NCBI GenBank assembly: GCA_030537195.1
Contig: JAUNOK010000017.1
Location: 1 to 55,255, forward strand
DNA from: Eubacteriales bacterium
Lineage (GTDB): Bacteria > Bacillota > Clostridia > Lachnospirales > Lachnospiraceae
Direction: 5' to 3'
Length of the DNA: 55,255 bases
Under the pieces are notes generated by a model, which had not been told where the DNA came from, ran no database searches, and worked only from the letters and a program-made list of their open reading frames with translations. Of the stretch, positions 1 through 55,255 are shown piece by piece (within the stretch, counting starts at the first letter, position 1; every line of letters starts with the position of its first letter). Position numbers and translations under genes: made by a program.

Positions 1-22
1 ACATTTTCAAATATTATATCCA

Positions 23-709
23 TCATATAAACATTCTCCTTATCTCATCAACTCTGCTCCTGCTTATGTGATAGATTGTGCCATCCTTCATAATAATGTT
101 ATCTCTTTTTCTTTCCTTTATATAATCCTTATTAACCATCTCGCCCTGTGATATCTTAATGAAACCGAACTGTTTTAATTGCTCTTCATATGTACTTAGG
201 TTCGCTCTTATTTTTCTCTCACCATTCTCACTTTTGAATATAAGATTATGTTTTATTACATTCACAGACACAATATCTGAAAGTCTTATTATATCGCCTT
301 TCTCAATTACAAGTATTTTCTTTTTTTCTCTGAGAAAATCCATGATATTATACATTGTCTGTTCAATATCTTTTTCAATATTATTCTTTCTTATAAAATC
401 AATAGGTGTAAGTCCGAATACCTGATACACATAATTGCTATGTGATGTACAGAATACTATTCCTGCATTTTTCTTTAATCTGCGTATCTCCTTTGCAATA
501 TCTAATCCGCTTACATTCCCACACTCAATATCAAGTATGTATATATCCGTATCTTCTACCGCTTCCTCAAGCATTTTCTCTGGAGACTGATATACCACAA
601 CTTCTGCTATATCAGTCTCTGGCACATGCTTTACATATTCATCCTTTATGTATCTGCTTATTAATTCGCCATGCTCCGGCTCATCATCGCATATAGTAAA
701 TCTCGTCAA
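23..709 (-). CDS. LytTR-family response regulator
   Basis: Two-domain regulator of 228 residues. The N-terminal receiver domain (about 1-120) shows the acidic pair D8-D9, the likely phosphoacceptor D60 in an ILDIE context, and K108 in the DFIRK stretch. The C-terminal part (about 130-228) has the LytTR DNA-binding pattern, with a late basic stretch ending in RSRVDEIRR. Such proteins are phosphorylated by a membrane histidine kinase and bind direct repeats in promoters; the kinase is not in the window and may lie to the left. The start is TTG: a GGGGAG ribosome site lies 5 bases upstream and no better start is seen. It follows iorB by only 24 bases, so co-transcription is likely, but a functional link with IorAB is only inferred. 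Confidence 0.9.
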   Translation of the reverse strand: MTRFTICDDEPEHGELISRYIKDEYVKHVPETDIAEVVVYQSPEKMLEEAVEDTDIYILDIECGNVSGLDIAKEIRRLKKNAGIVFCTSHSNYVYQVFGLTPIDFIRKNNIEKDIEQTMYNIMDFLREKKKILVIEKGDIIRLSDIVSVNVIKHNLIFKSENGERKIRANLSTYEEQLKQFGFIKISQGEMVNKDYIKERKRDNIIMKDGTIYHISRSRVDEIRRMFI

Positions 710-733
710 ATGCTCTCCCCCTGTGTGAATTAC

Positions 734-1306
734 TTAAGCATTTCTTCCCAATTCAAATGCTTTTCTGTTAAGCTCAAGGAATTTAGCAGGAACATTTTTC
801 TCTATAGCATCCTGCCACTGCTCGTCTGTGATATCAGGGAAGTATGTTGAGAATCTTCCCATAAGTGCTATATTAACAGCCTTAGAAGAACCTGCCTCCT
901 CAGCGAGTGCAAGGAAATCCTTGGCGTCTACCTTAGAGCCTGCTGCTGTAAGCTGCTCGATAAGTCCTTCCGGATACTCTGCTGCCCCTGTAATTACAGG
1001 CATTGGCTCCATCTTCTGTGTATTGGTGATGATAACTCCGTCCTTCTTTAAGAATTCAACCCATCTTGCAGCCTCTAACTGCTCAAATGAGATGATAACA
1101 TCAGCCTCACCTTTATCGATTACCGGTGAATATACCTTCTCTCCATATCTTACATAAGTTACAACTGAACCACCTCTCTGGCTCATTCCGTGTACCTCGG
1201 AAACCTTAACATCATATCCCTGCTTTAATAATACATATCCTAACATCTTGCTGGCAAGAAGTGTTCCCTGTCCACCAACACCAACTATCATAATATTCTT
1301 TGTCAT
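734..1306 (-). CDS. iorB: Indolepyruvate:ferredoxin oxidoreductase beta subunit
   Basis: 190-residue gamma/beta-type 2-oxoacid:ferredoxin oxidoreductase subunit, the usual length for stand-alone IorB. The N-terminus MIVGVGGQGTLLASKMLG is the typical nucleotide-binding glycine-rich opening of the POR gamma domain, followed by SEVHGMSQRGGSVVTYVR, a hallmark of IorB. With IorA it would convert aryl-2-oxo acids (indolepyruvate, phenylpyruvate) to aryl-acetyl-CoA with reduction of ferredoxin in the cytoplasm. A GAAGGGAG site precedes the ATG. It lies 31 bases after iorA, in the canonical A-B order. Confidence 0.95.
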   Translation of the reverse strand: MTKNIMIVGVGGQGTLLASKMLGYVLLKQGYDVKVSEVHGMSQRGGSVVTYVRYGEKVYSPVIDKGEADVIISFEQLEAARWVEFLKKDGVIITNTQKMEPMPVITGAAEYPEGLIEQLTAAGSKVDAKDFLALAEEAGSSKAVNIALMGRFSTYFPDITDEQWQDAIEKNVPAKFLELNRKAFELGRNA

Positions 1307-1337
1307 ATTGAATCTCCCTTCAGTTACTTGTCTAATC

Positions 1338-3083
1338 TTACATTCCTATTGCATCGAATCTGCACATCTGCTTGCACACTTCACATCCGATACATAATGT
1401 TGGGTCAATATGTGCTTTCTTATCCTTGAATGATATAGCAGGACAGCCAATCTGCATACATGCCTTACAGCCTTTACATTTGTCCTGATTAATTGCGATT
1501 GCAGGCTTATGGACAGTTCCCTTAATCATTACACATGGTCTTCTGCTTATGATTATAGATGGCTCTTTAGCTGCAAGCTCCTCTGTTACTGCTGTCTCAA
1601 CGGCTGCAAGGTCGTATGGGTCAACAACTCTTACTCTGTTAAAGCCTAAAGCCCTGCATAATGCTTCAAGGTCAACCTTACCTGCTGGCTCTCCTCTTAA
1701 ATTCTTACCAGTTGTAGGATTCTGCTGATGTCCTGTCATACCTGTGATTGAGTTATCAAGAATGATTACTGTTGAATTACTCATGTTGTAAGATATGTCT
1801 GTAATTCCAGTCATTCCTGAATGCATAAATGTTGAATCTCCGATAACACCTACGCTGTTACTCTCGCCTGCTTCTCCCATAGCCTTGTTGAAGCCGTGAA
1901 GTCCTGAGCATGACGCACCCATGCAGACATTAAGGTCCATCGCGTTAAGTGGTGCAACTGCGCCCAATGTATAACAGCCGATATCTCCGTATACCATAAT
2001 CTTCTTCTTGTGAAGAATGTAGAATATTCCTCTGTGTGGACAGCCGGCACACATAACAGGTGGTCTGCCCGGAATCTGTGCATCTATTGTTGTGTATTCA
2101 GGTTCTTCCATTCCCATACATTTCTTAATAAGATTCTGTGAGAATTCTCCGCATATTGGAAATGTATCCTTACCATGGACCTGTATTCCTAACTGCTTGC
2201 AGTGGTTCTCAATAATTGGGTCAAGCTCCTCTATTACATAGATTTCGTCCTTGCCCTCTGCGAAATCTTTGATAAGCTTCTCTGGAAGTGGATATACCAT
2301 ACCAAGCTTAAGTACACTTACCTTATCTCCAAATACTTCCTTAGTATACTGGTATGATGTTGAAGATGTGATAACACCAATCTTCTTGCCATTGACAAGG
2401 CTTCCCTCTGCACACTCTTCAATTCTGTTAATTCCACTTGTCTCGGCGTACTGAATAAGGTCAAGAGTTCTCTGCTCAACTCTTACATGTGCATCTCTTG
2501 AGTTCTTAGTCATCATGACCTTAGTTGGGTCTTTTACATAAGGAACCTGTGCAGGCTCTACTCTTTCCTCAGGACATACAACACTCTGCGAATGTGCAAC
2601 TCTTGTACACATTTTGATAAATACTGGTGTATTGTACTTTTCTGATATCTCATATGCTTCCTTAACGAAAAGTCTTGATTCCTCTGAATCTGCAGGCTCA
2701 AGCATAGGTACTTTGGCTGCAAATGCATAATGTCTTGAATCCTGTTCGTTCTGTGATGAGTGCATTCCCGGATCATCTGCTACACAGATTACAAGTCCTG
2801 CATTAAGTCCCTGATATGATATTGTAAATAATGGGTCTGCTGCCACATTTAAACCAACATGCTTCATTGCACATGCTGCTCTTACTCCGCCGAGTGTTGC
2901 TCCGTGTGCTGCCTCTAATGCAACCTTTTCATTAGGCGCCCACTCGCAGTATATCTCATCATATTTCGCTGCTTCTTCTGTTATCTCTGTGCTTGGTGTT
3001 CCCGGATAACTTGATATTACCTTACAGCCTGCTTCATACATTCCTCTTGCAACTGCCTTATTGCCCAGCATTAATTCTTTCAT
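1338..3083 (-). CDS. iorA: Indolepyruvate:ferredoxin oxidoreductase alpha subunit
   Basis: Large TPP-dependent subunit (581 residues). The order is an N-terminal pyrimidine-binding domain beginning KELMLGNKAVARGMYEAGC, a central transketolase-like domain, a TPP domain with MCAGCPHRG and GDIGCYTLG, and two C-terminal 4Fe-4S motifs (CKGCKACMQIGCP and CIGCEVCKQMC). In the second cluster the usual proline after the last cysteine is an arginine. An ATG four codons further upstream is possible, but a GGAG ribosome site lies inside that extension, 6 bases before the ATG chosen here. Together with IorB and the neighbouring CoA ligase it suggests amino-acid-derived aryl or branched 2-oxo acid metabolism. 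Confidence 0.95.
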   Translation of the reverse strand: MKELMLGNKAVARGMYEAGCKVISSYPGTPSTEITEEAAKYDEIYCEWAPNEKVALEAAHGATLGGVRAACAMKHVGLNVAADPLFTISYQGLNAGLVICVADDPGMHSSQNEQDSRHYAFAAKVPMLEPADSEESRLFVKEAYEISEKYNTPVFIKMCTRVAHSQSVVCPEERVEPAQVPYVKDPTKVMMTKNSRDAHVRVEQRTLDLIQYAETSGINRIEECAEGSLVNGKKIGVITSSTSYQYTKEVFGDKVSVLKLGMVYPLPEKLIKDFAEGKDEIYVIEELDPIIENHCKQLGIQVHGKDTFPICGEFSQNLIKKCMGMEEPEYTTIDAQIPGRPPVMCAGCPHRGIFYILHKKKIMVYGDIGCYTLGAVAPLNAMDLNVCMGASCSGLHGFNKAMGEAGESNSVGVIGDSTFMHSGMTGITDISYNMSNSTVIILDNSITGMTGHQQNPTTGKNLRGEPAGKVDLEALCRALGFNRVRVVDPYDLAAVETAVTEELAAKEPSIIISRRPCVMIKGTVHKPAIAINQDKCKGCKACMQIGCPAISFKDKKAHIDPTLCIGCEVCKQMCRFDAIGM

Positions 3084-3109
3084 AACAATCTCCATTCTAT
3101 GTATTCTTA

Positions 3110-4744
3110 TCAGCCTTTATTTTCCTGTTCTACAAGTCTGTCTGCGCCGTACATCTTACGAAGCTTTGGCTTCTCAATCTTTCCTGTAGCATTACGCGGA
3201 ATATCTGCAAATATAATCTCTTTCGGACGCTTGTATCTTGGAAGTTCCATACAGAAATCTTCTATCTCTTCCTTAGTACATGTAACTCCATCCTTAACTT
3301 CTATGATAGCCGCTGTCTTTTCACCCAGTCTGTGGTCTGGAAGTCCAATAACAGCTACATCTTTAACCTTGTTAAATCTTCTGATGAAGTCCTCTATCTG
3401 AACCGGATAAATGTTTTCTCCACCGCTTACAATAACATCTTTCTTTCTGTCTACAAGGAAGTAGAAACCGTCCTCGTCCTGCATAGCCATATCACCTGTA
3501 TATAACCAGCCGTCCTTAAGGACTTCCTTAGTAGCTTCCTCATTGCGGTAATAACATGTCATGACACCAGGTCCTTTAACACAGAGTTCTCCGACATCGC
3601 CCTGCTTAACCTCTTTGCCGTCTTCATCAACTATCTTACATTCCCATCTGTAACCCGGAATTCCGATAGCACCAACTTTATTGATATTCTCAACACCAAG
3701 ATGTACGCAGCCCGGACCTGTTGATTCTGAAAGTCCGTAGTTGGTATCGTACTGGTGCTTAGGGAAGTATTCCTTCCATCTCTTAATAAGTGAAGGTGGA
3801 ACCGGCTGTGCACCTATATGCATAAGTCGCCACTGGTCAAGTCTGTAATCTGATAACTTGATGTCTCCTCTGTCGAGTGCATCTAATATATCCTGAGCCC
3901 ACGGCACTAACAGCCACACGATTGTACATTCTTCATCTGATATCGCCTTAAGAATTGTCTCAGGCTTAGTTCCCTTAAGAAGTACGGCCTTGCTTCCTGC
4001 CACAAGACTTCCCATCCAGTGGAACTTCGCTCCTGTATGGTAAAGAGGAGGAATACATAAAAATGTGTCATATCTTCCTGTTCCATGGTGCTTCTGCTCC
4101 ATCTCGGCAGCCTGTGTAAGACTTCTGTGCTTATGAAGGATAGCCTTAGGAAATCCTGTTGTTCCTGATGAGAAATATATTGCACCGTAATCATCTTCTG
4201 TTATTGTTACATCAGGTGCTTTGCTTGAACAGTCAGCAACCAGTTCACGGTAGCTTTCTGCAAAGCTTGGACAGTTATCTCCAACATAGATAAGAAGTCT
4301 GCCCCTTGATAATCTCTCAGCATTTACTTCGATTCGTCCTATAAACTGTGGTCCAAATACAATAACATCTACCTCTGCAAGCTCTGCGCAGTAATAGATT
4401 TCGTCTGAATCATATCTGAAGTTGAAAGGCACTGCTATCGCACCTGTCTTTAACACTCCGAAATATATAGGAAGCCATTCAAGGCAGTTATACATAATAA
4501 TTGCTACCTTATCGCCCTTCTTGATTCCTCTGCTGATAAGCATGTTGGCGAATCTGTTCGCTTTCTCGTTAAATACACTCCATGTAATCTCTCTTCGATA
4601 TGGTGAGTAAGTTGTAGGCTCAATAAGTCCGAACTCCTTCCATGTCATTCTTCTCGTATCCTTTTCATCTGGATTGAGTTCTACCAATGCAACCTCGTCT
4701 GGATATTCTCTTGCATTACGCTCTAAGTACTCTGTAACTGGCAT
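3110..4744 (-). CDS. AMP-forming acyl/aryl-CoA ligase
   Basis: 544-residue class I adenylate-forming enzyme. The P-loop-like motif SSGTTGFPK lies at 192-200, followed by YGLSESTG, the hinge region YTGDMAMQDEDGFYFLVDRK, and the C-terminal catalytic lysine in RNATGKIEKPKLR. It activates a carboxylic acid to its acyl-AMP and transfers it to CoA; the substrate cannot be read from sequence, but placement directly ahead of iorAB suggests an aryl or branched-chain acid. The start MPVTEYLERN was chosen over an ATG 14 codons upstream because the GGGAAGGA ribosome site sits just before it. First gene of the minus-strand run ligase-iorA-iorB-lytTR. Annotated elsewhere as long-chain fatty acid CoA ligase, which would also fit. 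Confidence 0.88.
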   Translation of the reverse strand: MPVTEYLERNAREYPDEVALVELNPDEKDTRRMTWKEFGLIEPTTYSPYRREITWSVFNEKANRFANMLISRGIKKGDKVAIIMYNCLEWLPIYFGVLKTGAIAVPFNFRYDSDEIYYCAELAEVDVIVFGPQFIGRIEVNAERLSRGRLLIYVGDNCPSFAESYRELVADCSSKAPDVTITEDDYGAIYFSSGTTGFPKAILHKHRSLTQAAEMEQKHHGTGRYDTFLCIPPLYHTGAKFHWMGSLVAGSKAVLLKGTKPETILKAISDEECTIVWLLVPWAQDILDALDRGDIKLSDYRLDQWRLMHIGAQPVPPSLIKRWKEYFPKHQYDTNYGLSESTGPGCVHLGVENINKVGAIGIPGYRWECKIVDEDGKEVKQGDVGELCVKGPGVMTCYYRNEEATKEVLKDGWLYTGDMAMQDEDGFYFLVDRKKDVIVSGGENIYPVQIEDFIRRFNKVKDVAVIGLPDHRLGEKTAAIIEVKDGVTCTKEEIEDFCMELPRYKRPKEIIFADIPRNATGKIEKPKLRKMYGADRLVEQENKG

Positions 4745-4877
4745 ATTAATTCCTTCCCTGCTGCCCCCGACAGCATACAATTTCATTAAGCTATATAATA
4801 CTATATTTCACTCAAAAAATCTAGGAAACTCCCAACCTTTCTCCCCTCTTTCGTCAAACTTCCCCTTTAATTCCACA

Positions 4878-4905
4878 TTGAAAAATGCTATGATTTAATT
4901 ACTAT
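4878..4905 (+). promoter_or_regulatory. Candidate promoter for the GltD-like gene
   Basis: TTGAAA and TACTAT separated by 16 bases, ending 26 bases before the ATG. A strong GGGGGA ribosome site follows. The alternative -10 TATGAT at 4889 lacks a good -35. Confidence 0.45.
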
Positions 4906-4931
4906 AAACGTTTTTTAAAGGGGGATATATT

Positions 4932-6167
4932 ATGGCATTACATGTTATGGACGAGGCCAACCGCTGTTTACAGTGCAAAGTGCCTCAGTGTCAGAAGGGA
5001 TGTCCTATTAACACTAACATTCCTGTGGCAATCCGTTTACTTAAAGAGAATAAGCTTAACGAAGCTGGTAAAATGCTTTTCGAGAACAATCCGCTTACTA
5101 CCGTGTGCAGTCTTATCTGCAATCATGAGAACCAGTGTGAAGGTCACTGTGTACTTGGAAGAAAGGGCGCACCTGTACATTTTTCTACTATTGAGAATTA
5201 TATCTCTAGTACATATGCCAACCAGATGACCGAAGGTCCTAAGCCATCTAACGGCATGAGAGTCGCAATCATCGGTTCTGGTCCTGCCGGTATCACTATT
5301 GCAATTATTCTTGCAAGATACGGATATCAGGTTACTATATTCGAAGGAAAGGACAAGATTGGTGGAGTATTAAGATATGGTATTCCTGAATTCAGACTTC
5401 CTAAGACTGTTCTTGATGACATTGAATACAGACATCTTGCCTTAAAGGGTATCAAGATTCGTCCGAATACAACTATCGGTGGTGCAATCGGAATTGATGA
5501 CCTGTTCCGTGATGGCTATAAGTCTATATTCATCGGTACTGGCGTATGGAAGCCTAATTCTCTTCACATTAAGGGTGAGACATTTGGTAATGTACACTTT
5601 GGTATCAATTACCTCAATAACCCTGACAGCTACCACCTCGGTGAAACTGTTATTGTTATCGGTGCTGGTAATGCGGCTATGGACGTTGCAAGGACTGCCA
5701 AGAGAAAAGGCTCCCGCAATGTCATCTGTTTCTCTATCACTAAGGAAGTTGCTGCCAGCAAATACGAATTCAGCTATGCACAGCTTGAGGGAATCACATT
5801 TGAATATAATAAGCGTCCTGTTGAGATTAAGGACGACGGTGTTATATTCAGGGATATTATTGAGAACGAGGACGGTACTTTCACTGACGTAGAAGGAACT
5901 GATACACTTCATCACTCAGACAGTGTTATCATCTCTATCAGTCAGGGACCTCAGAACCGTATCGTCAACACAACAACTGGTCTTAAAGCTACTGCAAGAG
6001 GACTTCTTGACGCAGACGAGACAGGACACACAAGCCGTCCTGGTATCTTCGCATCAGGTGATGTTGTCAACGGCGCAAGAACCGTAGTAGAAGCTGTTGC
6101 ACACAGCAAGATTGTAGCAGAGTCAATGCACCAGTATATGCAGTCTCTGCCGAAAGATGAAGAATAA
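4932..6167 (+). CDS. GltD/NfnB-like NAD(P)-dependent flavin oxidoreductase
   Basis: 411-residue relative of the small subunit of glutamate synthase. The N-terminal part carries the cysteine-rich Fe-S region (CLQCKVPQCQKGCP, then CSLICNHENQCEGHC). It is followed by the FAD-binding GSGPAGIT motif near residue 115 and the NAD(P)-binding VIVIGAGNAAMDVARTA segment. The family passes electrons between NAD(P)H and a partner via FAD and Fe-S clusters. No gltB-like large subunit or NfnA-like partner is adjacent, so it is a stand-alone copy whose partner is unknown. Divergent from the CoA ligase and closed by a strong bidirectional terminator. Confidence 0.9.
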   Translation: MALHVMDEANRCLQCKVPQCQKGCPINTNIPVAIRLLKENKLNEAGKMLFENNPLTTVCSLICNHENQCEGHCVLGRKGAPVHFSTIENYISSTYANQMTEGPKPSNGMRVAIIGSGPAGITIAIILARYGYQVTIFEGKDKIGGVLRYGIPEFRLPKTVLDDIEYRHLALKGIKIRPNTTIGGAIGIDDLFRDGYKSIFIGTGVWKPNSLHIKGETFGNVHFGINYLNNPDSYHLGETVIVIGAGNAAMDVARTAKRKGSRNVICFSITKEVAASKYEFSYAQLEGITFEYNKRPVEIKDDGVIFRDIIENEDGTFTDVEGTDTLHHSDSVIISISQGPQNRIVNTTTGLKATARGLLDADETGHTSRPGIFASGDVVNGARTVVEAVAHSKIVAESMHQYMQSLPKDEE

Positions 6168-6204
6168 GGGGATTTATATTTTACACATTTATATTCTGCA
6201 ATAA

Positions 6205-6256
6205 AAAATCGTCTATGACACGGCTCTTAAATCGAGCTTCAGTCATAGACGATTTT
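6205..6256. terminator. Bidirectional terminator, 15-bp stem
   Basis: Arms 6205-6219 and 6242-6256 pair perfectly over 15 bp, with A-rich sequence on one side and T-rich on the other, so it can stop both the GltD-like gene (plus) and the converging small gene (minus). The loop contains a further GCTC/GAGC pairing. Confidence 0.9.
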
Positions 6257-6279
6257 ATTTATTTCACATTAGCTTTTAA

Positions 6280-6507
6280 TTACATATCTGCAAGTAGTTC
6301 TTTAGCCTTCTCCATAGAATCCATATGAACATATATATCACATTTGGAATTCTTACTGTTATTAAGAAACTTAAACACTCCTGTGTGGAAGTTCCACTTC
6401 TCAAAATATGATATATTGTTTCTTCTAAGAACTCTCTCTATCTTTCTGCTTTCTTCTAATGTTACATCAGAACGCAATAAACGTTCATTAGTTCCGATTC
6501 CTGACAT
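6280..6507 (-). CDS. Small conserved-looking protein, possibly DUF2007-like
   Basis: 75-residue soluble protein of unknown function. The pattern NNISYFEKWN followed by CDIYVHMDSMEKAKELLAD (a short beta strand, then an acidic helix at the end) resembles the small alpha/beta domain of DUF2007-type signal proteins, but the match is weak. A clear AAAGAGGTG ribosome site precedes the ATG, and the gene lies between two terminators, so it is probably expressed on its own. No membrane segment or signal peptide. Confidence 0.75.
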   Translation of the reverse strand: MSGIGTNERLLRSDVTLEESRKIERVLRRNNISYFEKWNFHTGVFKFLNNSKNSKCDIYVHMDSMEKAKELLADM

Positions 6508-6591
6508 ATTGCTGCACCTCTTTACTAACGTCTGTTATGTTAGTATGTTACCACATTTTTAATGTAAAATCCACTTTAGAAAATTAAAAAA

Positions 6592-6617
6592 TCGGTCTGA
6601 ACGCTTGTCCAGACCGA
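6592..6617 (-). terminator. Terminator of ilvE
   Basis: TCGGTCTG and CAGACCGA form an 8-bp stem with a 10-base loop. In minus-strand reading it is followed by a T-rich run (A-rich at 6581-6591 on plus), directly after the ilvE stop. Confidence 0.85.
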
Positions 6618-6639
6618 ATAATTATTTAAAGAATGTGAA

Positions 6640-7665
6640 TTAAGCGATTGTGTAAATCCATCCCTTAGGAGCTTCAATCTTGCCCATCTGGATACCTGTT
6701 AATGTATCGTAGAGCTTCTGGATTGTAGGACCCATCTTCTCCATTCCGCTTGGGAAGCAGATTTCCTTACCATGGTCGTTAATCTTACCAACTGGTGAGA
6801 TAACTGCAGCTGTACCGCAAAGACCACACTCTGCAAAATCCTTAACTTCATCGAAGAGAACTTCTCTTTCCTCAACCTCTAATCCAAGGTATTCCTTAGC
6901 AACAACCATTAATGAACGGCGTGTGATTGATGGAAGAATTGAATTAGACTTTGGTGTTACGAACTTACCATCTTTAGTGATGAAGATGAAGTTAGCGCCA
7001 CCTGTCTCCTCAACCTTAGTTCTTGTTGCTGGGTCAAGGTACATATTCTCTGCAAATCCTTCTTCATGTGCTGTCATAATTGCATGTAAGCTCATTGCAT
7101 AGTTAAGTCCAGCCTTGATATGTCCTGTTCCGTGTGGTGCTGCTCTATCAAAATCTGAAACCTTGATAGTAATAGGCTTAGCGCCGCCCTTGAAGTAAGG
7201 ACCTACTGGAGTTGTAAGTACTCTGAACTGATATTCATCAGCAGGCTTAACTCCGATAACTGGGTTGCTTCCGAACATATATGGACGGACATAAAGTGTA
7301 GCACCTGAACCAAAAGGTGGTACCCATGCTGCATTAGCTTCTACTGTCTTAGCAACTGCCTCTACCCACTTATCTTCTGGGTAAACTGGCATCTCAAGTC
7401 TCTCACATGAATCTTTCATTCTTGCTGCATTCAGATCTGGGCGGAACATAACAATGTGACCATCCTCTGTTGTATAAGCTTTAAGACCTTCGAAACATGT
7501 CTGTGCATACTGAAGGACACCTGCACACTCGCTAATGACAACCTTGTCATCCTCTGTAAGTGTTCCGTTATCCCATGCGCCATCTTTATAGTTGGCTACG
7601 AATCTCTTGTCAGTCTTAACATAACCAAAGCCAAGGCTTGACCAATCAATATTCTTCTTTTCCAT
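6640..7665 (-). CDS. ilvE: Branched-chain amino acid aminotransferase
   Basis: 341-residue fold-type IV PLP enzyme of the bacterial BCAT2-like group (typical length 340-360). The PLP lysine lies in GHIKAGLNYAMSL, where the family usually has GGNYA; the late phosphate-binding region CGTAAVISPVG is intact. It exchanges amino groups between leucine, isoleucine or valine and 2-oxoglutarate. A GGAAG ribosome site lies upstream of the ATG. It follows the aldolase gene by about 98 bases with an inverted repeat between them, and ends in its own terminator. No T-box leader is present, although ilv genes in Firmicutes often have one. Confidence 0.95.
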   Translation of the reverse strand: MEKKNIDWSSLGFGYVKTDKRFVANYKDGAWDNGTLTEDDKVVISECAGVLQYAQTCFEGLKAYTTEDGHIVMFRPDLNAARMKDSCERLEMPVYPEDKWVEAVAKTVEANAAWVPPFGSGATLYVRPYMFGSNPVIGVKPADEYQFRVLTTPVGPYFKGGAKPITIKVSDFDRAAPHGTGHIKAGLNYAMSLHAIMTAHEEGFAENMYLDPATRTKVEETGGANFIFITKDGKFVTPKSNSILPSITRRSLMVVAKEYLGLEVEEREVLFDEVKDFAECGLCGTAAVISPVGKINDHGKEICFPSGMEKMGPTIQKLYDTLTGIQMGKIEAPKGWIYTIA

Positions 7666-7704
7666 TGTTAGTACTTCCTTTCATCTAAAGATACCGATGT
7701 AAAT

Positions 7705-7729
7705 ATGTTTTACACGATGTTGAAAACAT
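7705..7729. repeat. Inverted repeat ATGTTTT-N11-AAAACAT upstream of ilvE
   Basis: A 7-bp perfect inverted repeat lies between the aldolase stop and the ilvE start. It could be an operator or a weak processing or termination hairpin. There is no convincing T-run, and no T-box specifier structure was seen. Confidence 0.3.
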
Positions 7730-7763
7730 TTTACGCTCTTAAAAATGCCATGTCAACATTTCA

Positions 7764-8744
7764 TTACTCATCTCCGGTAATTTCTGTGTAGAATTTCGCA
7801 TAATCGGTTCTTTCTGCCTTAGTAAATGCAATTGCTGTTCTTGGATGCTGGTTAGTCTGACCTGTAAGCATGTACTGTACATCACATCCCCATACAACGC
7901 CTGATGCCTTAAGTGGAACCATATGCTTCTCAATGAATTTAAGCACTGGAACTATATTGAACTTAGGATTTCTTAAGAAACCTAACAATAATTCTGAATA
8001 GCAGTTACCTGCGCCTCTTCCCATTCCGCTTACTGTTGCGTCAAGAAGGCTTACACCGATTGAGCATGCCTCGATTGTGTTGGCAAATGCAAGCTGCTGG
8101 TTGTTATGTGCATGTATACCAACGCTCTTTCCGTACTTCTCTGCTATCTTGATGTATTTGTCAGCAAGTCTTCTTATCTGCTCTGGGTATAATGAACCAT
8201 AGCTGTCAACAAGATAGATATACTGTGCCTTGCTCTGTGATGCAAGAAGCTCTAATGCAAGGTCTAACTCATTCTCCCCTGCTGTAGATATTGCCATGAT
8301 ATTAACTGTAACTTCATATCCCATATCTGAACAGTAATTAGCCATCTCTATAGCTGCTGGAATTGTATTAATATATGTTGCAACTCTTACCATATCAACA
8401 ACTGATTCTGACTTAGGTGGAATATCTCTCTTCATATTAGTTCTTCCAACATCTGCCATAACTGATATCTTAAGTGATGTATCATTCTCTCCAACGATAG
8501 CTCTGATATCTTCTTCCTTACAGAACTTCCACTTTCCAAACTCTTTCTCGTCAAATATATCTTTATCAGCCTTATATCCAAATTCCATGTAATCAACGCC
8601 TGCTGCCACATTAGCTTCATAAAGGTCTTTAACAAACTCATCTGTGAATTCAAAATTATTCACAAGACCTCCATCTCTTAATGTACAGTCCATAACCTTG
8701 ATGTCTGGTCTGTATGATGTCAAATTACCCCTGTTTTCTGCCAT
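7764..8744 (-). CDS. HMGL-like (DRE-TIM) aldolase domain protein
   Basis: 326 residues with the signature of the HMG-CoA lyase / 4-hydroxy-2-oxovalerate aldolase superfamily: DCTLRDGG at 19-26 (the D and R of the DRE-TIM motif) and a HAHNN metal-binding strand near residue 210, followed by DATVSGMGRGAGNC. Members use a divalent metal to make or break C-C bonds next to a carbonyl. The exact reaction is unknown; it is shorter than isopropylmalate or citramalate synthase and lacks their regulatory domain. AGGAGGAA is the ribosome site and lies at the end of an array of 16-nt repeats. Transcribed from a consensus promoter, probably with ilvE, which hints at branched-chain or keto-acid metabolism. 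Confidence 0.88.
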   Translation of the reverse strand: MAENRGNLTSYRPDIKVMDCTLRDGGLVNNFEFTDEFVKDLYEANVAAGVDYMEFGYKADKDIFDEKEFGKWKFCKEEDIRAIVGENDTSLKISVMADVGRTNMKRDIPPKSESVVDMVRVATYINTIPAAIEMANYCSDMGYEVTVNIMAISTAGENELDLALELLASQSKAQYIYLVDSYGSLYPEQIRRLADKYIKIAEKYGKSVGIHAHNNQQLAFANTIEACSIGVSLLDATVSGMGRGAGNCYSELLLGFLRNPKFNIVPVLKFIEKHMVPLKASGVVWGCDVQYMLTGQTNQHPRTAIAFTKAERTDYAKFYTEITGDE

Positions 8745-8755
8745 AACCTGTTTCC

Positions 8756-8912
8756 TCCTAAAAGTTCCTCTTAAAAAGATTCCTTCTGAAAACGCTTCAT
8801 TCTGAAAGCACTTCCACCTAAAGGAATTTCCGTCTAGAAATATTTCAGCCTAAAAATATTTCTGCTCAGAAATGTTTCGCTTTAAACCGTTACGCTTTAA
8901 AGCGTTAAACTG
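8756..8912 (-). repeat. Degenerate 16-nt tandem repeats forming the aldolase 5' leader
   Basis: About ten head-to-tail units of 15-16 nt fill the leader between the promoter and the ribosome site. On the plus strand each resembles CT-R-AAA-N3-TTYN; on the transcript each reads roughly GGAA-N3-TTTTAG. Several units are small palindromes, such as GAAATATTTC and GGAAATTCC. The last unit supplies the AGGAGGAA ribosome site. Confidence 0.75.
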
Positions 8913-8918
8913 CTTTGA

Positions 8919-8946
8919 ATTATAACACATCTGCTGAGGTTGTCAA
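8919..8946 (-). promoter_or_regulatory. Consensus sigma-A promoter of the aldolase(-ilvE) unit
   Basis: Perfect TTGACA and TATAAT with a 16-bp spacer on the minus strand. The start point would be near 8912, giving a leader of about 165 nt made of the 16-nt repeats. Confidence 0.85.
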
Positions 8947-8985
8947 CTGTTGATGTGAGATTTTTAGCCCTCTTTGATTTTGATG

Positions 8986-9507
8986 AAAGACCTACTAACT
9001 CACCTATCTCTGCACGTTTAATAGGTCAACTCCTGCTCTCCCATCTCTTTTCCCAGGCTCATTCACCTACTAATCTTCCATTACAACTCATCCTAGTAGG
9101 TCTTTCGCCTGATTCTCTCTTGCATATGCTGGCACTTTTCATGTAAAAGACCTACTAATCCACCTATCTCTGCCTGTTTCGTAGGTCAACTCCTGCTCTC
9201 CTATCTCTTTTCTAAAGCTCATTCACCTACTAATCTCCCTTAACACCTCATCCTAGTAGGTCTTTCGCCTGATTCTCTCTTGCATATGCTAGCACTTTTC
9301 ATGTAAAAGACCTACTAATCTACCTATCTCTGCCTGTTTAGTAGGTCAACTCCTGCTCTCCTATCTCTTTTCCCTAGCCCATTCACCTACTAATCTCCCT
9401 TAACACCTCATCCTAGTAGGTCTTTCGCCTGATCCTCTCTTACATATGCTGGCACTTTTCATGTAAAAGACCTACTAAACAAGCCCGCTATGCCTGTTTA
9501 GTAGGTC
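8986..9507. repeat. Tandem array of 160-bp units with nested inverted repeats
   Basis: Three full units begin at 8986, 9146 and 9306, exactly 160 bp apart, and a 42-bp partial unit starts at 9466. Each full unit has four arms with the core ACCTACTA or its complement, forming two inverted pairs separated by pyrimidine-rich sequence (plus strand). In total 14 arms are present. The units are highly similar with scattered substitutions. This array, with the adjacent promoter and leader, fills the 800-base gap between mfd and the aldolase gene. Confidence 0.95.
9469..9507 (-). terminator. Terminator of the pth-mfd unit (last repeat of the array)
   Basis: GACCTACTAAACA pairs perfectly with TGTTTAGTAGGTC (13 bp), followed by TTTT on the minus strand, 37 bases after the mfd stop. 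It is the best-paired member of the hairpin family that makes up the 160-bp array. Confidence 0.8.
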
Positions 9508-9544
9508 TCTCCCACACACCAAAAACATCTTCCGCCTTACTTCC

Positions 9545-12500
9545 TCACGATTTCACCATCAGCCTCTCCATAAACACATCCATCAGCGCATTAAGCCCCC
9601 TTAAATATTCCTTAGCATTAGTGAATTTCTTCTTAGTCACAGTCCATATGAATGCCGGATTGGCATCTGCTCTCATCTGGATTGCACCGCCATACTCTTC
9701 AAGCAGCTTCTTGATAGCATCAGGATTCAGTTCAGCTTTAGGATACACAGTCATCACTGTACGCCACACCGCAGTACCTGATTCCTGATGTACCACACCG
9801 CCTTTTATCTCTATCAGACCAAGCTTATGAGCCTTAGACTTGATAAGTGCAATCATAAGCAGATTGTCGGCACATGATGGCACACTTCCATATCTGTCTG
9901 ACAGCTCATCCTTCATATCTGACAATTCATCCATGTTCTCAAGTGCGGCAATTCTCTTGTATATATCAAGTTTCTGGTATTCACTCCTGATATATGTTGC
10001 CGGAATATAAGCATCCACATCAACATCTATTGTTGTCTCGAACTCATATTCATTCTTAATTCCTTTAAGATTATTGACTGCCTGATTAAGCATTTTGCAA
10101 TACAGGTCATATCCGACAGCCGCCATGTGTCCGTGCTGGCTGTTGCCAAGCACATTTCCTGCACCACGGATTTCAAGGTCTTTCATCGCAATCTTAAATC
10201 CAGAACCGAAATCCGCAAACTCCCTGATTACGCTGAGTCGCTTCTCCGCTACCTCTGTCAGCACCTTATCTCTTCTATATAGTAAAAATGCATACGCAGT
10301 CCTTGAGCTTCTGCCAACCCTTCCTCTAAGCTGATAAAGCTGAGAAAGTCCGAAACGGTCTGCATCTTCAATTATCATTGTGTTACAGTTGGATATATCC
10401 ATTCCTGTTTCGATTATAGTTGTAGACACCAGCACATCTATCTCGCCATTAACGAAATCACACATTATCTTCTCAAGTTCGCGTTTTGCCATCTGACCGT
10501 GGGCATATGCCACATTTGCATCAGGAACAAGCTCCTGAATGTGCGCAGCCGCCTCATCAATACTTCTTACACGGTTGTATACATAGTACACCTGACCGTT
10601 TCTGGCAAGCTCTCTGGTGATTGCCTCTCTTATCATCTCGTCATTATGCTCAGTGACGAAAGTCTGAATCGGAACACGGTCAACCGGAGGCTCCTCAAGA
10701 ACACTCATATCCCTGATTCCCGCAAGGCTCATGTGAAGCGTTCTGGGAATCGGAGTAGCACTGAGTGTAAGCACATCAACATTGTTCTTTAACTTCTTAA
10801 TCTTCTCCTTGTGAGTAACACCAAAACGCTGTTCCTCATCAATAATAAGAAGTCCTAAGTCCTTGAACACCACATCTTTAGACAGAAGCCTGTGTGTTCC
10901 TATTACAATGTCGATCATGCCCTTCTTAAGTTCCTCGACAGTCTCCTTATTCTGTGCCGAGGTTCTGAAGCTCGACAACTGGGCTACTGTAACCGGAAAG
11001 TCCTTCATTCTCTGTTCAAATGTGGTGAAATGCTGGCTTGCAAGTACTGTTGTCGGTACAAGATATGCAACCTGCTTTCCTTCCTGAACTGCCTTAAATG
11101 CTGCCCTTATCGCAACCTCTGTCTTACCATATCCAACATCCCCACATATAAGTCTGTCCATTACCTTACGGCTTTCCATGTCATGCTTCGTGTCTTCTAT
11201 CGCATTTAACTGGTCTGTCGTCTCCTCATAAGGGAACATTTCCTCAAATTCCTGCTGCCATACCGTATCAGGACCAAACTGGTATCCTTCTATTCTCTGT
11301 CTTGTGGCGTACAGTTCAACAAGGTCTTTAGCCACTTCTTCAACTGCTGAGTGAACCTTTGACTTGGTCTTGCCCCACTCTGAACCGCCAATCTTGTTAA
11401 GCTTCGGCTTCTTCTCGACATCAGAGCCTGCGAATTTCTGCAGACGGTCAAGCTGTGTTGCAAGCACATAGAGGTTGCTGTTATCAGCATAAGATATCTT
11501 GATGTAATCCTTCTCAACGCCTTCAACAGTAATCTTTTCAATACCTTTGTACTGACCTATACCGTAATTCTCATGAACAACATAATCTCCAATATTAAGT
11601 TCATTAAAGCCGGCAATATTCTTGCCGTCATACTCCTTCTTCTTGACTCTCTTGCGCTTTTTCTCTGTAAATATGTCATTCTCGGCAATGCACACAAATC
11701 CCTGCAGCGGATACTCAAATCCCCTGTGCAGGCTTCCGTAAGTAACCATTACAAGTCCGCCTGTCATCGACTTGTTACTGTCCTCTGTATAGAAGCTCTC
11801 AATTCCAAGCCTTCCGAGGTCATCAACAATTCTGTTAGCTCTGGTTCTTGAGCTGCACACAAGAAGAACTGCGTATTTGTTACGTTTATACTTTCTTATA
11901 TCATCTGAGAGATACTCAAAGCTGTTGTTATATGAGCTTATGCTTCGCGCTTCAATATGCATTGAATAATCTATTCCAAAGAACTCAGGCGTGTAATCAA
12001 GTGTCGTCATCACAAGCTGCTTATGTCCGTTCATGGAAAGAACGGCTGCCTCCATATCCATAAACATATGGGTCTGGCTTGGAAGCACATAACCGCTTTC
12101 TAATCTGTTCTTCATACTCTCACTGTACTCATAGAAAGTCATGTCACTGTGTTCCTTAAGCCTTACAGGTTCGTCCACGACAATAAGAGTATCTCCCTTA
12201 GGGAAATACTCTGCCAGACTGCTCACTCTGTCTGCAAATGTATATATGAATTTACTGTAATCTCCTGTCCTTAACGCATCATCAAACATTCTGTTAAGAT
12301 GGTTGCCCGCCTCTATCTGTTCCTTGGTACGCTTTCTTTTATCTACTCCGAACAGCTTCATCTGTTCGTCTTTTTCATGTCTGATTTTTTCAATTCCCTG
12401 CTCTATCTCTTCCTCTGTAAAAAGGAACTCTGTCGCAGGAAATACTGTATAGCTCTTGTAATTCTCAATGGAACGCTGGCTGTCTACATCAAATGCCCTT

Positions 12501-13138
12501 ATTGAATCTATCTCATCATCCCACAACTCAATTCTCACAGGTGCTTCATCTGTATATGAGAATATATCTATTATTCCGCCTCTTATGGCAAACTGTCCTT
12601 TTGATTCAACCATTCCGAATCGCTCGAATCCCATAGCTGTCAGCTTCTTTGCCATATCCTCGACATCAAGTATGTCCCCATTCTTAAGATTGATAACCGC
12701 CTTCTGATATCTGTCTATCGGAAGAAGCATATCTGATATTCCGTCAATGGTTGTCACAATCGTAAGCGGGCCGTCTGATTCCTTTATGTCCGATTCTTTC
12801 AATCTGTCAATTATGGCTGCTATACATCTGATTCGCTCTCCGGCAATCTGTCGTCCCTGCACATCAGCGTTGTAGAATATTACATCCTTTGCAGGATAAT
12901 ACATTACATTACCGCCGTTAAAGAATCTGGCATCCTCTGCCATATCCCTTGCTTTGCCCTCATCACTGGTTATAACAAGCTGAAAGTTATAATTGTTAGC
13001 TATGGCACTTGAAAAATGCAGCTTCTGCGTGTCAATACAGCCACTTACCATTACTGTTCTGCCACCATCTTTAGCAAGCTCTTTATTAAGTTGTTCCACT
13101 CCGGCCGTATTATACACCGGCTCAAATATTGCTTTCAT
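9545..13138 (-). CDS. mfd: Transcription-repair coupling factor Mfd
   Basis: 1197-residue DNA translocase of full family length. The N-terminal third resembles UvrB damage-recognition modules; then follow an RNA polymerase interaction domain (around GDYVVHENYGIGQYKGIE), a RecG-like SF2 motor with Walker A in CGDVGYGKTEVA and box II DEEQ, motif QLRGRVGRSSR, and the C-terminal TRCF domain. It removes stalled RNA polymerase at DNA lesions and recruits UvrA. GGTGG precedes the ATG. It starts 13 bases after pth, as in many Firmicutes near the origin of replication, and is terminated by a hairpin of the 160-bp repeat family. Confidence 0.97.
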   Translation of the reverse strand: MKAIFEPVYNTAGVEQLNKELAKDGGRTVMVSGCIDTQKLHFSSAIANNYNFQLVITSDEGKARDMAEDARFFNGGNVMYYPAKDVIFYNADVQGRQIAGERIRCIAAIIDRLKESDIKESDGPLTIVTTIDGISDMLLPIDRYQKAVINLKNGDILDVEDMAKKLTAMGFERFGMVESKGQFAIRGGIIDIFSYTDEAPVRIELWDDEIDSIRAFDVDSQRSIENYKSYTVFPATEFLFTEEEIEQGIEKIRHEKDEQMKLFGVDKRKRTKEQIEAGNHLNRMFDDALRTGDYSKFIYTFADRVSSLAEYFPKGDTLIVVDEPVRLKEHSDMTFYEYSESMKNRLESGYVLPSQTHMFMDMEAAVLSMNGHKQLVMTTLDYTPEFFGIDYSMHIEARSISSYNNSFEYLSDDIRKYKRNKYAVLLVCSSRTRANRIVDDLGRLGIESFYTEDSNKSMTGGLVMVTYGSLHRGFEYPLQGFVCIAENDIFTEKKRKRVKKKEYDGKNIAGFNELNIGDYVVHENYGIGQYKGIEKITVEGVEKDYIKISYADNSNLYVLATQLDRLQKFAGSDVEKKPKLNKIGGSEWGKTKSKVHSAVEEVAKDLVELYATRQRIEGYQFGPDTVWQQEFEEMFPYEETTDQLNAIEDTKHDMESRKVMDRLICGDVGYGKTEVAIRAAFKAVQEGKQVAYLVPTTVLASQHFTTFEQRMKDFPVTVAQLSSFRTSAQNKETVEELKKGMIDIVIGTHRLLSKDVVFKDLGLLIIDEEQRFGVTHKEKIKKLKNNVDVLTLSATPIPRTLHMSLAGIRDMSVLEEPPVDRVPIQTFVTEHNDEMIREAITRELARNGQVYYVYNRVRSIDEAAAHIQELVPDANVAYAHGQMAKRELEKIMCDFVNGEIDVLVSTTIIETGMDISNCNTMIIEDADRFGLSQLYQLRGRVGRSSRTAYAFLLYRRDKVLTEVAEKRLSVIREFADFGSGFKIAMKDLEIRGAGNVLGNSQHGHMAAVGYDLYCKMLNQAVNNLKGIKNEYEFETTIDVDVDAYIPATYIRSEYQKLDIYKRIAALENMDELSDMKDELSDRYGSVPSCADNLLMIALIKSKAHKLGLIEIKGGVVHQESGTAVWRTVMTVYPKAELNPDAIKKLLEEYGGAIQMRADANPAFIWTVTKKKFTNAKEYLRGLNALMDVFMERLMVKS

Positions 13139-13151
13139 ATTATACCACCAG

Positions 13152-13712
13152 TTATCCGTTATATTTATTCATACCACTTTCAATTCCTTCTGAAAGTATG
13201 CATTCTACAGCTTCACAGGCTTTCTTATTAGCCTCTCTTAATGTTTCATATTCCTCTGTAGGGAATTTTCCAAGCACCCAGTCTGCAAGGTCCCAGTTCT
13301 TAGGCTTGTCACCGACCCCGAACTTAATTCTCTTGAACTTGTCGCTTCCAAGATGTGCTATTATGCTCTTGATTCCATTGTGTCCACCGGCACTTCCCTT
13401 TGCACGGAGTCTTAACTTTCCTACATCAAGACTTATATCATCGAAGATAACAAGAAAATCATCTATATCACATTTGTAATAATCCATAACTTCTCTTATG
13501 CACTCACCTGAATTATTCATATATGTCATAGGCTTAACAAGGATTACCTTCTGCCCTGCTATCACGCCTTTTCCGATAAGTCCCTTGTGCTTTGCTGTAT
13601 CCACGCTGATATTATATTTGTCTGCAAGCTCATCTATTACCGAAAATCCTGCATTATGTCTTGTTCCCATATATTCTTTACCCGGATTACCAAGTCCCGC
13701 TATTATATACAT
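13152..13712 (-). CDS. pth: Peptidyl-tRNA hydrolase
   Basis: 186 residues, the standard length. The N-terminus has GLGNPGKEYMGTRHNAGF with the catalytic histidine H19 and N20; DDISLDVGKLR and GSAGGHNGIKSI carry the other conserved active-site residues. It releases tRNA from peptidyl-tRNAs that drop off the ribosome. AGAGAGGAAAA is the ribosome site. First gene of the pth-mfd pair; the spoVG terminator upstream separates it from spoVG. Confidence 0.97.
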   Translation of the reverse strand: MYIIAGLGNPGKEYMGTRHNAGFSVIDELADKYNISVDTAKHKGLIGKGVIAGQKVILVKPMTYMNNSGECIREVMDYYKCDIDDFLVIFDDISLDVGKLRLRAKGSAGGHNGIKSIIAHLGSDKFKRIKFGVGDKPKNWDLADWVLGKFPTEEYETLREANKKACEAVECILSEGIESGMNKYNG

Positions 13713-13784
13713 TGTATTTTCCTCTCTTTTATAAGATTTATTGAGATTATACTTTCACATTTCAACTAAAGCAAGTACAAAAGA

Positions 13785-13808
13785 GCCAGTCTGTTTTCAC
13801 AGGCTGGC
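13785..13808 (-). terminator. Terminator of spoVG
   Basis: GCCAGCCTGT and ACAGACTGGC on the minus strand form a 10-position stem with one mismatch and a GAAA loop, followed by CTCTTTT. Confidence 0.75.
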
Positions 13809-13834
13809 CCTTACTCGTCTTGTATTCGACTGCT

Positions 13835-14101
13835 TTACTCCTCTACGTCCTCTGCCTTTTCGTAGGCTTCAAGAACAAGCTTCTGCAGCTTATCTCTTGT
13901 CTGAGTGTTAATTGGATGAGCAATGTCACGATACTCTCCGTCTGATGATTTTCTGCTTGGCATTGCAATAAACAAGCCCTTCTCTCCCTCAATCACCTTA
14001 ATATCATGTACTACGAATTCGTCATCTATTGTGATTGACACAACAGCTCTCATCTTGCCCTCTTTAGCAATCTTTCTTACCCTTACATCTGTTATATTCA
14101 T
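13835..14101 (-). CDS. spoVG: Regulator SpoVG
   Basis: 88 residues, opening [26 protein letters not shown], the diagnostic SpoVG start. SpoVG is a small nucleic-acid-binding regulator linked in Firmicutes to septation, sporulation and cell-surface genes. AAAAGGGGTG is the ribosome site. It lies 70 bases after glgD; the intervening sequence has only a small GGTT/AACC hairpin, so it may be part of the glgC-glgD transcript or have its own promoter. No clear sigma-H promoter was recognised. Confidence 0.96.
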
Positions 14102-14171
14102 AAAGCACCCCTTTTTAGGTTATATTAACCTTGTTATACTTTGGTTTAAACACCTTCTGTTGCAACTATTC

Positions 14172-15287
14172 TTAATAATATAAAGGACTATCCTCCACAA
14201 CAATCCTTGTACCATTCTCTCCGACATATCTTGAATTAGCTTTGATTGTACTGTTACTTTCAACGATACAGTTCTCAATATAAGCATTATCTCCAATATA
14301 TGCATTGTTAAGAATAATTGAATTCTTGATTACACTGTTATTGCCTACATATATCTTCTTGAATAGCACTGAATCTTCAACAGTTCCGTTAATTATACAT
14401 CCGCTTGAAACAAGGCTGTTTCTTACGTTAGCCCCGAAATTATACTTTGCTGGTGGAAGATCTTCTACCTTAGAGTATACATCCGGATACTGCTTGAAGA
14501 AGTAATCTCTTACATCCTTATTAAGGAAATCCATATTAGTCTTGTAATATGCATCTACTGTTGAGATATTACTCCAGTAAGAATCAATATTATAGCCATA
14601 TATCTTCTTGATATTCTTGTATCTTACAAGAATATCTCTTACAAATTCATGTCTGTCTTCTTCAGCAGCCTTCTCAAGAAGTTCAATAAGAAGTCTTCTT
14701 CTTACTACATAGATACCTGTTGAAACTGTTGAGAGGTTAGTCTCTATTGGCTTCTCATCAATATCTGTGATTCTGCCTTCTTCTGTCATGGCTACAACAC
14801 CATATCGTCCTATGTCTGAACGATCCTGAAGCTTCTTCACAACAACTGTTATATCTGCTTTCTTCTCAATGTGATACTGAAGTACCTTATTGTAATCAAG
14901 CTTGTATACACCATCACCTGATGCAATAACTACATATGGTTCATGGCTCTGCTTTAAGAAATGTATATTCTGATATAATGAATCCGCTGTTCCACGATAC
15001 CAGTTACTGCTCTCTGCAGTAATTGTAGGAGTGAATACGAATAATCCTCCCTGTTTTCTTCCGAAATCCCACCACTTAGATGAGCTTAGATGTTCATTAA
15101 GTGATCTTGCGTTATACTGTGTAATAACTGCTACCTTCTGGATTCTTGAATTAGTCATGTTGCTTAATGCAAAATCTATGGCGCGATAACTTCCGGCAAT
15201 CGGCATGGCTGCAATCGCTCTCTTATTAGAGAGTTCACGCATCGCTCTGTTATTTCCGCCAGCTAATATAATACCTATTGCTTTCAT
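14172..15287 (-). CDS. glgD: Glucose-1-phosphate adenylyltransferase subunit GlgD
   Basis: 371-residue partner of GlgC. It begins [30 protein letters not shown]: compared with GlgC the GGxGxRL motif is altered (GGNNRAMREL), which is typical of the GlgD subunit. The C-terminal part is a left-handed beta-helix with hexapeptide-like repeats such as NNSVIKNSIILNNAYIGDNAYI. In Firmicutes GlgD modulates the ADP-glucose pyrophosphorylase for glycogen synthesis. Its start overlaps the glgC stop (TAATG), implying translational coupling. Confidence 0.93.
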   Translation of the reverse strand: MKAIGIILAGGNNRAMRELSNKRAIAAMPIAGSYRAIDFALSNMTNSRIQKVAVITQYNARSLNEHLSSSKWWDFGRKQGGLFVFTPTITAESSNWYRGTADSLYQNIHFLKQSHEPYVVIASGDGVYKLDYNKVLQYHIEKKADITVVVKKLQDRSDIGRYGVVAMTEEGRITDIDEKPIETNLSTVSTGIYVVRRRLLIELLEKAAEEDRHEFVRDILVRYKNIKKIYGYNIDSYWSNISTVDAYYKTNMDFLNKDVRDYFFKQYPDVYSKVEDLPPAKYNFGANVRNSLVSSGCIINGTVEDSVLFKKIYVGNNSVIKNSIILNNAYIGDNAYIENCIVESNSTIKANSRYVGENGTRIVVEDSPLYY

Positions 15288-16558
15288 TAATTATCACCTG
15301 CCTTAATTATTATGCCTCCGCCTGGTAACTCACCATTAGGATAATCCTGTAATGTTGTCTCTCCTGATATAGCAGTATTCTTTCCAACCTTAACATTGTC
15401 TGGAATAACTGACCACTCACCGATTGTAACAAGTCCAGAATTATATATCTTAGGGAACTTGACATTCTCTGCTTCTTCACCAACGCCAAGTTCAACATTC
15501 TCACCGACTGTTACGTCCTCTGCGATAATAGACTTGGTAATTGTTGTATTCTTTCCAATATGAGAATTATTCATGATTATTGAATCACGGATTACACAAC
15601 CTTCTTCAATAACTACACCTGAACCAATTACAGAATTAAATACTCGTCCGTATACTTCTGTTCCATCACCTATGATACTTTTCTCAATATATGCATCTTT
15701 AGCTATATACTGTGGTGGAATTGTATCTGTCTTGGTATATATCTTCCAGAATTCTTCATACAGATTAAATACAGGGATAATGTCTATAAGCTCCATGTTA
15801 GCTTCCCAATATGAGCTTAATGTTCCTACATCCTTCCAGTATCCATTGTATTCGTAAGCAAATATTCTCTTATTATTATTAAAGCAGTATGGAATTACAT
15901 GCTTTCCGAAGTCACATTCCTGCTGGTCTTTAAGCTTGATAAGTGCATCCTTAAGAACTTTCCAGCTGAATATGTATATACCCATTGAAGCAAGGTTGCT
16001 CTTTGGATGTTCTGGTTTCTCTTCGAATTCAGTAATCTTATTATCACTATCTGTTACAACTACACCGAATCTGCTTGCTTCCTCTATAGGTACCGGCATA
16101 GCGGCAATTGTTATATCTGCATTATTAGCTTTGTGATAATCAAGCATTATCTTATAATCCATCTTATATATATGGTCACCAGAAAGAATAAGTACATATT
16201 CCGGATTATACTGTTCCATATATTCAAGATTCTGATAAATGGCATTAGCTGTTCCTGTATACCATTCACTATTCTGACTCTTCTCATACGGAGGAAGAAC
16301 TGATACACCTCCAACATTACGATCCAAATCCCAAGGAATACCAATTCCTATATGTGTATTAAGACGGAGTGGCTGATACTGGGTCAATACACCTACTGTA
16401 TCGATTCCTGAATTAATACAGTTACTGAGAGGGAAGTCAATTATTCTATACTTTCCTCCAAATGCTACCGCCGGCTTTGCCACTTTAGAAGTAAGAACTC
16501 CTAATCTGCTTCCCTGGCCACCAGCCAACAGCATTGCAATCATCTCTTTTTTAATCAT
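15287..16558 (-). CDS. glgC: Glucose-1-phosphate adenylyltransferase GlgC
   Basis: 423-residue catalytic subunit with the intact nucleotidyltransferase motif [14 protein letters not shown] near the N-terminus, the sugar-binding region SDHIYKMDY (here [10 protein letters not shown]), and a C-terminal beta-helix. It makes ADP-glucose from glucose 1-phosphate and ATP, the first committed step of glycogen synthesis. GAGGTGA is the ribosome site. glgC-glgD form an operon read away from murC; no glgA or glgB is nearby. Confidence 0.96.
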
Positions 16559-16603
16559 GCTATCACCTCTGATGTTAAATTTTTACTGCTTTTAGATATT
16601 TTG

Positions 16604-16632
16604 ATTATATCATACTATTCTCATTAAGTAAA
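16604..16632 (-). promoter_or_regulatory. Extended -10 promoter of glgC-glgD
   Basis: TTTACT, 17-bp spacer, TATAAT, with the TGA extended -10 element directly before it, on the minus strand and about 45 bases before the glgC start. Confidence 0.7.
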
Positions 16633-16766
16633 AAGAAATTAACGTTTTTTATACACATTTTTATGCACATTTTCTAAATCGTATAGTATATAATAAGAAA
16701 GGTTTGAAAAATAAGCCGATAAGACATACAATATAACAAACACTAATTTCAAGGAAGGACAATATC

Positions 16767-18146
16767 ATGTACAAGATTGATTTCAACAACCCTATCCATA
16801 TTCACTTCATTGGCATAGGCGGTATAAGTATGAGCGGACTTGCCAAGATTCTTTTATCTAAAGGTTTTACTGTTTCAGGCTCTGATGCTCACTCATCAGC
16901 TCTTACTGACGAACTTATAGGTGACGGCTGTATCGTATCCGTACCACAGAGCGCCGGTAATATAACTAATGATATAGATCTTGTTGTATATACAGCAGCA
17001 ATTCATCCGGACAATCCGGAATTCAAGGCAGCTAAGGAGGCTGGTCTTCCAATGCTTACCCGTGCAGAGCTTCTTGGTCAGATTATGACTATATACAAGA
17101 ACGCCATTAACATTGCAGGTACCCACGGAAAGACAACAACTACTTCCATGGTTTCTGAAATATTACTTGCAGCCAGCATGGACCCTACTATTTCCGTAGG
17201 TGGTATCCTTAACAGCATTGGCGGCAATACAAGAGTAGGCGGTGATAAGTATTTTGTTGCAGAAGCCTGCGAATATACCAACAGCTTTTTATCATTTAAT
17301 CCTACAATGAACATTATTCTTAATGTCAAAGAAGATCACCTTGATTTCTTCAAGGATATTGATGATATCCGTCATTCTTTCAAGCTTTTTACTGAAAAGC
17401 TTCCTTCTGATGGAACTCTTATCATCAACACTGACATTGATAACTATGAATATTTCTATCAGGATACTGACTGCGAGGTCATAACATTTGGTTCTGACCC
17501 TGCAAAGAGCATGTACAGTGCTTCTGATATCTCTTACGATGAACTTGGAAGATGTACTTATTCTCTTCTTATTAATGGTCAGAAAGCAGACACCATAACT
17601 CTTGGTGTACCTGGACTTCACAATGTTTATAATTCTCTTGCTGCTATTGCCGCTGCCAGAAAGCTTTCTGTTGATATGGAACATATCAAAACAGGTCTTT
17701 CTAACTTTAAGGGTACTAACAGAAGATTTGAGAAAAAAGGCACATTTAACGGAGTTACTGTTATTGATGACTATGCTCATCATCCTGACGAAATCCGCGC
17801 AACCTTAGGTTCTGCCGCCCACTATCCACACAATCATATATGGGTAGTCTTCCAGCCTCATACATATTCGCGTACCAAGCTTTTATTCAATGAATTTGCT
17901 GATGCTTTAAGCCACGCTGACAAGGTTGTCCTCGCTAAGATATATGCTGCAAGAGAAACTGATACTCTCGGAATCAGCTCTGCTGACCTGTGTGAGAAGA
18001 TACAGTCTCTTGGTAAAGAATGTATATATATAGACAATTTTGAGGACATTGAAAAATATTTATTAAAAAATTGTATCAACGGTGACTTGTTAATAACTAT
18101 GGGTGCCGGTGACGTATATAAAATCGGCGAAGACTTGCTTAAATAG
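16767..18146 (+). CDS. murC: UDP-N-acetylmuramate--L-alanine ligase
   Basis: 459 residues, a normal MurC. The Rossmann-like start IHFIGIGGISMSGLAKILL binds UDP-MurNAc, GTHGKTTTTSM at 118-128 is the ATP P-loop, DDYAHHPDEI marks the domain 3 region, and the conserved NSFLSF/KEDHLDFF segments lie in the middle domain. It adds L-alanine to UDP-MurNAc in the cytoplasm. AAGGAAGGA precedes the ATG. A TATAAT lies at 16689-16694 but no clear -35 was found. Followed by a gene-free stretch of 267 bases containing the DnaA-box cluster. Confidence 0.97.
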   Translation: MYKIDFNNPIHIHFIGIGGISMSGLAKILLSKGFTVSGSDAHSSALTDELIGDGCIVSVPQSAGNITNDIDLVVYTAAIHPDNPEFKAAKEAGLPMLTRAELLGQIMTIYKNAINIAGTHGKTTTTSMVSEILLAASMDPTISVGGILNSIGGNTRVGGDKYFVAEACEYTNSFLSFNPTMNIILNVKEDHLDFFKDIDDIRHSFKLFTEKLPSDGTLIINTDIDNYEYFYQDTDCEVITFGSDPAKSMYSASDISYDELGRCTYSLLINGQKADTITLGVPGLHNVYNSLAAIAAARKLSVDMEHIKTGLSNFKGTNRRFEKKGTFNGVTVIDDYAHHPDEIRATLGSAAHYPHNHIWVVFQPHTYSRTKLLFNEFADALSHADKVVLAKIYAARETDTLGISSADLCEKIQSLGKECIYIDNFEDIEKYLLKNCINGDLLITMGAGDVYKIGEDLLK

Positions 18147-18150
18147 TACG

Positions 18151-18328
18151 TTTTCCACTTGCCTGAACTTTTTCAACAAAGTTATCCACATTATCCACAA
18201 TTTTCTGTTACTAAATTGTTCAGAATGATTGTGGATAATTTTTTATTCTGGCATTTTTATGAACCCACATTTTAAGCGGTTTTCCTATGTATATTTTTTA
18301 TTTATCCACATTTTCCACATTCTCCACA
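18151..18328. promoter_or_regulatory. Cluster of DnaA-box-like 9-mers ahead of dnaD-dnaI
   Basis: Four perfect TTATCCACA boxes: two directly abutting at 18182-18190 and 18191-18199, one inverted at 18230-18238, and one at 18302-18310. The last is followed in exact 9-bp register by TTTTCCACA (18311) and TTCTCCACA (18320). TTTTCCACT at 18151 is a further weak match. The surrounding DNA is AT-rich. DnaA binding is inferred from the consensus TTATNCACA. Confidence 0.8.
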
Positions 18329-18353
18329 TTTCTCCTTTCCGCACTGGACGCGC

Positions 18354-18382
18354 TTTGCATTTATTTTTTTCAGTGGTATAAT
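18354..18382 (+). promoter_or_regulatory. Extended -10 promoter of dnaD
   Basis: TTTGCA, 17-bp spacer, TATAAT with a TGG extended -10 element, 31 bases upstream of the dnaD ATG and 26 bases downstream of the last DnaA-box-like 9-mer. Confidence 0.7.
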
Positions 18383-18413
18383 CTGCTCATAACTTTTTGG
18401 GGAGACTAATACC

Positions 18414-19619
18414 ATGAATAATCTGAACTTGTACTCAGAGACTGTTTCTGGCTATACAGCAGTTTCTGATATTTTCATAGACGAATATGTACCATCAGCC
18501 AACGGAGACTTTGTTAAGGTCTATCTTTATCTTTTGAGACTTCTCACAAGAAAGAACAGTAACTTAAGCATCTCTTCTCTTGCCGATACTTTCAACCAGA
18601 CTGAGAACGATGTAATGCGTGCTTTAAGATACTGGGACAGATCAGGTCTTGTCCAGCTTTCTTACGACGACAATAACCAGCTTTGCGGTATCACTCTGAA
18701 GGATATTGCTAACCATGGTTCTTCACCTGAGCCTGATGACAATAATGCTGCCCCTGATATTAATAATGCTGCTGACAATGCTGTTTCAGAAGCTGTCACA
18801 GATAATGAACCAGTTTCCAGCAGTCCTGTCTCTGATAATGCTGCATCCGGCAATACTATATCAGACTCATCATCCAATGTTGTCTCTATGGATTTTGCCA
18901 TTGCATCTTCAGCATCATCAGCACACAATGTAGAGCCTTCGAAAGTAACTGTACCTGCTGACAGACTTAATGAGCTTAATTCCGATGATGATTTTTCAAT
19001 GTCACTTTTCGCAATTGAAACATATCTTGGAAAAACGCTTTCACAGCCTGCTACTAATGCCATTGTATATTTCTATGACACTCTTAATTTCTCTACTGCT
19101 CTTATTGAGTACCTCTTTGAATATTGCATATCCAAGGGTAAGACTTCAATAAGATACATAGAAACAGTTGCTCTCGCATGGGCTGAAAAAGGTATCAGCA
19201 CAGTTGACGCTGCCAAGGAAGAAGTAGTCAACTATAATGAATCTGTTTATGGTATCATGAAAGCACTCGGCCTTAACAGAGATCCGGCTCCTGCTGAAAA
19301 GCAATATATCTCTAAGTGGACTGATGTATACGGCTTTAAAACTGATATAATTATCGAAGCCTGTAACAGAACCATAAATGCTATACATCAGCCAAGCTTT
19401 GAATATGTTGAATCTATTCTTAGCAGTTGGGATAATTCTAACATAAAAAGTTTTGATGATATCAAGAAAGCTGATGCCCAGTATGAAGCTGGTAAGACTG
19501 CCACAACATCCAAGTCATCTAAGGTTATTAAGCAGAATGCCAACCGTTTCAATAATTACCAGCAGCGTCCTAAGAAATCTGACGACTGGTATAACTCTCT
19601 GCTAAGCAATAATAATTAA
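18414..19619 (+). CDS. DnaD-domain replication initiation protein
   Basis: 401 residues. An N-terminal winged-helix-like region (about 1-95, including LTRKNSNLSISSLADTFNQ) is joined by a long Asn/Asp/Ser/Ala-rich linker (about 100-180) to two tandem DnaD/DnaB_2 modules. Each module has the YxxxIxxxW-type motif: YIETVALAW in the first and YVESILSSW in the second. The family remodels origin DNA with DnaA and brings in the helicase loader. GGGGAG is the ribosome site. It lies 17 bases before the DnaI-type loader, so the two probably act together, and downstream of the DnaA-box cluster. Confidence 0.9.
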   Translation: MNNLNLYSETVSGYTAVSDIFIDEYVPSANGDFVKVYLYLLRLLTRKNSNLSISSLADTFNQTENDVMRALRYWDRSGLVQLSYDDNNQLCGITLKDIANHGSSPEPDDNNAAPDINNAADNAVSEAVTDNEPVSSSPVSDNAASGNTISDSSSNVVSMDFAIASSASSAHNVEPSKVTVPADRLNELNSDDDFSMSLFAIETYLGKTLSQPATNAIVYFYDTLNFSTALIEYLFEYCISKGKTSIRYIETVALAWAEKGISTVDAAKEEVVNYNESVYGIMKALGLNRDPAPAEKQYISKWTDVYGFKTDIIIEACNRTINAIHQPSFEYVESILSSWDNSNIKSFDDIKKADAQYEAGKTATTSKSSKVIKQNANRFNNYQQRPKKSDDWYNSLLSNNN

Positions 19620-19636
19620 TTATAAGGAGGGGCGCT

Positions 19637-20638
19637 ATGCCTTTGACCAATACACAATATGCCTCTATTATGAGACAATATGATGATATTAAAACAGCCA
19701 ACAGGCACTTGCAAAGTGACCGTTATAAAGAAGTCACTGCCCTGTGTCCTGATATAGCAGATATTGACTCTGAGATTATAGACTTGTCCATGAAAACTGC
19801 CAGAGCGCGTATAGAAGCTGACTCATCGGACACGACTACTGATGAATTAGCTTCCAGCCTTAAGTCACTCAACAACAGAAAAGTGGCTGCTCTGGCTTCT
19901 ATAGGCAAGCCCGCTGATTATCTTGACGATATATTTACATGTCCTTATTGCAAGGATTCTGGTTATGTTGATGGTAAACGTTGCATGTGCTTTAACAAAA
20001 AAGCCATTGATCTTATATATAAGGACTCTAATCTCAAGAACATAACTGCTGACGAGAATTTTAACACATTCTCTTTTAGCTGGTACAACAATACCGATGT
20101 TGATTCAGCAACAGGGCTCACACCTTATAATAATATGCAGAAAGTTCTCAAAGTATGTCACGATTTCGTCGATAACTTTGATACTGAATTTTCTAATCTG
20201 TTATTTATTGGACAGACTGGTGTTGGAAAGACATTTCTTTCCAACTGTATTGCAAGGGCTCTTATGGATTCATGCCACAGCATAATATATCTTACTGCCG
20301 GAGAATTCTTTGATTCTTTTAAGAGCGATGATTTTAAGGAGTTTGGAAGTTCCAAGTTTGATACTTCTTTCTTTGTTGAATGTGATCTTCTTATTATTGA
20401 TGATTTGGGAACCGAGAAAGCTTCAGACTATAATTTTTCTAATCTGTTTAATACTATTAATGAAAGGCTTCTTAGAAGAAAGAGTATTATTATCTCTTCT
20501 AACCTTGAGATGCCTGATATTGAGACAAGGTACTCTCAGAGAATTTTCTCAAGACTTGTAAGTGCCTATTCTATATTAAGACTTTTTGGTGATGATATAC
20601 GCTGTATGAAGAAATTATCACCAGTAAAAAGAGCTTAA
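19637..20638 (+). CDS. DnaI/DnaC-type helicase loader ATPase
   Basis: 333 residues. A helical N-terminal region is followed by a zinc-finger-like cluster (C102, C105, C116, C118), then an AAA+ domain with Walker A GQTGVGKT at 192-199, Walker B LLIIDDLG at 251-258 and a conserved arginine-rich C-terminus (RYSQRIFSRL). It loads the replicative helicase (DnaB, encoded at 45.9-47.3 kb) onto origin DNA. A strong AAGGAGGGG site precedes the ATG. The zinc-binding N-terminal arrangement matches B. subtilis DnaI rather than E. coli DnaC. Confidence 0.9.
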   Translation: MPLTNTQYASIMRQYDDIKTANRHLQSDRYKEVTALCPDIADIDSEIIDLSMKTARARIEADSSDTTTDELASSLKSLNNRKVAALASIGKPADYLDDIFTCPYCKDSGYVDGKRCMCFNKKAIDLIYKDSNLKNITADENFNTFSFSWYNNTDVDSATGLTPYNNMQKVLKVCHDFVDNFDTEFSNLLFIGQTGVGKTFLSNCIARALMDSCHSIIYLTAGEFFDSFKSDDFKEFGSSKFDTSFFVECDLLIIDDLGTEKASDYNFSNLFNTINERLLRRKSIIISSNLEMPDIETRYSQRIFSRLVSAYSILRLFGDDIRCMKKLSPVKRA

Positions 20639-20662
20639 CGATTATTTATGTCAAATATATCA

Positions 20663-20691
20663 TTGACTTATTTCGCGTCAATGTTTATATT
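20663..20691 (+). promoter_or_regulatory. Promoter of prs
   Basis: TTGACT, 17-bp spacer, TATATT, in the 99-base gap after the helicase loader gene. It lies downstream of an in-frame ATG at 20648, which argues against that start. Confidence 0.7.
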
Positions 20692-20737
20692 TTTATATGT
20701 ATGTTTAATTATTATACTTTATGGAGGATTATTTATT

Positions 20738-21922
20738 ATGCCACGTGATGAAAGACACACTGAAACTATTCCTTACGGAACATTAGGTATTATCCCATTA
20801 GCAAGCTGTACTGAGATGGGTAAGAAAGTTGACGAGTACCTTGTAAAGTGGAGAGAGCAGCGTCAGAATGAGAATACTTCTACCCTCAATTTTGCAGGAT
20901 ATAAGAGAGACAGTTATATTGTTAACGCTAAGACTCCTAGATTCGGTTCAGGAGAAGGAAAGGGCGTTCTTGTAGATTCTGTTCGTGGTCATGACTTATA
21001 TATTATGCTTGATGTCTGCAACTACAGTCTCGAATATACTGTTTGCGGTTTCAAGAACCATATGTCTCCTGATGATCACTACGCTGATCTTAAGAGAGTT
21101 ATTGCCGCTGCAGGTGGTAAGGCAAGAAGAATTAATGTAATCATGCCTTTCCTTTATGAATCAAGACAGCACAAGAGAACAGGAAGAGAGTCTCTTGACT
21201 GTGCACTTATGCTTCAGGAACTTACAGATATGGGTGTTGAGAATATTATTACTTTCGATGCACATGATCCTAGAGTACACAATGCTATTCCTCTTAAGGG
21301 ATTTGAATCTGTATCATGCACATACCAGTTTATCAAGTATCTCCTTCTTAATGTGGATGATCTTCACATTGACAGTGACCATATGATGGTTATCAGCCCT
21401 GATGAAGGTGGTATGGGACGTGCAGTATACTTTGCTAACGTTCTTGGTCTTGATATGGGTATGTTCTATAAGAGAAGAGATTACACTAAGATTGTTAACG
21501 GACGTAATCCTATCGTTGCACATGAGTTCCTTGGAACTAATGTTGAAGGCAAGGATGTTATTATCATTGATGATATGATTTCTTCAGGTGAGAGTATGAT
21601 TGATGTTGCTTCTGAGCTTAAGAAGCGTGGTGCAAGCAGAGTATTCTGTGCTACAACATTCGGTCTTTTCACTAACGGATTCAAGAAGTTTGATGAAGCT
21701 TATGAGAATGGTATTATTGACAGAATTCTTACAACTAACCTTGTATACCAGCCAGCAGAGCTTCTCTCTAAGCCTTGGTACATCAATGTAGATATGAGCA
21801 AATACATGGCTCTTCTTATTGATACACTTAACCATGATTCTTCAATCAGCAACCTCTTAAGCCCTGTTGAAAGAATCCAGCAGAGAGTTAAGGAATACAA
21901 TGAACTTCACTATGGTAAGTAA
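20738..21922 (+). CDS. prs: Ribose-phosphate pyrophosphokinase (long clostridial type)
   Basis: 394 residues, longer than the usual 310-320 because of N-terminal and internal additions. The PRPP-binding loop VIIIDDMISSGES replaces the canonical DDMIDTAGT form, and the ATP/metal region MPFLYESRQHKRTGRE is conserved. It converts ribose 5-phosphate and ATP to PRPP for nucleotide, histidine and tryptophan synthesis. An ATG 30 codons upstream would add a hydrophobic segment, but GGAGG lies 10 bases before the chosen ATG and a promoter sits between the two candidates. Confidence 0.92.
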   Translation: MPRDERHTETIPYGTLGIIPLASCTEMGKKVDEYLVKWREQRQNENTSTLNFAGYKRDSYIVNAKTPRFGSGEGKGVLVDSVRGHDLYIMLDVCNYSLEYTVCGFKNHMSPDDHYADLKRVIAAAGGKARRINVIMPFLYESRQHKRTGRESLDCALMLQELTDMGVENIITFDAHDPRVHNAIPLKGFESVSCTYQFIKYLLLNVDDLHIDSDHMMVISPDEGGMGRAVYFANVLGLDMGMFYKRRDYTKIVNGRNPIVAHEFLGTNVEGKDVIIIDDMISSGESMIDVASELKKRGASRVFCATTFGLFTNGFKKFDEAYENGIIDRILTTNLVYQPAELLSKPWYINVDMSKYMALLIDTLNHDSSISNLLSPVERIQQRVKEYNELHYGK

Positions 21923-21962
21923 TTGTAATTATTCACTTACAACTTAATTAATATAATAATTT

Positions 21963-21986
21963 AGCCGGGCGCTTATGCGTCCGGCT
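21963..21986. terminator. Shared terminator of prs and the PBP gene
   Basis: AGCCGGGCGC and GCGTCCGGCT form a 10-bp GC-rich stem with a TTAT loop and TTTTT after it on the plus strand. The PBP stop codon (TAA on minus) overlaps the base of the loop and the PBP's last codons form one stem arm. Confidence 0.9.
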
Positions 21987-24174
21987 TTTTATCTGTCTCA
22001 TTATTATTCTGTTTAGTTTCCTGTGTTGAACCTGTATTATCCGGATCAGTACCAGTATTTCCACCTGATGAACTACTCTGTGATTCCTGCTGCGACTGAC
22101 TTGGTTTCTGTGTCTGTGAAGGCTTCTGTGTCTCAGACTGTGTCTGTTTCTGTGTTTCCTTTACTGATTCAGTCTCTGACTCTGTCTCCTTCGTTGTCTC
22201 CTGCACATCACTCTTATTACCATATGATGGAAAATCTTTCTTGGCAAGATTCTCATGCGCAGACTCCATAAACTGCCTGAATATCTGCTTGGTATAAGTC
22301 TGTGGTATTGTTGCAGGATAATCATATCCCTGCCATACAGCAACTGTATAGTATGCACTATATCCGCAGAACCATGAATCATAGTTAGAATTGGTTGTAC
22401 CTGTCTTTCCGGCAACAATCGCATTGTTTGTTGCTGCTTCCCGTCCAGTACCGTTAGTTACTGCTGTTTTTAACATATCTGTCATCATTCTGCATGCATC
22501 TGAATCATATATCTTCTGCTGCCTGTTAGATGAATCATATATAACTTTTCCACGCACATTCTTTATCTGTGATACACAGGTAGCCCTTCTGTACTGTCCA
22601 TCATTAGCAATCGTTGCATATGCACCAGCCATCTCTTCTGTTGATACTCCATATGTGAATCCGCCAATTGATATGGCATTATAATCTTTATCCATCCATA
22701 TCCTGTGAAATCCCTGATTAAGAAGATATGAACTTCCAACTCGAGGAGTGATTTCCTTCAGTACATTCCATGCAACTGTATTTCGTGACAGATTTACTGC
22801 TGTCCTTAATGTAATACTGCCCATATATGTTCCATCAGCATTCTTAGGACCATCCTCAATATACTCATCTTTTACGATAGTATCAGGTGTATTACCACGC
22901 TCAAGATATGGAACATAATCAAGTATTGGTTTAATAGAACTTCCCGGCTGCCTGTAGCTCTGGTACGCTCTGTTTAATGTGTATCCTTCAAGTTCCTGAC
23001 TTCTTGAACCTACAATAGCCACTACATTTCCTGTTTCATTATCTATACATGTAGCTGCTGCCTGCATCTCATATATATCATCTTTCATGGTTGTATAACC
23101 TTTAAGATTGTCATCTATTGCATCCTGAAGCTTCTGCTGCACATCCATATCAATACTTGTATATACCTTGTATCCACCTGAAAGAAGTTTCTGCTGGAAT
23201 AGTGTATAACTCTGTTCATACAGATCTTTATACTGGTCATAGTCTTCATCACTGCTGAAATCCGTTCTGAACATAAATCCGTTGGCCTGCATCATACCCT
23301 CTATGGCACAATGTCTTGCATATGTTTCCACTGAATTATTCTTAGAAACCTCCGGCTGTTGTGCAAGCACTATCTGGGTATTGACCGCTGTATCATAATC
23401 TTCCTGACTTATCTTATTATTCTCAAGAAGCTTCTCAAGTATAAGATTTCTTCTGGTCATCGTATTATCGTAATTGGTAAGAGGGTTATATCTCGTAGGG
23501 CTGTTAGGAATTGCAGCTATAAATACCTGCTCAGCAAGTGTAAGTTCACTTACTTCCTTGTCAAAATATCCTCTTGCCGCAGCTCCGACTCCATAATATC
23601 CATTAGCGAAATAGATATTGTTAAGATAAAACTCAAGTATTTCGTTCTTGGAATACTTCTTCTCTATATATGTCGCAACGAATATCTCTTTGACTTTTCG
23701 CTGCCATGTAACTTCCTGGCTTAAGAATATATTCTTAGCAAGCTGCTGTGTTATAGTGCTCGCTCCCTGAACAATCTCATCATTCTCAGTGTTAGCTATT
23801 ACAGCTCTTATTATGGCCTTTATATCGATTCCCTTGTGTTTATAGAAATCTTTATCTTCCATTACAACAAATGCATCTGCCAGTGTATCAGGAATCTGAC
23901 CTATATCAACATAATACATGTCCTTTGATTCCCTCATTGAGCATAATTCATTGCCATCAGCATCATATATAAGTGTAGTTCCAGATGACATAAATGTATC
24001 TGCTGAACTATCATTAACAAGTTCTTTAGCATCCTGTGCCAGTTGTATAACTTTGATTATCTTTGGTGAGAATATTGCCAGTGTTACAACAAAAGCAAGT
24101 AATATAGTTAATAATACCAGCCTTCTTATTAATCTGCGTCTTCTTTTCTTCTTAGATAATTTCTTCTTAGCCAT
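21973..24174 (-). CDS. Class A penicillin-binding protein (PBP1a type)
   Basis: 733 residues. A basic cytoplasmic start (KKKLSKKKRRRRLIRR), one membrane helix (about 18-40), a glycosyltransferase domain with the VVMEDKDFYKHKGID catalytic region and GASTITQQLAKN, and a transpeptidase domain with SSIK (active serine), SRN and KTGTTNSN. The C-terminal 75 residues form a Gln/Ser/Thr/Glu-rich extracellular tail, likely disordered. It polymerises and cross-links peptidoglycan. A TTG three codons upstream was not chosen: AAGGA sits 9 bases before this ATG. The final codons are embedded in the terminator shared with prs. Confidence 0.95.
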   Translation of the reverse strand: MAKKKLSKKKRRRRLIRRLVLLTILLAFVVTLAIFSPKIIKVIQLAQDAKELVNDSSADTFMSSGTTLIYDADGNELCSMRESKDMYYVDIGQIPDTLADAFVVMEDKDFYKHKGIDIKAIIRAVIANTENDEIVQGASTITQQLAKNIFLSQEVTWQRKVKEIFVATYIEKKYSKNEILEFYLNNIYFANGYYGVGAAARGYFDKEVSELTLAEQVFIAAIPNSPTRYNPLTNYDNTMTRRNLILEKLLENNKISQEDYDTAVNTQIVLAQQPEVSKNNSVETYARHCAIEGMMQANGFMFRTDFSSDEDYDQYKDLYEQSYTLFQQKLLSGGYKVYTSIDMDVQQKLQDAIDDNLKGYTTMKDDIYEMQAAATCIDNETGNVVAIVGSRSQELEGYTLNRAYQSYRQPGSSIKPILDYVPYLERGNTPDTIVKDEYIEDGPKNADGTYMGSITLRTAVNLSRNTVAWNVLKEITPRVGSSYLLNQGFHRIWMDKDYNAISIGGFTYGVSTEEMAGAYATIANDGQYRRATCVSQIKNVRGKVIYDSSNRQQKIYDSDACRMMTDMLKTAVTNGTGREAATNNAIVAGKTGTTNSNYDSWFCGYSAYYTVAVWQGYDYPATIPQTYTKQIFRQFMESAHENLAKKDFPSYGNKSDVQETTKETESETESVKETQKQTQSETQKPSQTQKPSQSQQESQSSSSGGNTGTDPDNTGSTQETKQNNNETDKKPDA

Positions 24175-24198
24175 AATACTCAATCCTTATGCACATCA

Positions 24199-26736
24199 TT
24201 ATTTGTAATAAGTTACATATATGTTACCACCCTGAGAAAACATTTTACCTGCATCATTCATTGAAACCGTCTTCTGTACTCCGGTCGATGCTTCAATATA
24301 TGCAATCTCACTTGAATTATATGCAGTAATGATAATATATTCGTCTTCTCCAATCCTTGCTATGACAGGACTTCCATCGCCTACATAGCTGAGTGCTTTT
24401 TCATAAGTTATTCCTGTAAGACTGATTCCATGTACGCCATTTATATTGTCAAATGTCTCAACAGCGGTATGTCCCTGCTCCATATAAGAAACTGCATTGA
24501 AATCGGCACCAAGATAATTACTTACCGCTGCTACTGCATTAGTAATTGAACTGCCTGATGTCACCGGTACAATACCGTCTATTGATGCCTGCGTACTTCT
24601 GTATCTCTTCCATACCAGCTTGGAATTACTGTCAACCACTGTTCCATATGTGTCGTATGCAAGATTTATTGCCTGATCAAGCTGCGTTCTGCTTCCCTGG
24701 AACTTACCATAACCATACACATAATATCTTCCATCCCACAAGAAATCATCCTCAAGTTCAAGCTTTGTATTATCCTTAAATATTATCTCTCCGGAAGTTC
24801 TGTAAGTAACTGATATATCATTCACTTTAGTTATCAGATCAATATACAGTTCCTGTTTTCTCGCGTCTGTACTTATTGTCTCGGATTTTACTGCATTTTC
24901 TATTACATTTTCATCTTTATTAATAAGCTGATCTATACTTGTCGATATATATCCACTTCCCGATTTCACGATTCTTGAAAGTGTAATTCTTTTACCCTGA
25001 ACCTCTGTACCAGAAACATATATGTCTGGCTGTTCGTATTCTTTGATTATATTATAGTCAACATCTATAATACCAACCTTATACATTGCATAAGTTCTGC
25101 TTCCGTCTGTTCCTGATATTATATCGTTCTTATGTGCTGTTCCATATATGAAATCAGAATCTATATATCCAAGAGGTCTTAATGTATCGCCCTCATCTGC
25201 TTTCACCTCATATGCACTGTCGTTGCTCATATTAAGAATTCTTATGGTATCTGTGTTGTAGATATCTCCCGAAGTACTATATGCAATGGCATCTCCAGCA
25301 TCAGACACCGCATAACTATCTTCCTTAAGCCCTGTTATCTCAGTCATGACCTCCTTACTTACAAGGTCAACTGAATACAATGTCTCATCTATAAGTATAT
25401 AGAATTTGTCGTTAGAAACATAAGATACTCCGCCTACATTCTGTGTAAGAATATTATAAGGAATTGCTACCGGAATGAACAATCTTTCAGTAACATCATT
25501 ATCCGCATATGAATATCTGCATAAGGATACTCCAACCTCTCCTTCATGCTCTCCTCTGTTCATATATCCAGATACTAAAAATGTTGCATCCCCATTATCT
25601 TCTATCTTCATTATCTTGATATTATGGGCATCATAGCCTTCTCTTACAGAATCTGTTTCCTCCCCTTTGAATGAGAATACTCTTGTGAATGTCTGTGAGC
25701 TGCTGTTAAAACACCACAGTGAACCCTGATTCACAAAGTATGTGTATACTCCCTTTTCATCTGAAGCACAGTTAACTTCTGTAGATGAATTAATTCCAAG
25801 ATTAATCTTTGACGAAGAAGTAAGGTCATTCTTGGCATCAAATACCTGATTCATCTCTCTTTCAAAATTAAGAAGATAGAAGCCATTGTTAGCCTGACGT
25901 ATTCTGTAATACTCATTCACATTATATGTATCACTTGAAGAATAATCATTAGCAGCTCCTACTCTGTAATCAAGCCTTATTATGGCAACATCATCATTAA
26001 TAGATATAATCTCTGGGGTAATCTCACTTTCTATATATGGTTCAAGATCTCCCCATCCAACCTGACTCAGCGAACAGTTAATATTAACCTTTCCATAATT
26101 AGTGTTATCTCCAACACTTGAAGTCTCAAGATATCCAGCTATATCCTTAAGTCTTGCACTATCAAATGTGCATGAATTAAAATCCATAACAAAATCAAGC
26201 TTCTTCTGCAGGTCATAGTCTGTTCCATACATAATCCTTGTGTAATAATAAACTGCATCATGCTTCTTTGTCTTAAGAACAACCTCAAGAGCATACTCTT
26301 TTCCGGTATCAAGAAGATTCTTAATATTCAAAGTGACATCTATCTTATTGCCAGATACCTGATATCCGCTGACCTCAGTATTCTCTATAAGAGATCTGTC
26401 ATCTATTGAACGTATCTTATAGCCTACCGATTCAACGTCTTCTCCATATGTATTAATTGTTATTGCAAGTTTTCTATCCTTCGCAACAGGTGTAATATTG
26501 CCATAGAATAATGTAGAATCAAGTTCCATAGTATAACCATGCATAACATTATATTGAGTCCCTGATTCAGTATCTATCGCAACTGTCGGAAGCGTAGCAT
26601 CCGCCATAGTAGTTGCTGATGGCATAATCTGTTCGAATTTCATTGATATAAATGTTATTATAACCGTCACGAAGAATATAACTCCAAGTATAAAATACTT
26701 GGAACCCGATATATTATAATTTCTGATTCTTTTCAC
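24199..26736 (-). CDS. Membrane-anchored extracellular protein with possible pseudo-C39 domain
   Basis: Not a named family. 845 residues: short basic N-terminus, a single membrane helix (about 13-31), a long extracellular beta-rich region with many short strand repeats suggestive of a beta-propeller (roughly 270-560), and a C-terminal 120 residues that resemble a C39-like papain fold. In that part the segment SITNAVAAVSNYLG (from 729) looks like the catalytic helix with Ser in place of Cys, and GEDEYIIITAY (796-806) has acidic residues where the catalytic His would be. The start is GTG: GGAGG lies 6 bases before it and it begins one base after the preceding stop codon, so translation is coupled. 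It sits between a methyltransferase and a class A PBP, suggesting a cell-envelope role. Confidence 0.8.
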   Translation of the reverse strand: MKRIRNYNISGSKYFILGVIFFVTVIITFISMKFEQIMPSATTMADATLPTVAIDTESGTQYNVMHGYTMELDSTLFYGNITPVAKDRKLAITINTYGEDVESVGYKIRSIDDRSLIENTEVSGYQVSGNKIDVTLNIKNLLDTGKEYALEVVLKTKKHDAVYYYTRIMYGTDYDLQKKLDFVMDFNSCTFDSARLKDIAGYLETSSVGDNTNYGKVNINCSLSQVGWGDLEPYIESEITPEIISINDDVAIIRLDYRVGAANDYSSSDTYNVNEYYRIRQANNGFYLLNFEREMNQVFDAKNDLTSSSKINLGINSSTEVNCASDEKGVYTYFVNQGSLWCFNSSSQTFTRVFSFKGEETDSVREGYDAHNIKIMKIEDNGDATFLVSGYMNRGEHEGEVGVSLCRYSYADNDVTERLFIPVAIPYNILTQNVGGVSYVSNDKFYILIDETLYSVDLVSKEVMTEITGLKEDSYAVSDAGDAIAYSTSGDIYNTDTIRILNMSNDSAYEVKADEGDTLRPLGYIDSDFIYGTAHKNDIISGTDGSRTYAMYKVGIIDVDYNIIKEYEQPDIYVSGTEVQGKRITLSRIVKSGSGYISTSIDQLINKDENVIENAVKSETISTDARKQELYIDLITKVNDISVTYRTSGEIIFKDNTKLELEDDFLWDGRYYVYGYGKFQGSRTQLDQAINLAYDTYGTVVDSNSKLVWKRYRSTQASIDGIVPVTSGSSITNAVAAVSNYLGADFNAVSYMEQGHTAVETFDNINGVHGISLTGITYEKALSYVGDGSPVIARIGEDEYIIITAYNSSEIAYIEASTGVQKTVSMNDAGKMFSQGGNIYVTYYK

Positions 26737-26737
26737 T

Positions 26738-27886
26738 TTAATCCTCCAGAAGCTTCTTAAGCGTAAGGTCAATATTAAGTGTCCTGCTCATATCAAGAAC
26801 TTCCTCATAAGCCTTAGCATCAGGCTTTCCAGTCTTAACAGCCCTTATAAGCAGATTCTTTGGTGTATGCTCCATATCTATGAACTCAAGTATCTGTGTC
26901 TGATATCCCTTAGACTCCAGAAGCTTTGCCCTCGCACCATCTGTTGCTATCGCCGCAAATCTTTCCTTTAAGATTCCATAATCCATAACAGGTGAAAGGT
27001 TCTTATCTGCTATCGTCCTGTTTGCCTCATGCTGGCAGCAAGGCACAGAAAGTATCACCTTAGCACCCCATTTTACAGCCTTGGCAAGTGCATAATCAGT
27101 AGCCGTATCACATGCATGAAGTGTAACAACCATGTCTACTGAATCAACGCCTTTGTAGGACGCAATATCGCCCTCATAGAAATCAAGCCTGTCATAGCCG
27201 TATTTCGTTCTTAACTGGTTGCAATGCTCAATAACATCTTTCTTTAGACCCAGTCCAATTATCCTTATATTATATCCCTTAAGCACCTTAAGATAATAAT
27301 ACATTGCAAATGTAAGATATGACTTTCCACATCCGAAATCAATTATTGTCTGCTCCCTGTCCTTATCTAACTGAGGCAGGATATCCTCAATAAATTCAAG
27401 GAATCTGTTAATCTGTCTGAACTTATCATATCTTGTCCTTACGATTGCGCCCTCTTTAGTCATAACTCCGAGGTCAACAAGGAAATCTACCTTCTCGCCC
27501 TCCTTAAGAATATATGTCTTGGTTCTGTTATGCGACAGGTCCTTCTGGCTCTTAATCTGTGTAAGTTTCTTATACTTGCATGTACAAGCGCCTTTCTTGG
27601 AACTAAGCACCGTAGCAGTTGCATCTGTCATATTAAACTGCGCCTGTTTAAATGTGTTCTCCATATATTCTGTAATTCTTGTCTTTATCTCTTCTTCTGA
27701 ATAATTGCTGTGAAGCACCTTTCTTCCCACGAATTCAGATGCCTGAAACTTTATCTCATCTTTAAGCTGGACAGGGCGTATCTTAACCCTCATCACACCT
27801 TCTTCATCTTTAACCTTCTGTCCGCTTATTGTAAGATCAATAAGCCTGTCGTTAATACATTTATCTAAAAGCTCTTTTAATTCCAT
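26738..27886 (-). CDS. Class I SAM-dependent methyltransferase (Methyltransf_32-like)
   Basis: 382 residues. The N-terminal half has a cysteine pair in GACTCKYK; the C-terminal half is a Rossmann methyltransferase with motif I IDFGCGKSYLTFAMYYY, then VVTLHACDTATDYALA and LSVPCCQHE, a combination seen in the Methyltransf_32 family of likely RNA methyltransferases. Substrate unknown. GAGG lies upstream of the ATG. Its stop codon overlaps the ribosome-binding region of the next gene, so both are probably co-translated. The 115-base gap before it shows no recognisable site. Confidence 0.82.
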   Translation of the reverse strand: MELKELLDKCINDRLIDLTISGQKVKDEEGVMRVKIRPVQLKDEIKFQASEFVGRKVLHSNYSEEEIKTRITEYMENTFKQAQFNMTDATATVLSSKKGACTCKYKKLTQIKSQKDLSHNRTKTYILKEGEKVDFLVDLGVMTKEGAIVRTRYDKFRQINRFLEFIEDILPQLDKDREQTIIDFGCGKSYLTFAMYYYLKVLKGYNIRIIGLGLKKDVIEHCNQLRTKYGYDRLDFYEGDIASYKGVDSVDMVVTLHACDTATDYALAKAVKWGAKVILSVPCCQHEANRTIADKNLSPVMDYGILKERFAAIATDGARAKLLESKGYQTQILEFIDMEHTPKNLLIRAVKTGKPDAKAYEEVLDMSRTLNIDLTLKKLLED

Positions 27887-28001
27887 ATCTGCCTCATCTT
27901 TTCTTAATTATCATCTGGATATACATGGTTATTTTAATCTCTTTAGCCAAAAACCACAATAGCAAGTTTTATGTCCCGGAAATCTGCATCTGTAATCAAC
28001 A

Positions 28002-28727
28002 TCAGAAATCCTCATTATATATTGGTGTTGACAGCTGTATGTCTGTCACTCCCCTTGTCTCATCATAATTCATTGTTATATTAACATTTATCTTATTCTT
28101 TCCTATACTTACAGAATCCTTTACACTCTTAGCATATGCATACACAACATATGAATCCTGTATCTGTCCTGTCGTAACCGTCTTTGCACCTAACATTTTA
28201 AGCATATTGCCACTGACCTCGCTCTTGTCATACTGTGACATATCTCCTGCTATGCTTCCTTTCATGCTCACTGTTACATGAGTATCAATTCCGTATTCAT
28301 CCAGTACATCTTTTATCAGCTTCTCATAATCTGTAACACTGTCAAATCCTTTATAAAGCTGCACACTGGTTCTGAAGTACTCACCTGTATCAGTCTTTTT
28401 TATTGATATATCGACATTGCCATTAACTGAGTTCTGTGTAAGATATATTCCTGTCTCATTCTCTGTTATATTGTATCTGTTAAGTCCGATTGTCTTTGCC
28501 ATCTGTGTCATCATCAGCTTTTTAGCAGTATCAGATATTCCACTGTCAAGCTTCCCTGTCGCGGATATGTCTGCGCTTATATCGTAGTACACATTTTCAC
28601 AAAATGTATCTACTACATCCATTGTCTCACCCTTTATTCCCTTATATACAAGTCTTCCGGCAAATACTGCCCATATAATTACTGCGGCTGCTACCATCAG
28701 CCTCTGAAATCTATATATCTTTACCAT
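28002..28727 (-). CDS. YwmB-family secreted/membrane protein
   Basis: 241 residues: an N-terminal membrane helix or uncleaved signal (about 10-27), then a mixed alpha/beta extracellular domain of the YwmB (DUF1779) type, including the late KINVNITMNYDETRGVTDIQLSTPIYNEDF region. Function is unknown; the family was named for structural likeness to TATA-binding protein folds. Placement directly after atpC matches B. subtilis, where ywmB lies just beyond the atp operon. Its ribosome site GGGAGG lies in the 3' arm of the atp terminator hairpin. Confidence 0.8.
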   Translation of the reverse strand: MVKIYRFQRLMVAAAVIIWAVFAGRLVYKGIKGETMDVVDTFCENVYYDISADISATGKLDSGISDTAKKLMMTQMAKTIGLNRYNITENETGIYLTQNSVNGNVDISIKKTDTGEYFRTSVQLYKGFDSVTDYEKLIKDVLDEYGIDTHVTVSMKGSIAGDMSQYDKSEVSGNMLKMLGAKTVTTGQIQDSYVVYAYAKSVKDSVSIGKNKINVNITMNYDETRGVTDIQLSTPIYNEDF

Positions 28728-28733
28728 ATAAAA

Positions 28734-28774
28734 AACCTCCCATCACCTGAAATATTCCCAGATAATGGAAGGTT
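28734..28774 (-). terminator. atp operon terminator overlapping the ywmB ribosome site
   Basis: A 16-bp stem (arms 28759-28774 and 28734-28749) pairs fully in minus-strand RNA with three G-U pairs and a 9-base loop, followed directly by a T-run. The GGGAGG ribosome site of ywmB is in the 3' arm and its ATG is at the end of the T-run. Confidence 0.88.
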
Positions 28775-28786
28775 TATACATATTAT

Positions 28787-29191
28787 TTAATTAGCAGCCT
28801 TAATTCTCGCAAGGGATCTCTTAAGCGCCGCCTCAGCTCTTACCATATCCAGATTAGAATCATGGCTGGCAAGTCTCTTTTCAGCTCGCAGTCTCGCCTC
28901 GTTAGCTCTTTCTACATCGATTTCATCTGACCATTCTGCCACTTCAGCAAGAATAGTTATCTTATCCTTGAGAATCTCTATAATTCCACCGTGTACCGCA
29001 GCTTTCTTAACATCATTGCCATTGTGTATAGTCAGAACACAAGGAATAACAACTGCTGTAAGCGGAATATGTCCCGGATAAACACCTATATCGCCTTCAC
29101 TGGTAGAAAGTTCAACAAATGTAGCGTCATCATGGTAGAAAACTCTGTCCGGCGTATTAACCAGAAGCTTTATTGTCTGTGAATCTGCCAT
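28787..29191 (-). CDS. atpC: ATP synthase epsilon subunit
   Basis: 134 residues with the N-terminal beta-sandwich (TPDRVFYHDDATFVELSTSEGDIGVYPGH) and a C-terminal two-helix domain ending in LRAEKRLASHD...ALKRSLARIKAA. It belongs to the central stalk of F1 and couples rotation with catalysis. Last gene of the atp operon, 13 bases after atpD, followed by a strong terminator. Confidence 0.96.
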   Translation of the reverse strand: MADSQTIKLLVNTPDRVFYHDDATFVELSTSEGDIGVYPGHIPLTAVVIPCVLTIHNGNDVKKAAVHGGIIEILKDKITILAEVAEWSDEIDVERANEARLRAEKRLASHDSNLDMVRAEAALKRSLARIKAAN

Positions 29192-29204
29192 TACAACCTC
29201 TTTT

Positions 29205-31479
<2,275 letters not shown>

Positions 31480-31505
31480 AAACTATTACCTCCATTCCAA
31501 AACAT

Positions 31506-33038
<1,533 letters not shown>

Positions 33039-33065
33039 TTAATTAAACTAACCCGTCTGATAACC

Positions 33066-33611
33066 CTATAACTGTATCTTCATCAGACTCTTGGAAAGTT
33101 CGTTTATTTTATGCTTAATACTGCTGTCTACTACACGGTCTCCGATTCTTATTACCATTCCACCAATAAGACTCTCGTCAACAGTATAGTTCATCTGGAA
33201 ATCCACATACTGTGTGGTCTCCAGCAGCTTTCCAACAACTGCCTTCTTCTGTTCAACAGTGAGTGGCTTTGCTGTACTTACATAAGCAACTCCTATTTTC
33301 TTGTATTCGAGAACTCTCTTTCGAAAATACTCGAGTGTATCAACAATCTTTTTCTGTCTGTCCTTTGAGACCATGGTTATCAGCAACCCTGTCATATCTC
33401 CTGAAACAAACTGAGAGAAAATGTTATTAATAAGTTCTTCTTTTTCTCCCTTTTCAACTTCTGGATGATTAAGCAGTTTGCCAAGCTCCGGATTATCATT
33501 AAAAGCTTCAATGACAGCCCCGGCCTCATCATACAGTGAATCCGCCCTGGATTCTTCTACGGCAAGCTCAAACAAAGCATCACCGTATGTTGCTTCAATT
33601 AGCTTAGCCAT
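33066..33611 (-). CDS. atpH: ATP synthase delta subunit
   Basis: 181 residues with the OSCP pattern: N-terminal helical domain (YGDALFELAVEE) and C-terminal VDESLIGGMVIRIGDRVVDSSIKHKINELSKSL. It joins F1 to the peripheral stalk. Its start overlaps the atpF end by 13 bases, implying translational coupling. Confidence 0.96.
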   Translation of the reverse strand: MAKLIEATYGDALFELAVEESRADSLYDEAGAVIEAFNDNPELGKLLNHPEVEKGEKEELINNIFSQFVSGDMTGLLITMVSKDRQKKIVDTLEYFRKRVLEYKKIGVAYVSTAKPLTVEQKKAVVGKLLETTQYVDFQMNYTVDESLIGGMVIRIGDRVVDSSIKHKINELSKSLMKIQL

Positions 33612-34153
33612 GTTTTCTCACCCATTTCATTCAAAGTCTCTTCAATAAGAGCATTACTGTCTTTCTCATCAATAGATCTGGCAACTAACTTAGATGCCAT
33701 AACAGCTGCTACAGTTACAATCTGCTGTTTAACTTCATCAGCAACCTTCTGCTTCTCAAGTTCAGCTTCAACATTAGCTCTCTCTATGATTCTTGCTGCC
33801 TCAGCCTTGGCTTCGTCAATGATTTTGGTTTCATTGTGCATAGCTGTCTTTCTTGCATCGCTAAGAATCTGTTCTGCCTCTTTGTGGGCATCCTTTAACT
33901 TAGCCTCATATTCTGCTTTAAGGGCACTCGCTTCCTTCTTATCGTTCTCAGCGTTCTCCCTGTCACTTGTTATCTTGTCCTGTCTCTTCTTTAACATATT
34001 CCTTACAGGATTGAAAAGAATGAATGTAAGTAAAAGAAACAGTATAAATACATTGACTGCAGTTACTGCTGCATCAAAAAGGAGCTGCGGATCCAGACCA
34101 AATAATCGTCCATCAGCCGCTAGGGCAACAAATGTATTTCCTGACAAATTCAA
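33599..34153 (-). CDS. atpF: ATP synthase b subunit
   Basis: 184 residues: an N-terminal membrane helix (about 27-48, VNVFILFLLLTFILFNPV) and a long charged coiled coil forming the peripheral stalk. The start is TTG: AAGGAGG lies 7 bases before it and no in-frame ATG is near. The rarer start may help tune stoichiometry, which is inference. Confidence 0.93.
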   Translation of the reverse strand: MNLSGNTFVALAADGRLFGLDPQLLFDAAVTAVNVFILFLLLTFILFNPVRNMLKKRQDKITSDRENAENDKKEASALKAEYEAKLKDAHKEAEQILSDARKTAMHNETKIIDEAKAEAARIIERANVEAELEKQKVADEVKQQIVTVAAVMASKLVARSIDEKDSNALIEETLNEMGEKTWLS

Positions 34154-34189
34154 TTGTAGGCCTCCTTTCTATTATCTTCGCACCTCTTC

Positions 34190-34447
<258 letters not shown>

Positions 34448-34481
34448 CTAAAAATCCTCCGTCTAATAAAAATATTTGCCG

Positions 34482-35204
34482 TTAATCGGCTATCTTGTCG
34501 TTAACATAAACCATAGTTAACATACAGAATACATACGCCTGAATGCAGCCTGAGAATAAATCAAAGTATGCATGCAGAACTGCCGGGTATGCAACTGTGA
34601 ATGGACTGAGCAAATCATATATCAATCCCATAAGAACTGTTCCTGACATTACATTACCGAAAAGACGTAATGATAATGATAACGGAACCGCAAATTCACC
34701 AATAAGGTTAATCGGGAACAAAAACCATATTGGTTGGAATAATGCTGTAAAGTGCTTAATCTTGTTCTTCTTGATACCATTGAACTGAACCAGTATAAAT
34801 GTTATCAGACCAAGACACAAAGTAACACCATAATCAGCCGTTGGTGGTCTTAACCCAAACAAACCGGATATGTTAGAAATTATTATAAACAAGAACAATG
34901 TGGATATATAATTCACAAATTTGTTGGCATTCTTACCCATAATACCATCAACCATAGTACCTAACATCTCAACGATGATTTCTATGGCATTCTGGAACAT
35001 TCCCGGTGTATCCGAAGCATCGACTTTATTAATCTTAACCCTTGCTATTATAGCCATAATCAGGATAAAGACTGATACCAGCAGCAGAGCCACATGCGTT
35101 GTGTCAATGTTCAATGAAACGCCATTCAGCTTGAATGTGTACAGCGTCTTAATCATGAAACTTGAATCTCCGGCCACCATCGTAGTCAAACTCTCGCTTC
35201 CCAC
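34482..35204 (-). CDS. atpB: ATP synthase a subunit
   Basis: 240 residues with about five membrane helices. The conserved arginine lies in SLSLRLFGNVMSGTVLMG, the half-channel region typical of AtpB. The start is GTG directly adjoining the atpI stop (TAGGTG), with a GGAG ribosome site 9 bases upstream; an internal ATG eight codons later is the alternative. It provides the ion path to the c ring. Confidence 0.95.
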   Translation of the reverse strand: MGSESLTTMVAGDSSFMIKTLYTFKLNGVSLNIDTTHVALLLVSVFILIMAIIARVKINKVDASDTPGMFQNAIEIIVEMLGTMVDGIMGKNANKFVNYISTLFLFIIISNISGLFGLRPPTADYGVTLCLGLITFILVQFNGIKKNKIKHFTALFQPIWFLFPINLIGEFAVPLSLSLRLFGNVMSGTVLMGLIYDLLSPFTVAYPAVLHAYFDLFSGCIQAYVFCMLTMVYVNDKIAD

Positions 35205-35657
35205 CTACTCACTCTCCTTTTCTATTATATTTTTATCAGTCTGAGGAATTTCCCCAGCACTGTTTTCCCCTTTTGTGGATTTCTTCCTGTCCAGTAAAGG
35301 TGACAGATATGCTGCTATCTTCTCTGAGAACATGCCAATAATTGCACACAACAGATCACCTGCCTTGAAGAAATACAATAATGCAAGCAGTAATATCATC
35401 ACCATAAATCTTACAATATATCCAAGTACAAGTGTTGTAGACTGTTTATGTCCGCCATACACAACCTTTCGTATTGTAAAGCTCAAGTGAAACGAACTGA
35501 ATACCGCGTATATAACACCGGCAAGCAGCCCTACTGCACACATAATCTTATTCGGAACAGCAACAAATATAATTATCTGCGCAATGACAAGATAAATACA
35601 TTCTATAAGCAGCATTCCCGGAAGAGCTTCATTAATATCTTTAATTCTTTTTAACAT
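35205..35657 (-). CDS. ATP synthase subunit I-like membrane protein
   Basis: 150 residues with four predicted membrane helices in the first 115 residues and a charged, disordered tail. It matches the position and topology of AtpI (ATP synthase I chain family), thought to help c-ring assembly. It lies between atpZ and atpB, with three bases to atpZ and none to atpB. Confidence 0.82.
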   Translation of the reverse strand: MLKRIKDINEALPGMLLIECIYLVIAQIIIFVAVPNKIMCAVGLLAGVIYAVFSSFHLSFTIRKVVYGGHKQSTTLVLGYIVRFMVMILLLALLYFFKAGDLLCAIIGMFSEKIAAYLSPLLDRKKSTKGENSAGEIPQTDKNIIEKESE

Positions 35658-35660
35658 AAA

Positions 35661-35969
35661 TCACCTCTTAATATCACTGGAATCTTTTTCCTGCTTCTTT
35701 CTGTATTCTTCTACCTTTCTCTCGATCTCAATCTCTTCGGCTTTATCTTTCTTAGCCTTATCCTGTCGTACCGTGTTCATTGCAAGAACATAAGCATTCC
35801 TCGCACCTGCTGCCATCCCTATGAAAAGCAGTGGAACAGTAAACCATGTTCCAAATCTTTTATCGAGCCATATTCCAAGTGCCAGGCATATAAACGTCGG
35901 TACCATGACACATATGGCAAGCTGTGATATCAGCACAATATTGCGTAATGCTTTGCCATCATTCTTCAT
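35661..35969 (-). CDS. AtpZ/AtpI-type small membrane protein
   Basis: 102 residues: two membrane helices (about 10-34 and 41-62) with ICLALGIWLDKRFGTW between them and GMAAGARNAY in the second, the AtpZ pattern, then a highly charged helical tail. AtpZ/AtpI pairs have been proposed to transport Mg2+/Ca2+ or aid assembly. First gene of the atp operon. Confidence 0.82.
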   Translation of the reverse strand: MKNDGKALRNIVLISQLAICVMVPTFICLALGIWLDKRFGTWFTVPLLFIGMAAGARNAYVLAMNTVRQDKAKKDKAEEIEIERKVEEYRKKQEKDSSDIKR

Positions 35970-35997
35970 ATCCTATTCCTCACAAAAGTCTGCACTA

Positions 35998-36027
35998 ATT
36001 TTACCAATTTAGGGGTATATTTTTCAA
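35998..36027 (-). promoter_or_regulatory. Promoter of the atp operon
   Basis: TTGAAA, 18-bp spacer, TAAAAT with a TGG extended -10 element on the minus strand, about 30 bases before the atpZ ATG. Confidence 0.7.
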
Positions 36028-36036
36028 GCCTTTTTA

Positions 36037-36065
36037 TTGAATTTTAATGAATCTGCTGATATAAT
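36037..36065 (+). promoter_or_regulatory. Extended -10 promoter of the DUF402 gene
   Basis: TTGAAT, 17-bp spacer, TATAAT with a TGA extended -10, divergent from the atp promoter only 10 bases away. Confidence 0.75.
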
Positions 36066-36118
36066 TTTGTCATTATATTTTGTGTATTATTAACTATACC
36101 CGAAAAGGGGGGATTTTT

Positions 36119-36601
36119 ATGCCTACATTATACAGAAAAAGACTCATTCCCGACGAATGTGTGAATCTTAAGGACGATAAGATTATATTTATTGATAACG
36201 AAACAATTATAACCTCATGGAACACTTTCCGTCCCAAAGCTGAATTTACTCACGGTACATCTTATTATGTCCTGAAAGAAGGCTTTAAGATAAGCAAATT
36301 CTATAAAGCAGATAATTCTCTTGCATATATATACTGTGATATTATCAGCACATCATATGATAAAGCTTCTGACACATATGTCTTTACCGACCTTCTCGCT
36401 GATGTAATAATCGAGAATGACGGTCGTGTACGCGTTGTTGACCTTGACGAATTAGGCGACGCACTGACAGACAATGTGTTAAGCAGTGCTCTTATGTCTG
36501 ATGCGCTCCATAAGCTTAACAATCTTCTTGCAACAATATATGACGGTTCATTTGTACATTATCTGGAAGTGCTTGAATCACATGAAGCCACATTACAATA
36601 A
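36119..36601 (+). CDS. DUF402-domain protein
   Basis: 160 residues. The central section (SLAYIYCDIISTSYDKASDTYVFTDLLADVIIENDGRVRVVDLDEL) fits the DUF402 fold, which in characterised members binds divalent metal and hydrolyses nucleoside di- or triphosphates. The precise substrate is unknown. The chosen ATG follows a run of six G bases at a good ribosome-site distance; an ATG 13 codons upstream lacks one. Single gene between a promoter and a bidirectional terminator. Confidence 0.8.
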   Translation: MPTLYRKRLIPDECVNLKDDKIIFIDNETIITSWNTFRPKAEFTHGTSYYVLKEGFKISKFYKADNSLAYIYCDIISTSYDKASDTYVFTDLLADVIIENDGRVRVVDLDELGDALTDNVLSSALMSDALHKLNNLLATIYDGSFVHYLEVLESHEATLQ

Positions 36602-36633
36602 CATTAATCTGAAGTATTATAATAATGCATAAA

Positions 36634-36668
36634 AGGCTTAGGAACATTCATCTTTTGTTCCTAAGCCT
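36634..36668. terminator. Bidirectional terminator
   Basis: AGGCTTAGGAAC and GTTCCTAAGCCT form a perfect 12-bp stem with A-rich and T-rich flanks, between the convergent DUF402 and dCMP deaminase genes. Confidence 0.9.
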
Positions 36669-36673
36669 CTTTT

Positions 36674-37153
36674 CTACAGGTCTATATTAATAGTTCTTCC
36701 TGTCCGTTCATACTTGTAATATCTTACACCTGCTGCATTAAGCATTCTCTTGGATGCAATTACAGATGCTGTGTCTGCATATTTGTCACAGTCATATACG
36801 ACTGTCTTGATGCCTGCCTGAATAATTGCCTTTGCACACTCATTGCATGGAAAAAGTGTAACATAAAGCTTGGCATTATCAAGGCTTCCGCCTCTGTAAT
36901 TAAGAATTGCATTCAGCTCGCTATGAGTTGTGTAGAAATATTTATTATCTTCACCATCTCTGTTCCATGGAAACTCATCATCAGAGCAGCCTCTTGGCAG
37001 TCCGTTGTATCCCATGGATAATATCTTGTTATCCTGACTTACTATACATGCACCAACCTGTGTATTAGGATCTTTGGATCTCATACCTGAAAGTGTTGCA
37101 ATTCCCATGAAATATTCATCCCATGATATATAATCTTTTCTCTTATCGCCCAT
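36674..37153 (-). CDS. Deoxycytidylate deaminase family protein
   Basis: 159 residues. Zinc-binding motifs HSELNAILNY (with the proton-shuttling glutamate) and PCNECAKAI are intact, and the N-terminal SWDEYFMGIATLSGMRSKDPNTQVGA matches dCMP deaminase/ComEB. It would convert dCMP to dUMP for dTMP synthesis. It starts three bases after rpiB ends and probably shares its transcript. Confidence 0.92.
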   Translation of the reverse strand: MGDKRKDYISWDEYFMGIATLSGMRSKDPNTQVGACIVSQDNKILSMGYNGLPRGCSDDEFPWNRDGEDNKYFYTTHSELNAILNYRGGSLDNAKLYVTLFPCNECAKAIIQAGIKTVVYDCDKYADTASVIASKRMLNAAGVRYYKYERTGRTINIDL

Positions 37154-37156
37154 TAA

Positions 37157-37585
37157 TTAATCCTCTAACATGCTGATTCTTCTGATGTGTCTCTCATCAT
37201 TAGAAAACTTGGAATCTAAAAATGTATCTGCAATTCTGAAAGCAAGCTCTGGTCCGATAACTCTTGCACCCATACATAATACATTGGCATTGTTATGTTC
37301 CTTGGTTGCCTGTGCTGAGAAACAATCACTGCAGAGTGCTGCTCTGATTCCTTTAATCTTGTTAGCAGCCATGCTCATTCCTATTCCTGTTCCGCAAAGA
37401 AGGATTCCTTCCTCACACTCACCCGAAAGAATAGCCTCAGCTACCTTCTTGGCATATACAGGATAATCGCATGAATCCTTAGTATATGTGCCATAATCCT
37501 TGCACTCAATACCTCTCTTCTTAAGATGCTCTATAAGCTGCTCCTTTAACTCTAATGCTCCATGATCACAACCAATTGCTATCAT
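37157..37585 (-). CDS. rpiB: Ribose-5-phosphate isomerase B
   Basis: 142 residues; IAIGCDHGALELKEQL at the N-terminus and GILLCGTGIGMSMAANKIKGIRAALC with the catalytic cysteine are diagnostic of RpiB. It interconverts ribose 5-phosphate and ribulose 5-phosphate, feeding PRPP synthesis. Its ATG overlaps the ywlE-like stop by four bases (ATGA). Confidence 0.95.
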   Translation of the reverse strand: MIAIGCDHGALELKEQLIEHLKKRGIECKDYGTYTKDSCDYPVYAKKVAEAILSGECEEGILLCGTGIGMSMAANKIKGIRAALCSDCFSAQATKEHNNANVLCMGARVIGPELAFRIADTFLDSKFSNDERHIRRISMLED

Positions 37586-38061
37586 TGTTCTTCTCCTTTA
37601 TCTTCTTTTTCTTCTGATAACTTATCCAGATACTCTGCTACATTGCTGACAAGCCTGTATATCAACTCGAAACAGGCATTATATTCCTCAATTCCTTTAC
37701 CATAAGGATCTTTAATCTCCTGCTCCGGTTCACCGGCATATTCACTCAGAGTATACACATTAATTGCCTCGCTGTATTCATCATATATCTTCTGCTTCAT
37801 AGATGAATCCATAGCCAGTACAAGTGTATCATTTCCGAAATCCTCATTCAACAACTGTTTTGCTGAATTATTCGGAATTATCATATTATGCTTTGCTGCA
37901 ACCGCAACTGCCTTCGGATTATACGGTTCTGGAAAAAGCACAACCATTCCTCTGGACTCAGCAATAATATCCTGCTTAAGATTAGCCATGACAGTTGCCG
38001 CCATCGGACTCCTGCAGGTATTCCCATTACATACGAATATCACTTTATCAAATGTGTTCAT
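37582..38061 (-). CDS. Low-molecular-weight phosphatase, YwlE-like
   Basis: 159 residues. The P-loop CNGNTCRSPMAATVM near residues 11-25 is the C-X5-R signature; the Thr within it matches YwlE-type protein-arginine phosphatases rather than tyrosine phosphatases, though this is inference. The DPYGKG segment supplies the general-acid aspartate. In B. subtilis the same order sua5(ywlC)-ywlE-rpiB(ywlF) is found. A Lys/Glu-rich tail extends past the usual end. Confidence 0.87.
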   Translation of the reverse strand: MNTFDKVIFVCNGNTCRSPMAATVMANLKQDIIAESRGMVVLFPEPYNPKAVAVAAKHNMIIPNNSAKQLLNEDFGNDTLVLAMDSSMKQKIYDEYSEAINVYTLSEYAGEPEQEIKDPYGKGIEEYNACFELIYRLVSNVAEYLDKLSEEKEDKGEEQ

Positions 38062-38095
38062 CGTAAACCCTCATATCTTATTTAATAAAAATGTA

Positions 38096-39151
38096 TTAAT
38101 CCAGCTTAATTATCTTGTGACCTGCTGCCTTAATCAGTCTGTTCATAACAGCCTGACCTACATTTTTCGTCTCAAAGCTCTCAGAATATACATATTCTAT
38201 ATTCTGCTTATCAAAATCTCTTAATATTGCATACAGATTTCTTGCAACACTAAGCTCATCATCCTTATGACCTGCTGAAACAATATCTTTGCAGATATAT
38301 TTACCCTTGGTTTCATCAGTTGCCATAACTGCACATCTGTGACCTTCTGCTTCCTTCTCTGCAATCTGGCTGTTAATATACTCAACAACCTTTTCATGCG
38401 GGCCTTCAACAATAGTAACATCTGCATTAGGTGCATAGTGCTTGTATTTCATTCCCGGAGCCTTAGGAACAACGCCTTCTTTAAGGCTTCCCATAATAGC
38501 CGGGTCAATTATTGTCTTTCCTATAGCATCCTCAAACATAGCCTGTGTGATATATCCAGGTCTTAATATAGTCGGAACTTCCTCGCTAAGATCAATAATC
38601 GTAGACTCCACACCTATATCTACAGTATCATCCTGAATAATCATATCTATACGTCCTGACAGGTCATTAATTACATGCTCTGCTCTTGTCGGACTCGGCT
38701 TTCCTGATGTGTTGGCACTTGGTGCTGCAATATACACCCCTGAGCTTCTTATAAGTTCTGCTGCCACAGGATGACTTGGCATTCTTATCGCAACTGTTCC
38801 AAGTCCGCCTGTGATAGAATCCGGTACTTTATCCTGTTTCTTAAGAATCATTGTAAGTGGACCCGGCCAGAATTTCTTTGCTAAGATAAGAGCCTTTTCT
38901 GGTACTTCCGCCGCTAAGTCATATAATGCATTGACATCTGCAATATGGACTATAAGCGGATTATCAGATGGTCTTCCCTTTGCCGCATATATCTTGGCTG
39001 ACGCCTTCGCATCCAAAGCATCTGCTCCAAGTCCATATACAGTCTCTGTAGGGAATGCAACCAGCCCTCCATCCCTTAGAATCTTTCCTGCCTGTTCATA
39101 TATTTTTTTATCTTCTTCTGTGTGTGTTATTGTCTTTACTATAGTTTTCAT
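38096..39151 (-). CDS. L-threonylcarbamoyladenylate synthase (Sua5/YwlC)
   Basis: 351 residues: a YrdC-type domain (about 1-215) with GGLVAFPTETVYGLGADA and KGRPSDNPLIVH, and a C-terminal Sua5 domain beginning after PGMKYKHYAP. It makes threonylcarbamoyl-AMP for the t6A37 modification of ANN-decoding tRNAs. First gene of the sua5-ywlE-rpiB-dCMP deaminase run. Confidence 0.95.
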   Translation of the reverse strand: MKTIVKTITHTEEDKKIYEQAGKILRDGGLVAFPTETVYGLGADALDAKASAKIYAAKGRPSDNPLIVHIADVNALYDLAAEVPEKALILAKKFWPGPLTMILKKQDKVPDSITGGLGTVAIRMPSHPVAAELIRSSGVYIAAPSANTSGKPSPTRAEHVINDLSGRIDMIIQDDTVDIGVESTIIDLSEEVPTILRPGYITQAMFEDAIGKTIIDPAIMGSLKEGVVPKAPGMKYKHYAPNADVTIVEGPHEKVVEYINSQIAEKEAEGHRCAVMATDETKGKYICKDIVSAGHKDDELSVARNLYAILRDFDKQNIEYVYSESFETKNVGQAVMNRLIKAAGHKIIKLD

Positions 39152-39172
39152 AAAACTTTCCGCCAGCTTTCA

Positions 39173-39961
39173 TTAATTCATATTCATCATAAGATACTCT
39201 ATTATTCCACAATACAGTGCATCAGCTACTCTTTCCTGATACTCTTCTGTACACAGTCTCTCTTCCTCCTCAGGATTAGACAGGAATCCACATTCGGATA
39301 TAATTGTCGGCACCTGCGAATGAAGCAGTATGTAATAACTTACGTCAGATTTAATCTGTCTGGTTGAACCCAGCTTTTCTCCCAGAACATTCTGCATAAT
39401 CTGGGCGATTTTCTTGCTTTCTTCGGACTTCTTATAATAGAATACCTGAGCTCCCTCTGCCTTAGGTGTGACATAACTGTTCTGGTGAATACTGATAACC
39501 ATATCTGCACCGCTGCTGTTTATTATATCACATCTTCTGTCAAGGTCAGCCTTCTTTTTACTTTTATCAGACTCCTCACTCAGATCATTATCAGAGTCCC
39601 TTGTCATAATAACATTAATCTGTACATCTTCAAGACGTTCCTGCAATTTTTTTGCAATTGCCAGATTAATTTCTTTCTCTTTCGTTCCGGCAACCCCAAC
39701 CTTTCCCGGATCAGCACCGCCATGACCGCTGTCAATAACAATACATTTCTCTGAGAAATCAATATTCATCTCAACGGCTTCACCGCTTCCTGCATCATCT
39801 GACAAATGCTGATTATCACCCACATAATCATCCTTCACGCTTCCTTTGCCATCCGCCTTTAGCGGCAGAAGTACATTAGCTGTCATATATACAGCAACAA
39901 GAAGTATTATTGACATTAACGGCAGAATCAGTGTCCTGCTTATATTGGCTTTTTCTGGCAT
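39173..39961 (-). CDS. cwlD: N-acetylmuramoyl-L-alanine amidase, CwlD-like
   Basis: 262 residues with one N-terminal membrane segment (about 10-32) and an Amidase_3 domain from residue 76. Zinc ligands are in IDSGHGGADPGK, an E in KEKEINLAIA and the H of VISIHQNS; the catalytic glutamate is in PTIISECGFLSN. CwlD acts in cortex synthesis during sporulation by trimming peptides from muramic acid. Length and single-domain layout fit CwlD, but another secreted amidase cannot be excluded. Confidence 0.85.
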   Translation of the reverse strand: MPEKANISRTLILPLMSIILLVAVYMTANVLLPLKADGKGSVKDDYVGDNQHLSDDAGSGEAVEMNIDFSEKCIVIDSGHGGADPGKVGVAGTKEKEINLAIAKKLQERLEDVQINVIMTRDSDNDLSEESDKSKKKADLDRRCDIINSSGADMVISIHQNSYVTPKAEGAQVFYYKKSEESKKIAQIMQNVLGEKLGSTRQIKSDVSYYILLHSQVPTIISECGFLSNPEEEERLCTEEYQERVADALYCGIIEYLMMNMN

Positions 39962-40039
39962 AGCATCCCCGAAACCTGTAATTCTCTACTAATTTATTAC
40001 AGAAATAAGCCACTTATTACTATTAAAATGTCTTTAAAG

Positions 40040-41731
40040 TTATTTATTATACTGGCTGATAACAGACCATACCGTGGATTTCTCAAGTCCTAATTTCCAG
40101 CATGCAACACCTGCAGTATTCTCATTCTGGATAACCTGCATCTTGGCTTCTATAGATTTTTCTTCTTCAAACCATATCTGTCTTGTAGAACTTCCTACTG
40201 TGTATGAAGCCACATACTGTCCGCAGTCGTCATTCCATAATGCCACCTGTCCATCACTGTTTAACTGGTCAATTGCTGCCTGCATTCCAACTGCTCTGCT
40301 TGTAGTCTTCCCATCAGCTGTTGTCCATATTCTTGTATAGAAAGGAATACCTGCAATCACATGTTCCTGTCCTACAAGGGCAACCGTATCCTCTACAGCC
40401 TCTTTAACAAATGGCAAAGATGCTACTGAACCAGCATTAGTTCCTGCATAATGCTCATCATATGCCATTACAATAACATAATCTACAAATCTTGACTGTT
40501 CCTTAAGATTATAGCATCTGTTATATGCTTCCGGCTTGTAATTATCTGTCGATAACACAAGTCCGTTTCTTTCACATGCAACAGATAATTCTCTTACAAA
40601 CTGCAGATAATCCTTTGCATACGCACTCTTAATATTCTCATAATCGAGATTAATTCCATCAAAGCCGTAACTCTTAGCTTCACCAACAAGCTTGTTAACC
40701 ATGTTAGTTCTTGCCGCCTTACTTGAATAAAGCTTGGTAAAATCAACATTTGTATCAAAATCACTTACCAGTGCCCATACATCAATACCTCTCTGATGCA
40801 TTTTATTAACAAAATCTGATGATGCATAACTTGACATATTACCTGACTCATCCGTCACAGAATACCATGTTGGTGCAATCACATTAACTCCCGTGGCAGT
40901 GGCAATATTATTATCTATACTTGAATTGCCTGCTGTTCCACTCACCTGGAACCATGCAAGCGTAATCTTTTCATTCTTAAGTATATAATTATGTTCCTCG
41001 TCAGCCTTTTCTTCTCTTACATATTCAAATGTATCAGAAATCTCAGATTTCTTTACATAACCTGTATACCCTGATACCGTTGTAACCTTAGCCCATTCAT
41101 CAATATCATCAACATATTCAAGTCTGTCACCCTTGTTCACATACTCAAGCACAGGACTCTTGATTCCGCCTCTGTATCTTACAGCAGCCTTCTTATCTGC
41201 TGTTACGCACTGCTTAGCATCTCTTTCAAGAGTCACATTAAGTCTGTCCGGTTCTGAAAAATAATAATATTCACAATCAGTACGCTCTGCCACATAATCC
41301 CACGCAATAAAGCACTCCCCGTCAACATCACGGACAACATTATAATCCATGCTGTAAGTCTTACCTGTATCATCTGAATAATCATTCTGGTTCTTCTTAA
41401 ATGCATAGATATATGAAGTATCTGAATACAAAATCGCATCAGACTCCTTATCATAATAAAAACCGACATTAATATTATCTGCTATAAATTCCTGTGGAAG
41501 ATACAACCTGCCATCTATATTAATTCCTGTATCTGGATAACTTTCACCATCAATCATTACCATTACTTTGTCCGTATTCTTATCTATATCAAAATACGTA
41601 TATCCGCTCATCTTCTCCTTAGTAGGAGTATATCTGACTACCATAAACATTGCTGCTATAATAATAACAAGTCCTGACACCGCAACTGCAATGGTAATTC
41701 CTTTAACTCTTTTTCTACCACGTGTTTCCAT
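40040..41731 (-). CDS. GH18 family glycosidase with SH3 domain
   Basis: 563 residues: membrane anchor (about 10-30), a copper-amine-oxidase-like N-terminal region (about 45-170), a bacterial SH3 module (about 175-235) and a GH18 barrel. The catalytic motif FDGINLDYEN has the DxxDxDxE pattern. Such proteins (YaaH/SleL-like) hydrolyse N-acetylglucosaminyl bonds in cortex or wall peptidoglycan. With CwlD next to it this forms a spore or wall hydrolase pair. GGAAAGG precedes the ATG. Confidence 0.9.
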   Translation of the reverse strand: METRGRKRVKGITIAVAVSGLVIIIAAMFMVVRYTPTKEKMSGYTYFDIDKNTDKVMVMIDGESYPDTGINIDGRLYLPQEFIADNINVGFYYDKESDAILYSDTSYIYAFKKNQNDYSDDTGKTYSMDYNVVRDVDGECFIAWDYVAERTDCEYYYFSEPDRLNVTLERDAKQCVTADKKAAVRYRGGIKSPVLEYVNKGDRLEYVDDIDEWAKVTTVSGYTGYVKKSEISDTFEYVREEKADEEHNYILKNEKITLAWFQVSGTAGNSSIDNNIATATGVNVIAPTWYSVTDESGNMSSYASSDFVNKMHQRGIDVWALVSDFDTNVDFTKLYSSKAARTNMVNKLVGEAKSYGFDGINLDYENIKSAYAKDYLQFVRELSVACERNGLVLSTDNYKPEAYNRCYNLKEQSRFVDYVIVMAYDEHYAGTNAGSVASLPFVKEAVEDTVALVGQEHVIAGIPFYTRIWTTADGKTTSRAVGMQAAIDQLNSDGQVALWNDDCGQYVASYTVGSSTRQIWFEEEKSIEAKMQVIQNENTAGVACWKLGLEKSTVWSVISQYNK

Positions 41732-41786
41732 TTATCTGCCTTTCCTTTGCACTAAGATACTGTCATTGTATCATATTACAATAAAA

Positions 41787-41833
41787 ATGGCATACCTTTA
41801 TTCCCGGAATTACCAACAATAAAAATATGCCAT
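41787..41833 (-). terminator. Terminator of the kinase/P-loop operon
   Basis: ATGGCATA and TATGCCAT pair over 8 bp, with an inner TTTATT/AATAAA pairing, and TTTTT follows on the minus strand. Confidence 0.75.
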
Positions 41834-41923
41834 AGCCCTAATCATACGCTACGCAAAAGGGATTTCCCATAGAGCATGATTTGTGATATATTTTCTTTAG
41901 AAGTTTCGGACGCAGAATAATTA

Positions 41924-42523
41924 TCAGGTTACAACCTGCCTTAAAACCTTAATGGCACTTCCCTTCATCTCAAAAGGATTCTCCTCCATAGGTGCTTTAT
42001 ATGCTCTGAGTTCGAATTCACGTTCCATGCACTTTGCCCGTTTTTCCTGCCATGTAACTGAAACTATTGGCATGTTTCTGACACTGTAGATTCTTCTTAT
42101 TCGTCCCAGTCTCTTAACACACTCACCATACTTCCACGGAACCATTGAACCAACAAGTATACGGCACTCGCAAGACATAACATCTCTCAGACCATCAGCA
42201 AGCTTTTCTTTCAGATCCGCAAGATTAACCTCAACAATAACCACGTCATAATATTCCGATATAACATGGACGAAACCTTCTCTGACTCCCCCAAAGAAGT
42301 CTATCCCCTTATATGAAAACCCTCGTCTGCTTCCTGCATAGTTCTTAACTTTACCCACATGTTCCTCTTCTTTAATCCTGTCAAATGAGTCATCAAAGCC
42401 AGAACTTACAATAGCTGTTTTCAGATGAAGTCCATTAGAAAAATAGTTAGCAAGCATGATACCAAGCTGCGTTGTTCCGGCACCGCTGCATAAGCCAATC
42501 AGTCCGACAGTCTTATAATTCAT
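41924..42523 (-). CDS. CpaE/TadZ-like P-loop protein, partner of the kinase
   Basis: 199 residues beginning MNYKTVGLIGLCSGAGTTQLG. The GAGTT loop lacks the usual Walker A lysine but resembles the deviant loops of CpaE/TadZ-type ATPases. The later FVHVISEYYDVVIVEVNLAD is a Walker-B-like strand. No ribosome site is visible before the ATG, which lies 13 bases after the kinase stop; a GTG at 42544 overlapping that stop is an alternative. Translation is therefore likely coupled. Function unknown; adjacency and fold suggest it works with the kinase. Confidence 0.7.
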   Translation of the reverse strand: MNYKTVGLIGLCSGAGTTQLGIMLANYFSNGLHLKTAIVSSGFDDSFDRIKEEEHVGKVKNYAGSRRGFSYKGIDFFGGVREGFVHVISEYYDVVIVEVNLADLKEKLADGLRDVMSCECRILVGSMVPWKYGECVKRLGRIRRIYSVRNMPIVSVTWQEKRAKCMEREFELRAYKAPMEENPFEMKGSAIKVLRQVVT

Positions 42524-42536
42524 AGCCGCTTCATCA

Positions 42537-44018
42537 TTATTCACTTTTCTTTTTCTTAAACCCCTTAATATATCTGATACCACTAATCTTCTCATATAAC
42601 CTGCCAATACACTCCTTAATTCTACCAGGCCTGTAAACTTCCCATAATCCGGAAAGATTATCCTGTAAGAAATCATTCATTGTTTCGTCAAATATAGGAT
42701 TATCCTCACACCAGTCATATATGCATGGCATTCTGTAACATTTTTTACCTTTAAACATACCTGACAGTTCATAAAACTGTTGTGCACTCACCAGATTCAG
42801 CATATAAACGACATCATCACTACATTTTGCGAATCTATTCCTCTCTTCGTATATGTGCTTCCCTGTTACATAAACCATCATGTATGAATAATTATCACCG
42901 GCCATGTCCACAATACATTTATCATGCCTAAGACATCTCATGTTATGCCCTGAATCTACAAGAATAACCTCTGCTTTTATTCCTGTAACCGATATCGCAT
43001 CGTTGTAATCTGGAATTATTCTGATACCCTTATATATATAAGAGCCGTCATCCATAAGTCCTGCTTTTACAAATGCGGGCATAGCCCTTCTGTTCCCTGA
43101 CCTGTCTGCCACAACGCAGTTAATGCCTTTTTTCTTTAAAAAATGTGCCATACACATTACTGTATGTGTAGTTCCTATACCTGCCTTATCCCCTGCTACC
43201 TGTATTATATAAGAGAGTTTTTCATCCGTACCGCCGCCCCAATTCATTATACTTTGTAATTCTTTCTTTAAATATGTGACACTGCTATACCTAAGTCCCC
43301 ATTGATGATGCAGTGACTTATTGATAACATGGTACAAACTGGAATATCTGGAAGATATTTCAGACAACTTATGATTCTCATCGGTCACAATATGTCCATG
43401 AGAAACCATAAATAAAATGACCATCCCCAAACTATAGATATCTGACTGGATTACAGCCTTCTCCCTGTTATACTGTTCCGGTGCAGCATAAAGCGGACTA
43501 CCGCTTTCTACTGTCAATCCGGCATTACCTGCAACCGCATTGTCATAATCTATTAATTTAACTTTCCCGTCTTTATCGAGCATAATATTATCCGGCTTAA
43601 TATCCATGTGTAATATTCCATTGCCATTATAACCATGAAGATATTCCAGTATACAACACAATTCAATGCCAATACGACATATCTCATGTACGCTCAGATA
43701 ACCTCTGGTATCTGTTTCGTCATGAACATATTGCCGCAAAGATTTACCATCAATATATTCTTCGATAATGCAGATACTATCATTATCTTCTCCAATATTC
43801 TGTTCAATATCATAAATAACGGGGATATGGGGATGTTTCAAATTCTTAATAAGATGGGCCTCCTTCATGAGCCTTCCGGCATCCTGCTGGTCACCCGAAA
43901 ATATCTTGGCAACTCTGTACACATCAAGTATACGGTGTCTTACAAGATAAACTTTAGAATGTGTGGAACAAGATAGTTCCTTTATGATTTCATACTTGTC
44001 GTAAAATTCGTTATGCAC
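42537..44018 (-). CDS. Ser/Thr kinase fused to a CpaE-like P-loop domain
   Basis: 493 residues. The N-terminal kinase domain (about 1-270) has the lysine of YRVAKIF, the alpha-C glutamate (EAHLIKNL), HMDIKPDN, LIDYDNA in place of DFG, and AAPEQY. The ATP-grip loop reads ELSCSTHSKVYLV and lacks all canonical glycines. The C-terminal part starts with YIIQVAGDKAGIGTTHTV, a MinD/CpaE-like loop without the Walker A lysine. No membrane helix. The only in-frame start is a GTG abutting its own AAGAGGAG ribosome site. Upstream is a good promoter; downstream is a second P-loop protein. Confidence 0.82.
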   Translation of the reverse strand: MHNEFYDKYEIIKELSCSTHSKVYLVRHRILDVYRVAKIFSGDQQDAGRLMKEAHLIKNLKHPHIPVIYDIEQNIGEDNDSICIIEEYIDGKSLRQYVHDETDTRGYLSVHEICRIGIELCCILEYLHGYNGNGILHMDIKPDNIMLDKDGKVKLIDYDNAVAGNAGLTVESGSPLYAAPEQYNREKAVIQSDIYSLGMVILFMVSHGHIVTDENHKLSEISSRYSSLYHVINKSLHHQWGLRYSSVTYLKKELQSIMNWGGGTDEKLSYIIQVAGDKAGIGTTHTVMCMAHFLKKKGINCVVADRSGNRRAMPAFVKAGLMDDGSYIYKGIRIIPDYNDAISVTGIKAEVILVDSGHNMRCLRHDKCIVDMAGDNYSYMMVYVTGKHIYEERNRFAKCSDDVVYMLNLVSAQQFYELSGMFKGKKCYRMPCIYDWCEDNPIFDETMNDFLQDNLSGLWEVYRPGRIKECIGRLYEKISGIRYIKGFKKKKSE

Positions 44019-44058
44019 CTCCTCTTACGACGATACATGAAAAACATCTCCTAAACAG

Positions 44059-44087
44059 ATAGTACACTATAATAATTTAATTTTCAA
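44059..44087 (-). promoter_or_regulatory. Promoter of the kinase operon
   Basis: TTGAAA, 17-bp spacer, TACTAT on the minus strand, about 40 bases before the GTG. Confidence 0.65.
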
Positions 44088-44140
44088 TATATTTTTCAAA
44101 AATTTTTATATTTATTTTATTCATGGGTTATCCCACCACC

Positions 44141-44169
44141 TTTACATATCCATCAAAAATGGGTATTAT
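44141..44169 (+). promoter_or_regulatory. Promoter of mecA
   Basis: TTTACA, 17-bp spacer, TATTAT, 40 bases before the ATG; divergent from the kinase promoter. Confidence 0.7.
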
Positions 44170-44209
44170 ATCTTTAATAATATTAATGAAGTATAGTCAG
44201 AGGTGGCTT

Positions 44210-45076
44210 ATGAAAATAGAAAGACTTAATGAGAACCAGATTAGATGTACACTTAACAAGTCTGATCTGGCATCAAGACAATTAAAGATCAATGAGCTTG
44301 CCTATGGCAGTGATAAAGCGAAAGAGCTCTTCCGCGATATGATGCAGCAGGCTTCATATGAATTAGGATTTGAGGCTGAGGATACGCCTGTTATGATTGA
44401 GGCTATTCCTATTTCATCAGAATGTATTGTCCTTATTGTTACCAAGGTGGACAACCCTGAAGAACTTGATACAAGATTTTCACGTTTCTCACTATCTGAT
44501 TCAGATGATGATGAATTAGATTTTGATGATATTGAGACAATCGAAGGTGACAGTTATTCTGATTATTCACTTCCGACAGCTGATGATGAGCTGGATGAAT
44601 GTGCCGCTTCAGAGGAAGAGGAAGGAATACCTGAAGATGAACTTATGAATATCTTCAACCGTGTGAAAGAATATTTTAACAAAGATTTAAGTAATGCATC
44701 TTCTGATACCAAGACCGGCAAACCAGCCGCACAGTCGGCCAAATCTGCTGCCAGAGCTGAATATGAGGTTCCTGTTAAAGAGAATATTTCAAGAGTATTC
44801 TCATTTAACTCCATGGATGATATAAGCCATGCTGCGGTTATTGTTGACACTTTCTATCATGACAATAATTCTTTATACAAGAATCCATCTGATAGAAAAT
44901 ATTATCTCTGTATCACCAAGAAAAGATGCAGCGCGAAAGATTTCAATAAAGTATGCAATATACTTTCTGAATACGGTAAGAAAGAGCCCGGATTCGATAA
45001 TCACACAGGATTCTTTACTGAACACTGTGACTGTATTGTCGCAGAACACGCCCTTCATATACTACGCACATTATAA
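44210..45076 (+). CDS. MecA-like adaptor protein
   Basis: 288 residues. The N-terminal domain (MKIERLNENQIRCTLNKSDL) and C-terminal domain (SMDDISHAAVIVD...CSAKDFNKVCNILSEYG) match MecA/YpbH, joined by a very acidic linker (about 105-200). MecA presents substrates to the ClpC-ClpP protease. The start was placed after AGAGGTGG; an upstream ATG 29 codons away would precede the promoter. A weak terminator follows. Confidence 0.88.
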   Translation: MKIERLNENQIRCTLNKSDLASRQLKINELAYGSDKAKELFRDMMQQASYELGFEAEDTPVMIEAIPISSECIVLIVTKVDNPEELDTRFSRFSLSDSDDDELDFDDIETIEGDSYSDYSLPTADDELDECAASEEEEGIPEDELMNIFNRVKEYFNKDLSNASSDTKTGKPAAQSAKSAARAEYEVPVKENISRVFSFNSMDDISHAAVIVDTFYHDNNSLYKNPSDRKYYLCITKKRCSAKDFNKVCNILSEYGKKEPGFDNHTGFFTEHCDCIVAEHALHILRTL

Positions 45077-45113
45077 TTGCAGATTGTATTTAATAGTCTG
45101 TCCTTATATTAAC

Positions 45114-45142
45114 AGAGCCGGAGCAGTAACTGCCCCGGCTCT
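45114..45142. terminator. Hairpin between mecA and the DUF1858 gene
   Basis: AGAGCCGG and CCGGCTCT pair over 8 bp, with an inner GCAG/CTGC pair across one mismatch. T-runs are modest on both sides, so bidirectional termination is likely but not certain. Confidence 0.65.
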
Positions 45143-45165
45143 ATTATTATCTGTTATTCTCTTAA

Positions 45166-45372
45166 TTATCCAACAGACTGAAGATAATTCTGGATCTCCT
45201 CAATAAGCATATCTGGATCAATGCCATGAACCATAGCAGCTTCCTCTAATGTCTCACCTGCTGATGATGGGCATCCAACACAATGCATACCGATTCCCAT
45301 AAGAATAGGTATAATTCCTGCATCTATCTGAAGAGCTTCTCCAATTGTAGTGTCCTTAGTAATTCTTGCCAT
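45166..45372 (-). CDS. DUF1858 redox-disulfide protein
   Basis: 68 residues: ITKDTTIGEAL at the start, a GIGMHCVGCPSS motif with a CxxC pair at the helix-turn, and a second helix. DUF1858 proteins are associated with hybrid-cluster and other redox enzymes; the reaction is not known. It is monocistronic, with a consensus promoter and a tetraloop hairpin in its leader. Confidence 0.9.
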   Translation of the reverse strand: MARITKDTTIGEALQIDAGIIPILMGIGMHCVGCPSSAGETLEEAAMVHGIDPDMLIEEIQNYLQSVG

Positions 45373-45402
45373 ACTGACCTCCTGTTATTAGGTTAATATA
45401 GT

Positions 45403-45418
45403 CGGTACTTTCGTACCG
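45403..45418 (-). promoter_or_regulatory. GNRA-type hairpin in the DUF1858 leader
   Basis: CGGTAC-GAAA-GTACCG on the minus strand: perfect 6-bp stem with a GAAA tetraloop, in the transcript between promoter and gene. Probably an mRNA-stabilising structure. Confidence 0.6.
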
Positions 45419-45430
45419 CTCAATATATCT

Positions 45431-45459
45431 ACTATAATATTGCCCCGAATAAATGTCAA
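45431..45459 (-). promoter_or_regulatory. Promoter of the DUF1858 gene
   Basis: Perfect TTGACA, 17-bp spacer, TATAGT on the minus strand. Confidence 0.8.
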
Positions 45460-45494
45460 TAATACACTAATTTTACTTTACTATTCTATCTAAA

Positions 45495-45510
45495 GTTAGT
45501 TATACCTAAC
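45495..45510. promoter_or_regulatory. Inverted repeat GTTAG-N6-CTAAC
   Basis: It lies between the divergent promoters of the DUF1858 and ferredoxin genes, where a redox or metal regulator could bind. A related TTAGGTTAA lies at 45388-45396. No regulator is assigned. Confidence 0.3.
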
Positions 45511-45543
45511 CATAATAATATATTTTATTGATAAAAATTCATG

Positions 45544-45572
45544 TTGAATTTTACGACAGGCTATCGTATAAT
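45544..45572 (+). promoter_or_regulatory. Promoter of the ferredoxin gene
   Basis: TTGAAT, 17-bp spacer, TATAAT. The leader that follows holds a perfect AACTGC-TAAA-GCAGTT hairpin at 45584-45599. Confidence 0.8.
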
Positions 45573-45630
45573 ATCACTAAAGCAACTGCTAAAGCAGTTA
45601 ATAAAGAGATTATTAAGGAGGATATATACT

Positions 45631-45801
45631 ATGGCATATGTAATTAATGATGATTGTATCAGTTGTGGTGCTTGTGCAGCAGGATGTCCTGTTGAAGCAA
45701 TCAGCGAGGGTGCTGCTCATTACGAAATCAACGCTGATGTTTGTGTTGATTGTGGTGCTTGTGCTGGAACATGTCCAGTTGGCGCTCCTAACCCACAGTA
45801 G
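45631..45801 (+). CDS. 2[4Fe-4S] clostridial ferredoxin
   Basis: 56 residues with two CxxCxxCxxxCP motifs (CISCGACAAGCP and CVDCGACAGTCP), the classic clostridial ferredoxin. It carries low-potential electrons for enzymes such as IorAB. AAGGAGG precedes the ATG, so a longer reading from 45541 is rejected: that start lies within the promoter. Confidence 0.96.
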   Translation: MAYVINDDCISCGACAAGCPVEAISEGAAHYEINADVCVDCGACAGTCPVGAPNPQ

Positions 45802-45865
45802 TCTGAACAAGATACGGAATAACGTTCACCAGATGGTGTTCAATGTACCTGAACGGTACTTACAT

Positions 45866-45902
45866 AAAACCCCGAACCAGTTTAATACTGATTCGGGGTT
45901 TT
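45866..45902. terminator. Bidirectional terminator of fdx and dnaB
   Basis: AAAACCCCGAACCAGT and ACTGATTCGGGGTTTT pair over 16 positions with one mismatch and a 5-base loop. A-run and T-run flanks suit both the ferredoxin gene (plus) and dnaB (minus). Confidence 0.92.
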
Positions 45903-45936
45903 ATTTTATAATATATTCTTTTTATAGCATATTCAA

Positions 45937-47283
45937 TTACTGTCTTAAGTCTCTTGAAAGATCTGCGAATCTTGTCTGTTCTGGCAGCCATGCCATCTTA
46001 ACTGTTCCGATAGGACCGTTACGCTGCTTGGCAATAATAATCTCTGCGATGCCCTTCTGCTCTGTATCCTTGTTATAATAATCATCTCTGTAAAGGAACA
46101 TAACAACGTCGGCATCCTGCTCGATAGCTCCTGACTCTCGAAGATCCGAAAGCATAGGTCTGTGGTCAGGTCTCTGCTCTACTGCTCGGCTTAACTGTGA
46201 AAGTGTTACTACAGGAACATTTAACTCTCTCGCAAGCGCCTTTAAAGCTCTTGATATGTCAGATACTTCCTGCTGTCTGCCTTCAGAACGACCGCTTCCG
46301 CTACCGCTCATAAGCTGGAGGTAATCGATAATAATAAGTCCAAGATTATTCTCCATCTTGTATTTTCTGCATTTGCTTCGTAATTCTGCGATTGAGATAC
46401 CCGGAGTATCATCAATTATAAGCTTTGATTTGGCAATGCTGTCCGCACCCTCGATAAGCTTGCCCCAGTCATTAGAATCCAGATGTCCTTTTCTTATCTT
46501 ATCCGCATCTACTGTTGATTCCAGAGATAACATACGGTTTACAAGCTGGACATTGGACATCTCCAGACTGAATACAACTGTTGTAATCTGCTGCTTGATA
46601 GCTACATTTTCAGCAACATTAAGGACAAATGCGGTCTTACCCATTGAAGGTCTGGCTGCAACAAGAATAAAATCTGATGGCTGCAGACCTGACAGATAAG
46701 TATCTAAGTCCTTGAAACCTGTAGGAACACCCGTAACAGCTCCTTTGGTCTTGGCTGCCGCAGATATTCTGTCAAGTGCCTCAAGAACGACCTTATCAAT
46801 AGGTGTATATTCCTTGCCTCCCTTATTCTTGACAAGTTCAAATATCTTCTTTTCTGTATCAGCAAGAATATCCTCTGTCTTATCCTTGCCTGCATAACAC
46901 TGATTGGCAATCTCATCATTAACTCTTATGATGTTTCTGAGTATTGCCTTTTCCTTAACAATACCCGCATATTGTCTTATATTGGCAGATGTAGGCAGTG
47001 AAATCACCAGTTCCCTGATAAATTCGATACTATAGACTTCAGCCGGAACGTCTGTCTCCTTCAATCTTGCCTGCAAAGTAATTATATCTACAGGTTTACC
47101 CTCATTATTCATGTCTACCATAGTCTGGAACATTGTTCCATACTGTCTGTAGTAGAAATCATCCTGCCTTAAGATTTCAGCGGCAGTTATAATCGCCTGT
47201 CTGTCCAGAATCATTGAACCAACAACAGACTGCTCAGCTTCTATGCTGTTCGGCATTACCCGTGTTACCACTGACTCGTCCAT
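45937..47283 (-). CDS. dnaB: Replicative DNA helicase DnaB
   Basis: 448 residues. N-terminal DnaB domain (SIEAEQSVVGSMILD), then a RecA-like motor with Walker A AARPSMGKTAF and Walker B LIIIDYLQLMSG, and the late SDLRESGAIEQDADVVMFLYRDDYY with the arginine finger region. It unwinds DNA ahead of the fork and is loaded by the DnaI-type protein. This is the gene called dnaC in B. subtilis. GGGAG precedes the ATG. gdpP-rplI-dnaB is a conserved origin-proximal order. Confidence 0.97.
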   Translation of the reverse strand: MDESVVTRVMPNSIEAEQSVVGSMILDRQAIITAAEILRQDDFYYRQYGTMFQTMVDMNNEGKPVDIITLQARLKETDVPAEVYSIEFIRELVISLPTSANIRQYAGIVKEKAILRNIIRVNDEIANQCYAGKDKTEDILADTEKKIFELVKNKGGKEYTPIDKVVLEALDRISAAAKTKGAVTGVPTGFKDLDTYLSGLQPSDFILVAARPSMGKTAFVLNVAENVAIKQQITTVVFSLEMSNVQLVNRMLSLESTVDADKIRKGHLDSNDWGKLIEGADSIAKSKLIIDDTPGISIAELRSKCRKYKMENNLGLIIIDYLQLMSGSGSGRSEGRQQEVSDISRALKALARELNVPVVTLSQLSRAVEQRPDHRPMLSDLRESGAIEQDADVVMFLYRDDYYNKDTEQKGIAEIIIAKQRNGPIGTVKMAWLPEQTRFADLSRDLRQ

Positions 47284-47317
47284 AGTAACTCCCTTTCTTA
47301 CAAATGTATCCTATAAC

Positions 47318-47764
47318 TTATTTCTCAACAACTTTAACAGTTAATTCTGCTGTCACATCCTTATGAAGCTTAACCTGGATAATATAATTACCTAAAGACT
47401 TAATAGGCACATCAAGCTTCATTTTCTTCTTATCAATCTCAAGACCTAACTGCTTCTTGGCTTCTTCTGCAACTTCCTTAGTTGAAACAGTTCCGAATGT
47501 TCTTCCACCTTCGCCTGTCTTCATAGAAACAGTAACTGTGCACTCATTAATCTTTGCTGCAAGCTCCTTAGCTGCTGCAAGCTCTTCTGCTGCCTCTTTC
47601 TCTTCTCTCTTCTTGGCTAACTTAAGGTCATTAAGATTCTTCGCTGTTGCCTCGATTCCGAGCTTCTTAGGAAGCACATAATTTCTTGCATATCCATCAT
47701 TAATCTTAACAATCTGTCCCTTTTTTCCTAATGTCTTAACATCCTCTAATAAAATAACATCCAT
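47318..47764 (-). CDS. rplI: 50S ribosomal protein L9
   Basis: 148 residues. The N-terminal RNA-binding domain [21 protein letters not shown]-type opening and [15 protein letters not shown] are diagnostic; a long Lys/Glu/Ala helix joins it to the C-terminal domain. Start overlaps the gdpP stop (TAATG). Confidence 0.97.
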
Positions 47765-49827
47765 TATATTTCACCATCCTTAATCATATTATCAAGTGTA
47801 ATCTTAATCTTATTAATTGCCTGGTCAATTGTACAGTCAGTAAACTGTGCACCGGCAATACTTATATGACCGCCGCCACCCAGCTTTTCCATGACAAGCT
47901 GCACATTAACTTCATCAATAGACCTTGCACTTACATATATCTTATCCTCGTAAGGAGTGATAACAAAAGAAGCTTTAATTCCCGATATATCAAGCAGATC
48001 ATTGGCAGTCTTGGCTCCTCCAACAGTAGGTGTGTCAATTCCATCACCATTGAATATAGATATTGCAAATGCGTCCTTATACACCTCTGCACGGCTTACA
48101 GCCTTTGCAATCTCTTTATACTCATTCATATTGCTTCTAAGCATTTTTCTTACTCTTGTCACATCAGCACCATGTCTTCTTAAGAACGCTGCAGCCTCGA
48201 AAGTTCTTGGTCCTGACTTACTGTTAAATCCATCCGTATCAATATTAATTCCGGCATACAGCGCATCTGCCTCAAATGCCTTAAGCTTAATATTGTCATC
48301 AACATACTGTATCATCTCTGTAATCATCTCACTGGCTGATGAAGCATATGGATCAACATATGAAAGAACTGCGCCGGTAATTGTGTCGCTCTGTCTTCTA
48401 TGGTGGTCAAATACGACAACAGTCTTGCATTTCTCAAGAAGCTCAGGGCACTCTGTTCTCTGTGGTCTGTTGACATCAACAACAATAACAACTGTTGATG
48501 CATTTATCTTGGAAGGCGCATCCTCCGGCTTTATAAACATATCGTCCGGATACTCCTCCTTGCCTATGAATCTGTTCACAAAAGGTCTTACACTGCTTGT
48601 AACCTCGCCAAGAACAATGTGCGCCTCCTTGCCAAGCTTCCTGGCAATAATATATATTCCAAGTGCTGAACCAAATGCATCAATATCCGCAAGTGAATGT
48701 CCCATAACAAGTACATTACTGTTATTATCAAGAATCTGTCTTAAAGCATGTGCCTTAACACGAACCTTGACTCTTGTATTCTTCTCCATCTGCTGGCTCT
48801 TGCCGCCATAATAAAGAATCTTCTCTCCATCCTTGACTACAGCCTGGTCTCCGCCTCGTCCGAGTGCAAGATCCATAGCCGCCTTAGCCACATCATAATT
48901 CTTAGAATACTCTGCTGAACCTGTTCCTATGCCCATACTCAGGGTAAGAGTCATCTCATTGCCAATCTTAATGCTTTTAATCTCCTCAAGCAGACTGAAT
49001 CTGTCCTGCATAAGCTTCTCTAAGAAACTATATCTGAATACTACAATATATTTATCCTTCTCAAGCTTTCTTACGATTGCCGAACCCGGAGAAAAATACT
49101 TATTAACTCTCTTATCAATAAGACCTGCAAGAAGTGACCTTCTAACATCGTCAGTACTATCAAGGGCTTCCTCATAATTATCAATATACACAAGTCCTAC
49201 AACGAATCTTTCGTCCTTTAACTTCTGTATATATGTGTTGATATCTGTCTCATCAAAAAGATACATTACATACATTGAAGAATCCATGCTTTTCTCAATT
49301 ATATCGACACCATCTGCGATAGAGTCTGCATCAATATTCTTAAGTTCAGCTTTATAATCCCTGTCCTGAAATGTAAGTCTTATCTCCTTGAATCCAACCT
49401 CATCATCAGGAAATATACTTGGTGTAACTTCTGGAAGAATCGTATTGATATTCTTTCTGAAATCCTTCTTAACTCCCAGGCAGTCCTGCATTGCCTTATT
49501 GGTCCACATAACATTGCCATTATTATCAAGAAGGCAGTATGGCACACTGAGATTATACAAAAGCTGTTTCTGAACCTGTGAATAATTGGCTGCAAATTCA
49601 ACCATTCCAGACATTATTCTCGGCCTCATATAGAAATACATAAGCCCACATGCCAGCAGATATATAACCATGAAAATGCTTACGACTGTCGCCGCCATAA
49701 CATTAACACAGAACATAATTCCACATACAATAATCAGAATTGCCCCAATATATAATGGCCATGCAAAAAACGACCTCAGAAGTCCGCTATATTTAAATGC
49801 TTTTTTCCCATATTTGTTATCTGGCAT
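47764..49827 (-). CDS. gdpP: c-di-AMP phosphodiesterase GdpP
   Basis: 687 residues: two membrane helices (about 20-70), a PAS domain (around [17 protein letters not shown]), a degenerate GGDEF domain (around [16 protein letters not shown]), a DHH domain with [17 protein letters not shown] and VVFDHHRR, and DHHA1 with [14 protein letters not shown]. It hydrolyses c-di-AMP, which controls potassium and wall homeostasis. An ATG five codons upstream was rejected because its sequence contains the GGAG ribosome site. gdpP-rplI-dnaB form one operon. Confidence 0.95.
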
Positions 49828-49857
49828 AACACACATCTCCATAATCGAATTAGAGTA

Positions 49858-49886
49858 ATTATATCATGTCTGCAAATATACTACAA
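49858..49886 (-). promoter_or_regulatory. Extended -10 promoter of gdpP-rplI-dnaB
   Basis: TTGTAG, 17-bp spacer, TATAAT with a TGA extended -10 on the minus strand, about 30 bases before the ATG. The -35 is weak. Confidence 0.65.
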
Positions 49887-49929
49887 GCATACTTTGTGCA
49901 AGCACATTCTGGATTGCATGGCTCACTGC

Positions 49930-50058
49930 TGCGGGCAGCTCATATGCCAGAACTTCGTTCTGGCATTGTCGCGGCGCTCCTCGAGAATACATATAAAGTT
50001 CTCAGTTCGTGCAAGCACGACTGGGAATTTTATATGTATTCTCTCATCGCTGCCCGCA
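49930..50058 (+). repeat. Large multibranched inverted-repeat element, possible structured RNA
   Basis: An outer perfect 10-bp stem (49930-49939 with 50049-50058) encloses two hairpins. Hairpin A, 49944-49966, is a perfect 10-bp stem with a TTC loop. Hairpin B, 49983-50043, is a stem of about 28 bp with one bulged T and a CAAG-type tip. The two non-Watson-Crick pairs in B are G-U in plus-strand RNA but A-C in minus-strand RNA. A smaller TGTGC-AA-GCACA hairpin lies just upstream at 49895-49906. No protein-coding potential is evident. Confidence 0.8.
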
Positions 50059-50065
50059 CAAAAAA

Positions 50066-50093
50066 AGCCGTAACAGGTTTCCCTGCTACGGCT
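50066..50093 (-). terminator. Terminator of the rpsF-ssb-rpsR operon
   Basis: 12-bp stem AGCCGTAGCAGG/CCTGTTACGGCT (with one G-U pair) in minus-strand RNA, followed by seven T bases. Confidence 0.92.
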
Positions 50094-50110
50094 CGTAGTC
50101 TTAATATATA

Positions 50111-50374
50111 TTAGTCTACTGAATATGGAAGAAGAGCTACGTGTCTTGCTCTCTTAACAGCTACAGTAAGAGCTCTCTGATGCTTTGCACAGTTTCCTGT
50201 GATTCTTCTAGGAAGGATCTTTCCTCTCTCAGAAACATAATGCTTAAGTGTAGCAACATCCTTATAATCTAATACCTTGTTGGCATCTGCACAAAATGCG
50301 CAAACTTTCTTTCTTCTACGCATTGGTCTTCTTCTCATCTGACCCTCTGGTCTCTCAGCCTTCTTATCTGGCAT
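50111..50374 (-). CDS. rpsR: 30S ribosomal protein S18
   Basis: 87 residues. [39 protein letters not shown] and the following H-QR-L-V--RAR region are the S18 core. A zinc-type Cys pair (CAFC) is kept. Last gene of rpsF-ssb-rpsR; a strong terminator follows. Confidence 0.97.
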
Positions 50375-50391
50375 GGTTTTTACCTCCTATC

Positions 50392-50856
50392 TTAGTTGAA
50401 AGGCAAACCCTCATCATCTACTCCGTCAGGAATAGCCATAAATCCATCTCCAGCCGCCTGGCTTGGTTCTGGTCTTGATGGTGTGTACGCAGCATAATTA
50501 GAGTCTCCTCCATTATTAGCTGCTGCGGATTTGCTTTCTGCAAATTCCTGTTCTTCAACAACTACATCGGTTGTATAAACTCTCTGACCATCTTTGTTAG
50601 TATAACTACCAGTCTGGATTCTGCCAGTAACAACAATCTTAGTTCCCTGATGAAGATACTTCTCAGCGAATTCTCCTGCTCTTCCAAAAGCAACACAGCT
50701 TATGAAATCAGCAGACTGCTCGTTATCACTGTTTCTTCCGCGTCTTCTGTCTACAGCCAATGTATATCTAGCAACTGCCATAGAACCGTCTGCATTCTGT
50801 GAATATCTTACATCTGGTTCTCTTGTCAGTCTTCCCATTAAAATAACTTTGTTCAT
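50392..50856 (-). CDS. ssb: Single-stranded DNA-binding protein
   Basis: 154 residues: an OB fold (about 1-110, MNKVILMGRLTREPDVRYS opening) and a flexible tail ending DDEGLPFN, close to the acidic DDDIPF tip that recruits partner proteins but with one extra residue after the Phe. It coats single-stranded DNA at forks. Confidence 0.97.
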   Translation of the reverse strand: MNKVILMGRLTREPDVRYSQNADGSMAVARYTLAVDRRRGRNSDNEQSADFISCVAFGRAGEFAEKYLHQGTKIVVTGRIQTGSYTNKDGQRVYTTDVVVEEQEFAESKSAAANNGGDSNYAAYTPSRPEPSQAAGDGFMAIPDGVDDEGLPFN

Positions 50857-50922
50857 ACTTTATCTCCTCTTCTATAAAGAGTTGTAAGTCAAACGTCATC
50901 TTTAAAAATCGGGATTAATAAA

Positions 50923-51210
50923 TTACTCTCCGTCTTTAACGATTAAGAATCTTAATACATTATCCATAATACGGATTCTGCTTTCAATCTCAGCTGGAGC
51001 AGTAGCTTCTGCTTCAAACTTAATGAAACTATAGAATCCTTCGCTCATATGCTGGATATCGTATGCAAGCTTCTTCTTCTCGCTTGTGCCTGGATCTGTA
51101 ATAGTACCACCGAAACGAGTGATTAACTCATTAACCTTCTCGATAGTAGCTGTTCTTACTTCATCCTCGACGTTTGCGCTAACAACTAATGCTAATTCAT
51201 ACTTATTCAT
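50923..51210 (-). CDS. rpsF: 30S ribosomal protein S6
   Basis: 95 residues: MNKYELALVVSANVEDE opening and the ITDPGTSEKKKLAYDIQHMSEGFYSFIKFEA core of S6. AGGAGGTG is the ribosome site. S6 and S18 form a complex in the small subunit and, in many bacteria, regulate this operon through its leader. Confidence 0.97.
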   Translation of the reverse strand: MNKYELALVVSANVEDEVRTATIEKVNELITRFGGTITDPGTSEKKKLAYDIQHMSEGFYSFIKFEAEATAPAEIESRIRIMDNVLRFLIVKDGE

Positions 51211-51238
51211 CTACGTCGCACCTCCTTCTGGTCTTTTG

Positions 51239-51279
51239 GTCCCTTCTATCCTTATACACATAAATGTACATGAAGGAAC
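51239..51279 (-). promoter_or_regulatory. Structured leader of the rpsF operon
   Basis: In minus-strand RNA GTTCCTTC pairs with GAAGGGAC (one G-U), enclosing an inner ATGTACA/TGTGTAT stem and a bulged AAGGATA. The G-U becomes a mismatch on the other strand. It could be an autoregulatory site, but the CCG loop of the known S6:S18 motif was not seen. Confidence 0.4.
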
Positions 51280-51307
51280 AAGGATTAAAAATATATCACA
51301 AGACAAA

Positions 51308-51336
51308 ATCTTATCATATCCAGAAGTTAATTACAA
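51308..51336 (-). promoter_or_regulatory. Promoter of rpsF-ssb-rpsR
   Basis: TTGTAA, 17-bp spacer, TAAGAT with a TGA extended -10. It overlaps the last codons of the DUF951 gene. Confidence 0.5.
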
Positions 51337-51524
51337 GCCTTTTTTAATTTTTTTGTATTTTTTTGTGCGAGTGATCTTTTTATAATAATTTCATGACCAC
51401 ATCCTAAGCACTTCATTTTAATATCTGCACCAGCTTTGAGAATCTCCCATTCACTACTGCCACATGGGTGCTTTTTTTTCATTTCTACAATATCACCAGT
51501 TTCGTATGGAATAATTTCTGCCAT
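51327..51524 (-). CDS. DUF951 (YyzM-like) protein
   Basis: 65 residues. GDIVEMKKKHPCGSSEWEILKAGADIKMKCLGCGHEI is the DUF951 signature; HPC and CLGC could bind zinc. A nearby homologue yyzM lies close to rpsF in B. subtilis. Function unknown. GGAGG precedes the ATG. Confidence 0.9.
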   Translation of the reverse strand: MAEIIPYETGDIVEMKKKHPCGSSEWEILKAGADIKMKCLGCGHEIIIKRSLAQKNTKKLKKACN

Positions 51525-51547
51525 TCAAAACCTCCGTTATATTTTAA

Positions 51548-52264
51548 TTACATAAAATTCTTAAATACATCCGCCAGCGGTTCATTAATAAGAATATCCG
51601 CCCTGCTATCATAAGGAGTTGCTGACTTATTAATAAGGACAAGCTTGTCTCCCCTGTAATAATCTATAAGTCCTGCCGCAGGATATACACCAAGAGATGT
51701 TCCTCCTATTATAAGCATATCCGCATGTCTTATATAATTCACAGCATTTGTTATATTGTTATCGTCAAGACCTTCCTCATACAATACAACATCCGGCTTT
51801 ATTCTTCCACCGCAGTCGCACATTGGAACTCCTTCGGAATTAATTATCTTATCAATGCCATAAAATTTATGACATCTTTCACAATAATTCCTGAGCACTG
51901 AACCATGCAGTTCAATTACATTGCTGCTACCAGCCTTCTGATGAAGTCCATCAATATTCTGTGTTATAACTGCCTTAAGTTTTCCTTCTTTTTCAAGCTT
52001 GGCCAATGCTAAATGTGTAATCCCAGGTTCTGCATCAGGATATAACATCTTATCCTTATAAAATCTGTAGAATTCCTCTGGATATCTCTGATAAAATGAA
52101 TGACTGATAATTGTTTCTGGTGGATACTTATATTGCTGGTTATATAATCCATCCGGACTTCTGAAATCTGGAATTCCGCTTTCAGTAGATACTCCCGCGC
52201 CACCAAAAAATACAATATTGTCACTCTCCTGCACTAATTGCACAAATTTATCAATATTATTCAT
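51548..52264 (-). CDS. NAD-dependent protein deacylase (sirtuin)
   Basis: 238 residues. Sirtuin motifs GAGVSTESGIPDFRS and TQNIDGLHQKAG, the catalytic His in LHGSV, and four zinc cysteines (CERC and CDC-type pair) are intact. It removes acyl groups from lysines, using NAD. Its ATG lies 8 bases inside the end of the preceding gene, so the two are coupled. Confidence 0.93.
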   Translation of the reverse strand: MNNIDKFVQLVQESDNIVFFGGAGVSTESGIPDFRSPDGLYNQQYKYPPETIISHSFYQRYPEEFYRFYKDKMLYPDAEPGITHLALAKLEKEGKLKAVITQNIDGLHQKAGSSNVIELHGSVLRNYCERCHKFYGIDKIINSEGVPMCDCGGRIKPDVVLYEEGLDDNNITNAVNYIRHADMLIIGGTSLGVYPAAGLIDYYRGDKLVLINKSATPYDSRADILINEPLADVFKNFM

Positions 52265-52841
52265 TAATTACCACACCCAGAACATTACATTTATTGTTCT
52301 CAAGTTCTTTAGTGTAATTCTCTGCTGATAATTCACCGAACTCGCTTTCATCGTACATGACTACAGTTCCATCACAATACTTTGCTATTCTTCCATCCTC
52401 ATCCGAACTTACAACAATTCTGTCATATTCAGCAGAATATATATCAATAAGCTGTTTCATAACAGCCTCTTCATCCTGTGTAATAACACCATCATCTAAT
52501 ACTCCGGTAAATATAATATCGAAATTAGGGTTATTGGTCTTACATATCAGATCTGTTGTCTTAGATGGATCTTTAAGGAAATCTGCGACACCCTTCAGAT
52601 TCTTTCCAAGCTTATATTTTCCAAGGAAAATCTCGGACATAATATCGGCATCAATAAAAAGGACTTTCTCTCCATCGCTTACAAAGCTGTATGCTATCTT
52701 AAATGCTCCAATTCCATTTCTTGTTACAGCAAGAACTTTTCCACCATTTAGCTCAGATTTCACAGTTTCTCTGACTTCATCGTGACATCTCTTTTCATTG
52801 TCTGTCATATTAACAATTTTATCTATATTTACACTGAACAT
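52257..52841 (-). CDS. CapB/CpsD-like protein with lost P-loop
   Basis: 194 residues. The order of strands (KVLAVTRNGIGAFKIAY, then VLFIDADIMSEIFLGKY, NLKGVADFLKDPSKTTDLI, FDIIFTGVLDDGV, YDRIVVSSDEDGRIAKYCDGTVVMYD) follows that of the bacterial tyrosine kinases CpsD/CapB and their ParA-like fold. However, the Walker A lysine and threonine are absent (NGIGAF), so ATP use is doubtful. There is no Tyr-rich tail. AGGAGG precedes the ATG. It is 21 bases from the Wzz-like gene, its likely partner. Confidence 0.75.
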   Translation of the reverse strand: MFSVNIDKIVNMTDNEKRCHDEVRETVKSELNGGKVLAVTRNGIGAFKIAYSFVSDGEKVLFIDADIMSEIFLGKYKLGKNLKGVADFLKDPSKTTDLICKTNNPNFDIIFTGVLDDGVITQDEEAVMKQLIDIYSAEYDRIVVSSDEDGRIAKYCDGTVVMYDESEFGELSAENYTKELENNKCNVLGVVINE

Positions 52842-52862
52842 ATCCTTCCTCCTTCCGTAATA

Positions 52863-53930
52863 TTACTTATATATTCTTCCAAGAATTTTAACACCTGACT
52901 CATCCCGCTTTGCCACAGGCTCTTCAACCTCAATAGGAGCTGGTTCTTCGTCAACTAAAGTTGGTTCATCCTCAGTTCCTTCTGATGATTCTGCAACGTC
53001 TGTCTCTGTTGTTTCCGGTTCTGCTTCCTGTACTTCTGGCTCCGTAACTTCCGGTTCTGTTTCCTGTACCTCTGGCTCTGTAACTTCCTCCTGTGCTACA
53101 GCAGCTTCCATAACTGCATCCATGTCAGTCTTATTATATCCGCCCTTGTCTGCCGAATTATATAAAAATGAATCATCATACTCATCGTCATCGTCTTCAT
53201 CATCAAATTCTGCCAGAATATCATCAGTCTTAATCTTTCTATGACTTCCCTGTGTACTGTTATCATATGATATTTTCTTAGTCGAATCTGTTTTATCCTC
53301 TATATATCCTGCTCCCGGATATGCATATCTTCCAAATCTTGCCTCATATTCATATTCGTCATCACTATGGTCTTCTTTTTTCTTAAATGCACACAATATA
53401 AGGCACACCACTAACTCAATAAATACACATACCGCACTGGCTGCAGCCACAATAAGTGCTGTGTTATAATATAAATGTGGTTTAGTTGCCACACCATCAC
53501 TTGTACCCTCTGAAAGAATCTGTATTGACTCAACCGGAATTATAGTTGTTGTCTTAACTGCAGTCTTGGCAATTGCATCAACGTATGTCTTGGCAGTGTT
53601 CTGATCCGGATTAGTAACCTTAAGTTCTACAATATTACTATCTGCTGGTGAAGATACTGTCAGGTATTCTGAGATATCTTCTGATGTCCCTGCAAGCCTC
53701 TGTGCTGATTCAATTACAACTTTACTAGAGAATATAATTGTAAAATCCTGATTAAGCCCACCATTCTTAGCTCTTATAGATGCCTCATTCTGTGATCCGG
53801 GCACAATATAGAGCTTAGAAACTGATTCATACATAGGAGTTATTGTATTATTCTCATATATATATCCTCCGACTCCACTAAGTACCGCAACTAATATAAG
53901 TATTAATACACATCTAGCAAATTTCTTCAT
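52863..53930 (-). CDS. Wzz/CapA-like membrane protein with acidic repeat tail
   Basis: 355 residues: two membrane helices (about 6-26 and 160-184) around an extracellular Wzz-type domain (MYESVSKLYIV near residue 34, VVELKVTNPDQNTAK-like region), and a cytoplasmic acidic tail of about 165 residues with DDEDDDDEYDD and TEPEVQE-type repeats. Such proteins set polysaccharide chain length with a CpsD-like partner; the neighbour fits that role but lacks its P-loop lysine. The start was placed after the AGGAGG that lies within an in-frame upstream extension. Confidence 0.78.
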   Translation of the reverse strand: MKKFARCVLILILVAVLSGVGGYIYENNTITPMYESVSKLYIVPGSQNEASIRAKNGGLNQDFTIIFSSKVVIESAQRLAGTSEDISEYLTVSSPADSNIVELKVTNPDQNTAKTYVDAIAKTAVKTTTIIPVESIQILSEGTSDGVATKPHLYYNTALIVAAASAVCVFIELVVCLILCAFKKKEDHSDDEYEYEARFGRYAYPGAGYIEDKTDSTKKISYDNSTQGSHRKIKTDDILAEFDDEDDDDEYDDSFLYNSADKGGYNKTDMDAVMEAAVAQEEVTEPEVQETEPEVTEPEVQEAEPETTETDVAESSEGTEDEPTLVDEEPAPIEVEEPVAKRDESGVKILGRIYK

Positions 53931-53946
53931 AATTGTCCTCCTCATA

Positions 53947-54720
53947 TCAATTTCGTTCTGGATTATAAACCCATGAAATTGCTGTTATCTTACCATTATT
54001 ATCTATCTCAAAATCAAGTGTGGCATAATCATCATAAATTGTTGCCTTGTCACCCTTGTATTTTCCATCAAAATATGTGAACTCAATATTATAACTTTCG
54101 GCTGTCTCCATACTGCTATAGCCTTTATAATTAATTAGTCCATACGCAAATGCATCTGTTTTCTCAGCCTTATTTAATTCCGAAATAGTACTATCTCCAT
54201 ACAGAAATTTCCCATATTCAACTGATTTATCTTCTGATGTATATAAATGATCCTGATAATCTGTTTCTCTATAATAACACCTCAATATATCTTCCGTAGA
54301 ATTACCAACCCGCAATTCTCTTGAAAACACATCATTATTACCTATCGATGCCGCCTGCACTACTTTATAAGTACCATTCCAGTCTGGTTTATTATTATCA
54401 TTCAATTTCTGAAATCCTATAGACATCTCATTATACGAATAGATTTTCTTACCATTAACTTCCGTTTCTTCTGTTGGCTTTCCAAAAATTGCTCTGACCT
54501 GCGACTCTGTCATCAGATATGATACATTACCTATCTTCAGATCTTTATATGTAAATATATCTGCACTACTTTCTTCTACCGTCTCATGTTCTACACTTAC
54601 TGCTGTAACATCACCCCCATCTGTAATTACAGCATCTGGTTTTTTCCCACAACCACTAAAAATTGTTGCAGTAAAACACAATAAAGCAATTACGGTCTTA
54701 TATTTTACAAGTCCTTTCAT
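53947..54720 (-). CDS. Lipoprotein of unknown function
   Basis: 257 residues. A signal peptide ends in the lipobox TIFSGC, with Cys near residue 24. After a short linker, LMTESQVRAIFGKPTEETEVNGKKIYSY resembles the SmpA/BamE-type fold, which is only a suggestion. GGAGG lies 5 bases before the chosen ATG; an ATG seven codons upstream has no such site. First gene of the run lipoprotein-Wzz-CapB-sirtuin-DUF951. Confidence 0.8.
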   Translation of the reverse strand: MKGLVKYKTVIALLCFTATIFSGCGKKPDAVITDGGDVTAVSVEHETVEESSADIFTYKDLKIGNVSYLMTESQVRAIFGKPTEETEVNGKKIYSYNEMSIGFQKLNDNNKPDWNGTYKVVQAASIGNNDVFSRELRVGNSTEDILRCYYRETDYQDHLYTSEDKSVEYGKFLYGDSTISELNKAEKTDAFAYGLINYKGYSSMETAESYNIEFTYFDGKYKGDKATIYDDYATLDFEIDNNGKITAISWVYNPERN

Positions 54721-54749
54721 TCTATCCTCCATACTGCACATTTTTCATA

Positions 54750-54755
54750 ATTATA
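54750..54755 (-). promoter_or_regulatory. Extended -10 element upstream of the lipoprotein gene
   Basis: TATAAT with a TGT extended -10 on the minus strand, 29 bases before the ATG. The -35 (TTTCTG, 17-bp spacer) is weak. Confidence 0.5.
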
Positions 54756-54828
54756 ACATACCTATTATTATTCAGAAAGAAAATGTTTAATTATTCTTCA
54801 ATATTCCCATTCACGATGAAATTAAAAA

Positions 54829-54856
54829 AAGCTTTAACCCTTACGGATTAAAGCTT
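54829..54856 (-). terminator. Terminator of the tRNA cluster
   Basis: AAGCTTTAATCC and GGGTTAAAGCTT pair over 12 positions (one G-U) with a GTAA loop and a seven-T run on the minus strand, five bases after tRNA-Cys. Confidence 0.92.
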
Positions 54857-54860
54857 ACAG

Positions 54861-54931
54861 AGGCGACAACCAGATTCGAACTGGTGATCAGGGTGTTGCA
54901 GACCCACGCCTTACCACTTGGCTATGTCGCC
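54861..54931 (-). tRNA. tRNA-Cys (GCA)
   Basis: 71 nt folding as a full cloverleaf: acceptor GGCGACA/TGTCGCC, anticodon loop CTGCAAC with GCA, T-loop TTCGAAT, discriminator T as expected for Cys. CCA is not encoded. Confidence 0.97.
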
Positions 54932-54945
54932 TTATTATTAATAAA

Positions 54946-55017
54946 TGACTCCAAGGGGATTTGAACCCCTGATACCACCGTGAAAGGGTGGTGTCTTAAC
55001 CGCTTGACCATGGAGCC
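54946..55017 (-). tRNA. tRNA-Glu (TTC)
   Basis: 72 nt. Acceptor GGCTCCA/TGGAGTC with one G-U pair, anticodon stem CCACC/GGTGG with loop CTTTCAC (anticodon TTC), T-loop TTCAAAT. No encoded CCA. Confidence 0.97.
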
Positions 55018-55060
55018 GCATTAAAGAATTCATGGGCAAGTGAACGCCACTTATTCTTAG

Positions 55061-55132
55061 CTCCCCGAGTAGGGCTCGAACCTACAACAACTCGGTTAAC
55101 AGCCGAGTGCTCTACCATTGAGCTATCGAGGA
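55061..55132 (-). tRNA. tRNA-Asn (GTT)
   Basis: 72 nt. Acceptor TCCTCGA/TCGGGGA, anticodon stem CTCGG/CCGAG with loop CTGTTAA (anticodon GTT), T-loop TTCGAGC. First tRNA of the cluster; discriminator G. Confidence 0.97.
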
Positions 55133-55164
55133 TTATCACTAATGTTTCCATTATGTGAAAAAAT

Positions 55165-55185
55165 GTAAGCCACATAGCAGCTTAC
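55165..55185 (-). terminator. Hairpin with T-run ahead of the tRNA cluster
   Basis: GTAAGC and GCTTAC (6-bp stem, 9-base loop) followed by ATTTTTT on the minus strand, between the promoter-like element and tRNA-Asn. Either the end of an upstream transcript or an attenuator. Confidence 0.6.
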
Positions 55186-55220
55186 TTTAAAAAGGATTGC
55201 TCCTTCAAAACTGCACATTA

Positions 55221-55249
55221 AATATATCATATCGTATCTGTCTTTGCAA
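55221..55249 (-). promoter_or_regulatory. Promoter-like element for the tRNA cluster
   Basis: TTGCAA, 17-bp spacer, TATATT with a TGA extended -10 on the minus strand. Confidence 0.55.
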
Positions 55250-55255
55250 ATACTT

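Follow-up and report, generated by a model that had tools for sequence, protein, structure and literature searches.

A dispersed family of folded elements in gut Lachnospira, with one copy between rpsR and gdpP

The near-perfect inverted repeat between rpsR and gdpP is a member of a dispersed family of folded RNA-like elements in gut Lachnospira. It lies in the window, by which we mean the whole stretch of DNA analysed (55,255 nt), one entire contig of a genome of 2.57 Mb in 42 contigs (G000). On balance, and at slightly better than even probability, we read the family as a dispersed, structure-dependent, non-autonomous Lachnospira element docked at transcript boundaries, of which the window holds one copy. 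Clostridiales-1 (RF01699), the nearest Rfam family, and its unlisted relatives thereby become a testable object: a docking rule can be stated, the active strand is defined, recent copy events are likely, and both filled and empty sites exist.

The repeat, its copies and the rpsR-gdpP gap

The features of the gap all lie on the minus strand, the sense strand of the element:

50111..50374, minus strand: rpsR, the gene upstream of the element, with matches in 19 of 22 genus genomes, its own included
50067..50092, minus strand: hairpin of the rpsR operon terminator, from the sequence
50060..50066, minus strand: T-run of this terminator, seven T, the docking point of the element, from the sequence and the docking test
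49929..50059, minus strand (sense strand): whole element, 131 nt, matching model R1 at 143.1 bits (this copy is among those that built R1)
50049..50059, minus strand: outer stem, 5' arm (GTGCGGGCAGC), from fold and covariation
49983..50043, minus strand: long stem of 28 pairs with a CUUG cap at 50012-50015; both sides changed in 21 of the 28 pairs among nine copies
49944..49966, minus strand: small hairpin ATGCCAGAAC-GAA-GTTCTGGCAT, from a pattern test on 48 distinct copies
49929..49939, minus strand: outer stem, 3' arm (beginning GCTGCCCGC), from fold and covariation
49889..49930, minus strand: 5' fragment of a Clostridiales-1-type element (AGCAGTGAGCCATGCAATCCAG...GTGCTTGCAC), matched by eye to elements of G002 and G017
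49858..49886, minus strand: likely gdpP promoter, TTGTAG-17-TATAAT, downstream of the element, from sequence inspection
47764..49842, minus strand: gene downstream of the element, presumably gdpP (name from the first-pass annotation)

In the window copy an outer stem of 10-11 bp encloses two further helices, a 10-bp hairpin whose loop has 3 nt and a 28-pair stem capped by CUUG, in agreement with the outer stem, 10-bp hairpin and stem of about 28 bp described in the first-pass annotation. The multibranched inverted repeat is real and its stability is well beyond chance. Folded as RNA, a 151-nt stretch around the element reached -79.8 kcal/mol on the plus strand (z -12.0) and -75.7 kcal/mol on the minus strand (z -9.3), and on each strand 0 of 200 shuffles were as stable as the real stretch. 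An Rfam scan of the window at gathering score returned tRNAs only.

The repeat is not a lone palindrome: nine distinct strong copies, 72-100% identical to the query, were found at different loci of its own genome. A covariance model built from these nine (R1) recovered the same copies at 115 bits or more, together with five weak or antisense matches. When G000 and 60 relatives were searched, R1 matched in 14 of the 61 genomes at E<=0.01. Rich in strong copies were G000, G002, G017 and G019, with 11, 15, 17 and 15 matches when weak ones are counted, and the remaining matching genomes held divergent copies. The small non-autonomous repeat that the annotation had offered as one option is thus supported by both the copies at home and the matches in relatives. 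A 24-base core pattern occurred in 19 stretches of genome contigs, 18 of them titled Eubacterium, Lachnospira or 'Lactobacillus rogosae' and one an Actinomycetes MAG. The exact pattern was found 0 times in IMG/VR viral contigs, phage records gave no element match, and among plasmid records the element occurred only on the L. eligens megaplasmid (two records, identical around the three sites compared); viral or plasmid carriage was rejected on these counts. One copy in E. eligens (L075, G002:C1:1181639-1181768) lies directly behind 6S RNA and a terminator.

Homologues displayed strong RNA-type covariation, in which all three helices took part. Among the nine copies both sides had changed in 29 of 49 pairs, with a covariation score of 0.42 compared with 0.18 for shuffled and at most 0.12 for slid controls. 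In an alignment of 34 sequences, which was fitted to the model and is hence biased towards it, both-sided changes affected 49 of 49 pairs (score 0.79 versus 0.20). The annotation had asked for a choice between an RNA and a mobile repeat; the repeat stands, and the exclusive either/or is doubtful because this same repeat shows RNA-type covariation.

The gap itself differs between relatives. In G019 it has no element, and the T-run runs straight into the gdpP promoter region, where the TTGTAG and TATAAT boxes are also present. In G000 a 5' piece of a Clostridiales-1 element (about 42 nt, 49889-49930) comes after the window element; by eye it matches the beginning of the complete Clostridiales-1 elements found in this gap in G002 and G017. 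In those two genomes the full element (83.7 and 82.0 bits) occupies the same T-run and is followed by a short tail resembling the 3' end of the window element (GCTGCCCGC or TGCCCGC) and then by a 5' piece. G009 has apparent element remnants. The Clostridiales-1-like fragment and the likely promoter just beyond it were absent from the annotation. Since the element lies between the rpsR terminator and this promoter, it would be transcribed mainly by read-through. The position of the promoter between element and gene makes a leader role for gdpP unlikely in the window, and the element is probably dispensable for gdpP.

Docking, probable copying and constraint in place

Docking was assessed on 69 loci drawn from most of the R1-matched sites. 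Searching them with R1 gave 54 matches at E<=1e-10, all from Lachnospira, and 52 were testable after setting aside two without upstream flank. In 46 of these, the start of the copy falls 0-2 nt after the T-run of an intrinsic hairpin terminator, compared with 98 of 6000 random positions in the same loci, demonstrating that the 5' end of the element is docked on the terminator T-run. By eye, the six failures comprise two second units of tandem dimers (L090, L110), copies behind a Clostridiales-1 element (L113), a remnant (L095) and an insert (L101), and one terminator with only four T (L098). The upstream units are highly diverse, and include tRNAs, 6S RNA, protein genes and the Rfam leaders T-box (two loci), SAM and ZTP, with SpF59/ldcC about 240 nt upstream.

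Different element types were found in different species behind the terminator of one gene neighbourhood, both at the decarboxylase locus (L080/L099 versus L172-L174) and at L100/L119 (G017/G005), showing that one slot can hold different types. G002 and G019 have near-identical flanks at locus X078, where only G019 has a Clostridiales-1 element, placed inside the T-run ahead of the old copy. This element apparently split the T-run; the alternative is a loss in G002. At another locus, beside a gene that we take to be thiD, copies in G017, G000 and G019 share 95%, 94% and 92% identity, respectively, with the window copy; the copies at that locus are 92-95% identical among themselves. As it resembles the copies of another locus so closely, the window copy was probably copied between sites. 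Passage of copies between terminators, the window copy included, is strongly suggested. No target-site duplication was seen when filled and empty sites were compared at the rpsR-gdpP gap and X078.

Of 51 copies (orthologues counted separately), 28 are followed by a repeat of the element's own sequence that scores higher than any of 60 shuffles. Twenty-five of the 28 start at element positions 3-9, 21 of these within 3 nt of the junction, and their ends are variable; the other three comprise two that begin at position 14 and L007, where the 3' part is repeated. Upstream, own-sequence repeats were limited to 4 of 51 copies (two dimer second units, one remnant and one marginal case). Behind the window copy there is no partial unit of the same type. 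The downstream polarity fits copying outwards from the T-run; tandem duplication followed by decay would look similar.

Two unusual forms were noted. L116 (G019:C10:43700-43791), in the ZTP-riboswitch/IMP-cyclohydrolase slot, is a 92-nt snap-back version whose 3' half is approximately the reverse complement of its 5' half, so that the small hairpin is lost; its form suggests template switching. A third type of element, at L119, L106 and L086 (G005, G021), is preceded by a GCGCGAAGCTACGAGC stretch that looks like a fusion of the window type's two outer-stem arms.

For the non-autonomous element that we favour, a folded single strand, either RNA or single-stranded DNA, would be joined or copied onto the 3' end of the T-run exposed at a stalled RNA polymerase. 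The joining or copying enzyme would be supplied in trans, and copying would sometimes continue into a second unit and stop at random; the partial second units counted above lie mostly behind the element and rarely ahead of it. If mobile, the element would be short, structured and directed to transcript boundaries, with no enzyme known for it. Counting against it, no mover was identified, the two sites compared showed no target-site duplication, no partial unit follows the window copy, the core pattern is missing from the viral contigs, and both the empty gap of G019 and the missing Clostridiales-1 element of G002 could be deletions.

The search for a mover covered transposases and reverse transcriptases. 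Y1_Tnp (PF01797) had 0 hits in the element's own genome; across the genus 13 of 22 genomes had hits, which were patchy and in part broken. No reverse transcriptase was hit in the copy-rich G017 and G019, both about 93% complete. Both enzymes were rejected as movers, as their presence does not track copy number. The IS200-type loci of the genus (L194-L197) have only isolated 13-mers in common with the element; by eye, L196 and L197 lie shortly downstream of terminator-like hairpins. Group II intron matches were found at the reverse-transcriptase loci L198 and L199, and L200 holds another reverse transcriptase; R1 had no match in the genomes of these three (G003, G001 and G016). The sole RVT_1 hit of the element's own genome (L012, G000:C25:35381-35977, 430 aa) is on another contig, next to what looks like a variable receptor protein gene, and we take it to resemble the reverse transcriptase of a diversity-generating retroelement. 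A retron ncRNA was rejected, since this was the only RVT_1 found in that genome and no retron reverse transcriptase was.

Copies are conserved in place, under only mild structural constraint. Over 25 orthologous pairs from 15 loci, mean identity was 92% for the element (a value lowered by the inclusion of exchanged-element pairs), 90% for the terminator, 68% for the 60 nt that follow the element and roughly 82% for wider flanks. Between orthologous copies at least 80% identical, single changes kept pairing in 46 cases and broke it in 54, and double changes were compensated in 9 cases and uncompensated in 2. The next gene was co-directional at 23 of 25 selected element loci (one per orthologous site, crude ORF calling) compared with 21 of 35 terminators taken as background, by a different sampling rule, from some 138 kb of the element's own genome (Fisher p 0.007). 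Better conservation than the spacer and a co-directional next gene both fit a host function over a passive passenger.

These two observations are the first that speak for a serious rival, which we consider possible but on the doubtful side: a cis-acting structured RNA, spread by duplication and working in the transcript of the downstream gene. It would form the folded 5' end, or a processing or insulation point, of RNA arising from attenuator read-through, from a nearby promoter or after tRNA processing. In 41 of 48 copies a GCUUGC loop caps the long stem, and Rfam leaders lie upstream at several loci in Lachnospira and other genera, an apparent excess; at such loci the element must be co-transcribed with the gene behind. 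Outside the genus a perfect TATAAT stands 3-20 nt upstream at 16 of 69 loci, compared with 23 of 2851 random positions. Against a cis-acting role stand the likely gdpP promoter downstream of the window element, the lack of an element at the same site in the close relative G019, the great diversity of upstream contexts, from tRNA and 6S RNA to protein genes and leaders, and the near balance of pairing kept and broken. If cis-acting, the elements would form a 5' RNA module that is portable and occurs in gut bacteria behind T-box, SAM, ZTP and TPP leaders.

Clostridiales-1, look-alikes in other genera and known systems

An Rfam covariance search gave RF01699 as the sole plausible relative, below the gathering score of 48 bits: the window copy reached 45.0 bits on the minus strand and the best own-genome copy of its type 47.3. 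Hairpin-only microRNA models scored up to 43 bits on some elements of the same kind, and RF01699 scores therefore partly reflect the long stem alone. A true RF01699 member elsewhere in the genome (73.8 bits) lies behind a terminator-like hairpin and T-run. Clostridiales-1 RNA has in common with the window type the folded strand, a closing stem and a long stem capped by GCUUGC (from the RF01699 alignment), and it too is multi-copy in several Lachnospira genomes. Members at L013, L172, L173 and L175-L177 sit, by eye, directly behind a T-run, with two in the rpsR-gdpP gap. In contrast, the 3' domain of the RF01699 model, with further hairpins and conserved purine loops, is mostly deletions in the alignment of the window copy, and six high-scoring members inspected in G013, G015 and G018 did not start behind a T-run. 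R1 failed to recognise true RF01699 members (16 loci searched, best 18.6 bits), and for this reason the two families were not merged.

High-scoring Clostridiales-1 copies at L166 and L182 (G013), L167 and L183 (G018), L169 and L184 (G015), and L168, L170, L171 and L185 are preceded by mostly AT-rich, partly -10-like sequence instead of a T-run. Behind several of them a stretch is complementary to their own 5' end, as judged by eye. Clostridiales-1 is reported for Clostridiales and the human gut (2010, PMC2864571), Clostridiales-1 RNA or RF01699 is named in PMC3466250, PMC7302867 and PMC7682815, and the bare term Clostridiales-1 occurs in a pig-gut paper (PMC6808178). Our literature search brought up no reported function and no terminator docking for the family.

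R1 at E<=1e-5 matched 23 of 397 Lachnospiraceae genomes, 21 of them outside the genus. In these 21, picked by their R1 match, a further model (R2) gave 2-21 matches per genome, some partial. The 70 out-of-genus loci analysed are the best-scoring rather than a random set, and nine were used in building R2. GCTTGC was present in 55 of the 70. A terminator lay within 25 nt upstream of 25 of the 70 (control 487/4000), and a -10 box of at least 5/6 lay 3-20 nt upstream of 24 (control 399/5000); only ten of these 24 were paired with a -35 box matching at least 4/6, and some of the imperfect -10 boxes overlap with the ends of genes. In a joint classification of 69 loci, four of which fall in two classes, 25 followed a terminator, 16 a perfect TATAAT and 16 the stop codon of an open frame, and 16 had none of these; the same classes held 347, 23, 305 and 2216 of the 2851 random positions. 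Docking outside the genus is thus clear for TATAAT, about threefold above random for terminators and only about twofold for stop codons. A scan of 40 of these loci with Rfam placed T-box (four, one at or above gathering score), SAM, TPP and four tRNAs ahead of the element on its own strand, and at 12 of the 40 the element also matched RF01699, always below gathering (29.5-46.1 bits).

Related elements at L207, L121, L122, L216 and L260 start within about 20 bases of the stop codon of genes that look like tuf and rplL. These genes are usually very highly expressed.

Because architecture and capping loop are shared, we tentatively consider, with distinctly less than even confidence, a superfamily of structured single-strand elements across Lachnospiraceae of which Clostridiales-1 RNA would be one branch. 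Its members would have a fixed 5' end and insert where DNA is held open or a transcript ends, namely at terminator T-runs, promoter -10 boxes and gene ends. The look-alikes may share a common descent. If true, the superfamily would consist of mobile elements that target the transcription bubble and move as folded RNA or single-stranded DNA on the non-template strand.

Known systems share some traits with the element. Group IIC introns are reported to insert just downstream of intrinsic terminators (PMC3240598, PMC7161350), the site occupied by 46 of 52 copies here. In contrast, the element has just 131 nt, and neither G017 nor G019 gave a reverse transcriptase hit. Such an intron would have a catalytic domain V (RF00029) and D1-D4, whereas group II models matched neither the window at gathering score nor, among the listed matches (E up to 5 and up to 1), the elements. 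Behind the T-run the element opens with GTGCG/GCGCG, which is reminiscent of a group II 5' end. REP/REPIN sequences with RAYT, and MITEs, are likewise short, palindromic, dispersed and non-autonomous, but the element is longer and multibranched and has a low copy number (9-17 in rich genomes). It differs further from the REP/RAYT system in that its own genome has no Y1_Tnp. As to MITEs, the element ends are complementary (outer stem), and the two sites compared showed no target duplication. Like integron attC sites, the element combines a conserved fold with freely varying stem sequence, and one strand matters; it differs in apparently having no attC boxes and in being docked on terminators, not between cassettes.

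RF01699 carries the Rfam type 'sRNA', which would suggest a stand-alone small RNA gene. The sense-strand fold with its covariation and the sub-threshold similarity to RF01699 speak for such a gene. We nevertheless hold it to be improbable: Lachnospira copies are directly preceded by terminators of many sequences, not promoters, no terminator of their own is evident by eye, and the stem sequence differs among copies.

The folded strand

Imperfect pairs were counted in 48 distinct copies (three of 51 distinct rows were skipped as truncated), and the scoring treats G-U and A-C equally. On the terminator-sense strand the long stem held 71 G-U, 14 A-C, 86 G-A, 1 U-C, 23 G-G, 17 A-A and 6 U-U pairs. 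Per copy, G-U exceeded A-C in 32, A-C exceeded G-U in 2, and 14 were tied. The outer stem displayed G-A 52 times versus U-C once, with G-U at just 26 versus 16 for A-C. In a pattern test the small hairpin was fully Watson-Crick in 28 of 48 copies, had tandem G.A in 20 and neither in 0; the outer stem was Watson-Crick in 23, had tandem G.A in 9 and something else in 16. The minus, terminator-sense strand gave the better fold in 43 of 48 copies; the copies are related, and strand p-values are not to be taken at face value. DNA parameters gave the same bias (42/48), which identifies the folded strand but does not separate RNA from single-stranded DNA. The sense strand also folded better at 61 of the 70 loci in other genera.

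If the repeat were an inert DNA palindrome whose near-perfect state is maintained by replication-linked correction, the long, nearly perfect arms and the simple 92-nt snap-back hairpin of L116 would be accounted for. This reading is quite unlikely, as a double-stranded palindrome is not expected to show the long-stem asymmetry between G-A and U-C, and the two short stems covary too.

The annotation had further proposed a plus-strand structured RNA lying antisense between two operons. Its observations on the window copy alone are correct: the two imperfect pairs of the long stem are G-U on the plus strand and A-C on the minus strand, and by eye the rpsR terminator hairpin shows the opposite bias, with G-U on minus. 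This copy does fold better on plus (-73.9 versus -68.2 kcal/mol). Over the 48 copies, however, the folded strand is the operon-sense minus strand, with mismatches that are mostly G-U and purine-purine on minus and the same minus bias in the other genera, and an antisense plus-strand RNA is rejected as very improbable on these strand counts; the annotation was misled because the window copy is one of the five exceptions.
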